Shown: piece after piece, positions 1-64,000 of the stretch | Numbering within the stretch: the stretch's first letter is position 1 | Layout of the letters: each line of letters begins with the position of its first letter | Assembly (NCBI RefSeq): GCF_017592825.1 | Contig: NZ_JAGFMD010000009.1 | Location: 1 to 64,000 of the forward strand | Reading direction: 5' to 3' | Source: Roseivirga sp. E12 | GTDB taxonomy: Bacteria; Bacteroidota; Bacteroidia; Cytophagales; Cyclobacteriaceae | DNA: 64,000 nt | Program-made: the position numbers and the translations under genes | Notes under the pieces: model-generated | The model's input: the letters and a program-made list of their open reading frames with translations, nothing else | What the model was told of the DNA's origin: nothing | Databases searched by the model: none

Positions 1-51
1 AAAACGGCCGAGCGATGTAGAGTGAAGAATATAAACGTAGTGCATACCAAC

Positions 52-79
52 AAAAAAAGGCTGTCATATGACAGCCTTT
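52..79 (-). terminator. Terminator of the tRNA-Val transcript
   Basis: A perfect 24-base palindrome (56-79, arm AAAGGCTGTCAT) is followed, read on the minus strand, by a run of T (52-58). It lies four bases beyond the tRNA 3' end, so it is a typical intrinsic terminator for that gene. Bases 1-50 hold nothing I can identify. Confidence 0.85.
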
Positions 80-83
80 AATG

Positions 84-158
84 TGGGCGCTGAGGGATTC
101 GAACCCCCGACCCCCTCGGTGTAAACGAGGTGCTCTGAACCAACTGAGCTAAGCGCCC
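84..158 (-). tRNA. tRNA-Val (anticodon TAC)
   Basis: Read on the minus strand, this 75-base sequence folds as a full cloverleaf. The acceptor stem GGGCGCT pairs with AGCGCCC. The D arm contains TTAGCTCAGTTGGTT. The anticodon stem CCTCG/CGAGG encloses the loop TTTACAC, which gives anticodon TAC and so valine (GTA codons). The T arm contains GGGTTCGAATCCC. The discriminator base is A. CCA is not encoded and would be added after transcription. A terminator follows directly and a Bacteroidota-type promoter precedes it, so the gene is probably transcribed alone. Confidence 0.95.
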
Positions 159-173
159 TTGTAATTGGGTTTG

Positions 174-203
174 CAAAGGTAATTAGCGTTTTCATTATTG
201 CAA
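174..203 (-). promoter_or_regulatory. Promoter of tRNA-Val
   Basis: On the minus strand TACCTTTG (181 down to 174) matches the Bacteroidota -7 box TAnnTTTG exactly. A TTG (203-201) lies 19 bases upstream, in the usual place of the -33 element. The -7 box ends 15 bases before the tRNA 5' end, so transcription would begin just ahead of the tRNA. The assignment rests on motif match and spacing only. Confidence 0.65.
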
Positions 204-316
204 ATGCTTCCTTCAAATTATTTATAAAAAAAAGAAAGCACACTCAAAAACCCTTCTTAATAGACTGAAATCCGATTTTTACTTATCTTTCCCTAACCAA
301 AACATTCGGCTGCTAA

Positions 317-808
317 ATGACCCTCGCGGAATTCAAGGATATTTTCGATCAATACTATACCCCGATCAAAAACTTCCTATACTATAAGTCTGGAGACATT
401 GATCAAAGTGAAGACTTGGCACAAGATGTCTTTGTCAAGCTTTGGGACAAGCGCGAAGAGGTTCAGCTGGATACAGTCAAAAGCTATCTCTATACCATCG
501 CAAACAACATGCTGCTCAATAAGATTAGACATGACAAGGTGGTGGTCAATTTTGCCGAGCGCAACAAAAACCAGCAAGAAGAATATTCACCCGAATTCCA
601 GCTTCAAGAAAAGGAGTTCAAACAAGAACTCGAAGCTGTAATCGGTAGTATTCCAGAGAAACAACGTGAGGTATTTCTTATGAATCGAATTGAAGAAATG
701 ACTTACAAAGAGATAGCCGAAAGACTAGAACTGAGCGTAAAAGCAGTAGAAAAGCGTATGCATGGTGCATTAGCCCACCTGCGTGAGCATATTAAATACA
801 AAATTTGA
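317..808 (+). CDS. ECF RNA polymerase sigma factor (FecI-like)
   Basis: This 163-residue protein directs RNA polymerase to a small set of extracytoplasmic-function promoters. Region 2 lies at about residues 8-75 (a SEDLAQDVFVKLW core) and region 4 at about 108-158, with the helix-turn-helix TYKEIAERLELSVKAVEKRM. Length and layout fit the Bacteroidota FecI-like family. The next genes encode a FecR anti-sigma regulator and a TonB receptor with an STN domain, so this is the standard cell-surface signalling set: ligand on the receptor, signal through FecR, release of the sigma factor. The ATG at 317 gives a normal N-terminus. The ligand cannot be read from the sequence. Confidence 0.93.
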   Translation: MTLAEFKDIFDQYYTPIKNFLYYKSGDIDQSEDLAQDVFVKLWDKREEVQLDTVKSYLYTIANNMLLNKIRHDKVVVNFAERNKNQQEEYSPEFQLQEKEFKQELEAVIGSIPEKQREVFLMNRIEEMTYKEIAERLELSVKAVEKRMHGALAHLREHIKYKI

Positions 809-821
809 CTAATTTGAAATC

Positions 822-1724
822 GTGAAAGAGGATAAACTCATTCAAGACTGGCTCACAAATGAAGTTTCGGCAAAGGAAATAGCCGAAATGGAACATATCC
901 TTGCCTTCACGGAAAAGCTATCAATTCCTGAAAAGAAACCTAAATCAGAAGCTTGGACAGATGTACTTGGTAAAATCAATGAGGCCTCGACCGACAATGA
1001 AGTAATCCTTGTTCCAGAGAATAAAACCAACCGGAAATGGATGGTATGGGTGGCTAGCATAGCTGCACTTTTCCTTATCGGGTATTTTGGAATGCAAGGC
1101 ACACCTGAGCCATCGATATATAGCACTGATCTTGCCGACAATATCACGCACACACTTCCGGACAACTCGATGGTTACCATCAATGCCCAAAGCTCTATTT
1201 CCTTAATTGAAGAAAATTGGGGCAAGTCAAGATCATTGAGATTGAATGGCGAGGCATTTTTCGAGGTTGAACCTGGCAGCAAATTTACAGTAACTACAAA
1301 CCTTGGCGAAATAAGTGTGCTTGGCACTTCATTTAATATCTTCTCTAGAGATGATGAATTGATCGTCTCCACTTTTACCGGCAAAGTCGAAGTGAAAGAC
1401 AAAGACAGACTGGTTATTCTGGAGAAAGGTGACCAATTGACTTATAGACCTACGGAGGAACTCTGGAGGATTGACAATTTCAACCTTAATGAAACTGCAA
1501 CCTGGAGAACAGGAGCCTTTTACTTTGATACCACGCCATTACAAAAAGTCATTGACGAACTCGAAAGACAATTCGACATCAAAATCAACGTATCCATTGA
1601 CCTCAGAGACCGTTTCTATTCTGGGTACTTTAGCAAAACTGATTTGACTGAAGCCCTGCAACTCGTTTTTGTCCCTATGGGATTGACTATTGAAGTAGAA
1701 GGAAACCAAGTAAATGTGCAATAG
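822..1724 (+). CDS. FecR family anti-sigma regulator
   Basis: This 300-residue protein is an inner-membrane regulator that holds the sigma factor and receives the receptor's signal in the periplasm. A cytoplasmic segment (1-70) precedes one membrane helix at about 72-90 (WMVWVASIAALFLIGYFG). The FecR domain follows at about 100-200 (LNGEAFFEVEPGSKFTV, LGTSFNI) and a DUF4974 domain at about 230-298. It starts with GTG at 822, 13 bases after the sigma factor stop. Its stop shares one base with the GTG of the receptor, so the two are translationally coupled. The family assignment is firm and the partner follows from position. Confidence 0.92.
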   Translation: MKEDKLIQDWLTNEVSAKEIAEMEHILAFTEKLSIPEKKPKSEAWTDVLGKINEASTDNEVILVPENKTNRKWMVWVASIAALFLIGYFGMQGTPEPSIYSTDLADNITHTLPDNSMVTINAQSSISLIEENWGKSRSLRLNGEAFFEVEPGSKFTVTTNLGEISVLGTSFNIFSRDDELIVSTFTGKVEVKDKDRLVILEKGDQLTYRPTEELWRIDNFNLNETATWRTGAFYFDTTPLQKVIDELERQFDIKINVSIDLRDRFYSGYFSKTDLTEALQLVFVPMGLTIEVEGNQVNVQ

Positions 1725-4426
1725 TGCGGTTTATTTACTGTCTTTTTTTGGGGCTTATCACAACGTGGCTTGTCGCACAGGATATCAATACGCTGCGTAT
1801 CACCGAGCGATTTGACGATGTTTCCTTAGCTAAGGTAATTAGAACCCTCCGTAATAAGTATGACATCAAAATCGCCTATGACGATGCCTTAATCACGGGC
1901 ATAATCATCGATGGAGCCTACACACAGCTCACACTACCCAACTTTCTGGATAATATTTTAAAGGACAAGGGTATTGACTATCAGATTCTGAATGGAAAAA
2001 TCATTCTTATCCCCAAGCAGGTCAATCTGGACATCACCACCCCTAGCCTCTTCGACCTTACCGTCTTTGGTTCTGTTCAAGATGCCAATACAGGCGAAAA
2101 CCTACCCAATGCCTTGGTAAGGGTGAGAGGTGAGTCGAGAGGTACGGTTACTAACAAGGATGGCTACTTCGTTCTCCCCCAAGTACCGAACGACACGAGT
2201 ACTATTGAAATCTCCTACTTGGGTTATAAGAAGGCCGAAATCAAGCTTATTCCTGGTAATACCAGAAAAACACTTCAGATACTGATGGAGGAGAGCATAG
2301 TGGAATTGTCTGATTTTGTGGTAGTTGAAAATCAAAGGAAAACAGTTCGCTATGGAGATGAGATTTCTCAAATGACAATAGACCCTCGCAACCTGGCAGC
2401 TTTGCCCAGTCTTGGAGAGTTTGACGTATTTCGATCGTTGCAGCTGTTACCAGGTATAGGAGGCACTAATGAGACTTCTTCAGCCCTCACGATACGGAAC
2501 AGTCCTTCGGCCCACAATCTGGTACTTTTTGATGGCTTTAATATTTACAGACTCGATCATTTCTTTGGAGTCTACAGTGCGATTAATTCTGATGCAATCC
2601 GCGACATTCAAATCTACAAGGGTGGTTTTGGTGCAAAGTACGGAGGTAGAATTGCTGGCGTTGTTGATATGACAGGTAATACGGGAAGTTTTAAAGAGCC
2701 AAGCTATTCTCTTGGAGTTAACCTTTTAAGTGCTCGTTTTAGTGTCAATACGCCACTGAACGAGGGCAGAGGCGCACTTCATATAAGTGCCAGACGCGCT
2801 TATACGGACATTATCCGCAGTAAGCTCTTTGAGAATCTATATAGGAACTTCCGAGAAGAGTCTAATGACATTGAAGGGATCAATGCCAATGATGTTTTAA
2901 GACCTGACTTTCACTTTTATGACATTAATGCTAAGGCCTCTTATAATGTCTCCTATCGCGACCTATTGAGTCTAACATTATATAATGGCCAGGACAATCT
3001 CGATGCTAATTTTGAAGCGATTGAAAGAGGCCCTAACAACAATATAAGAAGCATTCAGGAAGTGCAGGAAATGGCCAACTGGGGCAACACGGGTGTTGGT
3101 TTAGTCTGGTCTCGAAAATGGAATCGCAACTTCAATTCCAGCCTTCAGTTTGCGTATTCCGACCACTTTTATCAGTACAATTACTCAGATACTACCAAAG
3201 ACGGGAACGGTTTAGCCAGAAGGTTCAATGACCTTGACAGGCGAAATGATGTTGAAGATTATCAAGTCAACCTACGCAATGAAATATTTGTCGGAAAGAG
3301 GCATCGCATTGACTTTGGTACTAACTATTCTGACCTCAATGTCAACAGTCAATTAATGATCAATGAACGCAACAGGCTAACCGGCAGGTTATTTAATGGT
3401 TCAGGTTCCATTTTCTCGATATATGCTTCAGATAAATTCTACATCACTCCTAAGCTACTTTTGAATCCAGGCCTGAGATATAATATCTCTAGTCTTTCAG
3501 ACGAAAGTTTTCTCTCCCACCGCTTTGGTCTTATTTATCAAGTCACACCAGAATTCGAACTTAAAGCCTCCACAGGAAACTACTATCAAATTATCAGAGA
3601 GCAGAATTTTGACGACCCATTTACAAATGCGCAAGATGGTTGGATATTGGCAGATCAAGACCCTAGCAGGTCAGGAAGCCAATTTTCAGTGCTCGAATCA
3701 GACCATTGGATTGCAGGGTTTCAATATGAAAAAAACAACCTCACGTTTGATGTTGAATTCTACAAGAAGACTGTCACTGGTCTTTCAGAAAACATAGTCT
3801 CCTATGTTGTCAACCCTAATACCAATGTAAGAAGAGCTCAAATCGTGGATGCACTCGGCACTAGCGATATTGTTGGTATTGACTTTTTAGTTCAGAAGGA
3901 AATAGGCCCTTATCAGGGCTGGATTTCATACACCAGAAGTAAAGCGACCAACCAGTTTGATGTGATCAATGCCGGTACTGAAATCCCTTCCAGAGAAGAT
4001 CAGCGAAATGAATTGAAACTTGTCAACATTGTTGAGCTCCCAGAATGGAACATCGCTGCAACATGGACATATGGGAGCGGGAAACCATTTTTGGAGCCCC
4101 AGATTAACTTCATTCGAAACAACTTGAACGAGGTAGTGAATTTTGAGGTGATCAATACCAACAAAACCATCACTCGACTACCAGCCTATCACAGACTGGA
4201 CATTTCAGTTGCTAGAAAGTTCGAAAATGAATATATGAAAGGCGAGCTAGGGCTATCTATTTTGAATGTCTATAACAGACTCAATGTTCAAAGCCGAAGG
4301 CTCAACCGCGAAGCACTTGAAAGCTTCATTGATCAAGATCCTGGAGGTACCCTGCCAACCAACATTTACAGGAACATTGCTCTCCTAGATTTAACCCCCT
4401 CAATTTTCTTGAATCTTTATTTTTAA
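1724..4426 (+). CDS. TonB-dependent outer membrane receptor with STN signalling domain
   Basis: This 900-residue transducer-type TonB receptor has a signal peptide (1-18, ending LVAQ) and a secretin/TonB N-terminal (STN) domain at about 22-95, which would contact FecR. A carboxypeptidase-regulatory-like beta sandwich lies at about 110-195. The plug follows at about 210-325 (LQLLPGIGG, YKGGFGAKYGGRIAGVVD), and a beta barrel runs to the terminal aromatic residues FLNLYF. It starts with GTG overlapping the fecR stop. The STN domain shows that it signals as well as imports. The substrate is unknown; no SusD-like lipoprotein follows, so it is not a standard SusCD glycan system. Confidence 0.92.
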   Translation: MRFIYCLFLGLITTWLVAQDINTLRITERFDDVSLAKVIRTLRNKYDIKIAYDDALITGIIIDGAYTQLTLPNFLDNILKDKGIDYQILNGKIILIPKQVNLDITTPSLFDLTVFGSVQDANTGENLPNALVRVRGESRGTVTNKDGYFVLPQVPNDTSTIEISYLGYKKAEIKLIPGNTRKTLQILMEESIVELSDFVVVENQRKTVRYGDEISQMTIDPRNLAALPSLGEFDVFRSLQLLPGIGGTNETSSALTIRNSPSAHNLVLFDGFNIYRLDHFFGVYSAINSDAIRDIQIYKGGFGAKYGGRIAGVVDMTGNTGSFKEPSYSLGVNLLSARFSVNTPLNEGRGALHISARRAYTDIIRSKLFENLYRNFREESNDIEGINANDVLRPDFHFYDINAKASYNVSYRDLLSLTLYNGQDNLDANFEAIERGPNNNIRSIQEVQEMANWGNTGVGLVWSRKWNRNFNSSLQFAYSDHFYQYNYSDTTKDGNGLARRFNDLDRRNDVEDYQVNLRNEIFVGKRHRIDFGTNYSDLNVNSQLMINERNRLTGRLFNGSGSIFSIYASDKFYITPKLLLNPGLRYNISSLSDESFLSHRFGLIYQVTPEFELKASTGNYYQIIREQNFDDPFTNAQDGWILADQDPSRSGSQFSVLESDHWIAGFQYEKNNLTFDVEFYKKTVTGLSENIVSYVVNPNTNVRRAQIVDALGTSDIVGIDFLVQKEIGPYQGWISYTRSKATNQFDVINAGTEIPSREDQRNELKLVNIVELPEWNIAATWTYGSGKPFLEPQINFIRNNLNEVVNFEVINTNKTITRLPAYHRLDISVARKFENEYMKGELGLSILNVYNRLNVQSRRLNREALESFIDQDPGGTLPTNIYRNIALLDLTPSIFLNLYF

Positions 4427-4478
4427 ATTTTTCCAAATCGAGTAGGGTTTGCTTGATATTCGGTGTATTAACACTGAA

Positions 4479-5426
4479 ATGCAAGAAAAAGAGCGCCATA
4501 ACCATTGGGAGCAGGATTGGCTGGAGGGTAAAATCTCTAGTGCCGAGGCAAAATCTTTTGCCGAAGATCCAGCGTCCTTTGAGGCACTCAGCAAATACAT
4601 TGAGACAGCATCAACATTGAAAGTGCCTGAAGGCAAATCAAAAGAAGATGTCTGGAACAGCATTGAGGCCAATATATCAGCATCACCTAAAGCGAAAGTA
4701 ATATCAATCAATAGACGATATTGGTTGACAGGAGTAGCGGCCTCTTTCATCTTAATTGTCAGCGCATTTTTCTTGTTCGATGGAGCCTTTGAAGGAAAAG
4801 TAAATGTAAGTACCGAACTCGCTGAGGTACAGACCATCTACTTACCTGACAGCTCGATTGTCTATTTAAATGCTGAGACAGAGATTTCATATTCGAAAAA
4901 GGGCTGGGAAACTAATCGCGTGTTAATGTTGAGTGGAGAAGCCTTTTTCGAAGTGAAACGTGGAAGCAATTTCACGGTCAATACCGCTAACGGCAAAGTT
5001 GAAGTATTGGGAACAAGCTTTAACGTTCGTTCTAGATCCCAAGATTTTGAAGTGGCCTGCAAGACAGGTAGGGTCAGAGTGACAGAGTTTTTATCTGAGA
5101 CCCAACAAATATTAACTCCAGGCTTGAAGACTAAAGTCAAAAGCGGTGAGCTCATAGAGCCATTAGAGTTAAATGTCTCAAATGTTGACCTCTGGAGATC
5201 GGGGGAATACTTCTTAGAAAGCACTTCCATAGAAGAAGGCTTCGAAGAATTAGAGAGAATTTTCAATATTCAGATTGTACAGGAGCTCTCAGCATCAGAA
5301 CTCGGCAGAGTAGGTACTTGGGACTTTGATAAAAATAATCTGACAGAGTCTATTCAATCAATATCCCAGACTATGGGATTCAATTTTGAGATTGACGGAG
5401 ACAAAGTGATTATCAAACAGAAATAA
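4479..5426 (+). CDS. Second FecR family regulator
   Basis: This 315-residue FecR-type protein has a cytoplasmic N-terminus, one membrane helix at about residues 80-98 (LTGVAASFILIVSAFFLF), a FecR domain (LSGEAFFEVKRGSNFTV, LGTSFNV) and a C-terminal DUF4974 domain. The frame opens upstream at a TTG (4449), but I place the start at the ATG at 4479, which gives an N-terminus like the first FecR. It follows the receptor by 52 bases on the same strand and ends before a terminator, so it probably belongs to the same operon. No sigma factor lies beside it. It may share the single sigma factor and receptor, or regulate a sigma factor encoded elsewhere. Confidence 0.88.
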   Translation: MQEKERHNHWEQDWLEGKISSAEAKSFAEDPASFEALSKYIETASTLKVPEGKSKEDVWNSIEANISASPKAKVISINRRYWLTGVAASFILIVSAFFLFDGAFEGKVNVSTELAEVQTIYLPDSSIVYLNAETEISYSKKGWETNRVLMLSGEAFFEVKRGSNFTVNTANGKVEVLGTSFNVRSRSQDFEVACKTGRVRVTEFLSETQQILTPGLKTKVKSGELIEPLELNVSNVDLWRSGEYFLESTSIEEGFEELERIFNIQIVQELSASELGRVGTWDFDKNNLTESIQSISQTMGFNFEIDGDKVIIKQK

Positions 5427-5494
5427 AGAAATTAATAATAAGGTGGCGCTAAATGTAATTAAGCAGTTTGAGCCACCATTCTTAGGTTGAGGTT

Positions 5495-5525
5495 GAGGGA
5501 TGGGTGGTGCCGTCCCTCTTTTTTT
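5495..5525 (+). terminator. Terminator of the sigma/FecR/receptor operon
   Basis: GAGGGA (5495-5500) pairs with TCCCTC (5513-5518) and is followed by a T run (5519-5525). It lies 69 bases after the second fecR. Its tail overlaps the stop codon of the convergent murF. A weaker inverted repeat, GGTGGC/GCCACC, lies at 5442-5477. Confidence 0.75.
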
Positions 5526-6822
5526 ATCCCAAATTTTCCAGAAGTGTCTCAAGGCTCATCCCCCTAGAACCTTTGATTAAGACGGAGGCATTGGTAATAG
5601 GATTGCTTTTCAAAAAGGATGCTAATGCCTCTTTCTCTTCCCAATAATGTGCTTTGGGGTTACCCAGTTTACCAAACTCCATCAGCTTGCCACAAAGGTG
5701 TACTTCATTCAACCCAAGCTCAGCAGTCAGTTTTCCGATAATCTCATGCTCTTTGGGAGCATCATCCCCAAGCTCGAACATATCTCCAAGAATAGCCACT
5801 TTATAGTCAGACGCCTTCTCAGCGAAATGCCTTAAAGATGCTGACATTGAAGAAGGATTAGCGTTATAGGCATCCAGTAAGATGGTATTGCTTCCCTTCG
5901 CTATGACTTGTGAACGATTGTTATCTGGATCGTAATCTGCTACAGCCTTTAACGCTGACGCTGCATTTACCTCAAAGTATTTTCCAACGCACAGAGCCGC
6001 CCCAATATTCTCGAAATTATAAGCACCAGTAAGATGAGTTTGTGCTTCATTGCCATCTTCGGTTCTAAGTTTCAGAGTCGGTTGACTTTCCAGCAGTTCG
6101 GCATACAAATAGTCACCTTTTGCAGGATAATAGAAAGGCGACTTCATTCTCCTCTTGGCAATATTCGATAATATCTCACTCTGAGAATTAACAAAGATGA
6201 CACCCTCCTTCTGAATCAAATGGTGATACAATTCTGACTTACCTCTTATAACGCCTTCTACACCACCAAAACCTTCTAGATGGGCCTTCCCTATATTGGT
6301 AATCAATCCGTGGGTAGGGTCTGCGATACCACATAACTCAGCAATATCACCCACCTTATTAGCGCCCATTTCGATGATGGCAATTTCGATAGAATCATCA
6401 ATTTGAAGCAGCGTCAAAGGCACCCCGATATGATTATTGAAATTGCCCTCGGTGGCATGCACTTTGTACTTTTGAGCTAGCACATCTCTCATAAGCTCTT
6501 TGGTAGTGGTTTTACCATTTGAGCCGGTGATTCCAATAAAGGGTATTGCAAACTGATTTCTATGATGATTGCCCAGCTCCTGCAAAGCCAATAGGCCATC
6601 CTCCACCACAAAATAACGATCATCCTTGGCGTAAGCGGAATCATCGATTATTACTATACTCGCTCCTTTTTCAATCGCCTGATCGGCAAAACGATTGGCA
6701 TCGAAATTTGGCCCTTTAAGGGCAAACCAAATATTTCCAGCCTTAATCGATCTGGTATCGGTTGAAACCCCGGTACTTTTTAAGTAAAGTTGATATAATC
6801 GCTCAATCATTGAAGTCTGCAA
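5524..6822 (-). CDS. murF: UDP-MurNAc-tripeptide--D-Ala-D-Ala ligase MurF
   Basis: This cytoplasmic enzyme adds D-alanyl-D-alanine to UDP-MurNAc-tripeptide, the last soluble step of peptidoglycan precursor synthesis. Its 432 residues show the Mur ligase plan: an N-terminal UDP-binding domain (1-92), a central ATPase domain with the P-loop GITGSNGKTTTKE (about 97-109) and IIEMGANKVGDI, and a C-terminal domain with LLDAYNANPSSM, which is typical of MurF. The ATG at 6822 is used. A second ATG at 6810 (MIERLYQLY) would give the more usual MurF start and cannot be excluded. It stands apart from any cell-wall gene cluster and converges on the fecR operon. Confidence 0.95.
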   Translation of the reverse strand: MQTSMIERLYQLYLKSTGVSTDTRSIKAGNIWFALKGPNFDANRFADQAIEKGASIVIIDDSAYAKDDRYFVVEDGLLALQELGNHHRNQFAIPFIGITGSNGKTTTKELMRDVLAQKYKVHATEGNFNNHIGVPLTLLQIDDSIEIAIIEMGANKVGDIAELCGIADPTHGLITNIGKAHLEGFGGVEGVIRGKSELYHHLIQKEGVIFVNSQSEILSNIAKRRMKSPFYYPAKGDYLYAELLESQPTLKLRTEDGNEAQTHLTGAYNFENIGAALCVGKYFEVNAASALKAVADYDPDNNRSQVIAKGSNTILLDAYNANPSSMSASLRHFAEKASDYKVAILGDMFELGDDAPKEHEIIGKLTAELGLNEVHLCGKLMEFGKLGNPKAHYWEEKEALASFLKSNPITNASVLIKGSRGMSLETLLENLG

Positions 6823-6912
6823 TAAAGTTGTTACAAGTTAATACAGGTATGAAGAAAAACTGCGTTGATTAGAATTGAAACGATAGTTTTTTCAGATTAC
6901 CTTGCCTGCTTA

Positions 6913-9063
6913 ATGAGATCAGCCCTTTTTCTTATCATCCTAAGCTTTCCGCTGACCCTGATGGGGCAATTTCAGTTTCGCTACAAGACGGATGTCCCTT
7001 TTTCAAACCAAGGTACACCTCTCGAGAGGGCCTGGGAAGGAGGGCTGAATGCTGCCCAGTTTCAAACCATGGACTTGAATAATGATGGGACTGAAGACCT
7101 CATTTTATACAATAGGATTTCGCGTGATATTAGCACCTACCTGAATGTTAATGACCAGTACATCTGGAGCCCTGACTTTGCTTATCTCTTTCCGGACGAT
7201 GTGGTTCACTGGTTGATTCTAAAGGATTACGACTGCGATGGCCTAAAAGACCTATTCACCAGCACCGCTCTAGGCATAAAAGTTTATAGAAACACCAGTG
7301 CAGGGGCCTCCCTTACTTGGGAAGTTGCCCAGCCTTTTTTAAGATTTGATGCTGGCACCAACATCCAGGTAAGTCCGAATGACATACCGGGAATTGCAGA
7401 CATAAACGGTGACGGAGCCTTAGACATTCTCACCTATCGTTTTGGAACCTCCACCACGGTGGACTATTTCCAAAATACAGGGGCATGCGGATCATTAGAG
7501 TTTACTCGTGTCGAAAGACAGTGGGGTGGTTTTACAGAGTGCGACTGCGATAGTTTCGTCTTCGGTGGGGCCTTATGTCCTACACCATCTTCAAGTTCTG
7601 GAACTAATGGTGGAGAAGCTATCCTTCATGCGGGAGGCAAAACACTACTCCCATTTGATGCTGATAATGATGGGGACATTGACCTTATCAGCTCTGATGA
7701 ATTTTGTGAATCGCTCTATTTTCTGGAGAATGTTGGAGACAATCTCAACGCCCAAATGACGACCCTTTCTAGTTTCCCATTCAATAATCCGGCAGGCTTC
7801 AAAATTTTTCCTGGAGCATTCCTAGAAGACATCAACTTTGATGGGCTAATGGATCTAATCATTTCTACCAATGCTGACGAGAACATTGGCAACCAAATAG
7901 ACCTCCGAGATAATGTAAAAGTATACACCAACAATGGATCAGCAACGGTACCCGTATTTGACCAAGCCTCCTCACCATTCTTACAAAACGAAATGATTGA
8001 TTTGGGAGAGAATGCCTTCCCAGCATTCAACGATCTAGATGGAGATGGAGATCTTGACTTTGTCGTTGGTAACAAAGGCTTTCTGATCGGAACTGAAGTA
8101 GCGGGCTCCCTGTCCTTCATAGACAATGTAGGCAATCGTTTCACTCCTTCCTTCGACCTGACGGATATGGACTTTCAAAATTTAGAAGGGCTCAACTATC
8201 AAAATGTCAAACCACAATTTGTAGATGCCGATAATGATGGTGACTTAGACCTCTTTTATCAGGCAACTCAAAGCAACAATGAAACTCGAATCTTTCTTCA
8301 AGAAATGAATTCAGGCACATTAGGTGCTACAATCGAAGTTCCTATAAACACCAGTTTTGATGACAATCCTTTCTTCTATGACATCGACAATGATGACGAT
8401 CTTGATTTATTAGTTGGCAAATCACTCGGCAGCCTTTCCCTCTTCGTCAATGAAGGAAACTTTAACTTCGGTGCCGAAATCACAAATTTCGGAGGTATCT
8501 CAAATAATTTTCAAGCATTAAACCTGTGGCCACATGTAGCCGACCTCGATGGAGATGGAGAAGATGAACTAGTAACCTTGGATGCCTCTGGCCTCATGAA
8601 TATCTACCCGGGGCCAATTAATCAAAACTTCGTGGCAACTAACCCGAGTACAGAAGTGCTGAGCATTAATAATATTGCCTTTGCAACTCGTTTTGGAAGA
8701 CAGAATAGTATTACTAGTGCCGATATTTTCAATACAGGTAGACCAGCTCTGATTATCGGCAGTGGCAAAGGCGGTCTTTACCTACTTGAAAACATAAGTC
8801 AGGGAGGTGGTGGTTCTGGTAATGAAATTCAAATAGAACTATCGCCTAACCCTACAAACGATGAAATCACCGTGTTGACCAATACTGATGGCTTTGCCGA
8901 AATCTATGACATCACTGGTCGCAAAAAGCACTTCAACATTAATATTCAAAGTGGCGTGAGCAAAGTCCTTCGCTTAGGCAGCCTACCTGTAGGCCTTTAC
9001 ATTCTTAGGGTAGTCAATAATCAGAATGAATCTGCTACTCGAAAAATTTTGGTGTATAGATGA
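6913..9063 (+). CDS. FG-GAP/VCBS repeat surface protein with T9SS C-terminal domain
   Basis: This 716-residue exported protein has a signal peptide (about 1-19, ending LMGQ). The body carries about nine calcium-binding FG-GAP/VCBS motifs of the DxDxDGxxD type (DLNNDGTEDL, DINGDGALDI, DADNDGDIDL, DLDGDGDLDF and others), consistent with an integrin-like beta-propeller. The last 80 residues (LSPNPTNDEITV, GLYILRV) are a type IX secretion sorting domain, so the protein is expected to be secreted or anchored on the cell surface. The frame opens at TTG 6865; the ATG at 6913 is preferred because the signal peptide begins there. Function is probably adhesion or binding. No enzyme domain is visible. 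Confidence 0.9.
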   Translation: MRSALFLIILSFPLTLMGQFQFRYKTDVPFSNQGTPLERAWEGGLNAAQFQTMDLNNDGTEDLILYNRISRDISTYLNVNDQYIWSPDFAYLFPDDVVHWLILKDYDCDGLKDLFTSTALGIKVYRNTSAGASLTWEVAQPFLRFDAGTNIQVSPNDIPGIADINGDGALDILTYRFGTSTTVDYFQNTGACGSLEFTRVERQWGGFTECDCDSFVFGGALCPTPSSSSGTNGGEAILHAGGKTLLPFDADNDGDIDLISSDEFCESLYFLENVGDNLNAQMTTLSSFPFNNPAGFKIFPGAFLEDINFDGLMDLIISTNADENIGNQIDLRDNVKVYTNNGSATVPVFDQASSPFLQNEMIDLGENAFPAFNDLDGDGDLDFVVGNKGFLIGTEVAGSLSFIDNVGNRFTPSFDLTDMDFQNLEGLNYQNVKPQFVDADNDGDLDLFYQATQSNNETRIFLQEMNSGTLGATIEVPINTSFDDNPFFYDIDNDDDLDLLVGKSLGSLSLFVNEGNFNFGAEITNFGGISNNFQALNLWPHVADLDGDGEDELVTLDASGLMNIYPGPINQNFVATNPSTEVLSINNIAFATRFGRQNSITSADIFNTGRPALIIGSGKGGLYLLENISQGGGGSGNEIQIELSPNPTNDEITVLTNTDGFAEIYDITGRKKHFNINIQSGVSKVLRLGSLPVGLYILRVVNNQNESATRKILVYR

Positions 9064-9458
9064 TTCTCTACCTCTACCTACAAATCAAACCACTTCAGAA
9101 CATTAAGTTTGGTTCTGACCTAACCAAAGCCCTTGGAAACTTTAGTTCTGAAATCACTTCCATTGACCTAGATTCTCACTCCGAGTCCTTTGTAATTACA
9201 AAAGCCATAGAAGTTATTCCGATCGTGGAAAAGCTGGTCTTACATCTAGATGTAACTGACGATGAGCCATCTATTGGAAACATTAGTATGGTATTCGAGA
9301 CATTGAGACGAAGCAGGCGACCTCTCATTTGTATCATCGAAGGTAACCATCCCAATATTGATAAAATCCTGAAACTGAGTGGCATTATCCCTCATGATGT
9401 GACTTCAAAAGAGTTAACTATCGAACTGGTTACTGATTTCCTGACTACTCAATCCTAA
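9060..9458 (+). CDS. Conserved hypothetical protein, 132 aa
   Basis: I do not recognise this protein. It is 132 residues, probably cytoplasmic, with no signal peptide or membrane helix and a predicted alternation of beta strands and helices (VEKLVLHLDV, RPLICIIEG, ELTIELVTDFL). Its ATG overlaps the stop of the FG-GAP gene by four bases (ATGA), so the two are coupled in translation even though the first product is exported. Its 3' end overlaps the convergent amidase gene by 14 bases. Coding quality looks like its neighbours, and I think it is real. Confidence 0.7.
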   Translation: MILYLYLQIKPLQNIKFGSDLTKALGNFSSEITSIDLDSHSESFVITKAIEVIPIVEKLVLHLDVTDDEPSIGNISMVFETLRRSRRPLICIIEGNHPNIDKILKLSGIIPHDVTSKELTIELVTDFLTTQS

Positions 9459-10218
9459 ATTGATCGGCATCAAGGTGTGCTGGAAACTTCTCCCGGAAAT
9501 CGATCAAGTTCGATTTGCTCAAAGTCAGACTTATAATCTCCTCCTCTTCAGAAAAAGCCAGTGTTTCGCCCTTCGGTGAATAGGCGCCTGTATGACCATT
9601 ATAGGCAATCTCCTTGCCGTCCTTCCCTACTCGATTCAATCCGACTGAATAAGCCACATTTTCCATGGCCCTCGCTTTGAGTAATGTATCCCATGCATTA
9701 ACTCTTACCGCTGGCCAGTTAGCCACATAAAGCAGCAGGTCATATTCCAAATTGACATTTCTAGACCAAACCGGAAACCGGAGGTCATAGCAAACCAATG
9801 GGCAAATTTTCCACCCTTTCCATTCAACTATCAAACGATCCTCTCCACCGCTAAAGTGATCATGCTCATTGGCCATTCGAAAGAGGTGTCGCTTGTCGTA
9901 GGTTTTAAACTCACCATCAGGCTGCATCCATATCAGTCGATTGAAAGTCTCTCCTCCCTCTTTGACGATATAGGAACCAGTAACTACAGCCTTCTTTTGA
10001 GCGGCCATCTGCTTCATCCACTTAAAAGTGGTCAGGTTCATCGGTTCACTATGGCCTTTATGTTCCATGGTAAAACCCGTCTGGAACATTTCGGGGAGCA
10101 CAATGATGTCCGTAGGCTCAGTGATCTGCCAGATCTTCTCCTCGAACATAGCCAGGTTCGCATCAATCTGATGCCAGTAAATATCTGATTGTATCAGTGA
10201 GAGTTTTAAGTCTTGCAT
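9445..10218 (-). CDS. Omega-amidase, nitrilase superfamily (YafV-like)
   Basis: This 257-residue carbon-nitrogen hydrolase has the Glu-Lys-Cys triad at E43 (LPEMFQTGF), K109 (YDKRHLF) and C143 (VCYDLRFPVW). The set matches YafV/Nit2-like omega-amidases, which hydrolyse alpha-ketoglutaramate or alpha-ketosuccinamate to the keto acid and ammonia. An aminotransferase of the glutamine/methionine type lies just upstream on the same strand (10537-11679). The known partnership is transamination of glutamine or asparagine followed by removal of the omega-amide, as in methionine salvage. The two genes are separated by 318 bases of repeat-rich DNA, so co-transcription is uncertain. Confidence 0.88.
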   Translation of the reverse strand: MQDLKLSLIQSDIYWHQIDANLAMFEEKIWQITEPTDIIVLPEMFQTGFTMEHKGHSEPMNLTTFKWMKQMAAQKKAVVTGSYIVKEGGETFNRLIWMQPDGEFKTYDKRHLFRMANEHDHFSGGEDRLIVEWKGWKICPLVCYDLRFPVWSRNVNLEYDLLLYVANWPAVRVNAWDTLLKARAMENVAYSVGLNRVGKDGKEIAYNGHTGAYSPKGETLAFSEEEEIISLTLSKSNLIDFREKFPAHLDADQFRIE

Positions 10219-10236
10219 TCAGTTCAAAGGTAATAC

Positions 10237-10318
10237 GTCATTCTGAGACTGAGGTACGAAGTCGAAAGAATCCCCTGATTAAAAGATTCCTTCGATCACC
10301 ACTCTCCATAAGAATGAC
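10237..10318. repeat. Imperfect palindromic intergenic element
   Basis: Outer arms GTCATTCT (10237-10244) and AGAATGAC (10311-10318) enclose inner arms TCGAAaGAATC (10262-10272) and GATTCcTTCGA (10285-10295), which match except at one central position. The whole could fold into a two-level stem-loop. This looks like a dispersed intergenic repeat unit. Only one copy occurs in the window, so its repetitive nature is inferred. The 10219-10536 gap holds no gene. Confidence 0.6.
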
Positions 10319-10488
10319 AATTAATTTTAATATTCACACCGTTATCCACTCAGGCGGGAGGGCGTCCACGGTCAGCGTGACCATCGACCGAAAACTATTC
10401 CTGATTACAAAAAAGCTGCTTCGATGGTTTTGACGCCTGCCTGCACGAACCCGTTCCGATAAAGGCAGGGTGGCGGTCTTTTCTTTTG

Positions 10489-10520
10489 TTACTTTTCTTT
10501 GGACGAGCAAAGAAAAGTAA
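10489..10520. repeat. 13-bp perfect inverted repeat
   Basis: TTACTTTTCTTTG (10489-10501) and its complement (10508-10520) flank a six-base loop. The element lies 16 bases beyond the aminotransferase stop. It may act as a transcription terminator or mRNA 3' stem for that gene, or be part of a larger intergenic repeat that includes the C- and G-rich stretch at 10350-10480. Confidence 0.6.
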
Positions 10521-10536
10521 GGCGCAATAGTAAGAG

Positions 10537-11679
10537 CTAGAGTGCACAAAGCTTCTCAGCCGCGGCAGCCAGCGTATTCTCATTTTTCGCAAAACAAAAA
10601 CGAAGCACTCTGTTATCCTGCTTATCTTGATAGAAAACAGACATTGGAATAGTCGCTACCCCAATCTCTTTGGTCATCCATTCAGAGAACTCAACATCAC
10701 CCTTCTCACTAATTGCACTATAATCCATCAGTTGAAAGTAGGTTCCTTTAGCAGGCACTGGCTTGAACCTTGAGCCCTTCATCACTTTCAAGAAAAAATC
10801 TCTTTTGGTCTGATACATTGGTGCCACATCTTCGTAGTGTGCTGTATCTTTCAAATAGTCTGCAATCGCATATTGTGTAGCCGTATGAATGGTGAAGGTA
10901 TTGTACTGATGCACCTTCCTTATCTCAATCATCAATTCCGAAGGTGCTATAAGATAACCCATTCGCCACCCCGTAGCGTGAAATGTCTTTCCGAAGGAAG
11001 ATGTAACCACACTTCTCTTTCTCAGCGCTTCTGACCTCAAAACAGATTGATGCGCTTGACCGTCAAAAACAATATGCTCATACACCTCATCCGACAGCAC
11101 CATGATTCCGGTTCCCTCAGTGATCTGCTCTAATTCTGATAAGTCTTTGACACTGATAGTTGCACCACTAGGGTTATGTGGTGTATTGATCATAATCATC
11201 TTGGTCTTCGAAGTAATTTGACTCCTTACTCCTTCCCAATCAATACTGTAATCTGGTTGCCTTAGCGGAACACCAATTGCTTTTGCTCCTTGCAGATTAA
11301 TAATCGGCTCATAAGCATCATAAGCAGGATCCATGATGATCACTTCGTCCCCCGGATGGATCAGAGCCGAAACGGCACTATTGATCGCCTCAATCGCACC
11401 ACAAGTCACTGTGATTTCCGAATCAACATTGGGTTTCCAACCATAGCAATGCTCGGTTTTTGACGAGATGGCTTCCCTTAAAATTGGCACACCCGGCATG
11501 GGCGCATACTGATTCATACCCTCCTGCATATAGTGATGTACCCTATCTATCAATTCTGGAGAAACGGGGAAATCAGGAAATCCTTGAGCCAGATTAATGG
11601 CATTATATTCATGGGCCATTTTCGACATTTTAGTGAAAATGGTAACACCAACGTTAGGTAGCTTCGATTCGATTTGCAT
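10537..11679 (-). CDS. PLP-dependent aminotransferase (methionine/glutamine-keto acid type)
   Basis: This 380-residue fold-type I aminotransferase shows the substrate-loop motif NLAQGFPDFP (29-38), the cofactor motif LSDEVYEHIVFDG, the Schiff-base lysine K231 in SSFGKTFHATGWRMGY, and a C-terminal carboxylate-binding arginine region (LRFCFAKNE). The pattern fits the YbdL/kynurenine aminotransferase group, which transaminates methionine or its keto acid (KMTB) with glutamine. The neighbouring omega-amidase would remove the resulting alpha-ketoglutaramate and pull the reaction forward. Substrate preference cannot be read directly, but the pairing makes methionine salvage the most likely role. 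Confidence 0.88.
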   Translation of the reverse strand: MQIESKLPNVGVTIFTKMSKMAHEYNAINLAQGFPDFPVSPELIDRVHHYMQEGMNQYAPMPGVPILREAISSKTEHCYGWKPNVDSEITVTCGAIEAINSAVSALIHPGDEVIIMDPAYDAYEPIINLQGAKAIGVPLRQPDYSIDWEGVRSQITSKTKMIMINTPHNPSGATISVKDLSELEQITEGTGIMVLSDEVYEHIVFDGQAHQSVLRSEALRKRSVVTSSFGKTFHATGWRMGYLIAPSELMIEIRKVHQYNTFTIHTATQYAIADYLKDTAHYEDVAPMYQTKRDFFLKVMKGSRFKPVPAKGTYFQLMDYSAISEKGDVEFSEWMTKEIGVATIPMSVFYQDKQDNRVLRFCFAKNENTLAAAAEKLCAL

Positions 11680-11778
11680 GACTGGAAGTTAGAAAGAGCC
11701 TTTTGGTTTGCCAACAGATCTTTTATTAAACCCACCTAGCAATTTTTATTGAAACAGTCAATCACAAGTTGAACGGAA

Positions 11779-12528
11779 ATGACTAGCTTCAAACATACAC
11801 ATCAATACACTTTGTCTAAACCAACATTCAAGCAACAATCGGTTAAGGTCATTCGAGAAATCGCAATGGTTATGATAGGTATTCTACTTGCTCTTCAAGT
11901 TAACAACTGGGCCGAGGCTTTTAAGGAGAGAAAAGAGGAACTTAGATTACTGAACAATTTTCAAGGAAACCTCGAAGCCGATATTGCTCAGATTGATTCA
12001 ATAACCAAACTCACTGAGGCGTCAATTTTAAATGCTCATGCCATTATTGACATACTTAATGATCCCAGCGAAGGAAGTTTACCTAAGTTCATAGACCTGC
12101 AGCTCTCATTGCTCTTCAACGAATATTTCATCACCAATGATGGAGCCTATTCGGAAGCATCCTCTACAGGGAAAATCGAACTTCTAGAAAATGTAAGCAT
12201 CAGAGAGCACATCTTCCAATACTACAGACTTGCGGGCACCACAACCAATGACGATGTCGTCTTTAAAACAAGTTCTGAAATAACTACTCCTGTGTGGAAA
12301 GACATGGTAGGTAGTACCAGAGAAATGACCCTCGAACTTATCGGTCGTGATTTAAAGAGTGCCCCCAAACTTGTCTTAAAAGACATTGCAAGAAACCGTC
12401 AATATATATCAATGCTCGTAGCTAAGATCGCTGGAGGGGGAGTTCAAATTAGGGCATGGGAGACGCGCAGAATTGAAGCAAAGCGTCTCAAAGACCTCCT
12501 AACTGAAGAATTAAAAAGGTGGGAATAA
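11779..12528 (+). CDS. DUF6090-like one-TM protein (isolated, divergent member)
   Basis: This 249-residue protein has a longer cytoplasmic N-terminus (about 30 residues) before the family's membrane helix, REIAMVMIGILLALQVNNW. A long helical C-terminal region follows. The motif YSEASSTGKIELLENVSIR corresponds to the YEALKSSG...N..LR motif of the array at 15589-21244. It has lost the short MIRK/MLNFLRKL head shared by the other members. It stands alone, transcribed away from the aminotransferase and converging on the peptidase. The function of the family is unknown; topology suggests a membrane-anchored helical domain. Confidence 0.75.
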   Translation: MTSFKHTHQYTLSKPTFKQQSVKVIREIAMVMIGILLALQVNNWAEAFKERKEELRLLNNFQGNLEADIAQIDSITKLTEASILNAHAIIDILNDPSEGSLPKFIDLQLSLLFNEYFITNDGAYSEASSTGKIELLENVSIREHIFQYYRLAGTTTNDDVVFKTSSEITTPVWKDMVGSTREMTLELIGRDLKSAPKLVLKDIARNRQYISMLVAKIAGGGVQIRAWETRRIEAKRLKDLLTEELKRWE

Positions 12529-12615
12529 TCACTTGACCACCCCACATTTTAGTAAAAAAAGTACCTAAGACTCACTTTTTATCATTAGCCTTAGAGAGTC
12601 TATTATTCAGTCAAT

Positions 12616-15366
12616 CTACCTGTGATTCGTAAGTTCTAAGCCTTGGTTAATACCTTTCTCAAGTGCTGGAACTCCTCTTTCCATCCAAACAGGTTTTGGA
12701 GTACCTTTTAGATAGTAATCAAAGAACTGAGCCATTCTTACATTAAAGTCCTTTCTGTTTTGCCGCTTCAATGGCCAGTGAGGTTCTCCATTATAATTCA
12801 AGAACCAAGAGGGCTTACCCAGCCTTCTTAAGGAAACAAAAAACTCAATGCCTTGGTACCATGGCACGTGCCCATCGGCATCGTTATGCATAATCAATAG
12901 TGGGGTATTGATCTTGTCGATATTGAAAATTGGAGAGTTCTCTATGTATCGCGCTGGGTACTCCCAAGGCGTGCCCCCTATTCTACTTTGCGTATGCTCA
13001 TATTGGAACTGACGACTGAGGCCTGTCCACCAGCGAATACCACCATAAGCACTGATCATATTCGGAACCGGAGCGCCTGATTCTGCGGCCTTGAAGATAT
13101 CCGTCTTGGTAACGAGGTAAGCAATTTGATAGCCTCCCCAGCTATGTCCTTGCACACCAATATTGTCTTTATCAATAAAGCCTTTCTCTACCAAAGAGGT
13201 AACGCCCGGCACTACACTATTCAAGGCACTTTCTCCTGGATAGCCTATACGATAGTGTACATCCGGATTGAAAATGACATAGCCCCTACTTGTATACCAG
13301 CTATAGCTAATCGTAGAACGCCCGGCTGCCGGAGGCCTATGTCCAAAGACACCATCCGAACTTTTCTCATAGAAGTTTACAATCATCGGGTACTTCTTAT
13401 TTGGGTCGAAGTTTTCTGGCTTAATCAACATACCCGTCAGTTGCTTCCCATCCAAAGAAGTCCAGTGGACGAGTTCGGAAGTACCCCAATTGTATTCTGA
13501 CTGTTGCGGATTTGCATCTGAAACCTGGGTTGTTTTGCCAAAAGAGAGGTCCGAAACGTGAATATTCGGAAAGTCTACAAACGACTCTTTGGTAAACATC
13601 ACTTGCTCATCATCTTGAGCTTTTATTGGTCGACCGTATCTGAAGGGTCCTTCTACCAGTTGCTTTCCTCTACCATTCCTTGGATTCAACTCATAATAGC
13701 CACTGTGCTTATTCTCGTTGTTGAAAGTGGTCAGCAACCATTTCTCTTTCTTGTCAATAAATCGCGCTTCGTTATCTAAAGCCACATAGCGATACGTCAT
13801 GCTTTGTTCACGACCTTTTGTAATTCTTTCCCCCTCGCCCGTCTCTGGATTATACTCCCAGATGTCATAGCGATCATAGATCAATATGCTCTTATCGTCT
13901 TCAGTCCATCCGGCCGATCCATAGGCATTTGGAAAGTTCGGTGAATCATTTAATTCGTTGTAGAAAACTTCGCCTTTCGTGAGCGAGCGATAATTTGCGG
14001 TATTGACATTGTAGGCAAACCAAGCGCTATCCGCAGCACTATAACCATAGGCATAATTTCCCCCAGGACTCAAACGCACTTGACCTCGTACTTTGGAAAA
14101 AGCAGATGTAACTGCTCCCGTTTCAACATCTACAAGGCTATAATCACTGTAAGAACCACCTTCCCATTGCCTTTGCAGCTCATAAGGTGCGGATGTACTG
14201 GCTAAAGCTAGTTTTGCATTGCCTTCATTGCCCAACGTCACATTGGGTAGTTCAGGATTGGCCAACTGAACCAATTGGTTACCCTTATTTAAATGAATAG
14301 CCGTGAGATAAGACTTTCTCCGGTCATTTTCCACTTGCAATTCCTGAACTGTATAGAGTCTCGGTTCATCATACGTCCAGACTTCCACATTCACAATTTC
14401 TTCATCCAGCAAAGATGTGTCTTGCAAAATCGGAGGTGTTGCCAAGCCGAAATAAAGCTTCGATTCATCTTCAGCATAGCTAATCCCTCGATCGGCTGAC
14501 ACGCGATAACCATCAGGAGCGCTCTCTGAATCTACGAGTTTTTGGGCCATACCCATACCCTTTGACCATGAATACAATGCATTGGGTTTGACCAAAGCCT
14601 TAGTAGTATCCAAATCAGCTACAAAGGAAACATGCTCTCCAGAGGCACTGATGCTCATTTGTGGGTATTCTGCCTTCTCGGCTGAAAAGATCTGCTTTGA
14701 TTCTCCAGCATTCAATTCCTGTACATAAACGCCAGGCGTTTGAGTAGCCAAAGGACTCAAAGCATAGGACATAAAATGGCCTTCTTTAGCAAAGGCATAT
14801 TTCTTCACATACTTCAGTGTGTCTTGTTGACCGCTATTTAGATTTCTAATGATGGTATGATAACCGTTCTTGCCACTGGGCTTTTCCCCTTTATCAGAAG
14901 CCACTGCATTGACATCCAGTTGATATGCCAAAAAGCCACTCCACATTTGTGGCATTCTAAAATTCCTTACCATAGGAATCTTTGCCAAAGCTTTTGTCTT
15001 TAGGTTTAGGATGCCCAAAGTGTCTTTTGGCATATCGTCATTTTTGGTTTTTTGCCTTTTCAGTTCCCTTACCTCAGACTGCCATGGCTTAATGGTGAAC
15101 ACGGCAAAGCCACTATCAAAAGTAAACTGGCCATTATATCCGCGATCATATTCAAAAACCACATTACCATTCGCGTCTTGTATTTTCAGAAAGTTATCCT
15201 CCTCTCCCTTTTCCAATGAATACATAATAAACTCTCCATTTCGGGAGATCCGCTGATTTTCTATGGTATTCCAGATATCAAAGTCGGGATGGTCAAGGAT
15301 TTTCTTTTGTCCAAAAGCCGTTACGGAGATAAGCAGACAAAGGACGGTTAGGATATTGGTTTTCAT
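12616..15366 (-). CDS. S9 family prolyl oligopeptidase-like peptidase
   Basis: This 916-residue exported serine peptidase has a signal peptide at 1-19 (ending VTAFGQ). A long region (about 25-640) is expected to form the beta-propeller cap. The C-terminal alpha/beta-hydrolase domain has nucleophile S742 in QGHSWGGYQ, aspartate D831 in HNDADGHVP and histidine H863 in NGEPHWP. The family cleaves short peptides, often dipeptides or acylated peptides, and here would act in the periplasm. It is longer than typical DPP IV-type enzymes because of the extended propeller. No operon partner is visible; the genes on both sides are DUF6090-like members on the other strand. Confidence 0.92.
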   Translation of the reverse strand: MKTNILTVLCLLISVTAFGQKKILDHPDFDIWNTIENQRISRNGEFIMYSLEKGEEDNFLKIQDANGNVVFEYDRGYNGQFTFDSGFAVFTIKPWQSEVRELKRQKTKNDDMPKDTLGILNLKTKALAKIPMVRNFRMPQMWSGFLAYQLDVNAVASDKGEKPSGKNGYHTIIRNLNSGQQDTLKYVKKYAFAKEGHFMSYALSPLATQTPGVYVQELNAGESKQIFSAEKAEYPQMSISASGEHVSFVADLDTTKALVKPNALYSWSKGMGMAQKLVDSESAPDGYRVSADRGISYAEDESKLYFGLATPPILQDTSLLDEEIVNVEVWTYDEPRLYTVQELQVENDRRKSYLTAIHLNKGNQLVQLANPELPNVTLGNEGNAKLALASTSAPYELQRQWEGGSYSDYSLVDVETGAVTSAFSKVRGQVRLSPGGNYAYGYSAADSAWFAYNVNTANYRSLTKGEVFYNELNDSPNFPNAYGSAGWTEDDKSILIYDRYDIWEYNPETGEGERITKGREQSMTYRYVALDNEARFIDKKEKWLLTTFNNENKHSGYYELNPRNGRGKQLVEGPFRYGRPIKAQDDEQVMFTKESFVDFPNIHVSDLSFGKTTQVSDANPQQSEYNWGTSELVHWTSLDGKQLTGMLIKPENFDPNKKYPMIVNFYEKSSDGVFGHRPPAAGRSTISYSWYTSRGYVIFNPDVHYRIGYPGESALNSVVPGVTSLVEKGFIDKDNIGVQGHSWGGYQIAYLVTKTDIFKAAESGAPVPNMISAYGGIRWWTGLSRQFQYEHTQSRIGGTPWEYPARYIENSPIFNIDKINTPLLIMHNDADGHVPWYQGIEFFVSLRRLGKPSWFLNYNGEPHWPLKRQNRKDFNVRMAQFFDYYLKGTPKPVWMERGVPALEKGINQGLELTNHR

Positions 15367-15494
15367 AAGTTTATGATTTCGGTCACTCTAATTTAAGGGG
15401 GATGAAGTTAAAGACTTATCTTTTTTTATCATTGGTAATTATACTGAGCACCAAACCACCGAATTAAGTCAGACTAGAGGTTAAAGCTCGATCA

Positions 15495-15502
15495 TATCTT
15501 TG
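15495..15502 (+). promoter_or_regulatory. Candidate -7 box of the DUF6090-like array
   Basis: TATCTTTG matches the Bacteroidota -7 consensus TAnnTTTG and lies 86 bases before the first array gene. No clear TTG is seen at the -33 distance. If used, it leaves an untranslated leader of about 80 bases ending in the hairpin at 15567-15587. Confidence 0.4.
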
Positions 15503-15566
15503 AAATAAAGCACCTCTTAAACCCACCAGCTTGACTATTTTCAAAAGCTATCTTGAAAAAATCGTA

Positions 15567-15587
15567 TTTTGGTTGTTTCAACCAAAA
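15567..15587 (+). promoter_or_regulatory. Hairpin directly before the first array gene
   Basis: TTTTGGTTG (15567-15575) and its perfect complement (15579-15587) flank a three-base loop and end one base before the ATG at 15589. Such a stem would cover the ribosome-binding area, so it may limit translation of the whole coupled array. It also means that translation from the upstream TTG at 15553 is less likely. Confidence 0.45.
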
Positions 15588-15588
15588 C

Positions 15589-16344
15589 ATGATTCGAAAA
15601 CCCAACTTTAAATTGAACTGGAAGTATGCCCTTGGTGAAATCACATTGATCTTCATTGGTATTACCATAGCAATCTGGTTCCAAAACTGGAATGAGCAAA
15701 AAAAAGATCGCAAGTTGGAAAAGCACTTTTATGGGCTTGTGATTTCAGATATGCAAGCAACATCAGATGACATCACTGAGGCCCTACAATCTGCAAAAAT
15801 GAGAATTGTCGCGGGCAATGACATACTTCATAGATTAGACCCAAATCATCAGGATATTTTCTTATTGGAGGATATGACTATCGATTCTGCCAGTACTGTA
15901 CGATTCAAGGTATGGGGGGCACATTTATCACCCATATCCAAGCATTTGTTAAGCCTCAAGGCCGTTCAGGTGATTGATACCCGTACAGCAGGTTTTGAGG
16001 AAATCACCTCTTCAGGAAAGCTACAGGCTATACAAGACAATGAGCTGCGGTCTGAAATTGTGACTGTCTATGAGCAAATGGAAGATTGGGCGGAATCCAA
16101 TACATTTTTCAGAGGAGCTATGGAAAGGTACACGGCAAGTATGGAGAATGCAGGCATCGCACAGCAAGACATGCGACCAGAGTCATATCTCATTGACTTA
16201 ATAGACAAGAGCCCAACTTTTCAGGCTAGTATTCGCTCACAAATGGCCACCGGCTACGAGCAGCACTTGACTTATCCCTACATGATCAATTATATCAACG
16301 AGTTCAAGGCCAAAGTTGAGCGAGTACTAAAACAATCCAAATGA
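15589..16344 (+). CDS. DUF6090-like one-TM protein, array member 1
   Basis: This 251-residue protein has a short basic head (MIRKPNFKLNWKYAL), then one membrane helix GEITLIFIGITIAIWFQNW (about 17-35), then a long soluble helical region. The family motif reads FEEITSSGKLQAIQDNELR. The longest frame opens at TTG 15553; I choose the ATG at 15589 because the two following paralogues start at exactly this point. The stop overlaps the next ATG by four bases. Function is unknown. Topology predicts a small cytoplasmic N-terminus and a periplasmic helical domain, or the reverse. Confidence 0.8.
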   Translation: MIRKPNFKLNWKYALGEITLIFIGITIAIWFQNWNEQKKDRKLEKHFYGLVISDMQATSDDITEALQSAKMRIVAGNDILHRLDPNHQDIFLLEDMTIDSASTVRFKVWGAHLSPISKHLLSLKAVQVIDTRTAGFEEITSSGKLQAIQDNELRSEIVTVYEQMEDWAESNTFFRGAMERYTASMENAGIAQQDMRPESYLIDLIDKSPTFQASIRSQMATGYEQHLTYPYMINYINEFKAKVERVLKQSK

Positions 16345-17039
16345 TCCGTAAACCCAACTTCAAGCTCAATTGGAAATATGCCTTAGGAGAGGTCTTCCTC
16401 ATCTTTATCGGTATCAGTCTAGCCATTGGTTTTCAAAATTGGAATGAGGGCAGAAAAATCAGTAAGCAGAAGGTCCTTATTCTTAAGCAGATCAGGGCTG
16501 ATCTCATTCAAGACAGCACAAGTTTAAACGAGGTCATTAAGGCTCATATCCAAATGGATACGGCTGTTGCGAGAGTCATAACAGGAGCACCTATATCTAT
16601 GGCTATCCGTGGAATCCCGATCATTAATGGCACCGCCAATCCGGAACTAAACACCACCGCATTTGACCTATATAAATCATCTGGTCGACTTGAATGGTTG
16701 GATGAAGATTTGGGTCTTAAAATTCAATCTCTCTACGTCATGTACGAATCCTGGGAAGAAGACTTAGACTTTTTCAAAGATCTGGTAACTAATAAAATTC
16801 GAACACGCATCAGCAAGTTTATGATCACCGAGATACAGGTTCAGCAAATGAAAAATAACAAGACTACCAATCCACAGATGGATCTAAAAAATATTGATGC
16901 ACTATTAAATGATGTAGAGTTAGCCCGTCACTTGTTTTCGCATACCATCGCATCACGCGAATTAAAACGGCACTACAGAGAAGGGCTCGAGAAAATTGAT
17001 GCGGTGGTGGCCGCAATAGACGAATATTTGGAACAATGA
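16341..17039 (+). CDS. DUF6090-like one-TM protein, array member 2
   Basis: This 232-residue paralogue has the same basic head followed by the helix GEVFLIFIGISLAIGFQNW. The rest diverges strongly; the family motif appears as LYKSSGRLEWLDEDL. The first 56 bases of the gene are identical to those of array member 3, while the remainder of the two genes shows little similarity. That pattern points to recent gene conversion or duplication limited to the head. It overlaps both neighbours by four bases (ATGA), so translation is coupled on both sides. Confidence 0.8.
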   Translation: MIRKPNFKLNWKYALGEVFLIFIGISLAIGFQNWNEGRKISKQKVLILKQIRADLIQDSTSLNEVIKAHIQMDTAVARVITGAPISMAIRGIPIINGTANPELNTTAFDLYKSSGRLEWLDEDLGLKIQSLYVMYESWEEDLDFFKDLVTNKIRTRISKFMITEIQVQQMKNNKTTNPQMDLKNIDALLNDVELARHLFSHTIASRELKRHYREGLEKIDAVVAAIDEYLEQ

Positions 17040-17749
17040 TCCGTAAACCCAACTTCAAGCTCAATTGGAAATATGCCTTAGGAGAGGTCTTTCTTATCTT
17101 TATAGGCATCAGTCTGGCCATCACCTTCCAAAACTGGAATGAAACCAGGAAGGATAACAACAAGATAAAGGGCTATCTAGCCACCATTGCCAATAATGTA
17201 AAATCTGATTCCCTCGAGATTGTAAGATTTATTAGTACAAGTCAGGAAAAAAAACGCCAAGGGGAAAAATACATAGCTGCAGTAAGACAAAATAAACCAG
17301 AGTTTCAAGCTCTCATGGGAGGACTCTTTCAGTTTGAAGAAGAATATCTTAATATCAATGACAATGGTTTCGAGAGTCTTAAGTCCTCAGGTTACCTCAG
17401 CAATATTCAAGGCACCCCCATTGAAGTTGCCTTGTTTGACTACTATAGCTATTTTGACGAAATCCACGAGTCAGAAGTGAGTTACAATCAGTATGTAGAA
17501 GCGCAGGAGTTGGAATTTGTAAAAAATGCAGCTTCAACAGAGCTTATGATCATGGTGACTGATATTTATCTAAAGAAGAGAACGGCCGACCTCAATCCAA
17601 AGGAACAAAAAATCATAGCGCAGAATTTTGCTCACCCAAGCATTATCAGTATTAGTCTCAGGGCAGGATTTATTGAGAGCGGCTACAAGGAGCTACTTGA
17701 CAAGGGCAGGAAACTCAGGAAACTCATTGATAAAAAACTTGCAAAATGA
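17036..17749 (+). CDS. DUF6090-like one-TM protein, array member 3
   Basis: This 237-residue paralogue has head and membrane helix GEVFLIFIGISLAITFQNW nearly identical to member 2, and a divergent C-terminal region with FESLKSSGYLSNIQ and a lysine-rich C-terminus. It is coupled to member 2 by an ATGA overlap. Its own stop overlaps an 18-codon micro-ORF that again begins with the same head. It belongs to the MIRKPNFKLN subgroup (members 1-3), while the following genes carry the MLNFLRKL head. Confidence 0.8.
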   Translation: MIRKPNFKLNWKYALGEVFLIFIGISLAITFQNWNETRKDNNKIKGYLATIANNVKSDSLEIVRFISTSQEKKRQGEKYIAAVRQNKPEFQALMGGLFQFEEEYLNINDNGFESLKSSGYLSNIQGTPIEVALFDYYSYFDEIHESEVSYNQYVEAQELEFVKNAASTELMIMVTDIYLKKRTADLNPKEQKIIAQNFAHPSIISISLRAGFIESGYKELLDKGRKLRKLIDKKLAK

Positions 17750-17802
17750 TCCGCAAACTTAACTTTAAACTCAATCAAATTCTAATTATCAACTTAACCT
17801 AA
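17746..17802 (+). other. 18-codon micro-ORF copying the paralogue head
   Basis: The frame encodes MIRKLNFKLNQILIINLT and stops. The first ten residues copy the MIRKPNFKLN head of array members 1-3, with several synonymous differences. Its ATG overlaps the stop of member 3 by four bases, and its TAA shares one base with the ATG of member 4 (TAATG). It therefore bridges a 52-base gap and keeps an unbroken chain of stop-start overlaps. It may be a truncated paralogue, or a leader that passes ribosomes to the next gene. Confidence 0.5.
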
Positions 17803-18539
17803 TGCTCAACTTCCTTAGAAAACTGAGAAGCAAAGAGATGAGTAGTACCCGGTATCTAAAATATGCCCTCGGTGAGATTCTCTTGGTCGTTATTGGTATA
17901 CTCATAGCCCTCAGCATCAACAACTGGAACGAAGGAAAAAAGGCCAGAACTTATGAACTTAAAATGCTGGATGAAATTGAAGATGCACTGAATCAGGACA
18001 TTCCCAGCATAGAGCGATTTGACTCAATTCTGAACATCTGGAATAAATCCATTATTTACCTGACCAAAGAGGTAAATCAGGCCAATCAACCCTCTGGCCA
18101 CTGGGATTCAATTCATTATCACCTAGAAACCATCGACCAGATCGGTATTTTCTCCATTTACAACGATGGGCCCTACGAAGCGCTGAAATCAAGTGGAATG
18201 GACAGAATTTCGAATGATCGGCTTCGTAATGACATTGCCAGGCTTTACAGTCGTGATCTACCTAGTCTTGATATATGGGTCAATGAGATACAGCGCCAGC
18301 ACATCTTCATTAAGCACCAGGAAATGGACGAACTTTTTAACACAAAAATTAGTATTGATGGATCTCGCATGAAAGAAGAGCTGGTCATAGCAGATCTGTC
18401 CTTTTTAAAAAATCCTAAATTTCATGATATGATCAGACGCACAAGCAACATTGTCAACTCTAGCAGAAACAGGATGAAAGCTACGGTCGATAGAATGAAG
18501 TCCGTTAGGAATGAAATTCATGAAGAGATTACTCACTGA
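17802..18539 (+). CDS. DUF6090-like one-TM protein, array member 4
   Basis: This 245-residue paralogue is the first with the second type of head (MLNFLRKLRSKEM), followed by the helix GEILLVVIGILIALSINNW (about 22-40) and a helical domain holding the clearest version of the family motif, YEALKSSGMDRISNDRLR. It starts one base inside the stop of the preceding micro-ORF. Codon 13 is also ATG, as in members 6-7 of the array and the copy at 24625, so an internal start that skips the head is possible. Function is unknown. Confidence 0.8.
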   Translation: MLNFLRKLRSKEMSSTRYLKYALGEILLVVIGILIALSINNWNEGKKARTYELKMLDEIEDALNQDIPSIERFDSILNIWNKSIIYLTKEVNQANQPSGHWDSIHYHLETIDQIGIFSIYNDGPYEALKSSGMDRISNDRLRNDIARLYSRDLPSLDIWVNEIQRQHIFIKHQEMDELFNTKISIDGSRMKEELVIADLSFLKNPKFHDMIRRTSNIVNSSRNRMKATVDRMKSVRNEIHEEITH

Positions 18540-18544
18540 TTCAT

Positions 18545-18583
18545 ATGCTCAACTTCCTTAGAAAACTTAATCGACCCAAATGA
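18545..18583 (+). other. 12-codon micro-ORF copying the MLNFLRKL head
   Basis: The frame encodes MLNFLRKLNRPK and stops. Its first 23 bases are identical to the starts of the genes at 17802 and 20489. The stop overlaps the ATG of the VOC lipoprotein by four bases. The lipoprotein start lies 35 bases after the micro-ORF start, one base short of the place where the paralogues have their internal ATG (codon 13). It looks like the head cassette of this family placed before an unrelated gene. Confidence 0.5.
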
Positions 18584-19086
18584 AGATGAAATATTTGATT
18601 CTGATGCTCATTTTAGTCTCCACACTTGGATGTCAAGAACCGAAGCAAGAACTCCTCTCGCCTCGTTTCAATCATGTATTTCTAGCCGTTTCTGATCTTG
18701 ATCGTTCAATCGATTTTTACACCAGTGCCTTTGACCTTGAAGTGACAAAAAAACTTACACAGCTCATTAGAATAGACGAAGATGGCGCCAGAACTCCAGT
18801 AGAAGTCAATATGGCATTCCTGAAATTTCCTGGTCAAAACTTTGTCCTGGAAATTGGTGAGCGAGAAGCCTTTGTTTCCAACAATACCAGTTCTAGCTAT
18901 AACCATTTAGGAGTTGATGTGATGGATATTGATAAGGCAAGTGCTAGATTACTTGCCGCGGGAGGCACAGCGGTTCGCCCCATTGGCCTGGTAGAAGCAG
19001 TTGGCGTATCGGCAAAGACCGCTTTTTTCACCGGACCAGATGGAGAGACCATAGAGCTAATGCAGTTAATTTCAGGAGAATTTTAA
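18580..19086 (+). CDS. VOC (glyoxalase-fold) lipoprotein
   Basis: This 168-residue protein has a lipoprotein signal peptide with lipobox STLGC (lipidated Cys18), then a vicinal-oxygen-chelate domain built of two beta-alpha-beta-beta-beta modules: FNHVFLAVSDLDRSIDFYT at about 30-48 and YNHLGVDVMDIDKASARL at about 108-125. Candidate metal ligands are the His in each module and Glu residues (VLEIGE, GETIELMQ). It would sit in the periplasm or outer membrane. The substrate is unknown; the family covers glyoxalases, dioxygenases and resistance proteins. It is the only unrelated gene inside the DUF6090-like array and is preceded by the head micro-ORF. Confidence 0.85.
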   Translation: MKMKYLILMLILVSTLGCQEPKQELLSPRFNHVFLAVSDLDRSIDFYTSAFDLEVTKKLTQLIRIDEDGARTPVEVNMAFLKFPGQNFVLEIGEREAFVSNNTSSSYNHLGVDVMDIDKASARLLAAGGTAVRPIGLVEAVGVSAKTAFFTGPDGETIELMQLISGEF

Positions 19087-19096
19087 AAAATACCCC

Positions 19097-19807
19097 ATGC
19101 TCAACTTCCTACGAAAACTTAGAAAGCGCAGTAATAAAACCGGTTATTTCAAATATGCAATTGGAGAAATATTTCTCGTAGTGATTGGTATTCTTTTAGC
19201 CTTACAAATCAGCGACTGGAATCAATTCAAAAAGGATAGGGAATTCGAGTTGTTCACACTTAAGGAAGTGGAAAACAACCTTCAGGAAGATCGCAAACAA
19301 ATCAGTCGTATTGTATCAAAATATGCTACCGCTAAAGCATCTATTGAAGATCTTTCTTCACAACCTTTTTCATCATATGATTCAGCGAAGATGGCAGCTG
19401 ATATTGATAATATTTGGGGGTTCGAGCGGTTTTTCCCGATCAGGAATGGCTACGAAGCACTTAAAAGCAGAGGCTTTCAAGTTTCCAATGCTCCCCTAAG
19501 AACTGCTTTAGGTAGGTACTATGAAAATGAGCTCACACGTGTTACTGCCAGTATTTTTGATATTGAGAGAGCCTTTCTAACTGAGTTTAGCTCAATTATA
19601 GAAAGTGGCTATGTCGTAAGAATTGACAATCGTGAAGTACAAATCACTAATCAACAAAGTAGACGTTTTGAGTCAGCCCTTAAGACCTATGCTAGAGGAC
19701 TTTTACCGAACATCACAGGCACGGTGCTAAATCTAAATGCGTTTATGGATATCAACGAGCAGACCTTGAAGGCAATCAACCAAGAAATAGAAAGATTGGC
19801 CAAATAA
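19097..19807 (+). CDS. DUF6090-like one-TM protein, array member 5
   Basis: This 236-residue paralogue has head MLNFLRKLRKRSNKTGYFK, membrane helix GEIFLVVIGILLALQISDW and motif YEALKSRGFQVSNAPLR. It starts 10 bases after the VOC lipoprotein and ends one base before the next member. It lacks the internal ATG at codon 13. The C-terminal helical region differs from all neighbours. As with the other members, the head and helix are conserved and the rest is variable. Confidence 0.8.
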   Translation: MLNFLRKLRKRSNKTGYFKYAIGEIFLVVIGILLALQISDWNQFKKDREFELFTLKEVENNLQEDRKQISRIVSKYATAKASIEDLSSQPFSSYDSAKMAADIDNIWGFERFFPIRNGYEALKSRGFQVSNAPLRTALGRYYENELTRVTASIFDIERAFLTEFSSIIESGYVVRIDNREVQITNQQSRRFESALKTYARGLLPNITGTVLNLNAFMDINEQTLKAINQEIERLAK

Positions 19808-19808
19808 G

Positions 19809-20489
19809 ATGTTTAGGTTATTTCGAAAATTTGGACAAAATGAAATGAAGACAAAATATCTGAAATACGCCATAGGAGAAATCCTGCTAGTCGTAATAGG
19901 CATTCTGATCGCCTTGGGAATTAACAATTGGAATGAGCAACGTAAAGCCCGAATTGCAGAAGAAAAATTTATGCATCGGCTTCTAGAGGATGCCCGAACC
20001 GATTCTGTCTTCTATGAGTCTCGTATTTTCGGTATGAATCAGTCAGAAGTTAATTACAGTATACTCCTGGCCATGTCAAATAATGAGAAAGTAGATACCA
20101 CTAAATTTCGACCTGACTATCTTTTCATGTTTTACGCCTATCAGTCCAAATTAGTGCAGAACAATCCTGATGCATTTGAAAAAGTCTCTGATGAACATAT
20201 CGCTGAAGTGCTTCGGAACTACTTTGGCACCTATGAATTCGTAGCAACGTCAATCGGACTCTTAAGAGACAATATTGAAACGTTTTGGCATCCATTCCAA
20301 ATTGAGTACTATCCTCTTACAGAAAACAAAAATATGGAAGATGCCAAGAAACTCCTTAAGACCAAAAAATTTCCTGGAATAGTGGCCCAAGTAAGATATG
20401 CAGTGCGCAACAGTAGAAATCAGGTCGACTCCATGCTAGTGGTCAATCACAACCTTATAGAGGCACTGGATCAAAAGCTTAAAGACTAA
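19809..20489 (+). CDS. DUF6090-like one-TM protein, array member 6
   Basis: This 226-residue paralogue has a more divergent head (MFRLFRKFGQNEM) and membrane helix GEILLVVIGILIALGINNW. The YEALKSSG motif is replaced by FEKVSDEHIAEVLRNYF, so this is one of the most diverged members. Codon 13 is ATG. Only one base separates it from member 5, and its stop shares one base with the ATG of member 7 (TAATG). It is certainly co-transcribed and probably translationally coupled. Confidence 0.8.
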   Translation: MFRLFRKFGQNEMKTKYLKYAIGEILLVVIGILIALGINNWNEQRKARIAEEKFMHRLLEDARTDSVFYESRIFGMNQSEVNYSILLAMSNNEKVDTTKFRPDYLFMFYAYQSKLVQNNPDAFEKVSDEHIAEVLRNYFGTYEFVATSIGLLRDNIETFWHPFQIEYYPLTENKNMEDAKKLLKTKKFPGIVAQVRYAVRNSRNQVDSMLVVNHNLIEALDQKLKD

Positions 20490-21244
20490 TGCTCAACTTC
20501 CTTAGAAAACTGAGACGAAACGAAATGAAGGGAACCAAATACCTTCAATACGCACTAGGTGAAATACTATTGGTAGTCATTGGAATTCTCATTGCCTTGC
20601 AAATCAACAATGCTAATGAAGCCAGAAAGCAGCGAATAGAGGAAACGAAATTGTTACGGAGCATCAAGGTTGACTTTGAACGCTCCAAGGCAACACTTCA
20701 GCAACTAGATGGGCTAAGAGAAGATGGGCTTTATGCCTATGATAAGTTGGTTGCCATTGGCAATTCGGGTGATTTTTCGAATACCATATTGATAGATTCG
20801 CTCCTAGCCAAAACCAATTTCACACCCACTTATAACGGCAACACAAGCTCGCTATCCATACTGGTTAACTCAGGTAAGATCAACTTGCTCCGCAATGACT
20901 CGTTGACCGCCCTATTGCTAGCATGGCCTTCCAAGTTAGAAAACCTGATAGAGAGAGAGTTAGACATATTATCCATTACCAATGGAGAATGGGTGCCCTT
21001 TGCACAAAGTTATACCTCGGTGAATGACTGGTTCAAACATTATGACTTCCCCGGAGTACCGGCAAAAACCAGAGATTCCAGGGTTGCTAAAGATTACAAA
21101 GGCCTTTTCAACGACCGCAGACTCGAAAATCTAATCACCCGACTGGAACTCCTCTACATTGCCTGTAAAGACAGAAGTGCTGGCCTTATCAAAAGTGCAG
21201 ATCAGATCATCCACACCATTGATGAGGATTTGAAAAGTCGGTGA
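20489..21244 (+). CDS. DUF6090-like one-TM protein, array member 7
   Basis: This 251-residue paralogue has head MLNFLRKLRRNEM, encoded by DNA identical to that of member 4 over the first 27 bases. The membrane helix is GEILLVVIGILIALQINNA; the usual Trp after NN is replaced by Ala. The motif region reads LSILVNSGKINLLRNDSL. It closes the coupled array. The TolB-like/TPR gene follows after 52 bases on the same strand and may be part of the same transcript. Confidence 0.8.
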   Translation: MLNFLRKLRRNEMKGTKYLQYALGEILLVVIGILIALQINNANEARKQRIEETKLLRSIKVDFERSKATLQQLDGLREDGLYAYDKLVAIGNSGDFSNTILIDSLLAKTNFTPTYNGNTSSLSILVNSGKINLLRNDSLTALLLAWPSKLENLIERELDILSITNGEWVPFAQSYTSVNDWFKHYDFPGVPAKTRDSRVAKDYKGLFNDRRLENLITRLELLYIACKDRSAGLIKSADQIIHTIDEDLKSR

Positions 21245-21296
21245 ATCAATTAAACAGAAATAGCTATCTTTTGGCCATCAACTCGACCTTAACACA

Positions 21297-23600
21297 ATGA
21301 ACCTGAATAAGTTCTTTCAAGAACTCAAAAGACGCAATGTCTTTAAAGTGGCCACTGCCTATGGCGTGACGGCCTGGCTGATTATTCAGGTTCTTGTGGC
21401 CATTGAAAAACCCTTAGGTATTCCAGAGGGTATCGACACGGTGGTCATCTGGGCGCTCATCATCGGGTTTCCACTAGCGCTGATCATTGCATGGATCTAC
21501 GAATGGACGAACAAAGGGCTTCAAAAAACGGAAGATGTAGACAGAGAGGAATCTATCACTTCCACTACCGGCAAAAAGCTCAATAGAATTATCATATCCT
21601 CTCTCTCTTTGGTTGTCATACTCTTATTGGTTGAGCGTATCTTCTTTGCGAGTGATTTATTCGATGTTAAAAAGCCTTCAATTGCCGTCCTGCCATTTGG
21701 GAGCCAGAGCACTGATGATTTGGACGTTTCACTTGCTGAAGGGCTTTCGGCAGAAGTAATCAGTGAAATGGGACGTATTGAGGGGCTTAAGATAATTGCC
21801 CAAACCTCTTCTTTCCGCTTTACAAAGGTTTCTAATAGCAATGCCGATATAGCCAATGAATTAGGTGTGAGGCATTTATTGACTGGCCGAGTGAGTAGAC
21901 GTGGTACTGCGATTGTGGTTGAAGCCAAACTCCTGGATACTGAGGAAGGATCGGTGCTATGGTCAGACAAAATTGAACGGACGGTTGAAAATCTCTTCGA
22001 CATCCAATCCACCATTATCAAAGCAGTTACCGAAAAACTCCGTGTAGACCTACTCCCGTCTGAAGAAGCACTACTCAACAAAAGGCCCACAGACAATCCA
22101 CTGGCCTATGAGCTTTACATTCAAACCAGACAAACCATGGGACTGACTGGAGATGAAATTCGACTAGAAATAGAACTCCTCAAAAAAGCGATTGAGCTAG
22201 ATTCGACTTTTGCTAAGGCTCATGCGACCCTAGCTATTGCCTATGACCGGTTGAGCCAAAGGGCAAATCTCGCCCATGAAGAAAAGATTGCCAATATGGA
22301 GTATCATGTGAAAAAAGCTTTTGAGCTAGATGCTAATGAACCTATGGCATTCAGAGCAAGATCCTGGTTAATAGAGGCAAGGTTTTCAGATGGACCTGAA
22401 AGATTTGCTAAAGCTGAAGAGGATCTTCTCAAAACCATTAGTATGGCTCCTAACAACGCCTTAGCTTTTAATGATTTACAGATCAATTTAAGAACTCAAA
22501 ACCGGGACATTGAGGCAGATTCGGTATTACTGCTGGCATGGGAATTAGACCCATTGAATGCAGCCATCACGCATAATGTGGCGGGGCTTTATTCTAATGC
22601 GGGCAACAAAAAAGAAGCCGTTGAACTCTTAGAAAAGGCGATTAAGGACCATCCTGATTTTGCACCTATGCGAGCGCAGTTGATAGACCTCATAAGACTG
22701 GAGCCTTACGGCAGGACAGACGAATCGTTTAAGTTGGCCCATAAAGCCCTTAAGGAATTCCCTAATGATATACGACTTTTAGAAACCCTGGTGGAGCTCA
22801 GTAGATTCCTCGATTTGACTCCCATGATAGAAAAGTACATGAATCAATATCAACTCCTCTATCCCGAGAATTTCGGAATGATGATGGAGTTGTACGATAC
22901 CAAAATGTTCTTCAAGGATTACGAGTTTGTTTTGAATTTCACAGATATGATGGAACAAAGGTTCCGGGGTCAGAGTGGAGCCTTAGAGAAACCATTTGCC
23001 AGATCAAGAGCATCAGTTGCACTGAGAAGAGGGGATTATGATCTGGCCAAATCGTACATTCTTAAGGGTTTTCCTGAAGTACTAGATCTTGATTTCGACT
23101 TGCTTCAAATTTTAGATGAACAGATTCAAAATGATGTTAGTTACGCTTTTTTAAGTTACTCGATTATATTGAAAGAGGAGGATAAAAAGGATTCAAGCTT
23201 GATGTATGTGAACAAACTGGCTAAATATTATGCCCATTTTGATTCTATTTCAGACCTTCGAACACAGAGTTCTAAGAACATTCTAGATGAGCTCTTGACA
23301 CAAGCACCCAAAGTATCTACACCACGCCTGTTCAGTAATGTCTCTTATCAGTCACTTACTGGAGACGTTGATGGCATGATTGAAACATTGGAAGAACTGT
23401 ACTTTGAGCGTAAGGCCTTCTCCAGTGCATGGCAAAGCCTAAATGGCGCAGCTGTTTATAAGATTCATGATGGTAACCCCAAATATGAGGCTTTTAAGAG
23501 ACGAATCATGGAAGATGTTCATAAAAAGAGAGCTGTAGTAATTAACTACCTCAAGGAACAGGGAGAGTGGGATAATGCGTGGGATGCCCAACTCAATTAA
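21297..23600 (+). CDS. Membrane-anchored TolB-like/TPR protein
   Basis: This 767-residue protein has an N-terminal cytoplasmic stretch with FFQELKRRNVFKVATAYG, two membrane helices at about 26-65, a third at about 95-115, and a TolB/FlgO-like domain at about 128-255 (PSIAVLPFGSQS, ELGVRHLLTGRVSRRG, LWSDKIERTVENLFDIQ). A long array of tetratricopeptide-type helices runs to the C-terminus. The architecture is common in Bacteroidota and in adenylate cyclase-linked proteins, but no catalytic domain is present here. It probably assembles protein complexes at the membrane. It follows the DUF6090-like array in the same direction, so it may share its expression. Confidence 0.85.
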   Translation: MNLNKFFQELKRRNVFKVATAYGVTAWLIIQVLVAIEKPLGIPEGIDTVVIWALIIGFPLALIIAWIYEWTNKGLQKTEDVDREESITSTTGKKLNRIIISSLSLVVILLLVERIFFASDLFDVKKPSIAVLPFGSQSTDDLDVSLAEGLSAEVISEMGRIEGLKIIAQTSSFRFTKVSNSNADIANELGVRHLLTGRVSRRGTAIVVEAKLLDTEEGSVLWSDKIERTVENLFDIQSTIIKAVTEKLRVDLLPSEEALLNKRPTDNPLAYELYIQTRQTMGLTGDEIRLEIELLKKAIELDSTFAKAHATLAIAYDRLSQRANLAHEEKIANMEYHVKKAFELDANEPMAFRARSWLIEARFSDGPERFAKAEEDLLKTISMAPNNALAFNDLQINLRTQNRDIEADSVLLLAWELDPLNAAITHNVAGLYSNAGNKKEAVELLEKAIKDHPDFAPMRAQLIDLIRLEPYGRTDESFKLAHKALKEFPNDIRLLETLVELSRFLDLTPMIEKYMNQYQLLYPENFGMMMELYDTKMFFKDYEFVLNFTDMMEQRFRGQSGALEKPFARSRASVALRRGDYDLAKSYILKGFPEVLDLDFDLLQILDEQIQNDVSYAFLSYSIILKEEDKKDSSLMYVNKLAKYYAHFDSISDLRTQSSKNILDELLTQAPKVSTPRLFSNVSYQSLTGDVDGMIETLEELYFERKAFSSAWQSLNGAAVYKIHDGNPKYEAFKRRIMEDVHKKRAVVINYLKEQGEWDNAWDAQLN

Positions 23601-23610
23601 AGTTGAATCA

Positions 23611-24138
23611 ATGAAACTCACTACCACCACTTTCAGAATCATACTTATCAGTTTGTTTTCTTTTCAAGCTTTAGGAATGAGTGCTCAAACTGAGGAGCAA
23701 AAAGCCATGGCCAAACTCTCCTTTCTTATTGGCGATTGGAAGGGTCAAGGCACCAGCTATCCCATGGAAGATAACAAGCCTTACAACGTATTGAGCAAGG
23801 TGCGATACGACCTTGATGGTGAGCTCTTGGTGTTAAAACATAGGTCAACCAGGAACGATACCACCCTACTCGCTTTACATACGATCATGTACTACAACAA
23901 GGAAGATGGTTTTTACTACTACAATGCTTATCGCGGAAGTGGTGCACGTCCTTTTCAATGTCAGCTAAAGGATGATCAATTTATTTGTGAAATCAATGGC
24001 AACTATCGATTGACCTTCCAGAAAACTGAAAACGGTGAATTCAATGAATTTGGTCAACGACTTGTGGATGGTAAATGGCTAAAGAACTTTGAGGATATTC
24101 TACAGCCCACTTCTGAGGTGATTATCAAAGATCATTAG
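23611..24138 (+). CDS. Exported DUF1579/THAP4-like beta-barrel protein
   Basis: This 175-residue protein has a signal peptide (MKLTTTTFRIILISLFSF, ending GMSAQ). The mature part opens with LSFLIGDWKGQG, the motif typical of the nitrobindin/THAP4 and DUF1579 lipocalin-like barrels, some of which bind heme or fatty acids. No clear heme-ligand histidine can be assigned. The frame opens at 23575 inside the TPR gene; the ATG at 23611 is preferred because the signal peptide starts there, 10 bases after the TPR stop. The link to the DUF1579 family is by motif only. Confidence 0.7.
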   Translation: MKLTTTTFRIILISLFSFQALGMSAQTEEQKAMAKLSFLIGDWKGQGTSYPMEDNKPYNVLSKVRYDLDGELLVLKHRSTRNDTTLLALHTIMYYNKEDGFYYYNAYRGSGARPFQCQLKDDQFICEINGNYRLTFQKTENGEFNEFGQRLVDGKWLKNFEDILQPTSEVIIKDH

Positions 24139-24188
24139 TCTTAACCTGAGAGTAATGTTCAACCCACAGAAAAAACGAACATTAAAAG

Positions 24189-24220
24189 TCTCCTCCTAGG
24201 AGGAGATTTAGAGGTGGGTG
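24189..24220. repeat. Left inverted repeat of the DUF559 unit
   Basis: An 18-bp perfect palindrome (24189-24206, TCTCCTCCT and its complement) is followed by a TTTAGAGGTGGGTG tail just before the DUF559 gene. Its reverse complement (ACCCACCTCTAAA then CTCCTCC) aligns with the right element at 24588-24615. The pair therefore forms imperfect terminal inverted repeats around the gene. Confidence 0.6.
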
Positions 24221-24224
24221 CGCT

Positions 24225-24599
24225 ATGAGAAAAATAATACCCTATAATTCAAGGCTCGTTCCCCTTGCCAAAAAGCTCAGAGCCAATATGACTTTGAGTG
24301 AGGTGCTCTTATGGCAAGAAATAAAAGGCAAAAGGCTTGGGTATCGATTCAGCAGACAAATACCAATTGATGAGTTTATTGTAGACTTTTACTGCAAAGA
24401 TCTCATGTTAGCCATTGAAATTGATGGTGAAAGTCATCACCACAATGGCCAGCCTGAGAAGGATAGAAAGAGACAACAACGGCTGGAGTCGCTTGGTGTT
24501 AGATTCATAAGATTTGACGATATTGATATAAAGAAAGACATCAGTTGGGTTATTGAAGAATTGCAATTGACTATAACAGACTTAACAACCCACCCCTAA
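24225..24599 (+). CDS. DUF559 family (Vsr-like) putative endonuclease
   Basis: This 124-residue protein has the DUF559 fold, related to very-short-patch-repair and restriction endonucleases: NMTLSEVLLWQEIK (21-34), GYRFSRQIPIDEFIVDFYC and the putative active site AIEIDGESHH (about 65-74), then a LGVRFIRFDD strand. The Asp/Glu residues of DFYC and EIDGESHH are candidate metal ligands. It is full length for the family. It lies between imperfect inverted repeats, and its last codons and stop (CACCCCTAA) fall inside the right repeat, which suggests that gene and repeats travel as one unit. The biological role of the family is not established. Confidence 0.85.
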   Translation: MRKIIPYNSRLVPLAKKLRANMTLSEVLLWQEIKGKRLGYRFSRQIPIDEFIVDFYCKDLMLAIEIDGESHHHNGQPEKDRKRQQRLESLGVRFIRFDDIDIKKDISWVIEELQLTITDLTTHP

Positions 24600-24615
24600 C
24601 CCCTCCAGGAAGGGG
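24588..24615. repeat. Right inverted repeat of the DUF559 unit
   Basis: ACCCACCCCTAACCCCTCC followed by AGGAAGGGG, a quasi-palindrome. It overlaps the last four codons of the DUF559 gene and aligns in inverted orientation with the left element at 24189-24220. The next DUF6090-like gene starts 10 bases later, so the unit sits directly ahead of it. Confidence 0.6.
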
Positions 24616-24624
24616 AATAAACAT

Positions 24625-25335
24625 ATGCCAAACTTCTTCCGAAAACTTAGACAAAAAGAAATGAAAGGTAGTACCTATCTCAAATATGCCATTGGTGAGA
24701 TTTTTCTCGTGGTAGTCGGCATCCTTATCGCCTTAAGTCTCAATAGTTGGAGCGAACGACTCAAAGAAAACAAAAAGGAAAAATTAACCATTGAGATTCT
24801 GTCAGATGAGATCTCTAAGAACATGGGTGCCATGAGCGAAGACTTCTTAAATAATAATCTGATTCTGGATAGTTTAACACTTTACCTTAAGGGAGAATTA
24901 ATCAAGACTGATGCATATGCAAAAGCTCAATTCATTAGTTATGTCCTGAATTATAATTGGGGAATACTCGAATACCCAACACTAGAACAAGAGTTAGGCC
25001 CAAGTCGCATAATCAAGAATGCCGCAGACTTGAACTCCTCATTCAAAGATTTGAATGCTGCGCATCTCGCATTAGACTTCCAACTCAACTATTTGAATGA
25101 ACTATTCAATAACCAAACCGTACCTTTTTTACTGGAAGCCGGTGCCGGCACCGGTTTGATTAACACCATGTTTCAATTTAATAGTGAAGTCCCAAACCTA
25201 AGCCGCTTGTATGGCACTGAGGCATTGAATAATATTTTATCCATTCAACAGCTCTTCCTTTTTAGTTATAACAATAGAATCAAAAGGCTGATTGACGAAT
25301 CAAACGAAACACTAGTGGTTTTAAAGGAGCTTTAA
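24625..25335 (+). CDS. DUF6090-like one-TM protein, detached member
   Basis: This 236-residue paralogue has head MPNFFRKLRQKEM, membrane helix GEIFLVVVGILIALSLNSW and a degenerate motif region (LEQELGPSRIIKNAADL). Codon 13 is ATG. It is separated from the main array by the TPR, beta-barrel and DUF559 genes and starts 10 bases after the DUF559 right repeat. The DUF559 unit may have inserted upstream of it. Ending LVVLKEL, it is full length for the family. Function is unknown. Confidence 0.8.
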   Translation: MPNFFRKLRQKEMKGSTYLKYAIGEIFLVVVGILIALSLNSWSERLKENKKEKLTIEILSDEISKNMGAMSEDFLNNNLILDSLTLYLKGELIKTDAYAKAQFISYVLNYNWGILEYPTLEQELGPSRIIKNAADLNSSFKDLNAAHLALDFQLNYLNELFNNQTVPFLLEAGAGTGLINTMFQFNSEVPNLSRLYGTEALNNILSIQQLFLFSYNNRIKRLIDESNETLVVLKEL

Positions 25336-25398
25336 CCCTTTATCACCCTCCTAATATCTACAGAGAGTTTTCTCATTTGTATTATATTCGTTTAGTCT

Positions 25399-26268
25399 AT
25401 GATACTCGATGTATATCAACACTTTAGAGAAACACCCGGCTATAACAAGCTTATAGGAGATGATTTCTGCTTGATAGAATACAAGTGCCCAATTGATGTT
25501 GAAAAATTCAAGTTATGGACGGAGTCTCACTTTTTATCCTTCGTTATTAAGGGAAGGAAAGATTGGACCTCTATCGAGAAAACTTATCAAACCAAAGCAG
25601 GGGATGCACTCTTTATTAGAAAGGGTGTTTATAATACCAAGCAATACTTGGAGGAGGACTATTGCACCATGCTCTTCTTTATGAATGACAATTTCATTCG
25701 AAACTTTATGAAGGAGACAGATCAGCTTTCCGGTGCAAGTGTCAATGTTCCTGACCGCCAGATCTTCGAGGTTAATATCAATTCTGGACTTGAATCAATG
25801 CTCATGTCCGTATTTAACTACATGACGCAAGAGGGTGGGATTCCTAAGGAACTGGTAATGATCAAACTAAAGGAACTCTTGTTCAACCTATTAATGGACA
25901 AAGACAATCCAGAGATTGCGGATTTCTTTAGATCAATCCAGTCTGTGGAAAAAACCAGCCTAGATGAGATAATGCGGAAAAACTTCCATTGCGACTTAAG
26001 CATGGAAGACTTTGCAAGACTCAGTGGCCGTTCACTTTCAACATTTAAACGAGATTTCAAAAAAGTCTACAACGATACACCACAACGCTGGCTTACAGAC
26101 AAGCGTTTGGACTATGCTCGTACTCTCCTACTTACTTCAGATCTGAATGCCAACGAGGTTGGCTTTGAAGCAGGCTTTGCCAACTCATCCCATTTCAATA
26201 AGGCCTTCAAAGAAAAGTTCAGTTTACCTCCGAATCAGTTCCGCAAGTCAGAGCTTTCAATTCAGTAA
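25399..26268 (+). CDS. AraC family transcriptional regulator
   Basis: This 289-residue regulator has an N-terminal cupin-like sensor region (about 20-130, with AGDALFIRKGVYNTKQY) and a C-terminal AraC DNA-binding domain (about 190-285) with two helix-turn-helix units: MEDFARLSGRSLSTFKRDFK, then the signature NEVGFEAGFANSSHFNKAFK with SLPPNQFR. It precedes the methyltransferase and OsmC genes on the same strand with a gap of 90 bases, and may regulate them. The inducer is unknown. The ATG at 25399 gives a normal N-terminus. Confidence 0.92.
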   Translation: MILDVYQHFRETPGYNKLIGDDFCLIEYKCPIDVEKFKLWTESHFLSFVIKGRKDWTSIEKTYQTKAGDALFIRKGVYNTKQYLEEDYCTMLFFMNDNFIRNFMKETDQLSGASVNVPDRQIFEVNINSGLESMLMSVFNYMTQEGGIPKELVMIKLKELLFNLLMDKDNPEIADFFRSIQSVEKTSLDEIMRKNFHCDLSMEDFARLSGRSLSTFKRDFKKVYNDTPQRWLTDKRLDYARTLLLTSDLNANEVGFEAGFANSSHFNKAFKEKFSLPPNQFRKSELSIQ

Positions 26269-26358
26269 AAGTGAGCTTTAATAGTCATTGGCCCTCTCAG
26301 CAAATCATTTGAACTTCTGAGAAAATCCCATCATGCCTGCCTAAAATAATTTTGAGGC

Positions 26359-27090
26359 ATGAAAAAAATACTAATGTTTTTGTATTCGATCATTGCCTAT
26401 CTCATTGGCTTTGCATCGATTCTATTGTGGATTGCTTCTGTTAGCAACCTGGTACCGGAAGTCTCTATTGATGGCACGCCACAACTTCCGGTTTATCTAG
26501 CCGTCCTAAAGAATTTTGGGTTGGTTCTACTTTTTGGTCTTCAGCACAGCATTATGGCTAGAAGGCCAGTGAAACGTTTTTTCGAGCGCTTCTTCCCGAG
26601 ACACATTGAGCGCAGTACCTTTGTATTAGCCTCGGGAATCTTGCTAACATTTCTAGTCCTAGAATGGGAACCACTAGGTGGTCAAATTTGGAGTATTCAG
26701 GAAGGTTCTGTAGCCTACTACATTTCCTATGTCCTATTTTTCGCTGGTTGGGCTATTCTATTTATCAGCTCATTTCTAATCAATCATTTCGACTTATTTG
26801 GTCTAAGACAGACTTATCTTGAACTAAGAAACAAGCCTTATACTGAGCTAAATTTCAGGGTCTATAGTTTCTACAAGTACATCCGTCATCCGCTGTATGC
26901 GGGAGGAATCCTCGGGGTTTGGGCAACGCCTTATATGACAGTAACACACTTAGTCTTTGCCGTTGGCATAACGGCATACTTTGTCATAGGTGCCAAAATT
27001 GAAGAGAAGGACCTCATCAATGACTTTGGAGATGATTATCTAGGCTATAAAGCCAGTACTCCAATGCTTGTTCCATTCACTAAAATCTAA
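26359..27090 (+). CDS. mddA: Methanethiol S-methyltransferase-like membrane protein (MddA)
   Basis: This 243-residue integral membrane protein has about five hydrophobic segments. It carries the isoprenylcysteine methyltransferase-type cofactor motif IRHPLYAGGILG (about 175-186) and a C-terminal IEEKDL segment. The sequences FGLQHSIMARRPVKRF and NHFDLFGLRQ resemble MddA, which methylates methanethiol with S-adenosylmethionine to give dimethyl sulfide. A role in handling a toxic volatile thiol fits the downstream OsmC-type peroxidase and the methionine-related enzymes at 9445-11679. A general isoprenylcysteine/NnrU-type methyltransferase is the alternative. Confidence 0.72.
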   Translation: MKKILMFLYSIIAYLIGFASILLWIASVSNLVPEVSIDGTPQLPVYLAVLKNFGLVLLFGLQHSIMARRPVKRFFERFFPRHIERSTFVLASGILLTFLVLEWEPLGGQIWSIQEGSVAYYISYVLFFAGWAILFISSFLINHFDLFGLRQTYLELRNKPYTELNFRVYSFYKYIRHPLYAGGILGVWATPYMTVTHLVFAVGITAYFVIGAKIEEKDLINDFGDDYLGYKASTPMLVPFTKI

Positions 27091-27095
27091 ATAGT

Positions 27096-27638
27096 ATGAG
27101 ACATCAATCAGAAGTATTAGAAAGACAGAAGCCATTAATCACCACTTACTTAATGGAACCTGAAAAGGCTTGGGTAACAGATGTGGCCATTGTGAAAGGA
27201 CAAAATTTAAATGACCCATTTCACACCGAAGTAATCGCCAATGACGAGTTAGAGACACCCATACAAATAGGTGTGCATAGAGCTGTTGGTGGTTTGCATG
27301 ATGCACCCAACCCTGGTGATATGCTCTGCACCGCATTGGCTGCGTGTTTTGAAAGTACATTGAGATTAGTAGCAAATCGCTTGGGAATAACCTTGGTCGA
27401 AACAGAGGTTAAAGCAACTGCCGAAGTAGATGTAAGAGGCACTTTGATGGTAGATAAATCTGTACCTGTGGCTTTTCAGAAAATGACATTAACGGTGAAT
27501 GTCTCCTGCGAGCAGACAGCCGAGCAACTGCTACATACCATGCTAGCCGCCACCGAAAAGAGTTGCATCGTTTTGCAGACCTTGAAAATGGCACTACCTG
27601 TAAGAGTCAAAACCAATTTTGCAGTACTTGCGGCATAA
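27096..27638 (+). CDS. OsmC family peroxiredoxin-like protein
   Basis: This 180-residue protein is a member of the OsmC/Ohr superfamily, which reduces organic peroxides using two conserved cysteines. The first is in GDMLCTALAACFESTLR (about 71-87). The second is in TEKSCIVLQTLK (about 152-163). The glycine-aspartate spacing matches the family. It starts five bases after the methyltransferase stop, so the two form an operon. The presence of AACFESTLR rather than the Ohr-specific sequence places it with generic OsmC proteins. Confidence 0.85.
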   Translation: MRHQSEVLERQKPLITTYLMEPEKAWVTDVAIVKGQNLNDPFHTEVIANDELETPIQIGVHRAVGGLHDAPNPGDMLCTALAACFESTLRLVANRLGITLVETEVKATAEVDVRGTLMVDKSVPVAFQKMTLTVNVSCEQTAEQLLHTMLAATEKSCIVLQTLKMALPVRVKTNFAVLAA

Positions 27639-27820
27639 TAGTGCTACTTAATTCAGTGTTATGATGAGTTAAGAAAAAAAGCACAACAAGTTTGAACAAT
27701 TTACATCAACACTCTGATTTACATCATGACATAAGCTTATTCTTGCAAACCGGCTAGTTAGTGGTTTAGAGTGTATTAAGATTGATGATAATTGTGCCTA
27801 ACTTCTGGTGAAAGCTTTGC

Positions 27821-27858
27821 AAATGGCCCTCTAGTTCAGACTAATGAGGGCCATTTTT
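27821..27858. terminator. Terminator between convergent osmC and DUF6624 genes
   Basis: AAATGGCCCTC (27821-27831) pairs with GAGGGCCATTT (27846-27856) around a 14-base loop. A T run follows on the plus strand to 27858. It lies three bases beyond the stop of the minus-strand gene and about 180 bases beyond osmC. It can serve either direction, although the T run favours the plus strand. The 27639-27820 stretch holds no gene. Confidence 0.7.
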
Positions 27859-27860
27859 GG

Positions 27861-28505
27861 TTAATTCTCTTTCGAAGCTTCCCAGGCGGCTACGCGTTTC
27901 TTGTGAGCTTCCACATCCCATTTCAGGTTCCAGTATGCGATGTATTCTTCAATGGTTCCCAGGCCTACCGAAGCCCTTCTTTCATTGACTTTTTCGGGCT
28001 CTATCATAGGCAGCACGTACAGCTCACCCGTTTCCTTGTCATTCCATAGTTGGCTCCCATAGATCTGTTTCTTCCCAGTTTTAGTAGCCACTCGGTCTTC
28101 CAGCAAGGCAAGATTCTCTGAACGTGCCTTCCCGTCCTTCACTGCCTGCCTGATCATTGGCAATCGCCTGACCTGGACATCGAGTTTTGCATGTTGAATA
28201 ATGAGAAAAAGTGCCACATTGCCTTTTGAGCCAACTACGTCCACTCCCAGCCAGCCATGCTCATCCAGTATCTCGTTTACTCGTATGGTATGTAAAGAGT
28301 CAATTTCGTTAATTTCATCCCATTTGGCCCTGACTTTTGGATCATCATTTCCTAGTTCGTCAATCAAGGCAATTACTTCACGCCTATGCTTAGAATCTTT
28401 TTCGAGCATGGCCTCCAACTCCTTTGCCAGGGCTTCATTGTACACCTCCTGCCCTAACAGCGGCATGGATAGAAGTAGTAATAAAATTTTTAATAGCTGT
28501 CTCAT
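27861..28505 (-). CDS. Exported DUF6624-like protein
   Basis: This 214-residue protein has a signal peptide (MRQLLKILLLLLSMPLLGQ). The mature part is helical, with LEAMLEKDSKHRREVIAL, LDEHGWLGVDVVGSKGN and the C-terminal block KQIYGSQLWNDKETGELYVLP, NERRASVGLGTIEEYI. These features match DUF6624, a family of unknown function common in Bacteroidota. The frame extends to 28538, but the ATG at 28505 is chosen because it starts the signal peptide and removes an overlap with the upstream gene. It follows the 178-residue gene after eight bases and is probably co-transcribed. Confidence 0.8.
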   Translation of the reverse strand: MRQLLKILLLLLSMPLLGQEVYNEALAKELEAMLEKDSKHRREVIALIDELGNDDPKVRAKWDEINEIDSLHTIRVNEILDEHGWLGVDVVGSKGNVALFLIIQHAKLDVQVRRLPMIRQAVKDGKARSENLALLEDRVATKTGKKQIYGSQLWNDKETGELYVLPMIEPEKVNERRASVGLGTIEEYIAYWNLKWDVEAHKKRVAAWEASKEN

Positions 28506-28513
28506 ATCTCTGA

Positions 28514-29050
28514 TTATTCTTTGACCATTACCGCCCACTTCGTTGCATAGCGAGCCTTCTCCTGTTTTTTAAACTGATCTTCAATTTCCTTATCGCTTAA
28601 GCCTTGTTCCTTGAAGTATTTCACCATCGACTCATCCCTTTCAAACTTCTGCTTTACTTCACCTGTGGTGCCAAAAACTGCTACCCAGCCATGAGGTTTC
28701 CCATTGGTTAGAAATACGGCAGGAGTTTCCATCATAGGATGTGTCGTACCCTGACCATAAATGGAATTGATTTGGGCAAACACATGGTTCTTATGGAGGG
28801 TGATAAAACCGGCATCGGCCCAATGTTCCAAATAAAAAGTAGAGTCAGACTTTACACCCAGTTCCCATCCAACCCTGATTGGATTACCGTTTCTGACGTA
28901 CTTATTAAGTTCTTCCAGACTTCCGCTGATTCTATTTCCCTGTCTGTCTGCTTCGTAAACGACCTTGTACAGGCCACCTTCTTGAGCCGTTAGTAAACTG
29001 TTTACGCAAAAAATTAGCAAACCTGTGATTAATAAATTTCTGAGTTTCAT
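28514..29050 (-). CDS. Exported protein, paralogue of the lipoprotein at 29979
   Basis: This 178-residue protein has a signal peptide (about 1-22, ending LLTAQ). I do not recognise a named family. Its N-terminal region (YKVVYEADRQGNRISGS, LNKYVRNGNPIRVGWE) matches that of the lipoprotein at 29979-30482 (WVAVYKNDKEGETITGS, LINAIRNGNPVRIAWG), so the two are paralogues on either side of the LytTR gene. The C-terminal part is charged and helical (LSDKEIEDQFKKQEKARY). It is transcribed divergently from the LytTR gene and shares its intergenic region, so both are probably controlled together. Confidence 0.75.
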   Translation of the reverse strand: MKLRNLLITGLLIFCVNSLLTAQEGGLYKVVYEADRQGNRISGSLEELNKYVRNGNPIRVGWELGVKSDSTFYLEHWADAGFITLHKNHVFAQINSIYGQGTTHPMMETPAVFLTNGKPHGWVAVFGTTGEVKQKFERDESMVKYFKEQGLSDKEIEDQFKKQEKARYATKWAVMVKE

Positions 29051-29103
29051 GTTCTTTTTTGTTGAAATCTGGGCTCTTCAAGTGCTATTCAGAAATTAAT
29101 TCA

Positions 29104-29133
29104 ACAAACAACCGGTTAACATCTACAAACGAC
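29104..29133. promoter_or_regulatory. Candidate LytTR-binding direct repeat
   Basis: ACAAACAAC (29104-29112) and ACAAACGAC (29125-29133) are nine-base direct repeats, identical at eight positions and separated by exactly 12 bases. LytTR/AgrA-type regulators bind pairs of nine-base direct repeats with about this spacing. The site is 49 bases before the LytTR gene and 53 bases before the divergent gene, so it could control both. Confidence 0.5.
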
Positions 29134-29182
29134 ACGAGCCTTATATGCTTCAAAATCGTATTTTAGGTATCTCGCATCTGCT

Positions 29183-29974
29183 ATGAACTCTAGACATAAA
29201 AAGTTTTATCAACACCTCGGCTTCTGGTTAGTCTTTTGGTTTGTTCAATCGCTGCTCTTCAGTGGGGGAAAGCACCTGGGCTTTTACCTAGCGAAAAACA
29301 TAGTCATAGTCGGTTTACAAGTCATCATTGTTTATGTCAACTGGCATCTCTTGTTTCGGCTTATTACTACTAAGAGGTATATTCTTTTTTCGCTCATATC
29401 TATAAGCTTGGTATATCTCGTCTACTCTATTGCTTATACCCTAATTGATACTACCCTCTCAGTAGCCTACCCAAGTATAAAAAATCTTACCCCCTATAAA
29501 TTCAGGTGGGTCACCTCTTTCTGGTCTGTCTTATCTGGATCAGCACCCTACTCGATAGCCTTGTTAGGTAGTACAGTATTTGGACTTATAAGAGAGAACA
29601 ATAGCCACGCAAATCAAACACTTGCCAGTGAAGAACTGGAAAAGACTGAAGATGAGGGAGAAAATACTTTAATGCTTAAAGAGGGAAAAGTTATTCATAG
29701 ATTACCCATAGAAGACATCCTCTTTGTCCAAGGAATGAAGGAATATGTGAGCTGGCATACTAAGGATAAAAAACTCATCACCCTCCACTCCTTAGCTAAC
29801 CTAGAAGATCAGTTAGGGGATAAAGGCTTTTTGCGAACACATAAGTCCTTCATTGTAAATACCAAATGTGTGAACGCTATTCGATATGACTCACTCGAAA
29901 TTCCAGGCACAAAGATCCCGATAGGTCGAAGTTATCGGAGCCGTGTTCAAGACTGTTTTCAGTCAGAAATTTAA
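29183..29974 (+). CDS. Membrane-anchored LytTR family regulator
   Basis: This 263-residue protein has four hydrophobic segments at about 11-30, 36-57, 65-85 and 110-132, then a linker, then a LytTR DNA-binding domain at about 157-258 (HRLPIEDILFVQGMKEYVSW, LEDQLGDKGFLRTHKSFIVN, IPIGRSYRSRV). The membrane part resembles the sensor region of LytS-like histidine kinases, but there is no kinase or receiver domain. It is thus a one-component regulator that would bind DNA while in the membrane. It precedes a small lipoprotein by four bases and faces the paralogue of that lipoprotein. Confidence 0.87.
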   Translation: MNSRHKKFYQHLGFWLVFWFVQSLLFSGGKHLGFYLAKNIVIVGLQVIIVYVNWHLLFRLITTKRYILFSLISISLVYLVYSIAYTLIDTTLSVAYPSIKNLTPYKFRWVTSFWSVLSGSAPYSIALLGSTVFGLIRENNSHANQTLASEELEKTEDEGENTLMLKEGKVIHRLPIEDILFVQGMKEYVSWHTKDKKLITLHSLANLEDQLGDKGFLRTHKSFIVNTKCVNAIRYDSLEIPGTKIPIGRSYRSRVQDCFQSEI

Positions 29975-29978
29975 AACT

Positions 29979-30482
29979 ATGAGACACTTCAAGTTCCTAT
30001 TTTTCATTTGTCTCACAGCTTTTTTGGTGGCTTGCAAGTCATCCAACGACACTTGGGTAGCAGTTTATAAAAACGACAAGGAAGGAGAAACAATCACGGG
30101 CAGTAAAGCACAATTGATCAATGCCATTAGAAACGGTAATCCTGTACGAATAGCTTGGGGATCAGAAGGAAAAACTCACCGCATTGAGCATATAAGCGAT
30201 CCAATATGGATTGCCATATTAGATGAAACTGAGGTGATTGCCCATTTAGACCCTCAAGTTCTGTCTAGTGTCAACTGGGACACCCTCTCTGCAGACTACG
30301 CTGATTCAACCAAGCTTTCGGAAGAATGGAGAGTAGTGATTACCACCAAGGGAGAATTTGACGCGGTTTGGTACGACAGGGCCAATCACAAAGTACTTCA
30401 AAGAAGACCTCAGAACCATGTAATGACTTGGTTTGTGAAAGGAAAGGTTGTCGAAAATGCACCGCCCTTTTTCCAGAAGTAA
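29979..30482 (+). CDS. Small lipoprotein, paralogue of the protein at 28514
   Basis: This 167-residue protein has a lipoprotein signal peptide (lipobox FLVAC, lipidated Cys at about 19). The mature part begins with WVAVYKNDKEGETITGS and LINAIRNGNPVRIAWG, which align with the exported protein at 28514-29050. The frame opens at a GTG at 29943 inside the LytTR gene. The ATG at 29979 is chosen because it starts the signal peptide. It lies four bases after the LytTR stop, so regulator and lipoprotein form an operon. It may be a sensor partner or a target. Function is unknown. Confidence 0.75.
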   Translation: MRHFKFLFFICLTAFLVACKSSNDTWVAVYKNDKEGETITGSKAQLINAIRNGNPVRIAWGSEGKTHRIEHISDPIWIAILDETEVIAHLDPQVLSSVNWDTLSADYADSTKLSEEWRVVITTKGEFDAVWYDRANHKVLQRRPQNHVMTWFVKGKVVENAPPFFQK

Positions 30483-30487
30483 CCTGA

Positions 30488-31975
30488 CTAAGCTCTAATA
30501 GCTTTAACAGATGCTTCGAGCAGGTTCATTGCCTCTTCAATTTCTGGCTCATTGAGTGATGCAAAGCCCATGCGAATCGCATTGAGCTTGTTTCCCTCCG
30601 CATCAGAGAAAACCGATTTTGAAATCAGAAGTCCGTTCTTAATTGCTACCTCTCGTAGCTTCGGTAAATCAATAGTATCGTCAAAAGTTACCCAGACCGC
30701 CAAACCACCTTCTGGTACCTGAAAGCTTACCAAATTCCCTAATTTTTGCTTTAGCAAATCACAAAAAAGATCTCGTCTTATATGATAGGCCTTAAGGGCC
30801 TTTTTCATATGCCTCCTTATTTCCCCCTCTTCAAAAAGCACAGCGATAGCTCGCTCTAGGGCCATATTTCCGTGACAGTCGATAAATCGACTCAGTCGTG
30901 ATAGTTCTCTGATAAAATTGGCCGGAGCCACAATAAAACCAGTCCTTAAGCCCGGGGCAACCGTTTTACTCAAGGAACCGACATAAATCACAGAACCCGC
31001 CCGATCTGAACTAGACATGGGCAAGATTGGACTACTGTTATAATGAAAGTCATAGTCATAGTCGTCTTCAATTATGGCGAACTGATATTTCTCAGCTAAC
31101 ATCAATAGCTTCATTCTTCGCTCTGCACTCAACGATACGGTAGTAGGGTTATGATGATGCGGCATGATAAATACCGCTCTTATCTTCTCTTTTTGACAAA
31201 CCTTCTCAATGGCATGGACATCAATCCCCTCATTGTCAAGTGGTACTTTAACCAAGTCTCCTCCGGCAATTCTAATAATGTCATTCGCCACTTTGAAGCT
31301 CACATCCCCAACAATTACCTTGTCACCAGGCCCAAGCAGTACACGGAAAATATTCGAAAAGGCCATAAGGCTACCTCGTGTAATCATCAGGTTATCTGTG
31401 CTCACATTAATACTCCTGGTTTCGGCCAAGTACTTCACTACTTGCTTTCTTAAGAGAAGGTCACCATTGAAACTATCCGAGTAATTCAGAAGCTTCACAC
31501 TTCTATTCCCGTTCATTATCCCATTGATGTTCTTAGTCAACGAACGCATAGGCGCCAGTCTAACATCCGGATAACCTGCATCGATAACCAGTTCGTTTCC
31601 GGCTATTTTGGGAGACTTATAATGCTCTAAAAAGTCAAGGTTGCTATTGAGCTCGAAGATGCTCTGAGCCTTGTGGTCTCTTTCAATACCAGAATCCAGG
31701 GCACGCGCATGACTTATTGGAAGCTTCGAGCTAACGAAGCACCCCTGGTTTGGTTTTACCTCTAGCCAGCCTTGCGCCTCAAGCTCTTCATAGGCAGAAA
31801 TAATCGTCCTCCTATTCACTCCTAGTAAGTCCGATAAACTTCGTGAGCCTGGCAGTTTTAGACTCGAGGCAATTTCTCCACAAGAAATCTTCTTAATGAA
31901 TTCATTGCATACCTGAAGGTATAGCGGTACGGTACTATCCCTGTCAATCTTAATAATGGTTTTATAAGGTAACAT
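30488..31975 (-). CDS. MocR/PdxR-type GntR regulator with aminotransferase domain
   Basis: This 495-residue regulator joins a GntR winged helix (1-80; LPGSRSLSDLLGVNRRTI) to a fold-type I aminotransferase-like domain (about 125-490). The cofactor lysine is K337 in YVGSLSKTVAPGLRTGF, with FIMPHHHNPTTV and IIEDDYDYDF upstream. MocR proteins use pyridoxal phosphate, often with an amino compound, as effector and bind direct repeats at divergent promoters. The gene is divergent from the DUF5916 gene, and a repeat pair occurs in the intergenic region and again at 36238-36270. No vitamin B6 or GABA genes are adjacent, so the effector is open. Confidence 0.9.
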   Translation of the reverse strand: MLPYKTIIKIDRDSTVPLYLQVCNEFIKKISCGEIASSLKLPGSRSLSDLLGVNRRTIISAYEELEAQGWLEVKPNQGCFVSSKLPISHARALDSGIERDHKAQSIFELNSNLDFLEHYKSPKIAGNELVIDAGYPDVRLAPMRSLTKNINGIMNGNRSVKLLNYSDSFNGDLLLRKQVVKYLAETRSINVSTDNLMITRGSLMAFSNIFRVLLGPGDKVIVGDVSFKVANDIIRIAGGDLVKVPLDNEGIDVHAIEKVCQKEKIRAVFIMPHHHNPTTVSLSAERRMKLLMLAEKYQFAIIEDDYDYDFHYNSSPILPMSSSDRAGSVIYVGSLSKTVAPGLRTGFIVAPANFIRELSRLSRFIDCHGNMALERAIAVLFEEGEIRRHMKKALKAYHIRRDLFCDLLKQKLGNLVSFQVPEGGLAVWVTFDDTIDLPKLREVAIKNGLLISKSVFSDAEGNKLNAIRMGFASLNEPEIEEAMNLLEASVKAIRA

Positions 31976-32026
31976 AACCGGATCACATGTTGATTATAAA
32001 CTGGATTAATTATATGCACCGGTTAA
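31976..32026. promoter_or_regulatory. Putative MocR operator, 23-bp-spaced direct repeats
   Basis: AACCGGATCA (31976-31985) and AACTGGATTA (31999-32008) are direct repeats with starts 23 bases apart. A further CACCGGTTAA lies at 32017-32026. The same two-repeat arrangement with the same 23-base spacing is found at 36238-36270. The first repeat abuts the start codon of the MocR gene, so the region would act on both divergent genes. Confidence 0.6.
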
Positions 32027-32030
32027 GATA

Positions 32031-32038
32031 TAGTTTTG
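32031..32038 (+). promoter_or_regulatory. Candidate -7 box of the DUF5916/serine hydrolase operon
   Basis: TAGTTTTG matches TAnnTTTG and lies 40 bases before the DUF5916 start. No TTG is found at the -33 distance, where the putative MocR repeats lie instead. That would fit activation by the regulator. Confidence 0.45.
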
Positions 32039-32078
32039 GTCATGAATTACACAATAGTGAACAATAAACTTTAAGATT

Positions 32079-34280
32079 ATGAAACCCCAACAAAACCTAA
32101 AAGTTCTATCACTCCTCATATTGAGCAGCTTAAATTTAACTGCCCAGAAGAGCATGGTAATGACCAAAATCTCAGAACCTATTGTCATTGATGGCAAGGT
32201 GGATGAGGCCGTTTGGAACAAAGTGCCACTCCTTGGCGTCTCACAGAAAGTACCGAATGCCGGTGCACCACCAACTCAGCTCACAGAACTTAGGTTGGCT
32301 TATGACAACGAGTATCTCTATCTATCCGGACGCATGTTTGACACCGACCCCGAGAAAATGGTGCTCAATTCAAAGAAGCGAGATGACTTTTCTGAAAATA
32401 CAGAATGGATGGGTTTTTTAATCGATTCCTATAATGATCGAGAGAATTCGCTCGGGTTCTTTGTCACACCCCATGGTTCGCGACTCGATATGGCAATTGC
32501 CAATGATGCGCAAGGCCCAACGGCTTTCAATTTGAGTTGGAATAGCTATTGGGATGCAGCAGCAACTCGCGATGATAGAGGTTGGTTTGCAGAGATCAGA
32601 ATCCCCTTCACCACACTGCCATTTGAAGTAATCGATGGGAAAGTAACCATGGGCATTACCACTTGGAGATATTATGCCCGTAATGATGAGACGGATATCT
32701 TTCCTCCTAGAGACTTGTCAACTGGTAGTTCGTTCAGACCATCACTCACCCAACGCTTTACATTCACGGACATCGATCAGCGTAAGCCGATACACATTAC
32801 TCCCTATGTCTTAGGCGGCATGGCCAACACACAAGTCCATACTCAAGGAGATGCCAGTTATCACAATGAACAACAGCTCAAGAAAGAGATTGGGATCGAT
32901 GCAAAAGTCGCACTCGGAAGTAATGCTACACTGGACCTGACGGTAAACACAGATTTTGCACAGGTTGAAGTGGATGATCAGCAAGTAAACCTGACTCGTC
33001 TCAACCTTTTCTTTCCAGAGAAGCGACTCTTTTTTCAAGAGCGAGCAAGTCTCTTCGAATTCAACTTTGGTAATTCAGATCGGATATTTCATAGCCGAAG
33101 AATTGGCATTGTCAATGGCCAACAAACTCGAATTTATGGAGGTGCTAGAGCTTATGGTCGTTTTGGTACTTGGGAAACGGGTGTTTTGAATATGCAGACC
33201 GGACCACAAGGCAATATCGATTCGGAAAACTTCAGTGTTTTCAGAGTTAGGAAAAGAGTACTGAATGAAAACTCGACTATTGGGGTGATCCTCACAAACA
33301 GGACTGATTTTAAAGGAAGGTATAATACAGTTTACGGCTTTGATGCAACCTTAAGGGTACATAAGCAGAACTATCTATCTATGAGATTGGCTCAGTCCGT
33401 AACGGACGAAAACAATGATCCCTTTAGCTCATTAGATCAAACCAAGTACTTTATAGAGTTATCAAAAAGATCGCAAGAGGGATTCACATATACCATAAAT
33501 TATGGTCGAGCGGGTAATGCTTACGAGCCGGGTATCGGTTTCGAACATAGACCTGACTTCAGCCAACTCAATCATGTATTTTCCTACAATATGTTCCCAG
33601 AGGAGAAGTCCAAAATCTCTCAACATGGGCCATACTTAATGGGAGGCCTAACTTGGGGTAATTCACATGGAAAGCTCGAAACCAGAAATACACATTTGGG
33701 ATATAATGTGCTCACTAAACTGGGCTGGACATATGATATTCGAGTACAATCTGATGAAGAGCAGTTGTTCTCTCCATTGACCTTACCAGGAAGTATCGAA
33801 GTTGCACCAGGTAAATATCCATTTACAAGTGTTTTTGCCTCTGTCACAACGAACTCTGCCAACCGTCTCTCCTATTTCTTAGGAGCAGGAACCGGCAATT
33901 TTTATGATGGACAGAAGAACACACTATGGGTGGCACCCTTCCTGAATGTTACTCCTGACTTTATAGTGGAAGCCAGCTACTCTCACAATCAGCTGAATTT
34001 TGGTAACCAATCGAAGAAGGTCAATGTAGTGCTCACCCAGTTGAAGATGCTATATACATTTAGCACGAAACTGACTGTAAATGCTTTCATTCAGCATAAT
34101 AGCGTTTCGAAAACGTACTTGGGTAGCATCAGGCTTAGATATAACCCACGAGAAGGAGATGATTTCTACTTCGTCTTCAATGGAGACATAAACGAAGATA
34201 GGTTTCGAAACGAACTCACGCTTCCCGTAAGCAATGGCAGCACCATTTTTCTTAAGTATAGTAAAACCTTTCACTTCTAA
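32079..34280 (+). CDS. DUF5916 protein with CBM9-like domain
   Basis: This 733-residue exported protein has a signal peptide (about 1-22, ending LNLTAQ). A carbohydrate-binding family 9-like domain lies at about 32-210 (IVIDGKVDEAVWNKV, EWMGFLIDSYNDREN). A DUF5916 region follows with many amphipathic strands (VTMGITTWRYYARNDE, LNLFFPEKRLFFQERA) and a final FLKYSKTFHF. The C-terminal half resembles an outer membrane beta barrel. The family is common in Bacteroidota and uncharacterised. It is expressed divergently from the MocR regulator and precedes a serine hydrolase by seven bases, so it is probably part of a MocR-controlled operon. Confidence 0.88.
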   Translation: MKPQQNLKVLSLLILSSLNLTAQKSMVMTKISEPIVIDGKVDEAVWNKVPLLGVSQKVPNAGAPPTQLTELRLAYDNEYLYLSGRMFDTDPEKMVLNSKKRDDFSENTEWMGFLIDSYNDRENSLGFFVTPHGSRLDMAIANDAQGPTAFNLSWNSYWDAAATRDDRGWFAEIRIPFTTLPFEVIDGKVTMGITTWRYYARNDETDIFPPRDLSTGSSFRPSLTQRFTFTDIDQRKPIHITPYVLGGMANTQVHTQGDASYHNEQQLKKEIGIDAKVALGSNATLDLTVNTDFAQVEVDDQQVNLTRLNLFFPEKRLFFQERASLFEFNFGNSDRIFHSRRIGIVNGQQTRIYGGARAYGRFGTWETGVLNMQTGPQGNIDSENFSVFRVRKRVLNENSTIGVILTNRTDFKGRYNTVYGFDATLRVHKQNYLSMRLAQSVTDENNDPFSSLDQTKYFIELSKRSQEGFTYTINYGRAGNAYEPGIGFEHRPDFSQLNHVFSYNMFPEEKSKISQHGPYLMGGLTWGNSHGKLETRNTHLGYNVLTKLGWTYDIRVQSDEEQLFSPLTLPGSIEVAPGKYPFTSVFASVTTNSANRLSYFLGAGTGNFYDGQKNTLWVAPFLNVTPDFIVEASYSHNQLNFGNQSKKVNVVLTQLKMLYTFSTKLTVNAFIQHNSVSKTYLGSIRLRYNPREGDDFYFVFNGDINEDRFRNELTLPVSNGSTIFLKYSKTFHF

Positions 34281-34287
34281 TCTCAGC

Positions 34288-36171
34288 ATGAAAAAGCACA
34301 TCATTTACATTGTTTTTATAACGTTGCTCAGTCAGCCCATTTTTGCCCAAAAGGAACAGTCTACAACGCTGCGGAAGAAACAAGGGATAGAAAACCTCAT
34401 TGACCTTAAAAAGGACCTCAATTCGTTCCTTAAAGAGAGGCATATCCCTGGGGCAATGGTTTCCATTGTAACGAGTGACACTGTAATCTTTGCTGGTGGT
34501 TTTGGTTTTGCTGACTTGGAAAAAAGGGAAGCAGTTTCAGCCGGCCATCTATTTCGACTCGGGTCAATCTCCAAGTCAATTACCTCTCTGGGCTTAATCA
34601 AGTTGCTTTCAGAAACAGGCTACACATTGGACACTCCTATTAGGGATATAGTACCTAATGATGCATTTTCAAATTCATGGAGCAGTAACACCCCTATTAC
34701 GATTGAACACCTACTCGAACACACTACGGGTTTCGATGACTTTCATACTCATGCCATCTATAACAGATCAGATTCTGTGCGCCCACCGGTTCGAGACATG
34801 GTGATGTCACACCGTAATTCTCTAACATCAAGATGGGAACCTGGAGTAAGAAAAGCTTACTCAAACCCAGGTTATATCATGGCTGGCTATGTCATGGAAT
34901 TGTTGGCCAACGAGCCTTACAATGAATACTTAAAAAGTCGAGTTCTATCTCCTCTAGGCATGAATTCCTCAGACTTCTATTTCAAGAAGCCAGAGGGTAT
35001 GTTATTCGCTCAGGGTTATCGATACAAGGCTGGCAATCATGTTTCTGTTGGCTTTCCTTCTATTCAAGGCGGTCCAGCAGGCGGGTTCTCTTCAAATGCA
35101 ATCGAAATGGGTCACTTTCTCCAGTTCTTATTGAATAGATCAGCCGAAAACATCGACTCTACGGTTTTTAGTAAAGAAATCTTCGATAGAATCGAAAATT
35201 CGAATTCCACGCTTGCCGGAGAATCTGGACTCCCAGGAGGGTATGGATACGGCAATTATACAGTATGGAGAAATGGATTCGTATTTCACGGTCATGATGG
35301 AGGAATTGATGGTTTCTCTTCGCGCTATTTATACTCTAGAGATGCTGATATTGCAATTTCTGTTGTAATCAACAGAGAGGGAAATGCAACCGAAATTGCT
35401 GGTAAAATACTGGACTTCTTTCTGGGCGAACCTTCTGAAGAGGCCAAGAGGGTAACTTTTCCTATTCCCGAAACATTAAAAGAAAGTCACGAAGGCTTTT
35501 ATGGCTTTGCGAACCCAAGACAAGAACTGTTCAAATTCTCAGAGCGGATGTTAGCAGGCATTTCCCTAGATTTTGAAGATGACATCATCATAGTGAAGAG
35601 CATATTAGGCAAGCACCGCGACACATTATACTATGCTGGCTCAAACATGTTTTACAAAAATGACGAAGCTGTGCCTGCTACAATGCTATTGACTTCAACG
35701 ACTGGAAAGCCGGTATTCTGGATCAACGAAAGTTATACCGAAATGGAATCTCATTCCCTTAGGCTTCTCTCGAGTATTAGTATCACCATTTCCATGATTA
35801 TGCCATTTATATTTCTTGGTTATGGTATCATATGGTTTGTAATCAGGGCCTTTTCCAAGATCAAAAAACCCTCAAGACATCATTTGGTTCTCACGGGCGC
35901 TTCACTTTGTTATACACTCTTGTTTGTTTCATTTGGAATGGCAATGAGCGATGTTTCTACTGCCGGAATGGTCACATTCCAAAGTGTTTTACTTTTCATT
36001 AGCTCTCTGCTTTTTATACCAAGTGTGATAGCAACTATTGTACTGTGGTTTAAACCATTTACGGGCAAAGGGTTTCGCTTTTACTATATCGCAACCTCCT
36101 CTGCAATGCTCCTTATGACCATTTTCTTCATACAAAATGGATTTATAGGCTTAAGGCTCTGGGCATATTAG
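34288..36171 (+). CDS. Serine hydrolase (class C beta-lactamase family) with membrane tail
   Basis: This 627-residue protein has a signal peptide (about 1-21, ending PIFAQ). A serine beta-lactamase-like domain lies at about 35-390: SxxK as S93-I-S-K96, YxN as Y191-S-N193, and an HGHDGGIDGF block as the third element. A linker and four hydrophobic segments (about 500-625) form a C-terminal membrane domain. The family includes D-aminopeptidases, esterases and peptidoglycan enzymes. The frame opens at 34234 within the previous gene; the ATG at 34288 starts the signal peptide. It follows the DUF5916 gene by seven bases. The substrate is unknown. Confidence 0.87.
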   Translation: MKKHIIYIVFITLLSQPIFAQKEQSTTLRKKQGIENLIDLKKDLNSFLKERHIPGAMVSIVTSDTVIFAGGFGFADLEKREAVSAGHLFRLGSISKSITSLGLIKLLSETGYTLDTPIRDIVPNDAFSNSWSSNTPITIEHLLEHTTGFDDFHTHAIYNRSDSVRPPVRDMVMSHRNSLTSRWEPGVRKAYSNPGYIMAGYVMELLANEPYNEYLKSRVLSPLGMNSSDFYFKKPEGMLFAQGYRYKAGNHVSVGFPSIQGGPAGGFSSNAIEMGHFLQFLLNRSAENIDSTVFSKEIFDRIENSNSTLAGESGLPGGYGYGNYTVWRNGFVFHGHDGGIDGFSSRYLYSRDADIAISVVINREGNATEIAGKILDFFLGEPSEEAKRVTFPIPETLKESHEGFYGFANPRQELFKFSERMLAGISLDFEDDIIIVKSILGKHRDTLYYAGSNMFYKNDEAVPATMLLTSTTGKPVFWINESYTEMESHSLRLLSSISITISMIMPFIFLGYGIIWFVIRAFSKIKKPSRHHLVLTGASLCYTLLFVSFGMAMSDVSTAGMVTFQSVLLFISSLLFIPSVIATIVLWFKPFTGKGFRFYYIATSSAMLLMTIFFIQNGFIGLRLWAY

Positions 36172-36237
36172 GCCCCTGCACCAAGAAAAAAAGCCGCTTT
36201 CTCATACTGTCCTGAAAACCAGTTGACTCAATAGATC

Positions 36238-36270
36238 AACCGGATGAATCGCTGGTTCCAAACCGGATTA
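36238..36270 (+). promoter_or_regulatory. Putative MocR operator before the DUF885 gene
   Basis: AACCGGATGA (36238-36247) and AACCGGATTA (36261-36270) have starts 23 bases apart, exactly as in the pair at 31976/31999. The 12-mer ATTACACAATAG (36267-36278) also occurs at 32046-32057, before the DUF5916 gene. The shared signals suggest one regulon. Confidence 0.6.
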
Positions 36271-36318
36271 CACAATAGAAAGGACAAAGCCATTCTTTAG
36301 TATTCTAAACTCAGTGTT

Positions 36319-38079
36319 ATGAAAATCAAGACCATTCTATATTCAGTATTTTTTATAGTCCTATGTTTCAATGGCCTATCTCAAACCAATAAGTTCGATC
36401 AACTCCTAGAAGACTTCCATGAAGAGGGTCTTCAGTTAAGCCCCTTCGTGGCTACGCTCAACACAGGTGATAGCCGAAACAACGATAAGTTTGAGCTGGA
36501 TATTTCAGACGAGTATCGAGGTGATTTCATCAATTACTATCAGAAGTACAAGACTGCCTTAGAAGGCATTAAACGATCAGAATTGTCTGCTGATCAGCAG
36601 GTCAGTTATGATATACTTTCCTGGGAATGTGCTATTAATATAGAGGGAGGTAAGTATCCAACTCATCTGATGCCACTCAATCAATTGTGGTGCTTACCCA
36701 TCATTGTTGGTCAACAGGCCTCTGGTCAAGGAGCTGTGCCTTTTAAGACGGCAAAAGATTATGACAACTGGCTAAAAAGGCTAGATGGCTTTGTCTCATG
36801 GATCGAATTAGCCATTGAAAGGATGAAAGAGGGAATTCAATCAGGACATACTCTTCCAAAACCTCTAACGGAAAAAGTCATCCCACAATATGCTTCACTA
36901 GCAGCGGGCAAACCCACTGATCACTTGTACTACAGCCCAGTTAAAAACATACCTGAAGAGATTGATGAAAGTGAAGCAAAGAGGATAGAAAAGGCCTATA
37001 GTGCTAAAATCGAGAATGATTTGATTCCAGCCTTTAAGAGACTGCATCGCTTTCTGCAAGACGAATATCTACCAAATTCCAGAACATCGCATGGCATATC
37101 TGCAACACCGAACGGACTAGACTATTACAACTACTTGATCAAGGTGCAGACTACCACTACCCTCAAGGCCGATGAGATTCATACAATTGGTCTATCAGAG
37201 GTAGCGCGAATTCGAGGAGAAATGATGAAGGTGAAAGACCAAGTGGGTTTCAAAGGAAGTCTCATCGAGTTTTTTGACCATGTTAGAAACAACTCTGATT
37301 TGATGCCATTCAAGAACCCAGAAGAAGTCCTCAATAACTTCAACTTGATTTATCAGAAGATTAAGCCAAGGGTGGCGGAGCTATTCGACTTAGAGATTAA
37401 CATTCCTTTTGAGATTAAGCGTGTCGAAGCATTTCGCGAAGCAAGTGCATCAGTACATTATGTAGCGGGAGCCGCAGATGCGAGTAGGCCTGGCATCTTC
37501 TATGTGCCTATCCCAGATGCTACCAAGTACAATACCTTTTCAGACGAATCTTTATTCTTGCATGAGGCTATTCCAGGGCATCACTTCCAAGCATCTGTGG
37601 CATTAGAAAATACAGGAGTACCCACCTTTAGAAAGTATGTTTGGTATGGGGCACATGGAGAAGGTTGGGGTCTCTATTGTGAATCATTGGGAAAAGAGCT
37701 TGGACTCTTTTCTGACCCCTACCAATATTTCGGCATGCTGAGTATGGAAATGCACCGAGCGATTCGACTCGTGGTTGATACCGGTATTCATACCAAAGGA
37801 TGGACAAGAGAAAGAGCAATCAAGTACTCCTTAGAAAACGAAGCCGTTGCCGAGGCAACCATTGTATCAGAAGTAGAAAGATATATGGCATGGCCTGCTC
37901 AAGCGCTTTCATATAAAGTAGGTCAATTGAAAATCCAAGAACTGAGAGCCAAGGCTGAGAAAGAACTAGGAAATCGATTCGATATTAAAGGATTCCATAC
38001 CACCATTATAGAATCAGGTGGGCTTCCTCTTAAGACTTTGGAAGAGAAGATCAATAGCTGGATTGAACACAATAACTAA
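36319..38079 (+). CDS. DUF885 family metallopeptidase-like protein
   Basis: This 586-residue exported protein has a signal peptide (about 1-21, ending FNGLSQ). The DUF885 domain fills the rest and shows a zinc-site-like motif FLHEAIPGHHFQA at about residue 415 and ENEAVAEATIVSEVERYMAWP near the C-terminus. DUF885 proteins resemble M32/M3-type metallopeptidases, and characterised relatives act on peptides or D-amino acid substrates. It has its own upstream region with putative MocR sites and leads a three-gene operon with DinB-family and DJ-1 genes (gaps of 8 and 1 bases). A role in peptide or amino-acid scavenging is inferred. Confidence 0.87.
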   Translation: MKIKTILYSVFFIVLCFNGLSQTNKFDQLLEDFHEEGLQLSPFVATLNTGDSRNNDKFELDISDEYRGDFINYYQKYKTALEGIKRSELSADQQVSYDILSWECAINIEGGKYPTHLMPLNQLWCLPIIVGQQASGQGAVPFKTAKDYDNWLKRLDGFVSWIELAIERMKEGIQSGHTLPKPLTEKVIPQYASLAAGKPTDHLYYSPVKNIPEEIDESEAKRIEKAYSAKIENDLIPAFKRLHRFLQDEYLPNSRTSHGISATPNGLDYYNYLIKVQTTTTLKADEIHTIGLSEVARIRGEMMKVKDQVGFKGSLIEFFDHVRNNSDLMPFKNPEEVLNNFNLIYQKIKPRVAELFDLEINIPFEIKRVEAFREASASVHYVAGAADASRPGIFYVPIPDATKYNTFSDESLFLHEAIPGHHFQASVALENTGVPTFRKYVWYGAHGEGWGLYCESLGKELGLFSDPYQYFGMLSMEMHRAIRLVVDTGIHTKGWTRERAIKYSLENEAVAEATIVSEVERYMAWPAQALSYKVGQLKIQELRAKAEKELGNRFDIKGFHTTIIESGGLPLKTLEEKINSWIEHNN

Positions 38080-38087
38080 GACAAGCA

Positions 38088-38606
38088 ATGAAAATCACAG
38101 ATTTAAACCCAAATGAATATGACCCTCTCTACGAGAAGTACATCAACCAGCTTTCCAAGAATGTATCACTTCGTGAGAGTTTTGAGCAAGGAAAGGAAAA
38201 CATTACCGCTTTCTTCAATAGCATTCCAAAAGACAAGGTAGACCATCGTTATGCTCCAGAAAAATGGTCAATCAAAGAGGTATTGCAGCACTTAATTGAT
38301 ACTGAAAGAATTGTTATGCACAGGGCATTCCGAATAGCTCGAAATGACATGACTCCCCTAGCGTCATTCGATCATATCGCATATATAGAGCCTTCACTCG
38401 CCAGTAAAAAGTCAATGCCTCAGCTGATTGAAGAATACGAGGTGACAAGGTTATTCAGTCTATCGCTTTTAGACAGTCTAAGAGATGCTGATCTATGCCG
38501 AATTGGTATAGCGAGTCTACATCCACTGTCGGCAAGGGCTTGTGCATTTCACACGACAGGCCATGAAATATGGCACCAAGAAGTTATCATAGACAGGTAT
38601 TTATAA
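38088..38606 (+). CDS. DinB family protein (DUF664-like four-helix bundle)
   Basis: This 172-residue cytoplasmic protein has the DinB/YfiT fold. Its metal-binding histidine pattern is visible as WSIKEVLQHLIDTERIVMHR (H in the first helix pair) and HTTGHEIWHQEVIIDRYL at the C-terminus. Family members are metal-dependent enzymes that often act on thiols (bacillithiol or mycothiol transferases), but most are uncharacterised. It lies eight bases after the DUF885 gene and one base before the DJ-1 gene, so it belongs to that operon. Confidence 0.87.
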   Translation: MKITDLNPNEYDPLYEKYINQLSKNVSLRESFEQGKENITAFFNSIPKDKVDHRYAPEKWSIKEVLQHLIDTERIVMHRAFRIARNDMTPLASFDHIAYIEPSLASKKSMPQLIEEYEVTRLFSLSLLDSLRDADLCRIGIASLHPLSARACAFHTTGHEIWHQEVIIDRYL

Positions 38607-38607
38607 G

Positions 38608-39195
38608 ATGAAAAGAAACGTAGGCATCCTAATTTTTAACGAAGCAGAGGTACTGGATTTTGCAGGCCCATTTGAGGTCTTCTCCGTAGCTTCCGAAGTA
38701 CATAATTTCGAACTGTTTGATGTATTTACTATTGCCAAGTCCAAAGCACCGATATCAGCCGTAAATGGTCTTTCAGTAAATCCAGACTATACTTTTGAAA
38801 ATCATCCTCCCATTGACATTCTCATTATTGCAGGCGGCTCAGGCACTAGGTCACTGCTAGATGATCAAAACACACTTGACTGGGTAGAGAACATAAATCA
38901 GTCCTCCGAAATCACCATAAGCATATGTTCTGGCGCAAGGTTGTTGGCGAAATTGGGCCTTCTTGATGGCAAGCCCTATTGTACACACCATCAGGTGTAT
39001 GATCACTTAAAAGAGTTGGTACCAACGGGTTTGCCCCAGCAAGACAAGCGCTTTGTCAATGCTTTTAAGGTTTATACCTCAGGTGGAATTTCTGCTGGCA
39101 TTGACCTATCGTTTCATATCGTAGGGGAGCTACACGGTAAGGAAGTAGTTCGGGCTACAGCGGAATATATGGAGTATAGATTGATTGCCCCTTAG
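38608..39195 (+). CDS. DJ-1/PfpI family protein
   Basis: This 195-residue cytoplasmic protein has the class I glutamine-amidotransferase-like fold. The nucleophile-elbow cysteine is in ISICSGARLLAKLGLLDG (about residue 109). The N-terminal motif GILIFNEAEVLDFAGPFEVF and the TSGGISAGIDLSFHIV block place it with the GATase1-like isonitrile hydratase/AraC-type DJ-1 subgroup, but no DNA-binding domain is attached. It could be an isonitrile hydratase, protease or glyoxalase. It is the last gene of the DUF885 operon. Confidence 0.87.
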   Translation: MKRNVGILIFNEAEVLDFAGPFEVFSVASEVHNFELFDVFTIAKSKAPISAVNGLSVNPDYTFENHPPIDILIIAGGSGTRSLLDDQNTLDWVENINQSSEITISICSGARLLAKLGLLDGKPYCTHHQVYDHLKELVPTGLPQQDKRFVNAFKVYTSGGISAGIDLSFHIVGELHGKEVVRATAEYMEYRLIAP

Positions 39196-39367
39196 GGTTG
39201 TTGGTACATTGATAAAACCAAGTTCTCTAGTGTAAATACATTCATCCAGATTAATTTTTGTCATTCCCATCCAAACATCTGCTTTGTAAATCGTAATTAC
39301 CTGATAACCAATAGAATTCATAGTTTTATATAGGGTCATTTTGATCCTTTCACCTAATATTAGAATT

Positions 39368-39994
39368 ATGAAAATTGACCAACCTATCAGGCAGTTATGC
39401 CTATTGTTCATTATTTCAGCCAGTTTACTACTCCAGAGTTGCGGTGAAACCGAAGATTCCTCACCCGATGATAACCCTCAAGAAAGTATTGGAACGCTGA
39501 TCATGCAATCTGAGGCATTCAGTGAGTTTGCTAGCCTTATTTCAATTGCCGATCGCGAAATCCCTCAGGGAGAAATGGGTATCCTTCAAATGTTAAATGA
39601 AACAAGTGACAACACAGAGATAACGGTCTTTGCCCCTTCCAATGAGGTTTTCGAATTGCTTGCTGAGCAATGGAGTACCCCAAACTTTCAAGCAACTGTG
39701 GCCGATGTGATTGACGAATTTACGCACAGTGGACAGCCTGCTAAAACTAGAGACTTCGTGCTAGGGCATATTTTTAAAAGTCAGGAGCGTTTCGCACGTT
39801 CAAACTTTGAAACAGATCTAGCGCTGCAAAGTGAGAAAGGGATTCGCTGGCGAATGATTGCCTCGGAGAATGCTACTTCAGGTTTTGGGTTTGTGCTAGA
39901 GAATGGCTCACCCAATGATAATCCATACCTTATTTTTGAGACGGATGTATTAGCAGGTAGCAACGGAATTGTACATGCTGCTTTAGTCAACTAA
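39368..39994 (+). CDS. Fasciclin domain lipoprotein
   Basis: This 208-residue lipoprotein has lipobox LLLQSC (lipidated Cys at about 25), followed by one fasciclin (FAS1) domain. Typical motifs are ITVFAPSNEVFELLAE (about 79-94), DFVLGHIF and a final NGIVHAALVN. FAS1 domains mediate cell-surface adhesion. The frame opens at 39341; the ATG at 39368 starts the signal peptide. It converges on the secreted trypsin and shares a terminator with it. Confidence 0.85.
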   Translation: MKIDQPIRQLCLLFIISASLLLQSCGETEDSSPDDNPQESIGTLIMQSEAFSEFASLISIADREIPQGEMGILQMLNETSDNTEITVFAPSNEVFELLAEQWSTPNFQATVADVIDEFTHSGQPAKTRDFVLGHIFKSQERFARSNFETDLALQSEKGIRWRMIASENATSGFGFVLENGSPNDNPYLIFETDVLAGSNGIVHAALVN

Positions 39995-40023
39995 AGTTGA
40001 ATATTGGACTTAGTAGAAGTACT

Positions 40024-40050
40024 GAAAAGCCAGCGTCCTGCTGGCTTTTC
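40024..40050. terminator. Bidirectional terminator
   Basis: GAAAAGCCAGC (40024-40034) pairs with GCTGGCTTTTC (40040-40050) around a five-base loop. T-rich flanks on both strands allow termination of both convergent genes. The right arm touches the stop codon of the protease. Confidence 0.8.
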
Positions 40051-40805
40051 TATTTTATAGTTTGCCCTATCCAGTCGGCATAATCGCTGACACGCGTATA
40101 ATATTCATAAACACCATATCGGCCTTCTGGCCTTCCCATACCTCTCCCATCCTGATGAGAACTAACTCCTAAGATATAGGCCTGATCTCCATCGAACCAT
40201 AAAGCCGGACCTCCACTATCGCCTGGACCACTGATACCTTCTAAGGGCAATGCATCTTTCGAATCGGGTGCATCAAATGTAAATCGGATAAAGCCTCCGC
40301 TAGGTCGAAAACCATCGATTTTATTCTGAGCTGCTCGCATCTTCCTGTCCTTGTTAATAGCACCATCAGCCATTCCCTTGTCGCCAGTTCCTGCCCAGCC
40401 AGTACCGGCAAAAATTATCTCCTTACCTAGCTCATCATCCTTGGTGTATATCTTTGCCAACTCTACATCAGGAACATCTTTTTCAAGTTCTAATAAGGCG
40501 ACATCATGCATGATACTCTGCCCCTCTCTAAACTCGGGATGGATCACTTTTTGTTTGATCTTATACTTCACTCCATCGACCGTTACATCTTCGCCTATTT
40601 GAGGGACAACGGCAACGTGGGCAGCAGTAATGATCCAGTTGGATCGAATGAAAGTACCGCAGCCTGCATTGAGCCGAATGACAGAACCGGCATACTGATC
40701 AGCTAAAGCTAGATATTTAGCTTCGTCCACATCGTGGCGCATTACGATATCATCTGTGGAAGTAAGGCAGAGTAATCCGATGAGAACAGTCGAGAGTAAT
40801 TTCAT
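40050..40805 (-). CDS. Secreted trypsin-like serine protease (S1)
   Basis: This 251-residue protein has a signal peptide (about 1-17) and a chymotrypsin-fold protease domain. The triad is H63 in IITAAHVAV, D101 in IMHDVALLEL and S197 in GPGDSGGPALW. Cys49 near the N-terminus of the domain has no obvious partner. The residue at the base of the specificity pocket cannot be assigned safely. It is compact and lacks extra domains or a sorting signal, so it is probably periplasmic or released. It converges on the fasciclin gene. Nothing suggests a zymogen or operon partner. Confidence 0.9.
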   Translation of the reverse strand: MKLLSTVLIGLLCLTSTDDIVMRHDVDEAKYLALADQYAGSVIRLNAGCGTFIRSNWIITAAHVAVVPQIGEDVTVDGVKYKIKQKVIHPEFREGQSIMHDVALLELEKDVPDVELAKIYTKDDELGKEIIFAGTGWAGTGDKGMADGAINKDRKMRAAQNKIDGFRPSGGFIRFTFDAPDSKDALPLEGISGPGDSGGPALWFDGDQAYILGVSSHQDGRGMGRPEGRYGVYEYYTRVSDYADWIGQTIK

Positions 40806-40960
40806 AATTGGAATGTTATTTTTCGAATATAAGTAAGTGATTACATAATAATAACTAATTTCTTAGGTTTAACATTTTTTAAGGAATGAAACACCCTCGT
40901 ATATTTCATTCATTGCGCAAAACCTCAGCCAGGTTGGATTGAGCAGTTTCAAGGGATTGA

Positions 40961-41119
40961 TATAAGAAGAAAGAAAACCAGCACCTTATTAATCACTACG
41001 GTAAGTACTAACACAACCCTGTCAAAACTGATGCAATAGGCAAACTGATTGAGCTATTACAAGAGTATATCAAAATATCTTCCCTTGAAGGAATAGAGGT
41101 TGGAGGTATTGCTTCTTAA
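40961..41119 (+). pseudogene. Possible decayed coding remnant
   Basis: This lies within a 428-base gap (40806-41233) with no intact gene. One frame from 40961 to the TAA at 41117 reads YKKKENQHLINHYGKY, then a single stop, then NPVKTDAIGKLIELLQEYIK and a further stop. The upstream part in another frame reads KPQPGWIEQFQGIDI, which recalls the tail of AbrB/MazE-type antitoxins. A gene broken by a frameshift and a stop is a reasonable reading. The alternative is chance. No ATG opens it. Confidence 0.3.
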
Positions 41120-41233
41120 ATAATCACTCAATACTAAAAAAATTAACTACACTACTATTATTCTATATTGATCATAATAATCAATTAATTAGAATAGTAT
41201 ATTTAAATGATTCAAATAATTAACATCTCAAAA

Positions 41234-43189
41234 ATGACCAAAAGACTGACTTATACACTATTTTTCACATTTTCTTTAGTCTTCTTAGCTCACCATTCAT
41301 CAGCTCAACAGACATTGACTTGGATGGACCTTGTACAAGTCTCAATATCAGGGGACACCATAACCAAATCAAGCTCAGGAACAGATTGGACTGCTGGTGC
41401 AGCATCAGAAGAGCGATTAGACTACCTTACTGATGGATGGATAGAAACAATTGTCAATGAAACCAACTTGCATAGAGCTATTGGGCTTAGCGAACAAAAT
41501 ATAGATGCCGGTTTGAATACCATAGATTTCATGTTTTTGCTTTTAGCAAATGGCAACATACAAATTAGAGAAAACAATACCGTAATAAGCCAAAACACGC
41601 CTTATCAAACTGGTGATACGTTACGCATAGAGCGCTTGGGAGGTGACATATTGTACAAGAAAAATGGCACAACAATTTATACCTCAACACAAACTTCCGT
41701 ATTGCCACTTATTGTAGATCTAAGCTTGAGAGATCAGGGAGCCTCTCTTATCAAAATATCATCATCGCTTTCTTTTCTTGACCCCACCAGTCAGCCTCCC
41801 CCAATCCAACAGTCGATTAGCTGGAAGGACACTGTGGGTGTGACCTTTATGGATAACAAAATAATCCGAACTGCTGCAGGCACGGAGTGGACAGCCGGAG
41901 CGGCATCGGTAGAGAAATTGGACTACCTTACTGACGGCTGGGTGGAAACTGTTATCCATGAAAACTATACCCAACGTGCAATTGGTCTTAGTGAACAAAA
42001 CATAGATGCCGGTTTAAATACTATTGACTTTATGTTTTTGCCTTTGGCCATTGGTAACCTACAAATTAGAGAGAATAATAGCGTAATAAGCCAAAACATA
42101 TTATATCAGACGGGTGATACGCTGCGGATTGAACGACTTGGAGGTAACATACTGTACAAGAAAAACGGAATTATACTCTACACATCAACTCAAATTTCAA
42201 CATCTCCACTTATAGTAGATTTAAGCATGAGAGATAGGGGATCATCCCTAATGAGCATTTCTACCTCCTCCTCATTCATCAATCACAACAATACTCAACC
42301 TCTCCCTGTGGAGCAATCAATTAATTGGACAGACACAGTTGATGTAACGTTTATTGGTGATAAAATTATCAAATCGGCTTCCAATACTGACTGGACGACA
42401 GGGGCAGCATCAGTAGAGAGATTGGAATATCTTGAAGATGGTTGGCTGGAGACTATTGTTAACGAAACCTATACTCAAAGAGCATTTGGCTTGAGTGAGT
42501 TCAACTTAGATGCCGGCTTAAACACCATTGACTTCATGTTATTGCTACTATCAAACGGATACCTGCAAGTAAGAGAGAATAACACTATCATCAGTCAAAA
42601 CACCCCCTACAGTTCCGGTGACACCCTACGTATTGAACGCCTTGGGAGCAACATTTTGTACAAAAAAAACGGAAGTATTATCTACACTTCTACGCAAACT
42701 TCAACATCACCGCTTTTGGCAGATTTAAGCTTCAGAGATTACGGTGCTTCATTAATGAGTTTGTCTACATCTTCTTCATTCTTCAATAACGATAATGACA
42801 CAAACAATGGTCAATGGGGTAAACTCGGCAACACTCTTTACCATCTTGACTCTGTAACTATTGGAACCGATATCCCAATAGAAGGTCACCTACTAAGCGT
42901 AAAGGGCAAAATTGCCGCACAAGGAGTGAAGGTTACTTTAGACGGCTGGGCTGACTTTGTTTTCAAAAATGAGTACGATTTAATGTCTATTAAAGAACTT
43001 CAGGTGTTCATTGAAAAGTATGGCCACCTACCTGATGTCCCTAAAACAAGCGAGGTGCTTTCCCAAGGCATCAACCTTGGAGAAATGAACAAGCTATTAC
43101 TTCAAAAAATAGAGGAGCTCACGTTACATTTGATACAACAAAACAAACGAATTGAAAAACTTGAAAGCGAGATTAAGAAGAAGAATTAA
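41234..43189 (+). CDS. Triple-repeat surface protein with tail-fibre-type C-terminus
   Basis: This 651-residue exported protein has a signal peptide (about 1-24, ending HHSSAQ). Three repeats of about 167 residues follow, each with DWTAGAASVERLDYLTDGW, IGLSEQNIDAGLNTIDFMF and GDTLRIERLGGNILYKKNG. The C-terminal region (GVKVTLDGWADFVFKNEYDL, HLPDVPKTSEV) and a final coiled coil (IEELTLHLIQQNKRIEKLE) are typical of Bacteroidota surface proteins related to tail-spike trimerisation domains. The repeats resemble beta-sandwich lectin-like modules. The frame opens at 41207; the ATG at 41234 gives the signal peptide. It is probably an adhesin or a trimeric surface fibre. Confidence 0.82.
   Translation: MTKRLTYTLFFTFSLVFLAHHSSAQQTLTWMDLVQVSISGDTITKSSSGTDWTAGAASEERLDYLTDGWIETIVNETNLHRAIGLSEQNIDAGLNTIDFMFLLLANGNIQIRENNTVISQNTPYQTGDTLRIERLGGDILYKKNGTTIYTSTQTSVLPLIVDLSLRDQGASLIKISSSLSFLDPTSQPPPIQQSISWKDTVGVTFMDNKIIRTAAGTEWTAGAASVEKLDYLTDGWVETVIHENYTQRAIGLSEQNIDAGLNTIDFMFLPLAIGNLQIRENNSVISQNILYQTGDTLRIERLGGNILYKKNGIILYTSTQISTSPLIVDLSMRDRGSSLMSISTSSSFINHNNTQPLPVEQSINWTDTVDVTFIGDKIIKSASNTDWTTGAASVERLEYLEDGWLETIVNETYTQRAFGLSEFNLDAGLNTIDFMLLLLSNGYLQVRENNTIISQNTPYSSGDTLRIERLGSNILYKKNGSIIYTSTQTSTSPLLADLSFRDYGASLMSLSTSSSFFNNDNDTNNGQWGKLGNTLYHLDSVTIGTDIPIEGHLLSVKGKIAAQGVKVTLDGWADFVFKNEYDLMSIKELQVFIEKYGHLPDVPKTSEVLSQGINLGEMNKLLLQKIEELTLHLIQQNKRIEKLESEIKKKN
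41312..42790 (+). repeat. Three in-gene tandem repeats of about 500 bp
   Basis: Repeat units start at 41312, 41813 and 42317, so periods are 501 and 504 bases. Units share most protein motifs but have diverged at many synonymous sites, so the array is not very recent. It lies inside the surface protein gene at 41234-43189. Confidence 0.85.
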
Positions 43190-43288
43190 ATCTCAGCTTT
43201 AATCAGTTTTTGATGAACTGTCTATTCCTTGACTAAAAAATTGTTAAACACACAACTTTATGTATGTATCCCGTGTTGATACATTCAA

Positions 43289-43993
43289 ATGTTTATAGTA
43301 CCAGAACAAATTACAGACGGAGGCCCTTGGTATGCTGAAACACATATCACGGACAACTTAATTGTTGAACCATGGAATGCCTTCTCTTCTTTAGCCATAG
43401 CTGCTCCTGCGATCTATTTTCTCTGGAAAATCCGAAAGAACCCTAAGCAATACGGTTTTCTTCTAGCAGCAATTCCCTTTTTGTTCCTAAACGGGCTAGG
43501 CAGCACCCTTTTTCATGGCTTAAGAACATCTAGGGTTTTCCTCTTAATGGACTTTATGCCCGCGCTAATACTCACGCTGATGATTACCGTTTATTTCTGG
43601 TCTCGCGTATTACCCAAATGGTGGATGAGTTTTGTAGTAATCACACCAATATTCTTGATGCGATTTGGGGTAATTGACCTAATTCCCGGACAAGGAGGCA
43701 TTAATACTTCTTATATGATTAGTGGTATAGCGTTTCTACTACCAGTCTTCTTAATCCTAAGAAAGTATCAGTTCAAAAAAAGTATCAACATTATAATTGG
43801 TGCTATTTGCTTTGTTCTTGCCATCTATTTTAGACAAGTCGATAAAGAATTCACAGAAATTGTCGCATTTGGTACACACTTCCTATGGCACATCTTCTCT
43901 GGTATTGGTGCCTTCTTATTGGCTGACTATCTTTATTTCATTCGAAATAGAGAGTTGGAAGCAAAGGCAAACTTAAGACCAGCTAGTTCCTAA
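43289..43993 (+). CDS. CREST superfamily (alkaline ceramidase-like) membrane hydrolase
   Basis: This 234-residue protein has seven predicted membrane helices. The CREST metal-hydrolase pattern is visible: EPWNAFSSLA near the start, Ser and His in GSTLFHGLRTS, Asp in LLMDFMPAL, and two histidines in GTHFLWHIFSGIG near the end. The superfamily includes alkaline ceramidases, hemolysin III and PAQR receptors. A lipid amidase or related role is likely, and sphingolipids do occur in Bacteroidota. It stands 88 bases before the Rieske operon on the same strand; whether it is co-transcribed is uncertain. Confidence 0.78.
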   Translation: MFIVPEQITDGGPWYAETHITDNLIVEPWNAFSSLAIAAPAIYFLWKIRKNPKQYGFLLAAIPFLFLNGLGSTLFHGLRTSRVFLLMDFMPALILTLMITVYFWSRVLPKWWMSFVVITPIFLMRFGVIDLIPGQGGINTSYMISGIAFLLPVFLILRKYQFKKSINIIIGAICFVLAIYFRQVDKEFTEIVAFGTHFLWHIFSGIGAFLLADYLYFIRNRELEAKANLRPASS

Positions 43994-44081
43994 GATTGGT
44001 ACGCACTGTCGGTTTGCTAACAGCTTTTCTTTTTGAAATTGAATTACTTAGCTTTAGTTAAAACAACTAACACTTTTTAGT

Positions 44082-45695
44082 ATGCAAAAACCTGTAGCGG
44101 TTGCCAAATTTTCATCCTTAGGCGAAAAAGAACCTACTCATGCCTTAGTCTCTTCAACAGACCTTGTCGTCATCCGATATGGTGACGAAGTATCGGTACT
44201 TTATGGTCGTTGCCTTCACAGAGGTGCTTTACTCTCTGACGGGCATGTAGATGGCCATAATTTGATCTGTGGGTTGCACAATTGGGACTATCGAATAGAC
44301 ACTGGTGTGAGCGAATACAACAACAGTGAGTTTTTGAATAAGTTCGCCTCCAAAATTGAGAATGATGAGGTAGTCATAGATGAGCAAGAGGTTATTGATT
44401 TTGAGGTCTCAAGTCCCGCTCCTTTCAATCGTGATGAGTACTTAGGGGAATATGCGGACACGCATCCAGAATCCACGGAACCTTATACCCGCTATATTAA
44501 AGAGCTTGCTCAAAATGGTTTGAAAAACTGGGGGCATCATGGCCCAACAGAAGCCATGGGTGTAGAGAGGAATACGCTTCCAAAATGGGAAGACATTCAA
44601 TTCTTACCTGCTCAGCTTTCCAGAAGGCCGCTATTGGATCACGAAAGTGTTGGAACGAAAACCATTATTGGTCCGAATGCTAAAAAACCGCTCGAATTAG
44701 ATATACCGCTGTTTGTTTCTGACATGTCATTTGGTGCTCTATCAAGAGAAGCAAAAATTGCTCTGTCAAAAGGAGCCGAGATGGCCGGAACGGGCATCTG
44801 CTCAGGTGAAGGGGGAATGCTTCCAGAAGAACAAGAAAGCAATGCGAGATACTTTTATGAATTAGCTTCCGCGCAGTTTGGTTTTTCTTGGGACAAGCTG
44901 AAGAATGTACAGGCCTTCCACTTCAAAGGTGGTCAAGGTGCAAAGACCGGAACTGGCGGCCATTTACCTGGGCATAAAGTATCGAAAGAAATTGCCGAGG
45001 TAAGAGGCTTGAATGAAGGCGAATCGGCTATCTCACCTGCTACCTTTCCAAACTTTCATGGCGTTCAAGACTTTAAGGATTTTACTGCAAAAGTGAGAGA
45101 GGTGACTGGTGGTATTCCCGTAGGCTTTAAAATCTCTGCGGCTCGATTAGAAGAAGACATTGACTTTGCCTTAGAGGTCGGTGTTGACTATATCATTCTT
45201 GATGGACGCGGTGGTGGAACTGGTGCTGCCCCAACAATATTGAGAGATAACATCAATGTGCCGACTATTCCAGCCTTGGCTAGGGCAAAAAAGCATTTGG
45301 ATGATCGAAAGGCCGAGGGCGTATCCCTTGTTATTACAGGTGGATTGAGAGTTGCCGAAGATTTTGCCAAGGCCATGATGATGGGTGCAGATGCAGTTGC
45401 TGTATCAAACTCAGCGCTGCAAGCCATTGGATGCTTGGGTATGCGGGCCTGCAACACCAACAATTGTCCAGTAGGGATCGCCACTCAAAAAGAGAATTTA
45501 AGACAAAGACTAATCATACAGTCTTCGGCCAAACAATTACATAACTTCTTTAGCGCTACGACTGATTTAATGAAAGTAGTAGCCCGGTCTTGTGGGCATG
45601 ATGATTTCACCAAATTTAATCACTCAGACTTGAGCACATTCAATTGGGATATCCATAAATTGGCTGGAATCCCCTATGCCGGGATAAATCCTTAA
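44082..45695 (+). CDS. Rieske-domain glutamate synthase-like FMN oxidoreductase
   Basis: This 537-residue fusion has a Rieske [2Fe-2S] domain at about 1-105 with ligands C44-x-H46 (GRCLHRG) and C63-xx-H66 (CGLHNWDY). A glutamate synthase large-subunit-like FMN barrel follows at about 165-525, with SDMSFGALSREAKIALSKGA, GGQGAKTGTGGHLPG, LDGRGGGTGAAP and the cysteine cluster RACNTNNCPVGIATQ, which in GltB binds an iron-sulfur centre. It lacks the glutaminase domain, so it is unlikely to be a normal glutamate synthase. It is the first gene of an operon with two more Rieske fusions. Electron transfer from the FMN barrel to a membrane carrier is a plausible role. Confidence 0.88.
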   Translation: MQKPVAVAKFSSLGEKEPTHALVSSTDLVVIRYGDEVSVLYGRCLHRGALLSDGHVDGHNLICGLHNWDYRIDTGVSEYNNSEFLNKFASKIENDEVVIDEQEVIDFEVSSPAPFNRDEYLGEYADTHPESTEPYTRYIKELAQNGLKNWGHHGPTEAMGVERNTLPKWEDIQFLPAQLSRRPLLDHESVGTKTIIGPNAKKPLELDIPLFVSDMSFGALSREAKIALSKGAEMAGTGICSGEGGMLPEEQESNARYFYELASAQFGFSWDKLKNVQAFHFKGGQGAKTGTGGHLPGHKVSKEIAEVRGLNEGESAISPATFPNFHGVQDFKDFTAKVREVTGGIPVGFKISAARLEEDIDFALEVGVDYIILDGRGGGTGAAPTILRDNINVPTIPALARAKKHLDDRKAEGVSLVITGGLRVAEDFAKAMMMGADAVAVSNSALQAIGCLGMRACNTNNCPVGIATQKENLRQRLIIQSSAKQLHNFFSATTDLMKVVARSCGHDDFTKFNHSDLSTFNWDIHKLAGIPYAGINP

Positions 45696-45708
45696 GGAAG
45701 AACAAACA

Positions 45709-46914
45709 ATGGAAGAAGTATATAAGAGGTCGATTGAGCTGCATGAAAAAATGCAGGGCAAAATCGAAATGACGAACAAGATTGCGGTTGATAATACTGA
45801 TACCTTATCATTGGTCTATTCACCAGGTGTAGCACAGCCTTGCCTAGAAATTGAAAAGGATCCAGAGCGTGCTTATGATATGACCATGAAAGGGAATACC
45901 ATAGCCGTAGTAACCAACGGAACTGCTGTTTTGGGACTGGGAGATATTGGACCATTAGCCTCGCTACCCGTGATGGAAGGCAAAGCCATGCTCTTCAAAA
46001 AGTTTGCGGGCATCAATGCGGTGCCCATCTGTATTGACAGTAATAATACTAGGCACATCATTGAAACGATTACTAGGATAGCGCCAGCATTTGGCGGTAT
46101 TAACCTAGAGGACATTAAAGCTCCAGAGAGCTTCGAAATTGAAGAGAAACTTCAGGACTTGGGCATTCCCGTTTTTCATGACGATCAGCATGGTACTGCT
46201 ATTGTTACTTTGGCTGCTCTTGTAAATGCATGCAAAGTACTAGGCAAAGAATTGAGCGAAATGAAAGTGGTTGTTAATGGCGCTGGAGCGGCCGGTATTG
46301 CCATAGCCAAGTTATTGAGGTGCTTTAACATAGACTCAGACCTCTGCAAACCTGTTAAGCAACTTATTGTCTGTGATAGCAAAGGTGCCATCCACCGTTT
46401 CCGTCACGACCTGAATAAAGCAAAAACGGAGCTCTTGAAGTATTCTAACTTCCAAGATGTAAAAGGAGATATTCATGATGTTATTAAAGATGCCGATGTA
46501 TTTGTTGGTGTGAGTAAAGGCAATCTTTTGACCAAGGATGACATTAAAAACATGGCTCCAAGTCCTGTGATTTTTGCCATGGCCAACCCTACACCTGAAA
46601 TTTTGCCTGAAGATGCCTTCGAAGCAGGCGCTTCGATTGTCGGCACGGGCAGAAGCGACTATCCTAACCAGATTAATAATGTTCTGGCTTTCCCCGGCAT
46701 TTTTAAGGGGGCCTTGTTGGCAAGAGCTGAAACAATAAGTACAGAAATGAAGCTTGCTGCAGCATATGCCATTGCCAGCTCAGTCGAGAACCCTACTCGA
46801 GAAATGGTAATTCCTTCGGCACTCGATACTTCATTGGCAGAAATAGTTGCTAAGGCCGTAGAACAAGCGGTTTATCACGAAAGAGAAATGGAAAAGAAAA
46901 TGGCAACTACCTAA
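45709..46914 (+). CDS. NAD(P)-dependent malic enzyme
   Basis: This 401-residue enzyme oxidatively decarboxylates malate to pyruvate with reduction of NAD or NADP. Its N-terminal malic domain carries the catalytic Tyr/Lys region (LVYSPGVAQPCLEI, NGTAVLGLGDIG) and metal ligands (DDQHGTA). The Rossmann domain has VVNGAGAAGIAIAKLL. The length fits the short bacterial malic enzymes without a phosphotransacetylase tail. It starts 13 bases after the Rieske-GltB gene and 11 before the next small gene, so it is inside the operon. Its product pyruvate is a likely substrate for the TPP enzyme at the end. Confidence 0.92.
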   Translation: MEEVYKRSIELHEKMQGKIEMTNKIAVDNTDTLSLVYSPGVAQPCLEIEKDPERAYDMTMKGNTIAVVTNGTAVLGLGDIGPLASLPVMEGKAMLFKKFAGINAVPICIDSNNTRHIIETITRIAPAFGGINLEDIKAPESFEIEEKLQDLGIPVFHDDQHGTAIVTLAALVNACKVLGKELSEMKVVVNGAGAAGIAIAKLLRCFNIDSDLCKPVKQLIVCDSKGAIHRFRHDLNKAKTELLKYSNFQDVKGDIHDVIKDADVFVGVSKGNLLTKDDIKNMAPSPVIFAMANPTPEILPEDAFEAGASIVGTGRSDYPNQINNVLAFPGIFKGALLARAETISTEMKLAAAYAIASSVENPTREMVIPSALDTSLAEIVAKAVEQAVYHEREMEKKMATT

Positions 46915-46925
46915 GCAGTAACTCT

Positions 46926-47141
46926 ATGTTAGAAATCATCGCGACCATATTGCTACTCCTCTTGGCACTCTACGTTCTTATCGGAATTGTCTTCTACTTT
47001 CCATTTATCAAGAAGGGAGTTCACAAAATAGACGAAGGCGTAAAAGACGCACCAAAGTTTATGAAGGTGCTAATCTTTCCTGGAACAGTAGCCTTATGGC
47101 CAATCTTACTCAAGAAAGTAAAGAAGGGAGAGCTATCATGA
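46926..47141 (+). CDS. Small membrane protein, 71 aa
   Basis: I do not recognise a named family. This 71-residue protein has one strong helix at the N-terminus (about 2-26, MLEIIATILLLLLALYVLIG) and a second weak one at about 47-62 (VLIFPGTVALWPILLK). The loop is basic and it ends KKVKKGELS. Its stop overlaps the next ATG by four bases. Conserved position between the malic enzyme and the Rieske membrane protein suggests an assembly or anchoring role (inference). Confidence 0.72.
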   Translation: MLEIIATILLLLLALYVLIGIVFYFPFIKKGVHKIDEGVKDAPKFMKVLIFPGTVALWPILLKKVKKGELS

Positions 47142-47575
47142 ATGTAAAGCTGCGCAAAAGACATCGGTACATGTGGATGGTTTTAGGGGTAGCCTTACCT
47201 CTACTCTGCCTTGAAGCCATCGAGGCCATTCCTGAAAATACGATCGCAGATATTCCGAGACATTCATGCTCATTGGATATTGGTATTTGTGGTATTGACA
47301 ATGCAGAGTACCCGATTATTATCGAGCAGAGTAAAAGTGCCAATGTTCTGAGTCTAAAAATCAAGGCTCCTTTAAAGTCCGCCTTCACACTCGCTTACTT
47401 GTCAGACACTCAAGAGTTAAATGAGAATGCAAGTCTGCTTGGAGCAATTCACACCATGGGTGATTATAGTTTTGGTCTTGAATCACAGGAAAGTAGTCAA
47501 CGCTATCTGTTACTTGTTGACAAACTGAATAACAAAACTCTTTATCATCAACTAATCGAAAATTCCACAGAATGA
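47138..47575 (+). CDS. Membrane-anchored protein, 145 aa
   Basis: I do not recognise it. This 145-residue protein has a basic N-terminus (MNVKLRKRHRYMWM), one membrane helix at about 10-28 (MWMVLGVALPLLCLEAI) and a periplasmic beta-rich domain of about 110 residues with two cysteines (CSLDIGICGIDN). The frame opens further upstream at 47096; the ATG at 47138 gives the ATGA overlap with the previous stop. It also overlaps the next gene by four bases, so it is coupled on both sides in the Rieske operon. Confidence 0.72.
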   Translation: MNVKLRKRHRYMWMVLGVALPLLCLEAIEAIPENTIADIPRHSCSLDIGICGIDNAEYPIIIEQSKSANVLSLKIKAPLKSAFTLAYLSDTQELNENASLLGAIHTMGDYSFGLESQESSQRYLLLVDKLNNKTLYHQLIENSTE

Positions 47576-48597
47576 GTGTAAACTACGCGGGCATACTGTG
47601 GAATAGGCAGAAGAGGATTTATGACATCATCCTCTTGGTTTTTGTGGTCGCTTATATAGGGCTTTATATTGGTTTTACATCCATTTATAATCCCGAACTG
47701 ACAGCTGAGACCATGATTATTCGAGCAACTGCTACACTGGCATTGCTCCTACTTCATATTATCCTTAGTATCGGTCCACTGTCTAGATTAAACAAACGAT
47801 TCCTGCCTCTGCTCTACAACAGAAGGCACCTGGGTGTCACCATGTTTCTGGTAGCACTAGTGCATGGAATTTTCAGCATACTTCAGTTCCATTCTTTGGG
47901 AAACAAGAACCCATTGATTTCGCTCTTGACTTCAAATGGTAGCTATGATAGTTTGGTACGATTTCCTTTCCAGGTTTTAGGCTTTTTCGCACTGATCATC
48001 TTCTTCCTGATGGCTGCAACAAGTCATGACTTCTGGTTGAAAAACTTAAGCCCGAAAGTCTGGAAAACACTCCATATGCTAGTATATGTGGCATACGGCA
48101 TGATCATTATGCATGTCATGCTGGGTGTAGTACAATTAGAATCATCCCCTTTTCTATATGGCGGGCTTATGCTAGGTATGATGTTGATCATTGGACTGCA
48201 CTTTGCCTCTTCTGTGCTATCTGGGCGAGGTTTAGATCTCAAGTCTGATGGCTATTATTATGCCTGTGATCTGGATGATATTCAGGATGATTGCGCTAAA
48301 GTGCTCACTCTAAATGGTGAGAACATTGCCATCTTTAAATATGACGGCAAGCTTTCGGCTATTAATAATGTATGCAAGCATCAAAACGGTCCTCTTGGTG
48401 AAGGCAAAGTCATAGACGGTTGTGTAACATGCCCGTGGCATGGCTATCAATATGAACCGCATAATGGCACTTCGCCACCACCATTTACGGAGAAGGTATC
48501 TACCTATGAAATTAAGCTAGAGGGCGTCAGAGTTTTCGTAAACCCAGCACCAAAGCCGGAAGGCACCACAATTGAACCTGTAACCTTTGAAAGTTAG
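47572..48597 (+). CDS. Ferric reductase-like membrane protein with Rieske domain
   Basis: This 341-residue protein has about six membrane helices in its first 215 residues. They resemble the ferric-reductase/MsrQ heme b domain, with candidate heme histidines in LLLLHIILS, RRHLGVTMF, ALVHGIF and TLHMLVYVAYGMIIMHVML. A C-terminal Rieske domain follows with C268-x-H270 (VCKHQNGPLGEG) and C287-xx-H290 (CPWHGYQY). Rieske fusion to such a cytochrome-like membrane part is unusual. It would carry electrons between cytosolic Rieske enzymes and heme or quinone in the membrane. The gene overlaps the one before it and ends three bases before the one after. Confidence 0.85.
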   Translation: MSVNYAGILWNRQKRIYDIILLVFVVAYIGLYIGFTSIYNPELTAETMIIRATATLALLLLHIILSIGPLSRLNKRFLPLLYNRRHLGVTMFLVALVHGIFSILQFHSLGNKNPLISLLTSNGSYDSLVRFPFQVLGFFALIIFFLMAATSHDFWLKNLSPKVWKTLHMLVYVAYGMIIMHVMLGVVQLESSPFLYGGLMLGMMLIIGLHFASSVLSGRGLDLKSDGYYYACDLDDIQDDCAKVLTLNGENIAIFKYDGKLSAINNVCKHQNGPLGEGKVIDGCVTCPWHGYQYEPHNGTSPPPFTEKVSTYEIKLEGVRVFVNPAPKPEGTTIEPVTFES

Positions 48598-48600
48598 ACG

Positions 48601-49386
48601 ATGAAAAACGACTTCTATATTGGTTATATGCCCAAGGCTCCTAAAGGAATCGTGCGATTTGTATTGGCCTTTGTGCTAATTCTCTTCGTCATTATGGGAG
48701 GTGTTTCTTATTTCCTTTCCACTTCACATGACCACATTACAAATGGCACATACGAGTTCGGTGAGCTAACAGAGCTGACAGGAGTAATTAGAATGGGACC
48801 CGTTCCTCACATTAGAATCGTTGCTGATGCTGATGGGAAAATAGGGAAGAACATCATGCTGATCGACTTTGGAAAGTTTGGAGCCAAAACCTCTGTAGAA
48901 AAGATGCAGGAGCAAATTGGTTCTAACATCAGTGAGTTCGAAGTTACCATACGAGGAACACTCATTTACCAAGATGGCTTTACCCTTCTTGAGCTTACTG
49001 AAAAGGAAAAAGCCCTGCAGCGGTACGAAAAACTTGAACAAGCCTCTCGGTATCAGCTTTTCCCAACCGCAATGGTTACAAAGTCTCTAATAGGTGAGAT
49101 AGTAGATCCCAAATGTTACTTCGGTTCCATGAAACCAGCGCAGAGCAAGCCTCATCGCTCATGCGCTTCACTTTGCATTTCTGGAGGAATACCTCCTGTC
49201 TACGTAGTGCAAACACCTGAAAAGACGGCAGAGTACTATATTCTTAAAGGCCTTGAAGGCGAAGATTTAAATGATGAGATCTTAGATTTTGTAGCCGACC
49301 CAACGCGTATTGAGGGTATGGTTACTGAATTCGGTGAATGGAAAGTCCTCTATATGGACCCTGAAAAAATTAGACGACTAGAATAA
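48601..49386 (+). CDS. Membrane protein with conserved cysteine motif, 261 aa
   Basis: This 261-residue protein has one membrane helix at about 18-40 (VRFVLAFVLILFVIMGGV). The rest is soluble, with a central OB-fold-like beta region (about 55-135) and a distinctive block at about 165-205: GEIVDPKCYFGSMKP, then HRSCASLCISGGIPPVYVV. The three cysteines and one histidine in that block could bind a metal or iron-sulfur centre. I do not know the family's name or function. It lies between the Rieske ferric-reductase-like gene and the DUF2721-like gene, with a 1-base overlap to the latter. Confidence 0.75.
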   Translation: MKNDFYIGYMPKAPKGIVRFVLAFVLILFVIMGGVSYFLSTSHDHITNGTYEFGELTELTGVIRMGPVPHIRIVADADGKIGKNIMLIDFGKFGAKTSVEKMQEQIGSNISEFEVTIRGTLIYQDGFTLLELTEKEKALQRYEKLEQASRYQLFPTAMVTKSLIGEIVDPKCYFGSMKPAQSKPHRSCASLCISGGIPPVYVVQTPEKTAEYYILKGLEGEDLNDEILDFVADPTRIEGMVTEFGEWKVLYMDPEKIRRLE

Positions 49387-49781
49387 TGGATAACTGGGTC
49401 ATACCGCTAACACTTCTTCCCGGCATTGGTATGATCATCATGTCAACTTCGCACCTCAGCACCGCTACGAGTGACGAAATCAATCAATTACTCAGGGATG
49501 ACCTGTGTGATACCTCGCTCATCAAAAAGAAGATTTCTCAGCTCTACTTATTGAACTTGGCAAAAGTCTGTCTTTACATCAGTGTAGCCGTATTTTCTAT
49601 TGCAGGGCTAATTGAGGCCATTTTCACATTACAATCGTCAATGCACGACAGTGTCATTAGACCAATATTATTAATTATCGGAGTGTCGACCCTTGTATTG
49701 GCTACTCTGATTCTGATTGTTTTCTCTACTCGGAAAGTAAAGATCAAACGAGATCAATTTTTAAACCGCATTAAACCATAG
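49386..49781 (+). CDS. DUF2721-like membrane protein
   Basis: This 131-residue protein has three predicted membrane segments (about 4-22, 55-78 and 92-112) with a short amphipathic N-terminal loop (STATSDEINQLLRDDL). Length and topology resemble DUF2721, a family of unknown function often near metabolic operons. It overlaps the preceding stop by one base (TAATG) and precedes the Rieske-TPP enzyme by four bases. The family assignment is tentative. Confidence 0.65.
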   Translation: MDNWVIPLTLLPGIGMIIMSTSHLSTATSDEINQLLRDDLCDTSLIKKKISQLYLLNLAKVCLYISVAVFSIAGLIEAIFTLQSSMHDSVIRPILLIIGVSTLVLATLILIVFSTRKVKIKRDQFLNRIKP

Positions 49782-49785
49782 ACCC

Positions 49786-51732
49786 ATGGCTACAAAGATG
49801 AAATGGCACAAAGTGCTCGACAATACCGAAGAATTGCCCGAAGGACGAGTGATGTCTGTTACGGCAGAACATCAAGGTATTTGCCTTACTCATTTTGAAG
49901 GTAAGTTCTCTGCGCTCGACAATAGATGTCCTCACCAAGGAGGTCCACTGGGAGAAGGAAGTATTGAAAATGGTCTACTCAGGTGCCCGTGGCATGGTTG
50001 GGATTATCACCCTTGCACAGGAATTGCTCCGGGCTTTGATGATGGTGTAGAAACTTTCCTCACCAAAGTCGAAGGTGATTCCGTCTATGTAGGGATAGAA
50101 GAAGAAGCACCTCATGAAACTACCATATCGGACGTAATGGTAGAGACTATGGTCAACTGGGGAGTGAACAAGGTATTCGGTATGGTTGGACACTCCAACC
50201 TAGGTTTTGCTGATGCCATGCGCAGACAGGAAGAAAAAGGAAATCTCAACTTCTATGGTATTCGCCATGAAGGAGCTGCCGCCTTTGCAGCATCGGCTTA
50301 TGGAAAACTGACGGGTAAGCCTGCAGCCTGCTTCTCTATTGCAGGACCGGGAGCTACAAATCTATTCACTGGTCTTTGGGATGCTAAAGTGGACCGAGCG
50401 CCAATCCTAGCACTTACAGGTCAGGTCGCTACGCAAGTGGTAGGTACTGGAAATTTTCAAGAAGTTGATCTTGTAAAAGCATTTAGTACTGTGGCTGAAT
50501 TCAATCACAGGGTACAGAATAATTCAAAGCATTCTGAGTTGATGTCTTTAGCTGTCAAACATTCTATTCTTAGAAGAGATGTTTCGCATTTAACCTTCCC
50601 AGATGAAGTACAGGAGCTTCCTGCACCTAGTAATGCGGAAGCACAAAACGCTGAAGGCAGAATGCCTGCCCCTCAGATTACTCCTGCACAGGAAAGTATT
50701 GATAAGGCTTTGTCTATGTTCAAAGGAGCCAAGCGACCAGTCATTATTGTAGGGCATGGCGCCAGGTTCCACATGAATGCTATTACCGCTTTTGCCGAAA
50801 GCATCAATGCTCCGATTCTCACTACTTTCAAAGCAAAAGGGCTTATCTCTGATAGTCATCCACTGGGTTGTGGGGTGCTCGGTAGAAGCGGAACTCCAAT
50901 TGCCTCTTGGTTTATGAATGAGGCCGATTTGCTTTGTGTATTTGGTGCTTCTTTCTCGAATCACACAGGTATTACAGATCATAAACCAACCATACAGGTT
51001 GATTTCGATCCATTGGCACTGAGCAAGTTTCATAAGATTGATGCCCCAGTTTGGGGAGAAATCTCAGCTACTGTGAAAATCTTTAGTGATGAATTGTCAG
51101 GAAAGGTAGATACCATTGATCAACGCCCTGAAGTTGCTAAAAGGTGGGCAATATGGAAGTCTGAGAAAGCCAAGCGACTCATTGACGACCGTGGAAATGG
51201 CATCAGCTCTATCGCAGTTTTTGATGCAATGAACAAGGTTGCCCCAGAAAATGCAGTAATGTGTGTAGACGTTGGAAATAATGCCTACTCCTTTGGACGC
51301 TACTTCGAAAGTAAATCACATGACTTCCTTATGTCGGGCTATTTAGGGTCAATAGGCTTTGCCTTCCCTGCTGCTATGGGAGCATGGGCTGCAGTTGGCG
51401 ATACACGTCCTGTTGTAGCAGTTGCTGGAGATGGTGGATTTTGCCAGTACCTTGCCGAACTAACTACTGCTGTTAAGTATAACATGCCAATCAAATTGAT
51501 TTTGCTCAACAACTCTGAGCTTGGAAAGATCTCTAAGGAACAACGTGCAGGAGAATTTGATGTTTGGGCCACAGACCTACATAATCCTAACTTCTCAGAG
51601 TACGCTAACAGCTGTGGAGCAATGGGTATCAGGGTAGAGAAAAGAGAAGATCTGGAGGCTCAGATGGAAAAAGTATTTGCCCATAATGGCCCTGCTTTAC
51701 TTGAGGTAATAGCTGACGTGGGGCTGATCTAA
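49786..51732 (+). CDS. Rieske-TPP enzyme fusion (pyruvate oxidase/acetolactate synthase-like)
   Basis: This 648-residue fusion has a Rieske domain at about 1-105 with C48-x-H50 (RCPHQGGPLGEG) and C67-xx-H70 (CPWHGWDY). A full ThDP-dependent enzyme follows: Pyr domain (E162 in RHEGAAAFAASAYGK), central domain, and PP domain with GDG (about 548) followed by LLNNSELG. It resembles pyruvate oxidase and acetolactate synthase. In pyruvate oxidases FAD passes electrons to the membrane; here the attached Rieske centre could do so. An upstream malic enzyme supplies pyruvate. Substrate and electron acceptor are inferred. It is the last gene of the operon. Confidence 0.88.
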   Translation: MATKMKWHKVLDNTEELPEGRVMSVTAEHQGICLTHFEGKFSALDNRCPHQGGPLGEGSIENGLLRCPWHGWDYHPCTGIAPGFDDGVETFLTKVEGDSVYVGIEEEAPHETTISDVMVETMVNWGVNKVFGMVGHSNLGFADAMRRQEEKGNLNFYGIRHEGAAAFAASAYGKLTGKPAACFSIAGPGATNLFTGLWDAKVDRAPILALTGQVATQVVGTGNFQEVDLVKAFSTVAEFNHRVQNNSKHSELMSLAVKHSILRRDVSHLTFPDEVQELPAPSNAEAQNAEGRMPAPQITPAQESIDKALSMFKGAKRPVIIVGHGARFHMNAITAFAESINAPILTTFKAKGLISDSHPLGCGVLGRSGTPIASWFMNEADLLCVFGASFSNHTGITDHKPTIQVDFDPLALSKFHKIDAPVWGEISATVKIFSDELSGKVDTIDQRPEVAKRWAIWKSEKAKRLIDDRGNGISSIAVFDAMNKVAPENAVMCVDVGNNAYSFGRYFESKSHDFLMSGYLGSIGFAFPAAMGAWAAVGDTRPVVAVAGDGGFCQYLAELTTAVKYNMPIKLILLNNSELGKISKEQRAGEFDVWATDLHNPNFSEYANSCGAMGIRVEKREDLEAQMEKVFAHNGPALLEVIADVGLI

Positions 51733-51734
51733 TC

Positions 51735-51782
51735 CAATGTTTTGACTGAACCTAACATTGTAGGTCATGACACTTTTTGTCA
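51735..51782. other. Two small inverted repeats after the Rieske operon
   Basis: CAATGTT (51735-51741) pairs with AACATTG (51754-51760), and TGACA (51768-51772) pairs with TGTCA (51778-51782). Neither has a proper T run, so this is not a convincing terminator. They may be regulatory sites or mRNA stems between the operon and the next gene. Confidence 0.3.
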
Positions 51783-51838
51783 CTCACTTCATTAAGTAAT
51801 TCATCTCTTTTCGCGCATCGTTGATGTTGCAAAAAGAG

Positions 51839-52684
51839 ATGAAAACAATACTTAATATTCTAATCATATCGGTTCTTAATGGGCTATTTACAAGCCCTTC
51901 CTCAGCCTATAGTGGGCCCACTTATGCAGATAAGAAAACCAAAGAGGTTATAGAGCAAATGATCGAAGCTCATGGGAGCTATGACAAATGGAAAGGTTTG
52001 AAAACCATGTCATTCAAAACTGTCATGCACAGCGATGCACTCGGTTTTCTTAGATTTTGGATTACCGAACAATCCTTTGACATGGCAACAAGAAGGTCAT
52101 TTCATGATTGGCCTTTGATTGGTTCCCAATTGACTTACGATGGTAAAGAGGCTTGGACGGTTAATTGGCGTAATGGTAATCCTCCAAACCACCAGCACTA
52201 CGTATGGTTTTACTATTTGAATTTACCTTGGCTTACTCAAGAAGATCATGTAAAGCTCGGCAAAGCTGAGAAAATCAGTCATGATGCATTTGAAAACGAG
52301 GTTTACAAGGTAGAGATGAGTTATAAGAAATCTCCCATACTGGGTAAATCAAAAAATGACACCTATACCCTATACATTGATGCACGTACATTTTTATTGG
52401 TTGGGTATGAATATACCGTTGGTTACGGCCCATTGCTTGACACACTCAATGTCCCAAAAGACCAAAAAGTCTTTGGTCCTGTTTTAAGGGTGAATACCTA
52501 CACAGCCGAGATTGACGGCCTGAAATTTCCAGCATTAATGACCACTAGCGATACAGAGCAAAAACAGCAATATGGCGATCATGCAGCATACGATTTCAAA
52601 TTTAATTTTGAATTTGACGAATCTCGAATGCAAAAGCCCGCAAATGCCGTGGTGGACACATCGAAGGATATAAGAAAAAAGTAA
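51839..52684 (+). CDS. Exported outer-membrane lipoprotein-sorting-like protein
   Basis: This 281-residue protein has a signal peptide (about 1-24, ending SPSSAYS). The mature domain begins VIEQMIEAHGSYDKWKGL and contains alternating strands (MSFKTVMHSDALGFL, YTLYIDARTFLLVGYEY, LKFPALMTTSD). This fold pattern resembles LolA/DUF1571-like carriers, but similarity is weak. The frame opens at TTG 51821; the ATG at 51839 gives a normal signal peptide. It lies 106 bases after the Rieske operon and ends before a terminator, so it may be a last, separately controlled member of that region. Confidence 0.7.
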   Translation: MKTILNILIISVLNGLFTSPSSAYSGPTYADKKTKEVIEQMIEAHGSYDKWKGLKTMSFKTVMHSDALGFLRFWITEQSFDMATRRSFHDWPLIGSQLTYDGKEAWTVNWRNGNPPNHQHYVWFYYLNLPWLTQEDHVKLGKAEKISHDAFENEVYKVEMSYKKSPILGKSKNDTYTLYIDARTFLLVGYEYTVGYGPLLDTLNVPKDQKVFGPVLRVNTYTAEIDGLKFPALMTTSDTEQKQQYGDHAAYDFKFNFEFDESRMQKPANAVVDTSKDIRKK

Positions 52685-52705
52685 TTCTGTTTTGATTTGA
52701 CCTTG

Positions 52706-52739
52706 AGGCCAGATGCTTTTGTAGCATCTGGCCTTTTTT
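52706..52739 (+). terminator. Terminator
   Basis: AGGCCAGATGC (52706-52716) pairs with GCATCTGGCCT (52724-52734) around a seven-base loop and is followed by a T run (to 52739). It closes the transcript of the exported protein at 51839-52684. Confidence 0.85.
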
Positions 52740-52852
52740 CATTACGGCCAGCCTCTTAAAGTCAGTATCAGCTAGCCGACATTCTTGAGTCAGGAATCTG
52801 ATCGAAAGCAACTTAATATCCTGTATATTGTGTTGACGGAAAAATATCAATT

Positions 52853-53134
52853 ATGAAAGCTATTTGGAACGATGAAGTAATTGCTGAAAGCAACGAAACA
52901 GTGGTAGTAGAGGGAAATCACTACTTCCCACATGACTCCATCAAAAAAGAATATTACAAAGACAGCAGCACACATTCCAACTGCCCATGGAAGGGCATGG
53001 CGAGCTATTACACTATCGAAGTAAACGGATCTGAGAACCCAGATGCCGCATGGTATTACCCTGAAACTTCTGAATTAGCAAAGGGAATAAAGAACTATGT
53101 TGCCTTTTGGAAAGGTGTTAAAATAGAAGACTAA
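52853..53134 (+). CDS. DUF427 family protein
   Basis: This 93-residue cytoplasmic protein matches DUF427 with AIWNDEVIAES at the start, VVVEGNHYFP, the CPWKGMASYYTIEV core and PDAAWYYPETSE. DUF427 proteins are small beta-rich domains of unknown function. Its stop shares one base with the ATG of the zinc-ribbon gene (TAATG), and the next gene follows after one base, so the three form a tight operon. Confidence 0.87.
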   Translation: MKAIWNDEVIAESNETVVVEGNHYFPHDSIKKEYYKDSSTHSNCPWKGMASYYTIEVNGSENPDAAWYYPETSELAKGIKNYVAFWKGVKIED

Positions 53135-53406
53135 TGGGACTGTTTCACTGGAAAAAGAATCCAATACCTACGCCTGAAGGAGTTTGTCCAAACTGTTGGG
53201 GACTTCAAGAGTATGGCGGTAAGGCCATTGACCTTATGGAGGATAAGCAGATTGATGTGAACAACAGCACAACGCGACATGCTTTTATTCAAGATTTTGT
53301 GGTAAGCCATGTGAATGGTATCCAATTAAAAAAACATGCTCAGGGCTATGTCTGCCCTACTTGTCAAAAAGAGTATGCCAAAGACTTAAAAGAGATCAGC
53401 AGATAG
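53134..53406 (+). CDS. Small zinc-ribbon-like protein
   Basis: This 90-residue protein has two CxxC motifs, VCPNCWGLQEYGG near residue 20 and YVCPTCQKEY near residue 75, which would together bind one zinc. The middle is helical (IQDFVVSHVNG). I do not know a name for the family. It is coupled to the DUF427 gene by a one-base overlap and to the next gene by a one-base gap. It is likely a cytoplasmic metal-binding protein. Confidence 0.75.
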   Translation: MGLFHWKKNPIPTPEGVCPNCWGLQEYGGKAIDLMEDKQIDVNNSTTRHAFIQDFVVSHVNGIQLKKHAQGYVCPTCQKEYAKDLKEISR

Positions 53407-53407
53407 T

Positions 53408-54289
53408 ATGAGCCTTGCTTCAATCAAATCCAATTGGTCATTATTAAGTGGTAACGACCCAAAGTCTCTTGCTCCGGCTATTGAGCAAATTCATAGAGGT
53501 GTTCAGTTTATTGCTATGGCAGGCAAACACTATGTAAAAAATGTTCCTGACGACAGTCATACCAACTTAAGGTGGCTTCCACAGGAAGAAGTACTTGCAG
53601 GGAATTGGATAAGGGAACGCAAGGGCAATTTTCGTTTTGCAATGCGATCAAAAGAGCTCACGTTGATTGTATACAATGCCGATATGAAACCTACTTCTGA
53701 GTTTCCTTTACATGACAAAACCAATGACGATGCACTCGCCTGGGTAAAAAGTCAGCTCGCTACTTATGGAAAAGATGCTTCTCTTATGAAGATGGATATT
53801 CATTATGATATACCTCCTCATAAAACCGACAAAGGGGCACCATACAAGTTTGAAATACCGTCTCTCTTCGAGGAAATGGCCAAGCATAGAGCAAACAGCA
53901 ACTTGGCACTAGAATACTTTGCCAAAGCTCATAAAACTGCCTCTACTACAAGAACCTGGCCCCATCACTTCGATCATGGTGTTTACATACCTATGACATT
54001 TGACGATGCAGGCAATGCAACTAAATCTTTCAGCATTGGTATGGGCATTCCCGATCCGGCCAGCGAAGAGCCCTATTATTACATTACCACTTGGTCACAG
54101 GCAGGAGACAACCACTATAAAGATTTGGAAGCACTTCCACATGGAAAATGGATACAAGAACCCTTCAATGGTGCTGTGCTTAAAGTCTCTGAAATAGTAA
54201 AGTCAAAGTCTGCTGCACAGCAATCGAAGATGGTAATGGACTTCCTAAAAGCAGGTATCTCTGCATCAAAGAACATTCTCGGTCTCTAA
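53408..54289 (+). CDS. Hypothetical protein with TWPHHFDHG motif
   Basis: I do not recognise a named family for this 293-residue cytoplasmic protein. Visible features are an N-terminal helical region, an RWLPQEEVLAGNWI segment, and a histidine-rich block TRTWPHHFDHGVYI at about residue 180 that could bind metal. PYYYITTWSQAGDNHY follows. The TWPHHFDHG pattern recalls DUF5996, but overall similarity is not clear. It closes a three-gene operon with DUF427 and zinc-ribbon genes. Confidence 0.7.
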   Translation: MSLASIKSNWSLLSGNDPKSLAPAIEQIHRGVQFIAMAGKHYVKNVPDDSHTNLRWLPQEEVLAGNWIRERKGNFRFAMRSKELTLIVYNADMKPTSEFPLHDKTNDDALAWVKSQLATYGKDASLMKMDIHYDIPPHKTDKGAPYKFEIPSLFEEMAKHRANSNLALEYFAKAHKTASTTRTWPHHFDHGVYIPMTFDDAGNATKSFSIGMGIPDPASEEPYYYITTWSQAGDNHYKDLEALPHGKWIQEPFNGAVLKVSEIVKSKSAAQQSKMVMDFLKAGISASKNILGL

Positions 54290-54344
54290 ATCAGAGGGAC
54301 AAAATCGAGCATTATCAGTATTCTAAGCATGTCTTACAATAACC

Positions 54345-54360
54345 TACGATATAAATCGTA
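54345..54360. promoter_or_regulatory. BlaI-like operator 1 (also possible terminator)
   Basis: TACGA-N6-TCGTA lies at the centre of a longer perfect inverted repeat (54341-54364, ten-base arms, loop ATAA). The right arm runs into five T, so the structure may also terminate the preceding operon. The same half-sites and spacing recur at 54401-54416. Confidence 0.6.
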
Positions 54361-54400
54361 GGTTTTTCTTGCTTCTGATTTTTAAACCGCTTTCATTTGA

Positions 54401-54416
54401 TACGACAGAAATCGTA
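54401..54416. promoter_or_regulatory. BlaI-like operator 2
   Basis: TACGAcagaaaTCGTA repeats the half-sites and six-base spacer of operator 1, with starts 56 bases apart. It ends 22 bases before the repressor start codon, the expected place for an autoregulatory BlaI/MecI-type operator. Confidence 0.65.
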
Positions 54417-54438
54417 GAGTAACCAAAAAGAATAAACA

Positions 54439-54816
54439 ATGGACGTTCAACCTACTAATAGCGAATTAGAAGTATTAACCGTTCTATGGGAACTGGGCAG
54501 TGGTACTGCCCGTGAAGTTCATGAAGAGTTAGCTAAGACCAAGAGTACCGGCTATACTACCACACTGAAAATAATTCAGAACATGTTCGATAAAGGCTTT
54601 CTAACTCGTGAGCCCAAGGGGCAAACTCATATCTATTACTCGGCTGTAGAACAACAAGTTATTCAAAAGCAAATGCTTGGTGGGTTTGTCAATAAAGTAT
54701 TCAGTGGATCATCACAGAACCTAATCCTTCAGGCACTAGGTAACCAAAAGCCAAACAAGGATGAGTTGGATGAGATCCGCGCCATGCTTGATGAGCTTGA
54801 GAACAAGAAGAAATGA
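54439..54816 (+). CDS. BlaI/MecI/CopY family repressor
   Basis: This 125-residue repressor has an N-terminal winged helix (SELEVLTVLWELGSGTAREV, GYTTTLKIIQNMFDKGFL) and a C-terminal dimerisation helix region. The family represses its own operon and is inactivated by cleavage when a partner M56 peptidase senses its ligand. The next gene is such a peptidase, overlapping by four bases. Two TACGA-N6-TCGTA sites upstream support autoregulation. No beta-lactamase is adjacent, so the regulated function is probably different. Confidence 0.9.
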   Translation: MDVQPTNSELEVLTVLWELGSGTAREVHEELAKTKSTGYTTTLKIIQNMFDKGFLTREPKGQTHIYYSAVEQQVIQKQMLGGFVNKVFSGSSQNLILQALGNQKPNKDELDEIRAMLDELENKKK

Positions 54817-56186
54817 AGGGTATCGAAGTCATATTGACCTGGGCATTGATCCACTCATTATGGATAGGATTAGGAACACTCATTTTAACCAAGTTCTTAA
54901 CCCTGGTACTCAGTAAATCTCATAGTAAAAGGCTAGTTAAGATAGTAGCCATTTCAGTCTTCTTCTTGTTTACTATTTCGACAATGTTCGTGCAGTCTCC
55001 TTCAGCACCAATACCTGAAGGAATCTGGTTTATGGAGGCACAACCCGTCTATTCCAGTTCACCCCCTGATTGGGCTGATCGATGTAAGCTTTGGATCGGG
55101 GAAAATAGTCTTCTGATAAGTATCCTATGGATAGTTGGGGCTTCGATCGGAGCATTGCGATTCTTCAATAATCGCAGAACACTATCGAGGTATAAGTCAA
55201 CCGCAATTGCTTGCAATGATAAAAATGTGCTCTCCAAAATTGGAGAAATCTCTAGAGCAAAGAGCATTGGCAGAGCAGTACAAGTCCGGGTGAGTGCATT
55301 AATCGATTCGCCTATGACCATTGGCATTCTAAAACCTATTATTTACTTCCCTGTAGGTCTTATCAACGGATTCACAGATGAAGAATTAGATGCTATTCTC
55401 CGACATGAATTGACTCATATAAAACATCACGACTACCTGATCAATACACTCCTTGTGATGATTGAAACGCTGTTCTTCTTCAACCCATTCGTGCTCATTA
55501 TGATTCGCGATCTAAGAAGGGAAATGGAGTATGTATGTGATGATGCTGTCATTCAGGTGCATAGTGAATTTGCTTATAGCAGAGCACTTATGAAACTGCA
55601 AGAAACTACACTTTCAAATCAGGTTGCGCTTGCAGCCAAAGGCAATAACTCAGAATTTAAAAACAGAATAGAACGCATGATTTATCCAAACAAAACAAAG
55701 TTTAGCCCCAAGGCGGGCATTATGGTCTTATTACTCGCTACCGTTTTAGTTAGCAGTGCATTTGTCGGAAAAGCCGACCCGGAACCAACCTCAATTGAAG
55801 TGCTTGATCAGGATACCAAACAAGATACTGTTCGTGTGAAATCTTGGGATGAGGTTAAAAGCTATCTCAAAGACAAGGACTCTACCTCCTTAAGAAAGAC
55901 GGTCATCATGCTGAACGGGAAGCATATTCCAATGGTCTTTGATAAGAACAAGTCAATGGAGAAGTCAAAAAAAATGATGGAAGAGGTTCAGCGTGAGCTT
56001 ATCAAAGATGGTATTCTCAATGAGAGCAAAACCAAAATCACATTGATGTTCCAGTACTCAGATGTACTGCAAGGAGAAAGAACTCTAGGCGAGCACTATG
56101 AAAAGTATAAGGGTATTCTTAACAAGTACTTCCCTGTTTACGACAGCTTTGCTACCACCAGAGTATTTCGTTACAAACAGAAATAG
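54813..56186 (+). CDS. M56 family membrane metallopeptidase (BlaR1-like)
   Basis: This 457-residue protein has membrane helices at about 8-32, 41-60, 98-118 and 208-232 and one near 320. Its zinc-peptidase motif is H198-E-x-x-H202 (RHELTHIKHHDY), with a probable third ligand in RREMEYVCDDA (about 237-243). Unlike BlaR1 it has no penicillin-binding sensor domain; the C-terminal 130 residues are a short periplasmic domain (TVIMLNGKHIPMVFDK). On sensing a signal it would cleave the BlaI-like repressor encoded just upstream. The signal is unknown. Confidence 0.9.
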   Translation: MKGIEVILTWALIHSLWIGLGTLILTKFLTLVLSKSHSKRLVKIVAISVFFLFTISTMFVQSPSAPIPEGIWFMEAQPVYSSSPPDWADRCKLWIGENSLLISILWIVGASIGALRFFNNRRTLSRYKSTAIACNDKNVLSKIGEISRAKSIGRAVQVRVSALIDSPMTIGILKPIIYFPVGLINGFTDEELDAILRHELTHIKHHDYLINTLLVMIETLFFFNPFVLIMIRDLRREMEYVCDDAVIQVHSEFAYSRALMKLQETTLSNQVALAAKGNNSEFKNRIERMIYPNKTKFSPKAGIMVLLLATVLVSSAFVGKADPEPTSIEVLDQDTKQDTVRVKSWDEVKSYLKDKDSTSLRKTVIMLNGKHIPMVFDKNKSMEKSKKMMEEVQRELIKDGILNESKTKITLMFQYSDVLQGERTLGEHYEKYKGILNKYFPVYDSFATTRVFRYKQK

Positions 56187-56197
56187 AACATCAGTCT

Positions 56198-56241
56198 AAA
56201 AAAAGCCCCGCCCCGAAACTTCGGGGGTCGGGGCTTTTTTT
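56198..56241. terminator. Strong bidirectional terminator
   Basis: AAAAAAGCCCCG (56199-56210) pairs with CGGGGCTTTTTT (56229-56240), with a further inner CCCCGAA/TTCGGGG stem. It serves the BlaR1-like gene and the convergent symporter, whose stop codon lies in the T run. Confidence 0.9.
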
Positions 56242-57943
56242 ATTCTGGTGTCTTTACATCCGGAAACTCTTTCTTGAATCCTGCCCAATATTCGGCAATG
56301 GTTGATTTCATTTCTTTTCTCAGCCAGAAGAGTCCAACCAAGTTTGGCAAGGTCATCAATGCAATGGTAATACCTGAGAGGGTCCAAATGATAGTAGTGT
56401 CTTGGAAGGACGCTAGGAAGAAAGCAATTACATAGACGATCCTAAAATACTTTACTGAGCCTGAGCCCCAGAGGAAAGTCATGGCTCTATCACCATAGTA
56501 AGACCAAGAAATGGCTGTACTAAAGGCAAATAGCAATAGGCCAATAGATACAATATACTGTCCATAATCACCGAAAAAGCCTTTTGTAAATGCAATGGTA
56601 GTCAGAGGCGCACTGTGTACCAACGATTCACCTTCGAAGGTTTCATCAGAATCTACTGGTCTACCATCCCTTACCAAAATGATCCCCGTGAATGGTTCAT
56701 CGATATCATTTTTTATGACAACGTTCTCTGCCAATGATCGGGCATGAATGATAGTAGCCGCTGTAATAATTTTGCCTTCCAATACATCTAGCGGGCCGTC
56801 AAACAACTCCAATTGATTTACTCCACCAATGTGTTCTGCTAGTTGCTTTACTCCGTCTTCGGTATCGTCAGTATAATTTGTTCCAGCAAGAATTTCCATG
56901 TCAGCTGACTGGAAAATATTTTGATGTTTTTCATTCCATACACCTGACGAAAGTAGTGTCAAACCAGTAATGGTACAGATAATAATCGTATCGATAAAAG
57001 GCTCAAGAATTGCCACCATACCTTCTGATACAGGCTCATGGGCCTTGGCAGATGCATGGGCAATTGGTGCACTACCCTGTCCAGCTTCGTTTGAAAACAG
57101 ACCTCTGTTCACACCACGATCGAAGGCATACCAAATGGTTCCGCCAAGGAAACCACCAGCAGCTGCCGAACCAGTGAATATATCGCCTACAATGGCTGCT
57201 AGTGATGGCAAAAGATTGTCCAGATTAGCCAATATAACTGCAAAACAGCCGATGAAGTAAATCAAGGCCATGGTAGGCACTAACTTCTCCGTAATTGCTG
57301 CAATTCGCTTAATACCACCAATAATTACGATTCCTAGTAGCACTGCTAAGACTGCTCCAGTAATCCACAGTTCAATACCGAAAGTGGCTTGAATAGATGT
57401 AGAAATACTATTGATTTGAGGAAGACTACCTGTTCCAAAAGCAGATAATACTGTGGCTATCGCAAATATTATGGCTAGCCATTTCATATTAACCTTCTTA
57501 CCGCTGAGTTTGAAATCAGCGTTTTTCATGTAATACATCGGTCCTCCAGCCATGGTGCCATCGGAAGCCTTCTCCCTGTACTTATGAGAAAGAGTAACTT
57601 CAACAAACTTGGTACACATACCGATACCGGCCGTAACGAGCATCCAGAATAACGCTGCAGGCCCTCCTAAGTGAAGCGCCAAAGCAACACCCGCAATATT
57701 TCCTGTGCCTACTGTACCGGAAAGAGCCGTGGTAAGTGCCTGAAAGTGTGATGTATCTCCTTCGTCATCCTTGCGGTCGAACTTACCTTTGACCACTTTG
57801 ATTGCGAAACTGAAAAATCTTATCTGGGGGAATTTAAGGTAAATGGTGAAGAAAAGCCCAACGCCTAAAAGGGCAAATGGAAACCAACCCGCACTACCTA
57901 TATAACTATCAATTAAACTCAGGAAATCATCTACTTGCTGCAT
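56240..57943 (-). CDS. Sodium:alanine symporter family (AGCS) transporter
   Basis: This 567-residue inner membrane transporter is expected to import alanine or glycine with sodium. Typical AGCS motifs are visible: [19 protein letters not shown] (about 68-86), [28 protein letters not shown] (about 270-289) and [16 protein letters not shown] near the C-terminus. It is longer than the usual 450-490 residues because of a roughly 110-residue hydrophilic insertion (about 345-450) between membrane helices. It is probably transcribed alone, ending at a strong terminator. Confidence 0.92.
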
Positions 57944-57975
57944 ATCAACTGCTCAATTCTAATGAATGAAGGCAC

Positions 57976-58019
57976 AAAAATAGGGATTATGCCTTCTCGG
58001 CAAAGACATAATCCCTATT
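57976..58019 (-). terminator. Terminator of the permease operon
   Basis: On the minus strand AATAGGGATTATG (58019-58007) pairs perfectly over 13 bases with CATAATCCCTATT (57991-57979) and is followed by a T run. It lies 36 bases beyond the permease stop. Confidence 0.82.
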
Positions 58020-58055
58020 GATATGATTTAGAAGGGACCTTTCTCTAAATACTTA

Positions 58056-60674
58056 CTAATGATCCGACAAATACTTGATAGGGTTTGATGAAGCCACTTT
58101 GAAACTTTGACTTCCCACGCTCAACAATGTTATCAGAATTGATACTAGAGCGGCAGTTAAAAAGACGGTCCAAGATATACTCACTGGGAAGGCAAACCCT
58201 CGCAACCACTCTTCCATGGCAAGATAGCTCAATGGCAATGCCACAGCCATGGCAACAATAAAAATTACAGCGAACTGACTGCTGAATCTGCCCAATACTT
58301 CCCCGATAGTAGCACCCAGTACTTTGCGGATGCTGATTTCTCTAGAGTGTCTTTCCGCCATAAACGAAACCAAGCCAACTAGACCGAGAACTGTGAGAAA
58401 GATCCCAATGATAGAAAATCCCAGTACCACCTTAACAAACTTTTGCTCGTCACCATAGAGGCTAGCAAATGACTCATCCACAAATCGAAAATCTAATGGT
58501 TGATCACTATACTCTCTCCAGATTTCGTCAATTCCATCGAGCGCTACAGTTACCTGCTCAGTATTCAACCTGAGGATTAGGTTATCCGGACTAGCTCTAG
58601 AACCTGGAGGCAATAATACATATGCTGTAGGCGCAACAGTACTATGAAGTGAATTATAGTGGAAGTTTTCTATCACTCCTGCTACCACCCTCGACTCGTT
58701 ATCAAAACCTACCTTCTTTCCATCAAGAGACTCCCATCCTGTCTTCTCAAAGGCAGACTCATTGATGAGACATACTGCCACGGAATCCGAAACAATCTGT
58801 TTTGAAAGATTTCGTCCCATAAGCAAGCTTGCCTCAATCGTCTGCAAATAGTCATAGTCTATGGCTACCAGGTGAATTCCGATATTCTCTTCAGTGGTCT
58901 TCCCTTCCCAAGAAAAGCCCAAGGTATGGTTCATCTGACTCGGCAAACTTTCTCCTGACGCGGATATCTGACTCACCCCTTCAACCTGGCTCATTCTGTC
59001 TTTGATCAATACTAACTTCTCCTGCATCCCCCTATCGTCAACAGGAATTGAGATAAGCTGGCTCGCATTGAAGCCTTTATCAAATTGATTAATGTGTTGC
59101 ATCTGATTGAAAACAATCAATGTGCTTGAAATAAGAAATGCTGCAATACAAAACTGTATTAACACCTGGAATTTTCTTACCCATGACTTGGTGCCGAGTG
59201 CACCCAACATATTGCCCCTTACGACATCCACCGGTCTGAACCGATTCATCACAAGGGCTGGGTAAATACCCGATAGCACCAAAATAACTACAAACATGAA
59301 GGCTAAAACGGCTAAAACTGGTATTTGGAATATGTCCTTTGGTAACATTTGCTTGCCTACTACCTCATTGAATAGTGGTAAGACCAACATGGTCAGTCCC
59401 ATGGCAAGAACCAACGCAACTGCTACCTGAAAGCCACATTCAATAAAAAACTGTCGTGCCACCTGTCTTCTAGTTCCACCGAAAACCTTACGCATTCCTA
59501 CTTCTTTACCTCGTAAGGATGATTTTGCAGTCGTCAGGTTTACGTAGTTAATAGAAGCAGCCAAAAGGATCATGACGGCTACAAAACCAAAGAGATAGAT
59601 ATAGTCTTTGTTTCCCTTTTCAGCCTTACCACTTATATCAGACGAGTTTAACCTCACATCGGCAAGAGGTTGAAAGATGATTCCATTCGTCTCTGAGGCA
59701 CCTTCTCGTTGATATTTATCAAAGAAGCCAGGAACCTTGACCTTGACCGATTCTAAGTCCGACTCCGATTCTAATTTTGCATAACTACTTAACCAATTGA
59801 GACCCCACCAATTATCGAATTTTCCATACATCTCTCGGGTAGTTGGCATTGATCCCAAAAAGTCGAACTGCAAATGAGAATTGGTCGGAAGGTCTTCTAT
59901 CACCCCAGTTACCTTCATTAAGAAGTCCTTATTGCCATCATAGACTTTTATGGGGAGTTGTTCACCCACTACGTCCAGGCGATCGAAATATCGCAATGCC
60001 TTAGAAGCAGTGAGCACAATACTGTTTGGCTCAGTCAGCATAATTTCTCTATTGCCCTGTAAGACTTCAAAACTGAAAAAGCTCATGAAGTTTTCATCTG
60101 CCCAGTAAAAATCATTTTCTAAGAAGTTCTGCCCTTCTTGTTTAATAAGTACTACATCTTGACCCAATCGAGTATGGGCTTTTATCTCTGGAAAATCTGA
60201 CCCCATATTTATTTTCCATGGGGACGGAGTAGCCTGACTCTTATCACCGGACTTAGGGTTATGATTCACCAACCGATAGATATTCTCATGATCTACATGA
60301 AAACGGTCATAACTCAACTCATCTAGGATATAGAGAGAGATGAGTAAAGAACTAAGAATACCTATGGTAAGCCCGATGGCATTAAGTGATGAGTACCAAA
60401 AGTTCTTTTTGAATTGTCTTGCGGCAACCTTAAGATAGTTGAGCAATAGCATGTTGTTGTTTCGTTCCATTTCTTTGATTCGTTTTAACCTAAATCCTCT
60501 GATGTAAGTAATCACATCATAATAGTAAAGTAGCTTGGCCCTGACCGACCCTTTCTGCCCTACCCTTATTTTATACCACTCATGCAAATCCCCCTGTACC
60601 TCTTCCAAATACTCCGAAGAGCAAAAGAGTTTTAGGAAACGATCTGCCCACTTCGGTGGCTTATTCTTCTTCAT
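58056..60674 (-). CDS. FtsX/MacB-type ABC transporter permease
   Basis: This 872-residue protein has a cytoplasmic permease prefix domain (PPKWADRFLKLFCSSEYLEEVQGDLHEW in its first 35 residues), then two copies of the MacB/FtsX plan. Each copy has a membrane helix, a large periplasmic domain (MacB_PCD) and three more membrane helices (KEVGMRKVFGGTRRQVARQF; REISIRKVLGATIGEVLGRF). Such proteins work with an ATPase encoded elsewhere. The frame extends to 60737, overlapping the PadR gene, but the ATG at 60674 is preferred because the prefix domain begins there and a putative PadR operator lies just upstream. Confidence 0.9.
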   Translation of the reverse strand: MKKNKPPKWADRFLKLFCSSEYLEEVQGDLHEWYKIRVGQKGSVRAKLLYYYDVITYIRGFRLKRIKEMERNNNMLLLNYLKVAARQFKKNFWYSSLNAIGLTIGILSSLLISLYILDELSYDRFHVDHENIYRLVNHNPKSGDKSQATPSPWKINMGSDFPEIKAHTRLGQDVVLIKQEGQNFLENDFYWADENFMSFFSFEVLQGNREIMLTEPNSIVLTASKALRYFDRLDVVGEQLPIKVYDGNKDFLMKVTGVIEDLPTNSHLQFDFLGSMPTTREMYGKFDNWWGLNWLSSYAKLESESDLESVKVKVPGFFDKYQREGASETNGIIFQPLADVRLNSSDISGKAEKGNKDYIYLFGFVAVMILLAASINYVNLTTAKSSLRGKEVGMRKVFGGTRRQVARQFFIECGFQVAVALVLAMGLTMLVLPLFNEVVGKQMLPKDIFQIPVLAVLAFMFVVILVLSGIYPALVMNRFRPVDVVRGNMLGALGTKSWVRKFQVLIQFCIAAFLISSTLIVFNQMQHINQFDKGFNASQLISIPVDDRGMQEKLVLIKDRMSQVEGVSQISASGESLPSQMNHTLGFSWEGKTTEENIGIHLVAIDYDYLQTIEASLLMGRNLSKQIVSDSVAVCLINESAFEKTGWESLDGKKVGFDNESRVVAGVIENFHYNSLHSTVAPTAYVLLPPGSRASPDNLILRLNTEQVTVALDGIDEIWREYSDQPLDFRFVDESFASLYGDEQKFVKVVLGFSIIGIFLTVLGLVGLVSFMAERHSREISIRKVLGATIGEVLGRFSSQFAVIFIVAMAVALPLSYLAMEEWLRGFAFPVSISWTVFLTAALVSILITLLSVGSQSFKVASSNPIKYLSDH

Positions 60675-60680
60675 TTCAAT

Positions 60681-60699
60681 CTTATTTGTCAAACTAATA
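60681..60699 (-). promoter_or_regulatory. Putative PadR operator before the permease
   Basis: A 19-base sequence, CTTATTTGTCAAACTAATA on the plus strand, is repeated exactly at 61039-61057 before padR. Here it begins six bases upstream of the permease ATG. Its centre is the near-palindrome TTTGaCAAA. It overlaps the last codons of padR. Confidence 0.55.
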
Positions 60700-60706
60700 G
60701 GTGAAA

Positions 60707-61030
60707 TTAGAATTTGTAATTCGGCATCATATTCCACATTCTTCCACGAATGTCCTTGGCCTGATTAAGTGCATCAAAACCAGCCGCAGTAATTCTATAG
60801 AGTCTTTTACGCCTCCCCCCTCTTTCACCTGTCGATCCTCCCATATACGACTCAACAAACTCCTTTTTCTCCAAACGATATAAAGCGGTGTGCACGGTAG
60901 ACAGAGTAATTGTCCTTCCCGTTTGTTCTTCTATCTCGGCTCCAATAGTAACGCTATAGGCACTATTGACAAGAAGCGCACAGGTAAGTAGTACCAGCTC
61001 TTCAAATTCGCCTAAGTGGGTTCCTTTCAT
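60707..61030 (-). CDS. PadR family transcriptional regulator
   Basis: This 107-residue regulator has a winged helix typical of short PadR proteins (GEFEELVLLTCALLVNSAYS; TLSTVHTALYRLEKKEFVES; GGRRKRLYRITAAGFDAL). Small PadR proteins of this type usually precede FtsX-like permeases with a prefix domain in Bacteroidota and repress them. The permease starts 32 bases downstream. An identical 19-base sequence before both genes is the likely binding site. Confidence 0.92.
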   Translation of the reverse strand: MKGTHLGEFEELVLLTCALLVNSAYSVTIGAEIEEQTGRTITLSTVHTALYRLEKKEFVESYMGGSTGERGGRRKRLYRITAAGFDALNQAKDIRGRMWNMMPNYKF

Positions 61031-61038
61031 ATTTCACT

Positions 61039-61057
61039 CTTATTTGTCAAACTAATA
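61039..61057 (-). promoter_or_regulatory. Putative PadR operator before padR
   Basis: Identical over 19 bases to 60681-60699 and placed eight bases before the padR start codon. Two exact copies at equivalent positions before both genes of a two-gene operon suggest PadR autoregulation and separate control of the permease. Confidence 0.6.
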
Positions 61058-61116
61058 TAAGACTAATACTTAGGAATGAGTTTTAGGTTACAAAAAAAAT
61101 GAGAAAAGGATTGTCT

Positions 61117-61533
61117 CTAGTCTATGTCTGTGACCAAAACACGCTCAAACATACTTGAATAAGTAGCCAGAAGATTTAGGTGGATGCTATCTTGTTGATA
61201 AGCATCGTGAGTAGCTAAGTCTTTCATGAGCACAACGAGCGCATAATCGTAGCTCTTCTCAAGGTTCGGCCTATCCGTTGCTGCCGGAGTTCCATCATAA
61301 ACTTTTAAAACTCCTTGAATCTCTCTCAGACCCATGCTTGCCCTCGCAAAGTCTCGTATTTGCGCATCAGTAACACCTTCCTTGAACCAAAAATAAACGG
61401 TGTGTATAAAAGGAGGTTCAACACTTAACTCGGGAGAATCAGTGTTCTCGCCTGTTTTAATCTTAATATCAGAATGACAAGCCGTGAATGCTAGTATTAG
61501 TAATGCAAAGCAAACTTTGGTCATTCTCATCAT
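61117..61533 (-). CDS. Dabb (stress-responsive alpha-beta barrel) lipoprotein
   Basis: This 138-residue lipoprotein has a signal peptide with lipobox FTAC (Cys19). A Dabb-type ferredoxin-like domain follows: HTVYFWFKEGVTDAQIRDF at about 44-62 and YDYALVVLMKDLATHDAYQQ at about 96-115. Dabb domains are small and usually dimeric, with roles in stress response. Here the domain is exported. The gene follows def after three bases, and the four genes from the hemerythrin gene to this one lie in one minus-strand run. Function is unknown. Confidence 0.85.
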   Translation of the reverse strand: MMRMTKVCFALLILAFTACHSDIKIKTGENTDSPELSVEPPFIHTVYFWFKEGVTDAQIRDFARASMGLREIQGVLKVYDGTPAATDRPNLEKSYDYALVVLMKDLATHDAYQQDSIHLNLLATYSSMFERVLVTDID

Positions 61534-61536
61534 TTA

Positions 61537-62097
61537 TTACCGTTTAATGGGAAACTTCATTCTGTACTTGACACTGACATTACCTTTGGAGATTCCAACC
61601 AATTTAGATCTCAGCATTTGCTTCTTCAACCCTTTGACGTAATCAGTAAATAATACACCTTCTAAGTGGTCATACTCATGCTGAATTACCCTAGCCGTAA
61701 GGCCATCGAACTCTTCCTCATGCTCATTCCAAAGTTCATCATAGTAGTGAATGGTTAACTTTTCAGGGCGCAGAATTTCGGCATGAACATCCGGAATACT
61801 CAGGCACCCTTCTTCAAATGACCACTCATTGCCATACTCATCAAGGATTTCAGGATTAATAAAAGCACGCTTCACACCTTTAGCTGCCTCTTCTTCCTCT
61901 CCCATTTGGGTAGAGTCGATGATGAAAATTCTATGAGACATCCCAATTTGAGGAGCCGCCAAGCCAACCCCATTGGCATTGTACATTGTCTCGTACATGC
62001 TTTCAACCAGAGCGGTCAAATCTTGTGAATCTTGTGGGTAGTCTTCTGCTTCTTGCCTTAATACGTTATCCCCGTAGGCAACAATTGGATAAATCAT
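61537..62097 (-). CDS. def: Peptide deformylase
   Basis: This 186-residue metalloenzyme removes the formyl group from the initiator methionine of new proteins. All three signature motifs are present: GVGLAAPQIG (43-52), EEGCLSIP with metal ligand C98, and QHEYDHLEG with H140, E141 and H144. It is full length. It follows ruvX after three bases on the same strand and precedes the Dabb lipoprotein. Confidence 0.97.
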   Translation of the reverse strand: MIYPIVAYGDNVLRQEAEDYPQDSQDLTALVESMYETMYNANGVGLAAPQIGMSHRIFIIDSTQMGEEEEAAKGVKRAFINPEILDEYGNEWSFEEGCLSIPDVHAEILRPEKLTIHYYDELWNEHEEEFDGLTARVIQHEYDHLEGVLFTDYVKGLKKQMLRSKLVGISKGNVSVKYRMKFPIKR

Positions 62098-62100
62098 ATG

Positions 62101-62511
62101 CTATTTGCTTTCCAGAAAAGATTGAAGAATAATGGTGGCACTCACCTTGTCAATATTACCCTTTTCTCTTCTGTCCTTCTTTTTTACACCGCCAGCGATC
62201 ATAGCATCCAATGCCATTTTCGAAGTGTATCTTTCGTCATGCAAATAAACGGGTTTTTCAGGAAAATTCTTTTTTAATAGCCTGTGAAATTGTTTCACCA
62301 GTGGTGTTGCATTAGTAGGAGTCCCGTCAAGTTTCTTCGGCATGCCCAGGACGAAAGATTCTATGCCTTCGCTAGTATCATAAGCCTTTAGATAGGCAAT
62401 TACATCTTTGGAATGTATAGTATCCAAAGCTGAAGCAATAATTTGCAAAGGATCGGTAACCGCAAGACCTACTCTTTTAGTGCCATAGTCTATGGCAAGG
62501 ATTCTACCCAT
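62101..62511 (-). CDS. ruvX: Putative pre-16S rRNA nuclease/Holliday junction resolvase YqgF
   Basis: This 136-residue RNase H-fold nuclease has catalytic acidic residues in ILAIDYGTKRVGLAV (D8), LHDERYTSK (about 91-99) and DKVSATIILQSFL near the end. The family trims 16S rRNA precursors and was earlier proposed as a Holliday junction resolvase. Its ATG overlaps the stop of the hemerythrin gene by one base. The next gene is def. Confidence 0.93.
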   Translation of the reverse strand: MGRILAIDYGTKRVGLAVTDPLQIIASALDTIHSKDVIAYLKAYDTSEGIESFVLGMPKKLDGTPTNATPLVKQFHRLLKKNFPEKPVYLHDERYTSKMALDAMIAGGVKKKDRREKGNIDKVSATIILQSFLESK

Positions 62512-63263
62512 TAATTCAATTTCGACAAATCGTAAAACTTAAGCTTAGCCAAACGTTCCAATTGCATGGCCTTGGGGAAGAGAATCTCGTTTTCAATTTT
62601 CGCGTGAATTAACAAGTCTCTCTCAAAACGTTGTAGTTCTGTATAAAGTACCTTGATGTGGAGATCTGCTTCTTCGCAGTATTGATAATCATTTGTGAAC
62701 TTTCTAAAACCGTCCATTTCATTTTCATGCACCTCATGTTCCATCGCAAATTCTTGAAGCGAAAATGATTCCATCATATAGTAAGTCTCGGAAGAAGGTT
62801 TTTCATCATTCAGAAAACGATTTAGTCTTCCTACATAAGCAAACATGGTGTCTTCTTCTTCATGGATGTGATGAATGAAGTCTTCGACAAACATGGGAAA
62901 GATAGACTTGAGGTCTGTAGACAGTGATTTATAGCGGAAATTAACCTCTTCGACACCGTCAATCAATTGACCTATATAAGGAAGTCTCTTCTTGATAAAG
63001 AGGTAATGCGCATGCTTTAAGTATTCGACTACAAGCTCTGCGGGATAAGCTTTTAGTTGCTTTTGAGTAGATTCTTTTTCATCGATCACTAGTTCAAGGC
63101 TGCTAATTAAGGAGTCTGGATTAATACCCAGTTTTGAACAAACCTCTTCTAGTGTCTCCAACTTGTAATCGTAGAATTTGACTCCGAAATAGTAAAGCAC
63201 AGACGCTCTAATATGATTTTCAGACACAAGGTCGGTGATGGTTCGCTTGAGTATTTTTTCCAT
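62511..63263 (-). CDS. Hemerythrin-domain protein with Cys-poor DUF542-like head
   Basis: This 250-residue protein resembles the RIC/YtfE family that repairs iron-sulfur centres under nitrosative or oxidative stress. Residues 8-50 align with DUF542 (ITDLVSENHIRASVLYYFGV, LETLEEVCSKLGIN), but the usual CC pair is replaced by FYDYK. A four-helix hemerythrin-like domain follows with iron-ligand candidates in LKHAHYLF, DFIHHIHEEED, EHEVHENEM and LLIHAKIENEILFP. It probably binds a di-iron centre. The gene leads the ruvX-def run. Confidence 0.85.
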   Translation of the reverse strand: MEKILKRTITDLVSENHIRASVLYYFGVKFYDYKLETLEEVCSKLGINPDSLISSLELVIDEKESTQKQLKAYPAELVVEYLKHAHYLFIKKRLPYIGQLIDGVEEVNFRYKSLSTDLKSIFPMFVEDFIHHIHEEEDTMFAYVGRLNRFLNDEKPSSETYYMMESFSLQEFAMEHEVHENEMDGFRKFTNDYQYCEEADLHIKVLYTELQRFERDLLIHAKIENEILFPKAMQLERLAKLKFYDLSKLN

Positions 63264-63429
63264 TTTGTCTACGTGATTAACGAATCTAACGATTTTAGGT
63301 CATAGTTTTCTATGCCAAACGACTAAAAAACTGAACACAAATTAAGACGTTTCGTTACAATCATACTATGACATTTACCCATGTTTTAAGGTCAAATTCA
63401 TATTTTAGTGAATTAATAAAAGGTCAAAA

Positions 63430-64000
63430 GTGAGCGATTACAAAAATTCATCCTACCACATCAAGCTACCTATACTTCTAACCATCGCGGTCATCGTTGG
63501 TATAGTCATAGGTTCTGAATATGCTGAACCCAAAACGGACAGAAAGTATCTGGCTTCGATTCAGAAGTTTAGAGAGCTTCTCGAATATATTGAAAACGAT
63601 TATGTCGACTCGGTAGATACTGAATCTCTTATCGAGGAGTCGATCGAAAACATGCTGGACAAGCTCGATCCGCATACCATCTATATTCCCCCTAAGGAAA
63701 GAGAGTTAGCTGCATCGCAATTAAGAGCTACTTATGACGGCATAGGTGTAGAATTCAATTTACTGAGAGATACACTTTACGTTGTCTCTCCTCTACCAGG
63801 CGGACCTTCTGAGGAAGCTGGTATCATTGCGGGTGACAAAATTGTCTCTGTAGACGGTGAAAATATCGCTGGTATAGGAATGAATAATCGAAGGGTATTC
63901 GATATGCTTCGAGGACCTAGAGGCTCTAAGGTAGAGGTTGGCGTGGTAAGAAAGAACGAATCTGAATTGTTAGCCTTTGAACTGAAACGAGGTGCCATCC
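63430..64000 (+). CDS. S41 family C-terminal processing peptidase (partial)
   Basis: The first 190 residues of a CtpA-like protease run off the end of the window. Visible are an N-terminal membrane anchor (about 13-27, PILLTIAVIVGIVIG), the S41 N-terminal segment (YLASIQKFRELLEYIENDYV; IENMLDKLDPHTIYIPP) and a PDZ domain (about 95-185; GPSEEAGIIAGDKIVSVDG, MLRGPRGSKVEV). The catalytic Ser/Lys lie beyond 64000. The start is GTG at 63430, giving VSDYKNSSYHIKL; no ATG fits better. It acts in the periplasm on unfolded or tagged C-termini. Confidence 0.88.
   Translation, partial: MSDYKNSSYHIKLPILLTIAVIVGIVIGSEYAEPKTDRKYLASIQKFRELLEYIENDYVDSVDTESLIEESIENMLDKLDPHTIYIPPKERELAASQLRATYDGIGVEFNLLRDTLYVVSPLPGGPSEEAGIIAGDKIVSVDGENIAGIGMNNRRVFDMLRGPRGSKVEVGVVRKNESELLAFELKRGAI

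Follow-up and report, generated by a model that had tools for sequence, protein, structure and literature searches.

Three Rieske fusions in one gene cluster of Roseivirga sp. E12: a possible Rieske-fed electron route across the membrane

Why would a glutamate-synthase-like enzyme, a ferric-reductase-domain (FRD) membrane protein, and a PoxB-like TPP enzyme each carry a Rieske domain, and be encoded side by side, in the marine bacterium Roseivirga sp. E12? We examined the cluster in its window, a stretch of 64,000 nucleotides, and compared it with relatives in other genomes. The samples were 80 loci containing the TPP enzyme (H), 49 stretches containing the FRD protein (E), 247 genomes, and 50 genomes containing H.

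Gene organization of the cluster

Genes were read from the open reading frame (ORF) list, and domains were assigned by Pfam and NCBIfam profile matches. Eight genes, A to H, follow one another with gaps of 13, 11, −4, −4, 3, −1, and 4 bases (Table 1). We start D at an ATG at 47138; the ORF list begins it at 47096. The ORFs, Pfam matches, and translations confirm the original prediction that three Rieske fusions with intact CxH/CxxH ligands lie in one tight operon. That prediction called all three fusions enzymes; homology makes E an electron carrier rather than an enzyme of proven activity. Of its "four small proteins" (C, D, F, and G), F is not small. The hairpin scan found no terminator-like site directly after H. 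The next gene begins 109 bases downstream of H and is possibly the last of the transcript; the hairpin in Table 1 is one of 4 terminator-like sites in the whole scan, where such sites are rarer than in shuffled sequence (mean 7.4).

Table 1. Features in and near the cluster; genes A to H span 44082-51732.
Feature	Positions	Strand	Length (aa)	Description	Basis
A	44082..45695	+	537	Rieske + FMN/[3Fe-4S] glutamate-synthase-like	Pfam
B	45709..46914	+	401	Malic enzyme	Pfam/NCBIfam
C	46926..47141	+	71	Small hydrophobic membrane protein	
D	47138..47575	+	145	Divergent, predicted external domain after a single N-terminal membrane helix	
E	47572..48597	+		Six-helix ferric-reductase-domain protein (MsrQ/YedZ-like), C-terminal Rieske predicted cytosolic	
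F	48601..49386	+	261	Single membrane helix; two OB-fold-like domains, predicted external	
G	49386..49781	+	131	Small membrane protein	
H	49786..51732	+	648	N-terminal Rieske + PoxB-like TPP enzyme	
Possible last gene of transcript	51842..52684	+	280	Hydrophobic N-terminus, no family	
Terminator-like hairpin	52705..52735	+		13 pairs + T run	Hairpin scan
DUF5996-like protein	53408..54289	+		Outside the tight operon	

Rieske domains of A, E, and H

The ligands read in the translations are C44-x-H46/C63-x2-H66 in A, C268-x-H270/C287-x2-H290 in E, and C48-x-H50/C67-x2-H70 in H, and they predict a [2Fe-2S] cluster in each protein. The pattern is kept in 49/49 E, 88/89 H, and 66/72 A homolog matches, counts that include a few stretches fetched twice (e.g., L086/L139 and L017/L165). 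In the one H exception (L067), a contig end cuts off the start of the gene. Among the six A exceptions, one (L060) has an in-frame TAA that cuts off the Rieske part, one (L147) has lost the ligands, and four have CDGSH [2Fe-2S] domains in place of the Rieske domain (two Shewanella, one acidobacterium, and L061), as would be expected if the domain were an exchangeable electron port. Retention of the ligands in nearly all relatives indicates that the Rieske fusions are not due to chance. In a tree of the Rieske domains, suggested with the original prediction, A and E form distinct groups, and the placement of H is not settled. Thus, the domain sequences give no sign that A, E, and H recognise one another.

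The membrane module

E matches Ferric_reduct (PF01794) with an E-value of 1e-15, over the cut-off, and Rieske with 3e-16; its best curated FRD family is MsrQ, at 6e-11, below the MsrQ cut-off. It has six hydrophobic segments with positive-inside loops, so the Rieske domain is predicted to be in the cytosol. Histidines 86, 98, 168, and 181 and the Rieske ligands are invariant in 50/50 aligned rows. Placed by helix and spacing rather than by structure, H98 and H181 would be the surface-proximal heme pair (TM3 and TM5) of the FRD superfamily. In a cytoplasm-proximal pair, as in the four-His, two-heme type, H168 (TM5) would be the partner of a TM3 position, 14 residues before H98, that is Arg84 in E, and the additional invariant His86 lies two residues past it. 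Excerpts of PMC3591440 describe Arg at that TM3 position in bacterial short FRD forms, and they place the NOX2 histidines 209 and 222 at the same spacing, 13 residues, as the TM5 pair of E. Since E is FRD/MsrQ-like and keeps these four histidines, delivery of electrons to a membrane heme, as originally predicted, is a reasonable expectation, and by analogy with the FRD family, the electrons would flow from the cytosol to the outside.

E shares the PF01794 domain and six helices with the FRD/MsrQ/NOX family but differs in its input side. It lacks the C-terminal FAD- and NAD(P)-binding domains of the long NOX/ferric reductase form and has a Rieske domain instead; MsrQ is served by a separate flavin reductase, whose place in E is taken by the predicted cytosolic Rieske domain. 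The Rieske domain of E best matches the ferredoxin of naphthalene dioxygenase (2qpz). Rieske-to-Rieske electron transfer is established in the aromatic dioxygenases; in the present cluster, a membrane heme-type protein and metabolic enzymes carry the domains as fusions.

The most conserved part of the cluster is C-(D)-E-F, on which the original prediction laid no emphasis. F, the most constant partner of E, is present in 49/49 E stretches, and in 48 it either directly neighbours E or is fused to it; E and F form one ORF in L060 and L159. C lies just upstream of E in 48/49 stretches, and D was detected in 36/49. Among the 247 genomes, E and full-length F were found in the same nine. By record title, the unit is kept across nine phyla, including Cyanobacteria, and on Rhizobium plasmids, yet at an E-value of 0.01 neither Pfam nor NCBIfam yields a family for C, D, or F. 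F is predicted to be a membrane-anchored tandem OB-fold protein with its domains outside, and its motif C-x(11-14)-H-x2-C-x3-C, made up of C172, H185, C188, and C192 in this cluster, is invariant in 51/51 matches. G has no family above cut-off, and its homologs occur at 13/80 H loci. Downstream of E-F, several lineages have DinB, TANGO2, ATP-grasp, GNAT (Acetyltransf_5), and PlsC-type genes.

Is C-D-E-F a periplasmic repair or reductase system like MsrPQ? MsrQ supplies electrons to periplasmic MsrP, according to excerpts of PMC5676040; similarly, E could reduce F, and F a substrate such as an oxidised residue or a metal ion, with A or H as donors in some lineages. The FRD homology and MsrQ match of E, the predicted location of F, its fusion to E in two genomes, and its conserved Cys/His motif are all consistent with this. 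However, the constant partner of E is F rather than MsrP, Pfam finds no MsrP-type molybdopterin-oxidoreductase domain among the eight cluster genes, the F motif could be structural or metal-binding, and the proposed substrates are conjectural. We consider this explanation improbable. Still less probable is that the module serves heme, iron, or iron-sulfur handling or envelope lipid modification instead of respiration. The genes that follow E-F in several lineages would fit, and TANGO2 relatives have a heme-trafficking role, but such neighbours differ by lineage and are absent both from the window genes tested (43289-54289) and, on two Rhizobium plasmids, from the genes annotated close to E.

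The enzymes A, B, and H

H matches Rieske (E-value 1.5e-14) and all three TPP-enzyme domains in Pfam. Its best solved relative is E. coli PoxB (9e-71), with residues 113-643 of H aligned to 4-527 of the 572-residue PoxB chain. The motifs RHE, which we take to be the catalytic Glu motif, GDG-x(20-28)-N, presumably the TPP motif, and G-x-G-A are found in 78/78 H homologs. H shares the core alignment and these motifs with PoxB pyruvate:quinone oxidoreductase, POX, and SpxB; the best NCBIfam match, PRK08611, scores 409 bits, below the equivalog cut-off of 742. The predicted substrate is a 2-oxo acid, most likely pyruvate, and the predicted cofactors are TPP and probably FAD. H differs from PoxB at both ends. 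It adds the N-terminal Rieske domain, and while the PoxB chain extends about 45 residues past the alignment, the distance from the start of GDG to the C-terminus is 101-102 residues in 78/78 H homologs, none of which has a C-terminal membrane-binding tail of PoxB length. Therefore, another exit for the electrons of H is to be expected.

A matches Rieske (9e-12) and Glu_synthase (PF01645, 2e-89), and the 3Fe-4S motif C-x5-C-x4-C-P-x-G is present in 35/35 full-length homologs. It thus shares the FMN domain and 3Fe-4S cysteines of glutamate synthase (Fd-GltS/GltB). Pfam finds only Rieske and FMN-type domains in A, with no glutaminase (amidotransferase) domain, so that A has no built-in means of transferring ammonia from glutamine. 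Fusions of CDGSH to Glu_synthase are already in print (PMC5859297); A has the same enzyme core, with Rieske rather than CDGSH. Five genomes have A adjoining C-E-F with no H alongside; in four of them no H was found anywhere (G046, G127, G139, and G191), and in the fifth H is on another contig (G273). In G248, the GltS-like neighbour of C-E-F lacks a Rieske domain.

Does malate supply the pyruvate, as the original prediction had it? This part is weakened. A B-type malic enzyme lies within the cluster at only 4/80 H loci, each with Roseivirga in its title (L008-L011); at one more (L051), its distance from H is about 3 kb. B is the sole malic enzyme found in this genome, and so it may be a plain housekeeping copy. 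In favour of malate, a protein distantly related to malic enzyme (536-538 aa, scoring 71-80 bits against B) directly follows H in L010, L012, and L013, and lies one gene further on in L009. Malate-to-pyruvate feeding is plausible in Roseivirga relatives only.

Co-occurrence of the three fusions

A, E, and H occur together at 19/80 H loci, and A is within 4.2 kb of H at 38/80 (36 on the same strand). A match to A covering the Rieske part is found in 35/247 genomes overall, compared with 8/9 genomes with E (Fisher p = 6e-7) and 6/7 with H (p = 3e-5), p values that are too small because the sampled genomes are related. E is found in 23/50 H genomes compared with 9/247, in two samples that differ in taxonomic make-up. 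These data support a real, recurrent association of the three fusions, as originally suggested.

E was not detected in 27/50 H genomes, many of them incomplete MAGs; plasmids of haloarchaea and mycobacteria carry H with no E in the vicinity; and 5/9 E genomes in the 247-genome sample lack H. Thus, E is not the obligate partner of H. In Rhizobium, the protein near E that matches H is a TPP enzyme only distantly related to it (125-128 bits). Do these redox genes, then, work independently within a single stress or stationary-phase regulon, with A and H using other Rieske partners, a flavodoxin-like FMN reductase in the case of H, and with C-D-E-F a separate system that shares only their regulation? 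The H genomes without detected E favour this, as do the FMN_red-type proteins near H at 12/80 loci, including cyanobacteria, the sodium/proton exchanger near H at 24/80, and the 15/49 E stretches that have C-D-E-F without A or H. On a Mycobacteroides plasmid, H is near both a protein of the flavodoxin family, which scores 318 bits against that FMN_red family, and a gene annotated as a cation:proton antiporter. Left unexplained are the ferredoxin-type Rieske domains on E, A, and H, recurring as a trio in one cluster, and the five genomes with A beside C-E-F but without H. We regard shared regulation alone as possible but rather unlikely.

Proposed mechanism

Our preferred reading, a tentative one at somewhat less than an even chance, is that C-D-E-F conducts electrons across the membrane in the manner of MsrQ, with a Rieske domain as its port, and that the Rieske-tagged A and H serve it. 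The cytosolic Rieske [2Fe-2S] of E would replace the usual flavin/NADPH input of the FRD (MsrQ/NOX) conduit, C and D would be small accessory subunits, and F, with its Cys/His motif, would be the extracytoplasmic acceptor or terminal unit. A and H would be soluble cytosolic oxidoreductases, and the Rieske domain that each of them carries would be its one-electron plug. H would oxidise its 2-oxo acid, most likely pyruvate, supplied in part by B in Roseivirga, and its electrons would leave through the Rieske domain rather than through a PoxB-style membrane tail to quinone. We infer that H contacts E for Rieske-to-Rieske transfer, after which one or more hemes would carry the electrons across the membrane to F. 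A would trade electrons with the same carrier, in either direction. A broader version is a widespread "Rieske bus" in which an FRD cytochrome, its NAD(P)H/flavin input exchanged for a Rieske domain, collects single electrons from several unrelated cytosolic dehydrogenases that have each gained a matching Rieske or CDGSH plug, and passes them to F, which would be a new kind of extracytoplasmic OB-fold Cys/His protein; this is possible but rather unlikely.

How much of this is new? The original prediction knew of no described pathway with this set, and our searches of open papers found no description of the linked module, or of the C-(D)-E-F unit. The FRD-Rieske fusion itself was listed in 2013: excerpts of PMC3591440 count Rieske as an electron transfer agent among the extensions of FRD proteins and give no pathway. 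The CDGSH-GltS fusions, too, were already published. That parts of the cluster recur together in many distant bacteria suggests that electrons from metabolism may cross the membrane by a route not yet described. If A and H do feed E, this would be a further way to load FRD membrane cytochromes, besides NAD(P)H-flavin domains and the MsrQ flavin reductase, and would let a pyruvate-oxidase-like enzyme release its electrons independently of quinone. The Rieske- and CDGSH-tagged glutamate-synthase-like proteins would also gain a testable role.

Homologs of the DUF5996-like protein encoded downstream of the operon are present at 28/80 H loci and also beside A in several other genomes.

Results

The genome containing the window is 4.70 Mb long and 99.93% complete. 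Genes A to H are separated, in order, by 13, 11, −4, −4, 3, −1, and 4 bases. Pfam assigns Rieske and Glu_synthase domains to A (an FMN/[3Fe-4S] glutamate-synthase-like enzyme), malic enzyme to B, Ferric_reduct and Rieske domains to E (a six-helix, MsrQ-like ferric-reductase-domain [FRD] protein with a C-terminal Rieske domain), and Rieske and TPP N, M, and C domains to H (a PoxB-like enzyme). No Pfam or NCBIfam model matched the small predicted membrane proteins C and D or the predicted membrane-anchored OB-fold protein F at E 0.01, and the sole Pfam match of G, also a small membrane protein, is below the cut-off. Genome-wide there are seven Rieske matches, of which three belong to the cluster, and a single malic enzyme match. 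Among the loci kept, H has its nearest named relatives in Roseivirga, at 91% identity. Given the further gene and the hairpin that follow H, the transcript may extend as far as the hairpin.

Features of the operon, its surroundings, and two homologs (window positions unless another stretch is named)
Feature	Position	Remarks
Genes A to H	44082-51732	all on one strand
Further gene after H	51842-52684	starts 109 bases past H
Terminator-like hairpin	52705-52735	13 pairs; from a scan that overall gave fewer sites in real sequence than in shuffles
Secreted-looking protein, 660 aa	41207-43189	three similar repeats, by eye
DUF5996-like protein	53408-54289	WPHHFD invariant; adjoins A or H in many genomes
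Second A-like copy	L147 5108-6751 (G182 contig 25)	Rieske ligands replaced, remainder kept; 59% identity
H homolog	G088:C2:445186-447120 (L145)	in-frame TGA reported within match

E was detected in 49 scanned stretches from 48 genomes (L086 and L139 share one), and F is present in all 49, adjoining or fused to E in 48; the two form one ORF in L060 and L159. In 48 of the 49, C is encoded on the strand of E and no more than 900 bases upstream of it; a divergent D is found in 36, H in 29, and A in 25. Many of these stretches had been chosen for holding H or F; among those without bias towards C or F, namely eleven drawn from the H-genome sample described below (L154-L164) and two Rhizobium plasmids found via E, C and F are both present in 13/13. 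By record titles, the hosts of E are Bacteroidota (counting Balneola), Cyanobacteria (Xenococcus, Leptothoe, Adonisia), Calditrichota, Gemmatimonadota, Planctomycetota, Acidobacteriota, Myxococcota, Hydrogenedentota, and Alphaproteobacteria, those outside Bacteroidota being mostly MAGs.

All 51 F matches have the motif C-x(11-14)-H-x2-C-x3-C, and the structure model of F consists of one helix and two OB-like domains. Positive charge precedes the helix, which suggests that these domains should lie on the outside. Five of 247 genomes, all lacking E, encode short secreted-looking proteins that consist of the C-terminal motif domain of F alone (L129-L133). In L141, L144, L158, L159, L161, and L173, E-F is followed by several of GNAT (Acetyltransf_5), PlsC-type, DinB, TANGO2, and ATP-grasp-like genes, a second recurrent module; the ATP-grasp-like gene of L159 is joined to a VTT domain.

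When 140 fetched stretches, some of them overlapping, were scanned with profiles, the C-x-H/C-x2-H ligand pattern appeared in 49/49 E, 88/89 H, and 66/72 A matches. The original prediction of three Rieske fusions with intact ligands in one tight operon stands. The single H without the pattern is in L067, a stretch that begins inside the gene. The six exceptional A matches comprise L060, where an in-frame TAA severs the Rieske part, the copy in L147, whose genome has another A copy in L146 (76% identity), and four (L061, L167, L168, L169) in which two CDGSH motifs replace the Rieske domain. Pfam confirmed two CDGSH stretches in each of the three tested (L061, L167, L169), and the gene in L061 is about 0.4 kb from H. 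This replacement argues that the N-terminal domain of A would be an electron port, not a fold requirement.

R84, R85, H86, H98, H168, and H181 of E are conserved in 50/50 aligned rows, the RHE, GDG-N, and G-x-G-A motifs of H in 78/78, and the 3Fe-4S cysteines of A in 35/35. The best-aligning solved structure for H is E. coli PoxB. Since H ends 101-102 residues from GDG in 78/78, the C-terminal tail of PoxB, which functions in membrane binding, is absent from H. High-potential bc1-type Rieske motifs have cysteines at extra positions; A, E, and H have none there, and their Rieske domains are thus likely of the low-potential ferredoxin type, judged by motif. In the Rieske phylogeny, proposed earlier as a check, A and E formed separate groups, and H had no clear placement.

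A, E, F, and H were each searched for in one fixed set of 247 genomes from the phylum. E occurs in nine, full-length F in the identical nine, H in seven, and A in 35, counting matches that span the Rieske part and leaving out six genomes matching only from residue 165 on; the ligands of A were checked here in fetched stretches only. A is present in 8/9 E genomes and 6/7 H genomes, and E and H occur together in four. Fisher p values are 6e-7 (A-E), 3e-5 (A-H), 3e-5 (E-H), and 1e-16 (E-F), or 4e-6, 2e-4, 4e-4, and 3e-15 minus the window genome, all too small because the genomes are related. The sample includes six other genomes from the family of the window genome, and at the limits used none of them contains A, E, F, or H; thus, the cluster is patchy.

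A second sample comprised 50 of the 79 available genomes holding H, with one genome (G295 = G175) common to both samples. E is found in 23, within the fetched H locus in 10 and elsewhere or on another contig in 13. A with its Rieske part is present in 18 of these 23 and in 32 of the 50, and CDGSH-bearing A in three more. Of 80 H loci, 38 have A within 4.2 kb of H (36 on the same strand) and 27 have E within 4.4 kb (26 on the same strand); all three occur together in 19.

Discussion

FRD-Rieske and CDGSH-Glu_synthase fusions are already on record as architectures in the portions consulted of PMC3591440 and PMC5859297, respectively. Our searches of the open literature turned up no paper that deals with the C-D-E-F unit, with fusions of the Rieske-TPP or Rieske-GltS kind, or with the linkage among them. 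What appears to be new is therefore the linked module with a widespread, uncharacterised partner protein.

In FRD proteins, heme carries electrons across from a donor in the cytosol to an acceptor outside. The predicted cytosolic domain of E is a Rieske domain, so a one-electron carrier would be expected as its donor; the Rieske domains of A and H would suit this role. MsrQ-MsrP is a bacterial instance of FRD electron passage, according to the part of PMC5676040 consulted. The fusion of E to F in two stretches points to F acting directly with E. We favour a route in which electrons would pass from H, and perhaps also from A, to E and then to F, for which we infer the substrates, the direction for A, the number of hemes, and the task of F.

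The expected co-occurrence of the three fusions is borne out by the shared loci and by A in E genomes. A-C-E-F occurs without H alongside in G046, G127, G139, G191, and G273; no H was found anywhere in the first four genomes, and that of G273 sits on another contig. H, however, lacks a detected E in 27/50 H genomes. This counts against a single system, as does the finding that neither A nor H is near E in 15/49 E stretches, and so do the plasmids described below and the separate groups of A and E in the Rieske tree. The link to malate oxidation fared less well: B and its linkage to the cluster are lineage-specific, even though four Roseivirga-like loci have another, distant relative of malic enzyme beside the cluster.

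Haloarchaeal and mycobacterial plasmids have no E beside H. On the mycobacterial plasmid, H has a flavodoxin-type protein and a cation:proton antiporter in its vicinity; both families recur beside H in Flavobacteria, and the flavodoxin type also in cyanobacteria. An FMN_red/flavodoxin-type gene accompanies H in L178, in L065, L069, L077, and L080, and in eight Bacteroidota loci, several of these loci also having a cation:proton antiporter, a pairing that we take to resemble KefF/KefC. YjeF_N-type genes are near H in L016, L019, L029, L036, and L179 (Bacteroidota and a haloarchaeal plasmid); that of L016 is Pfam-confirmed, and that of L179 is annotated as NAD(P)H-hydrate epimerase. One Croceitalea genome has two H paralogs, L031 and L044, both contigs being from isolate 3-263-3Z.
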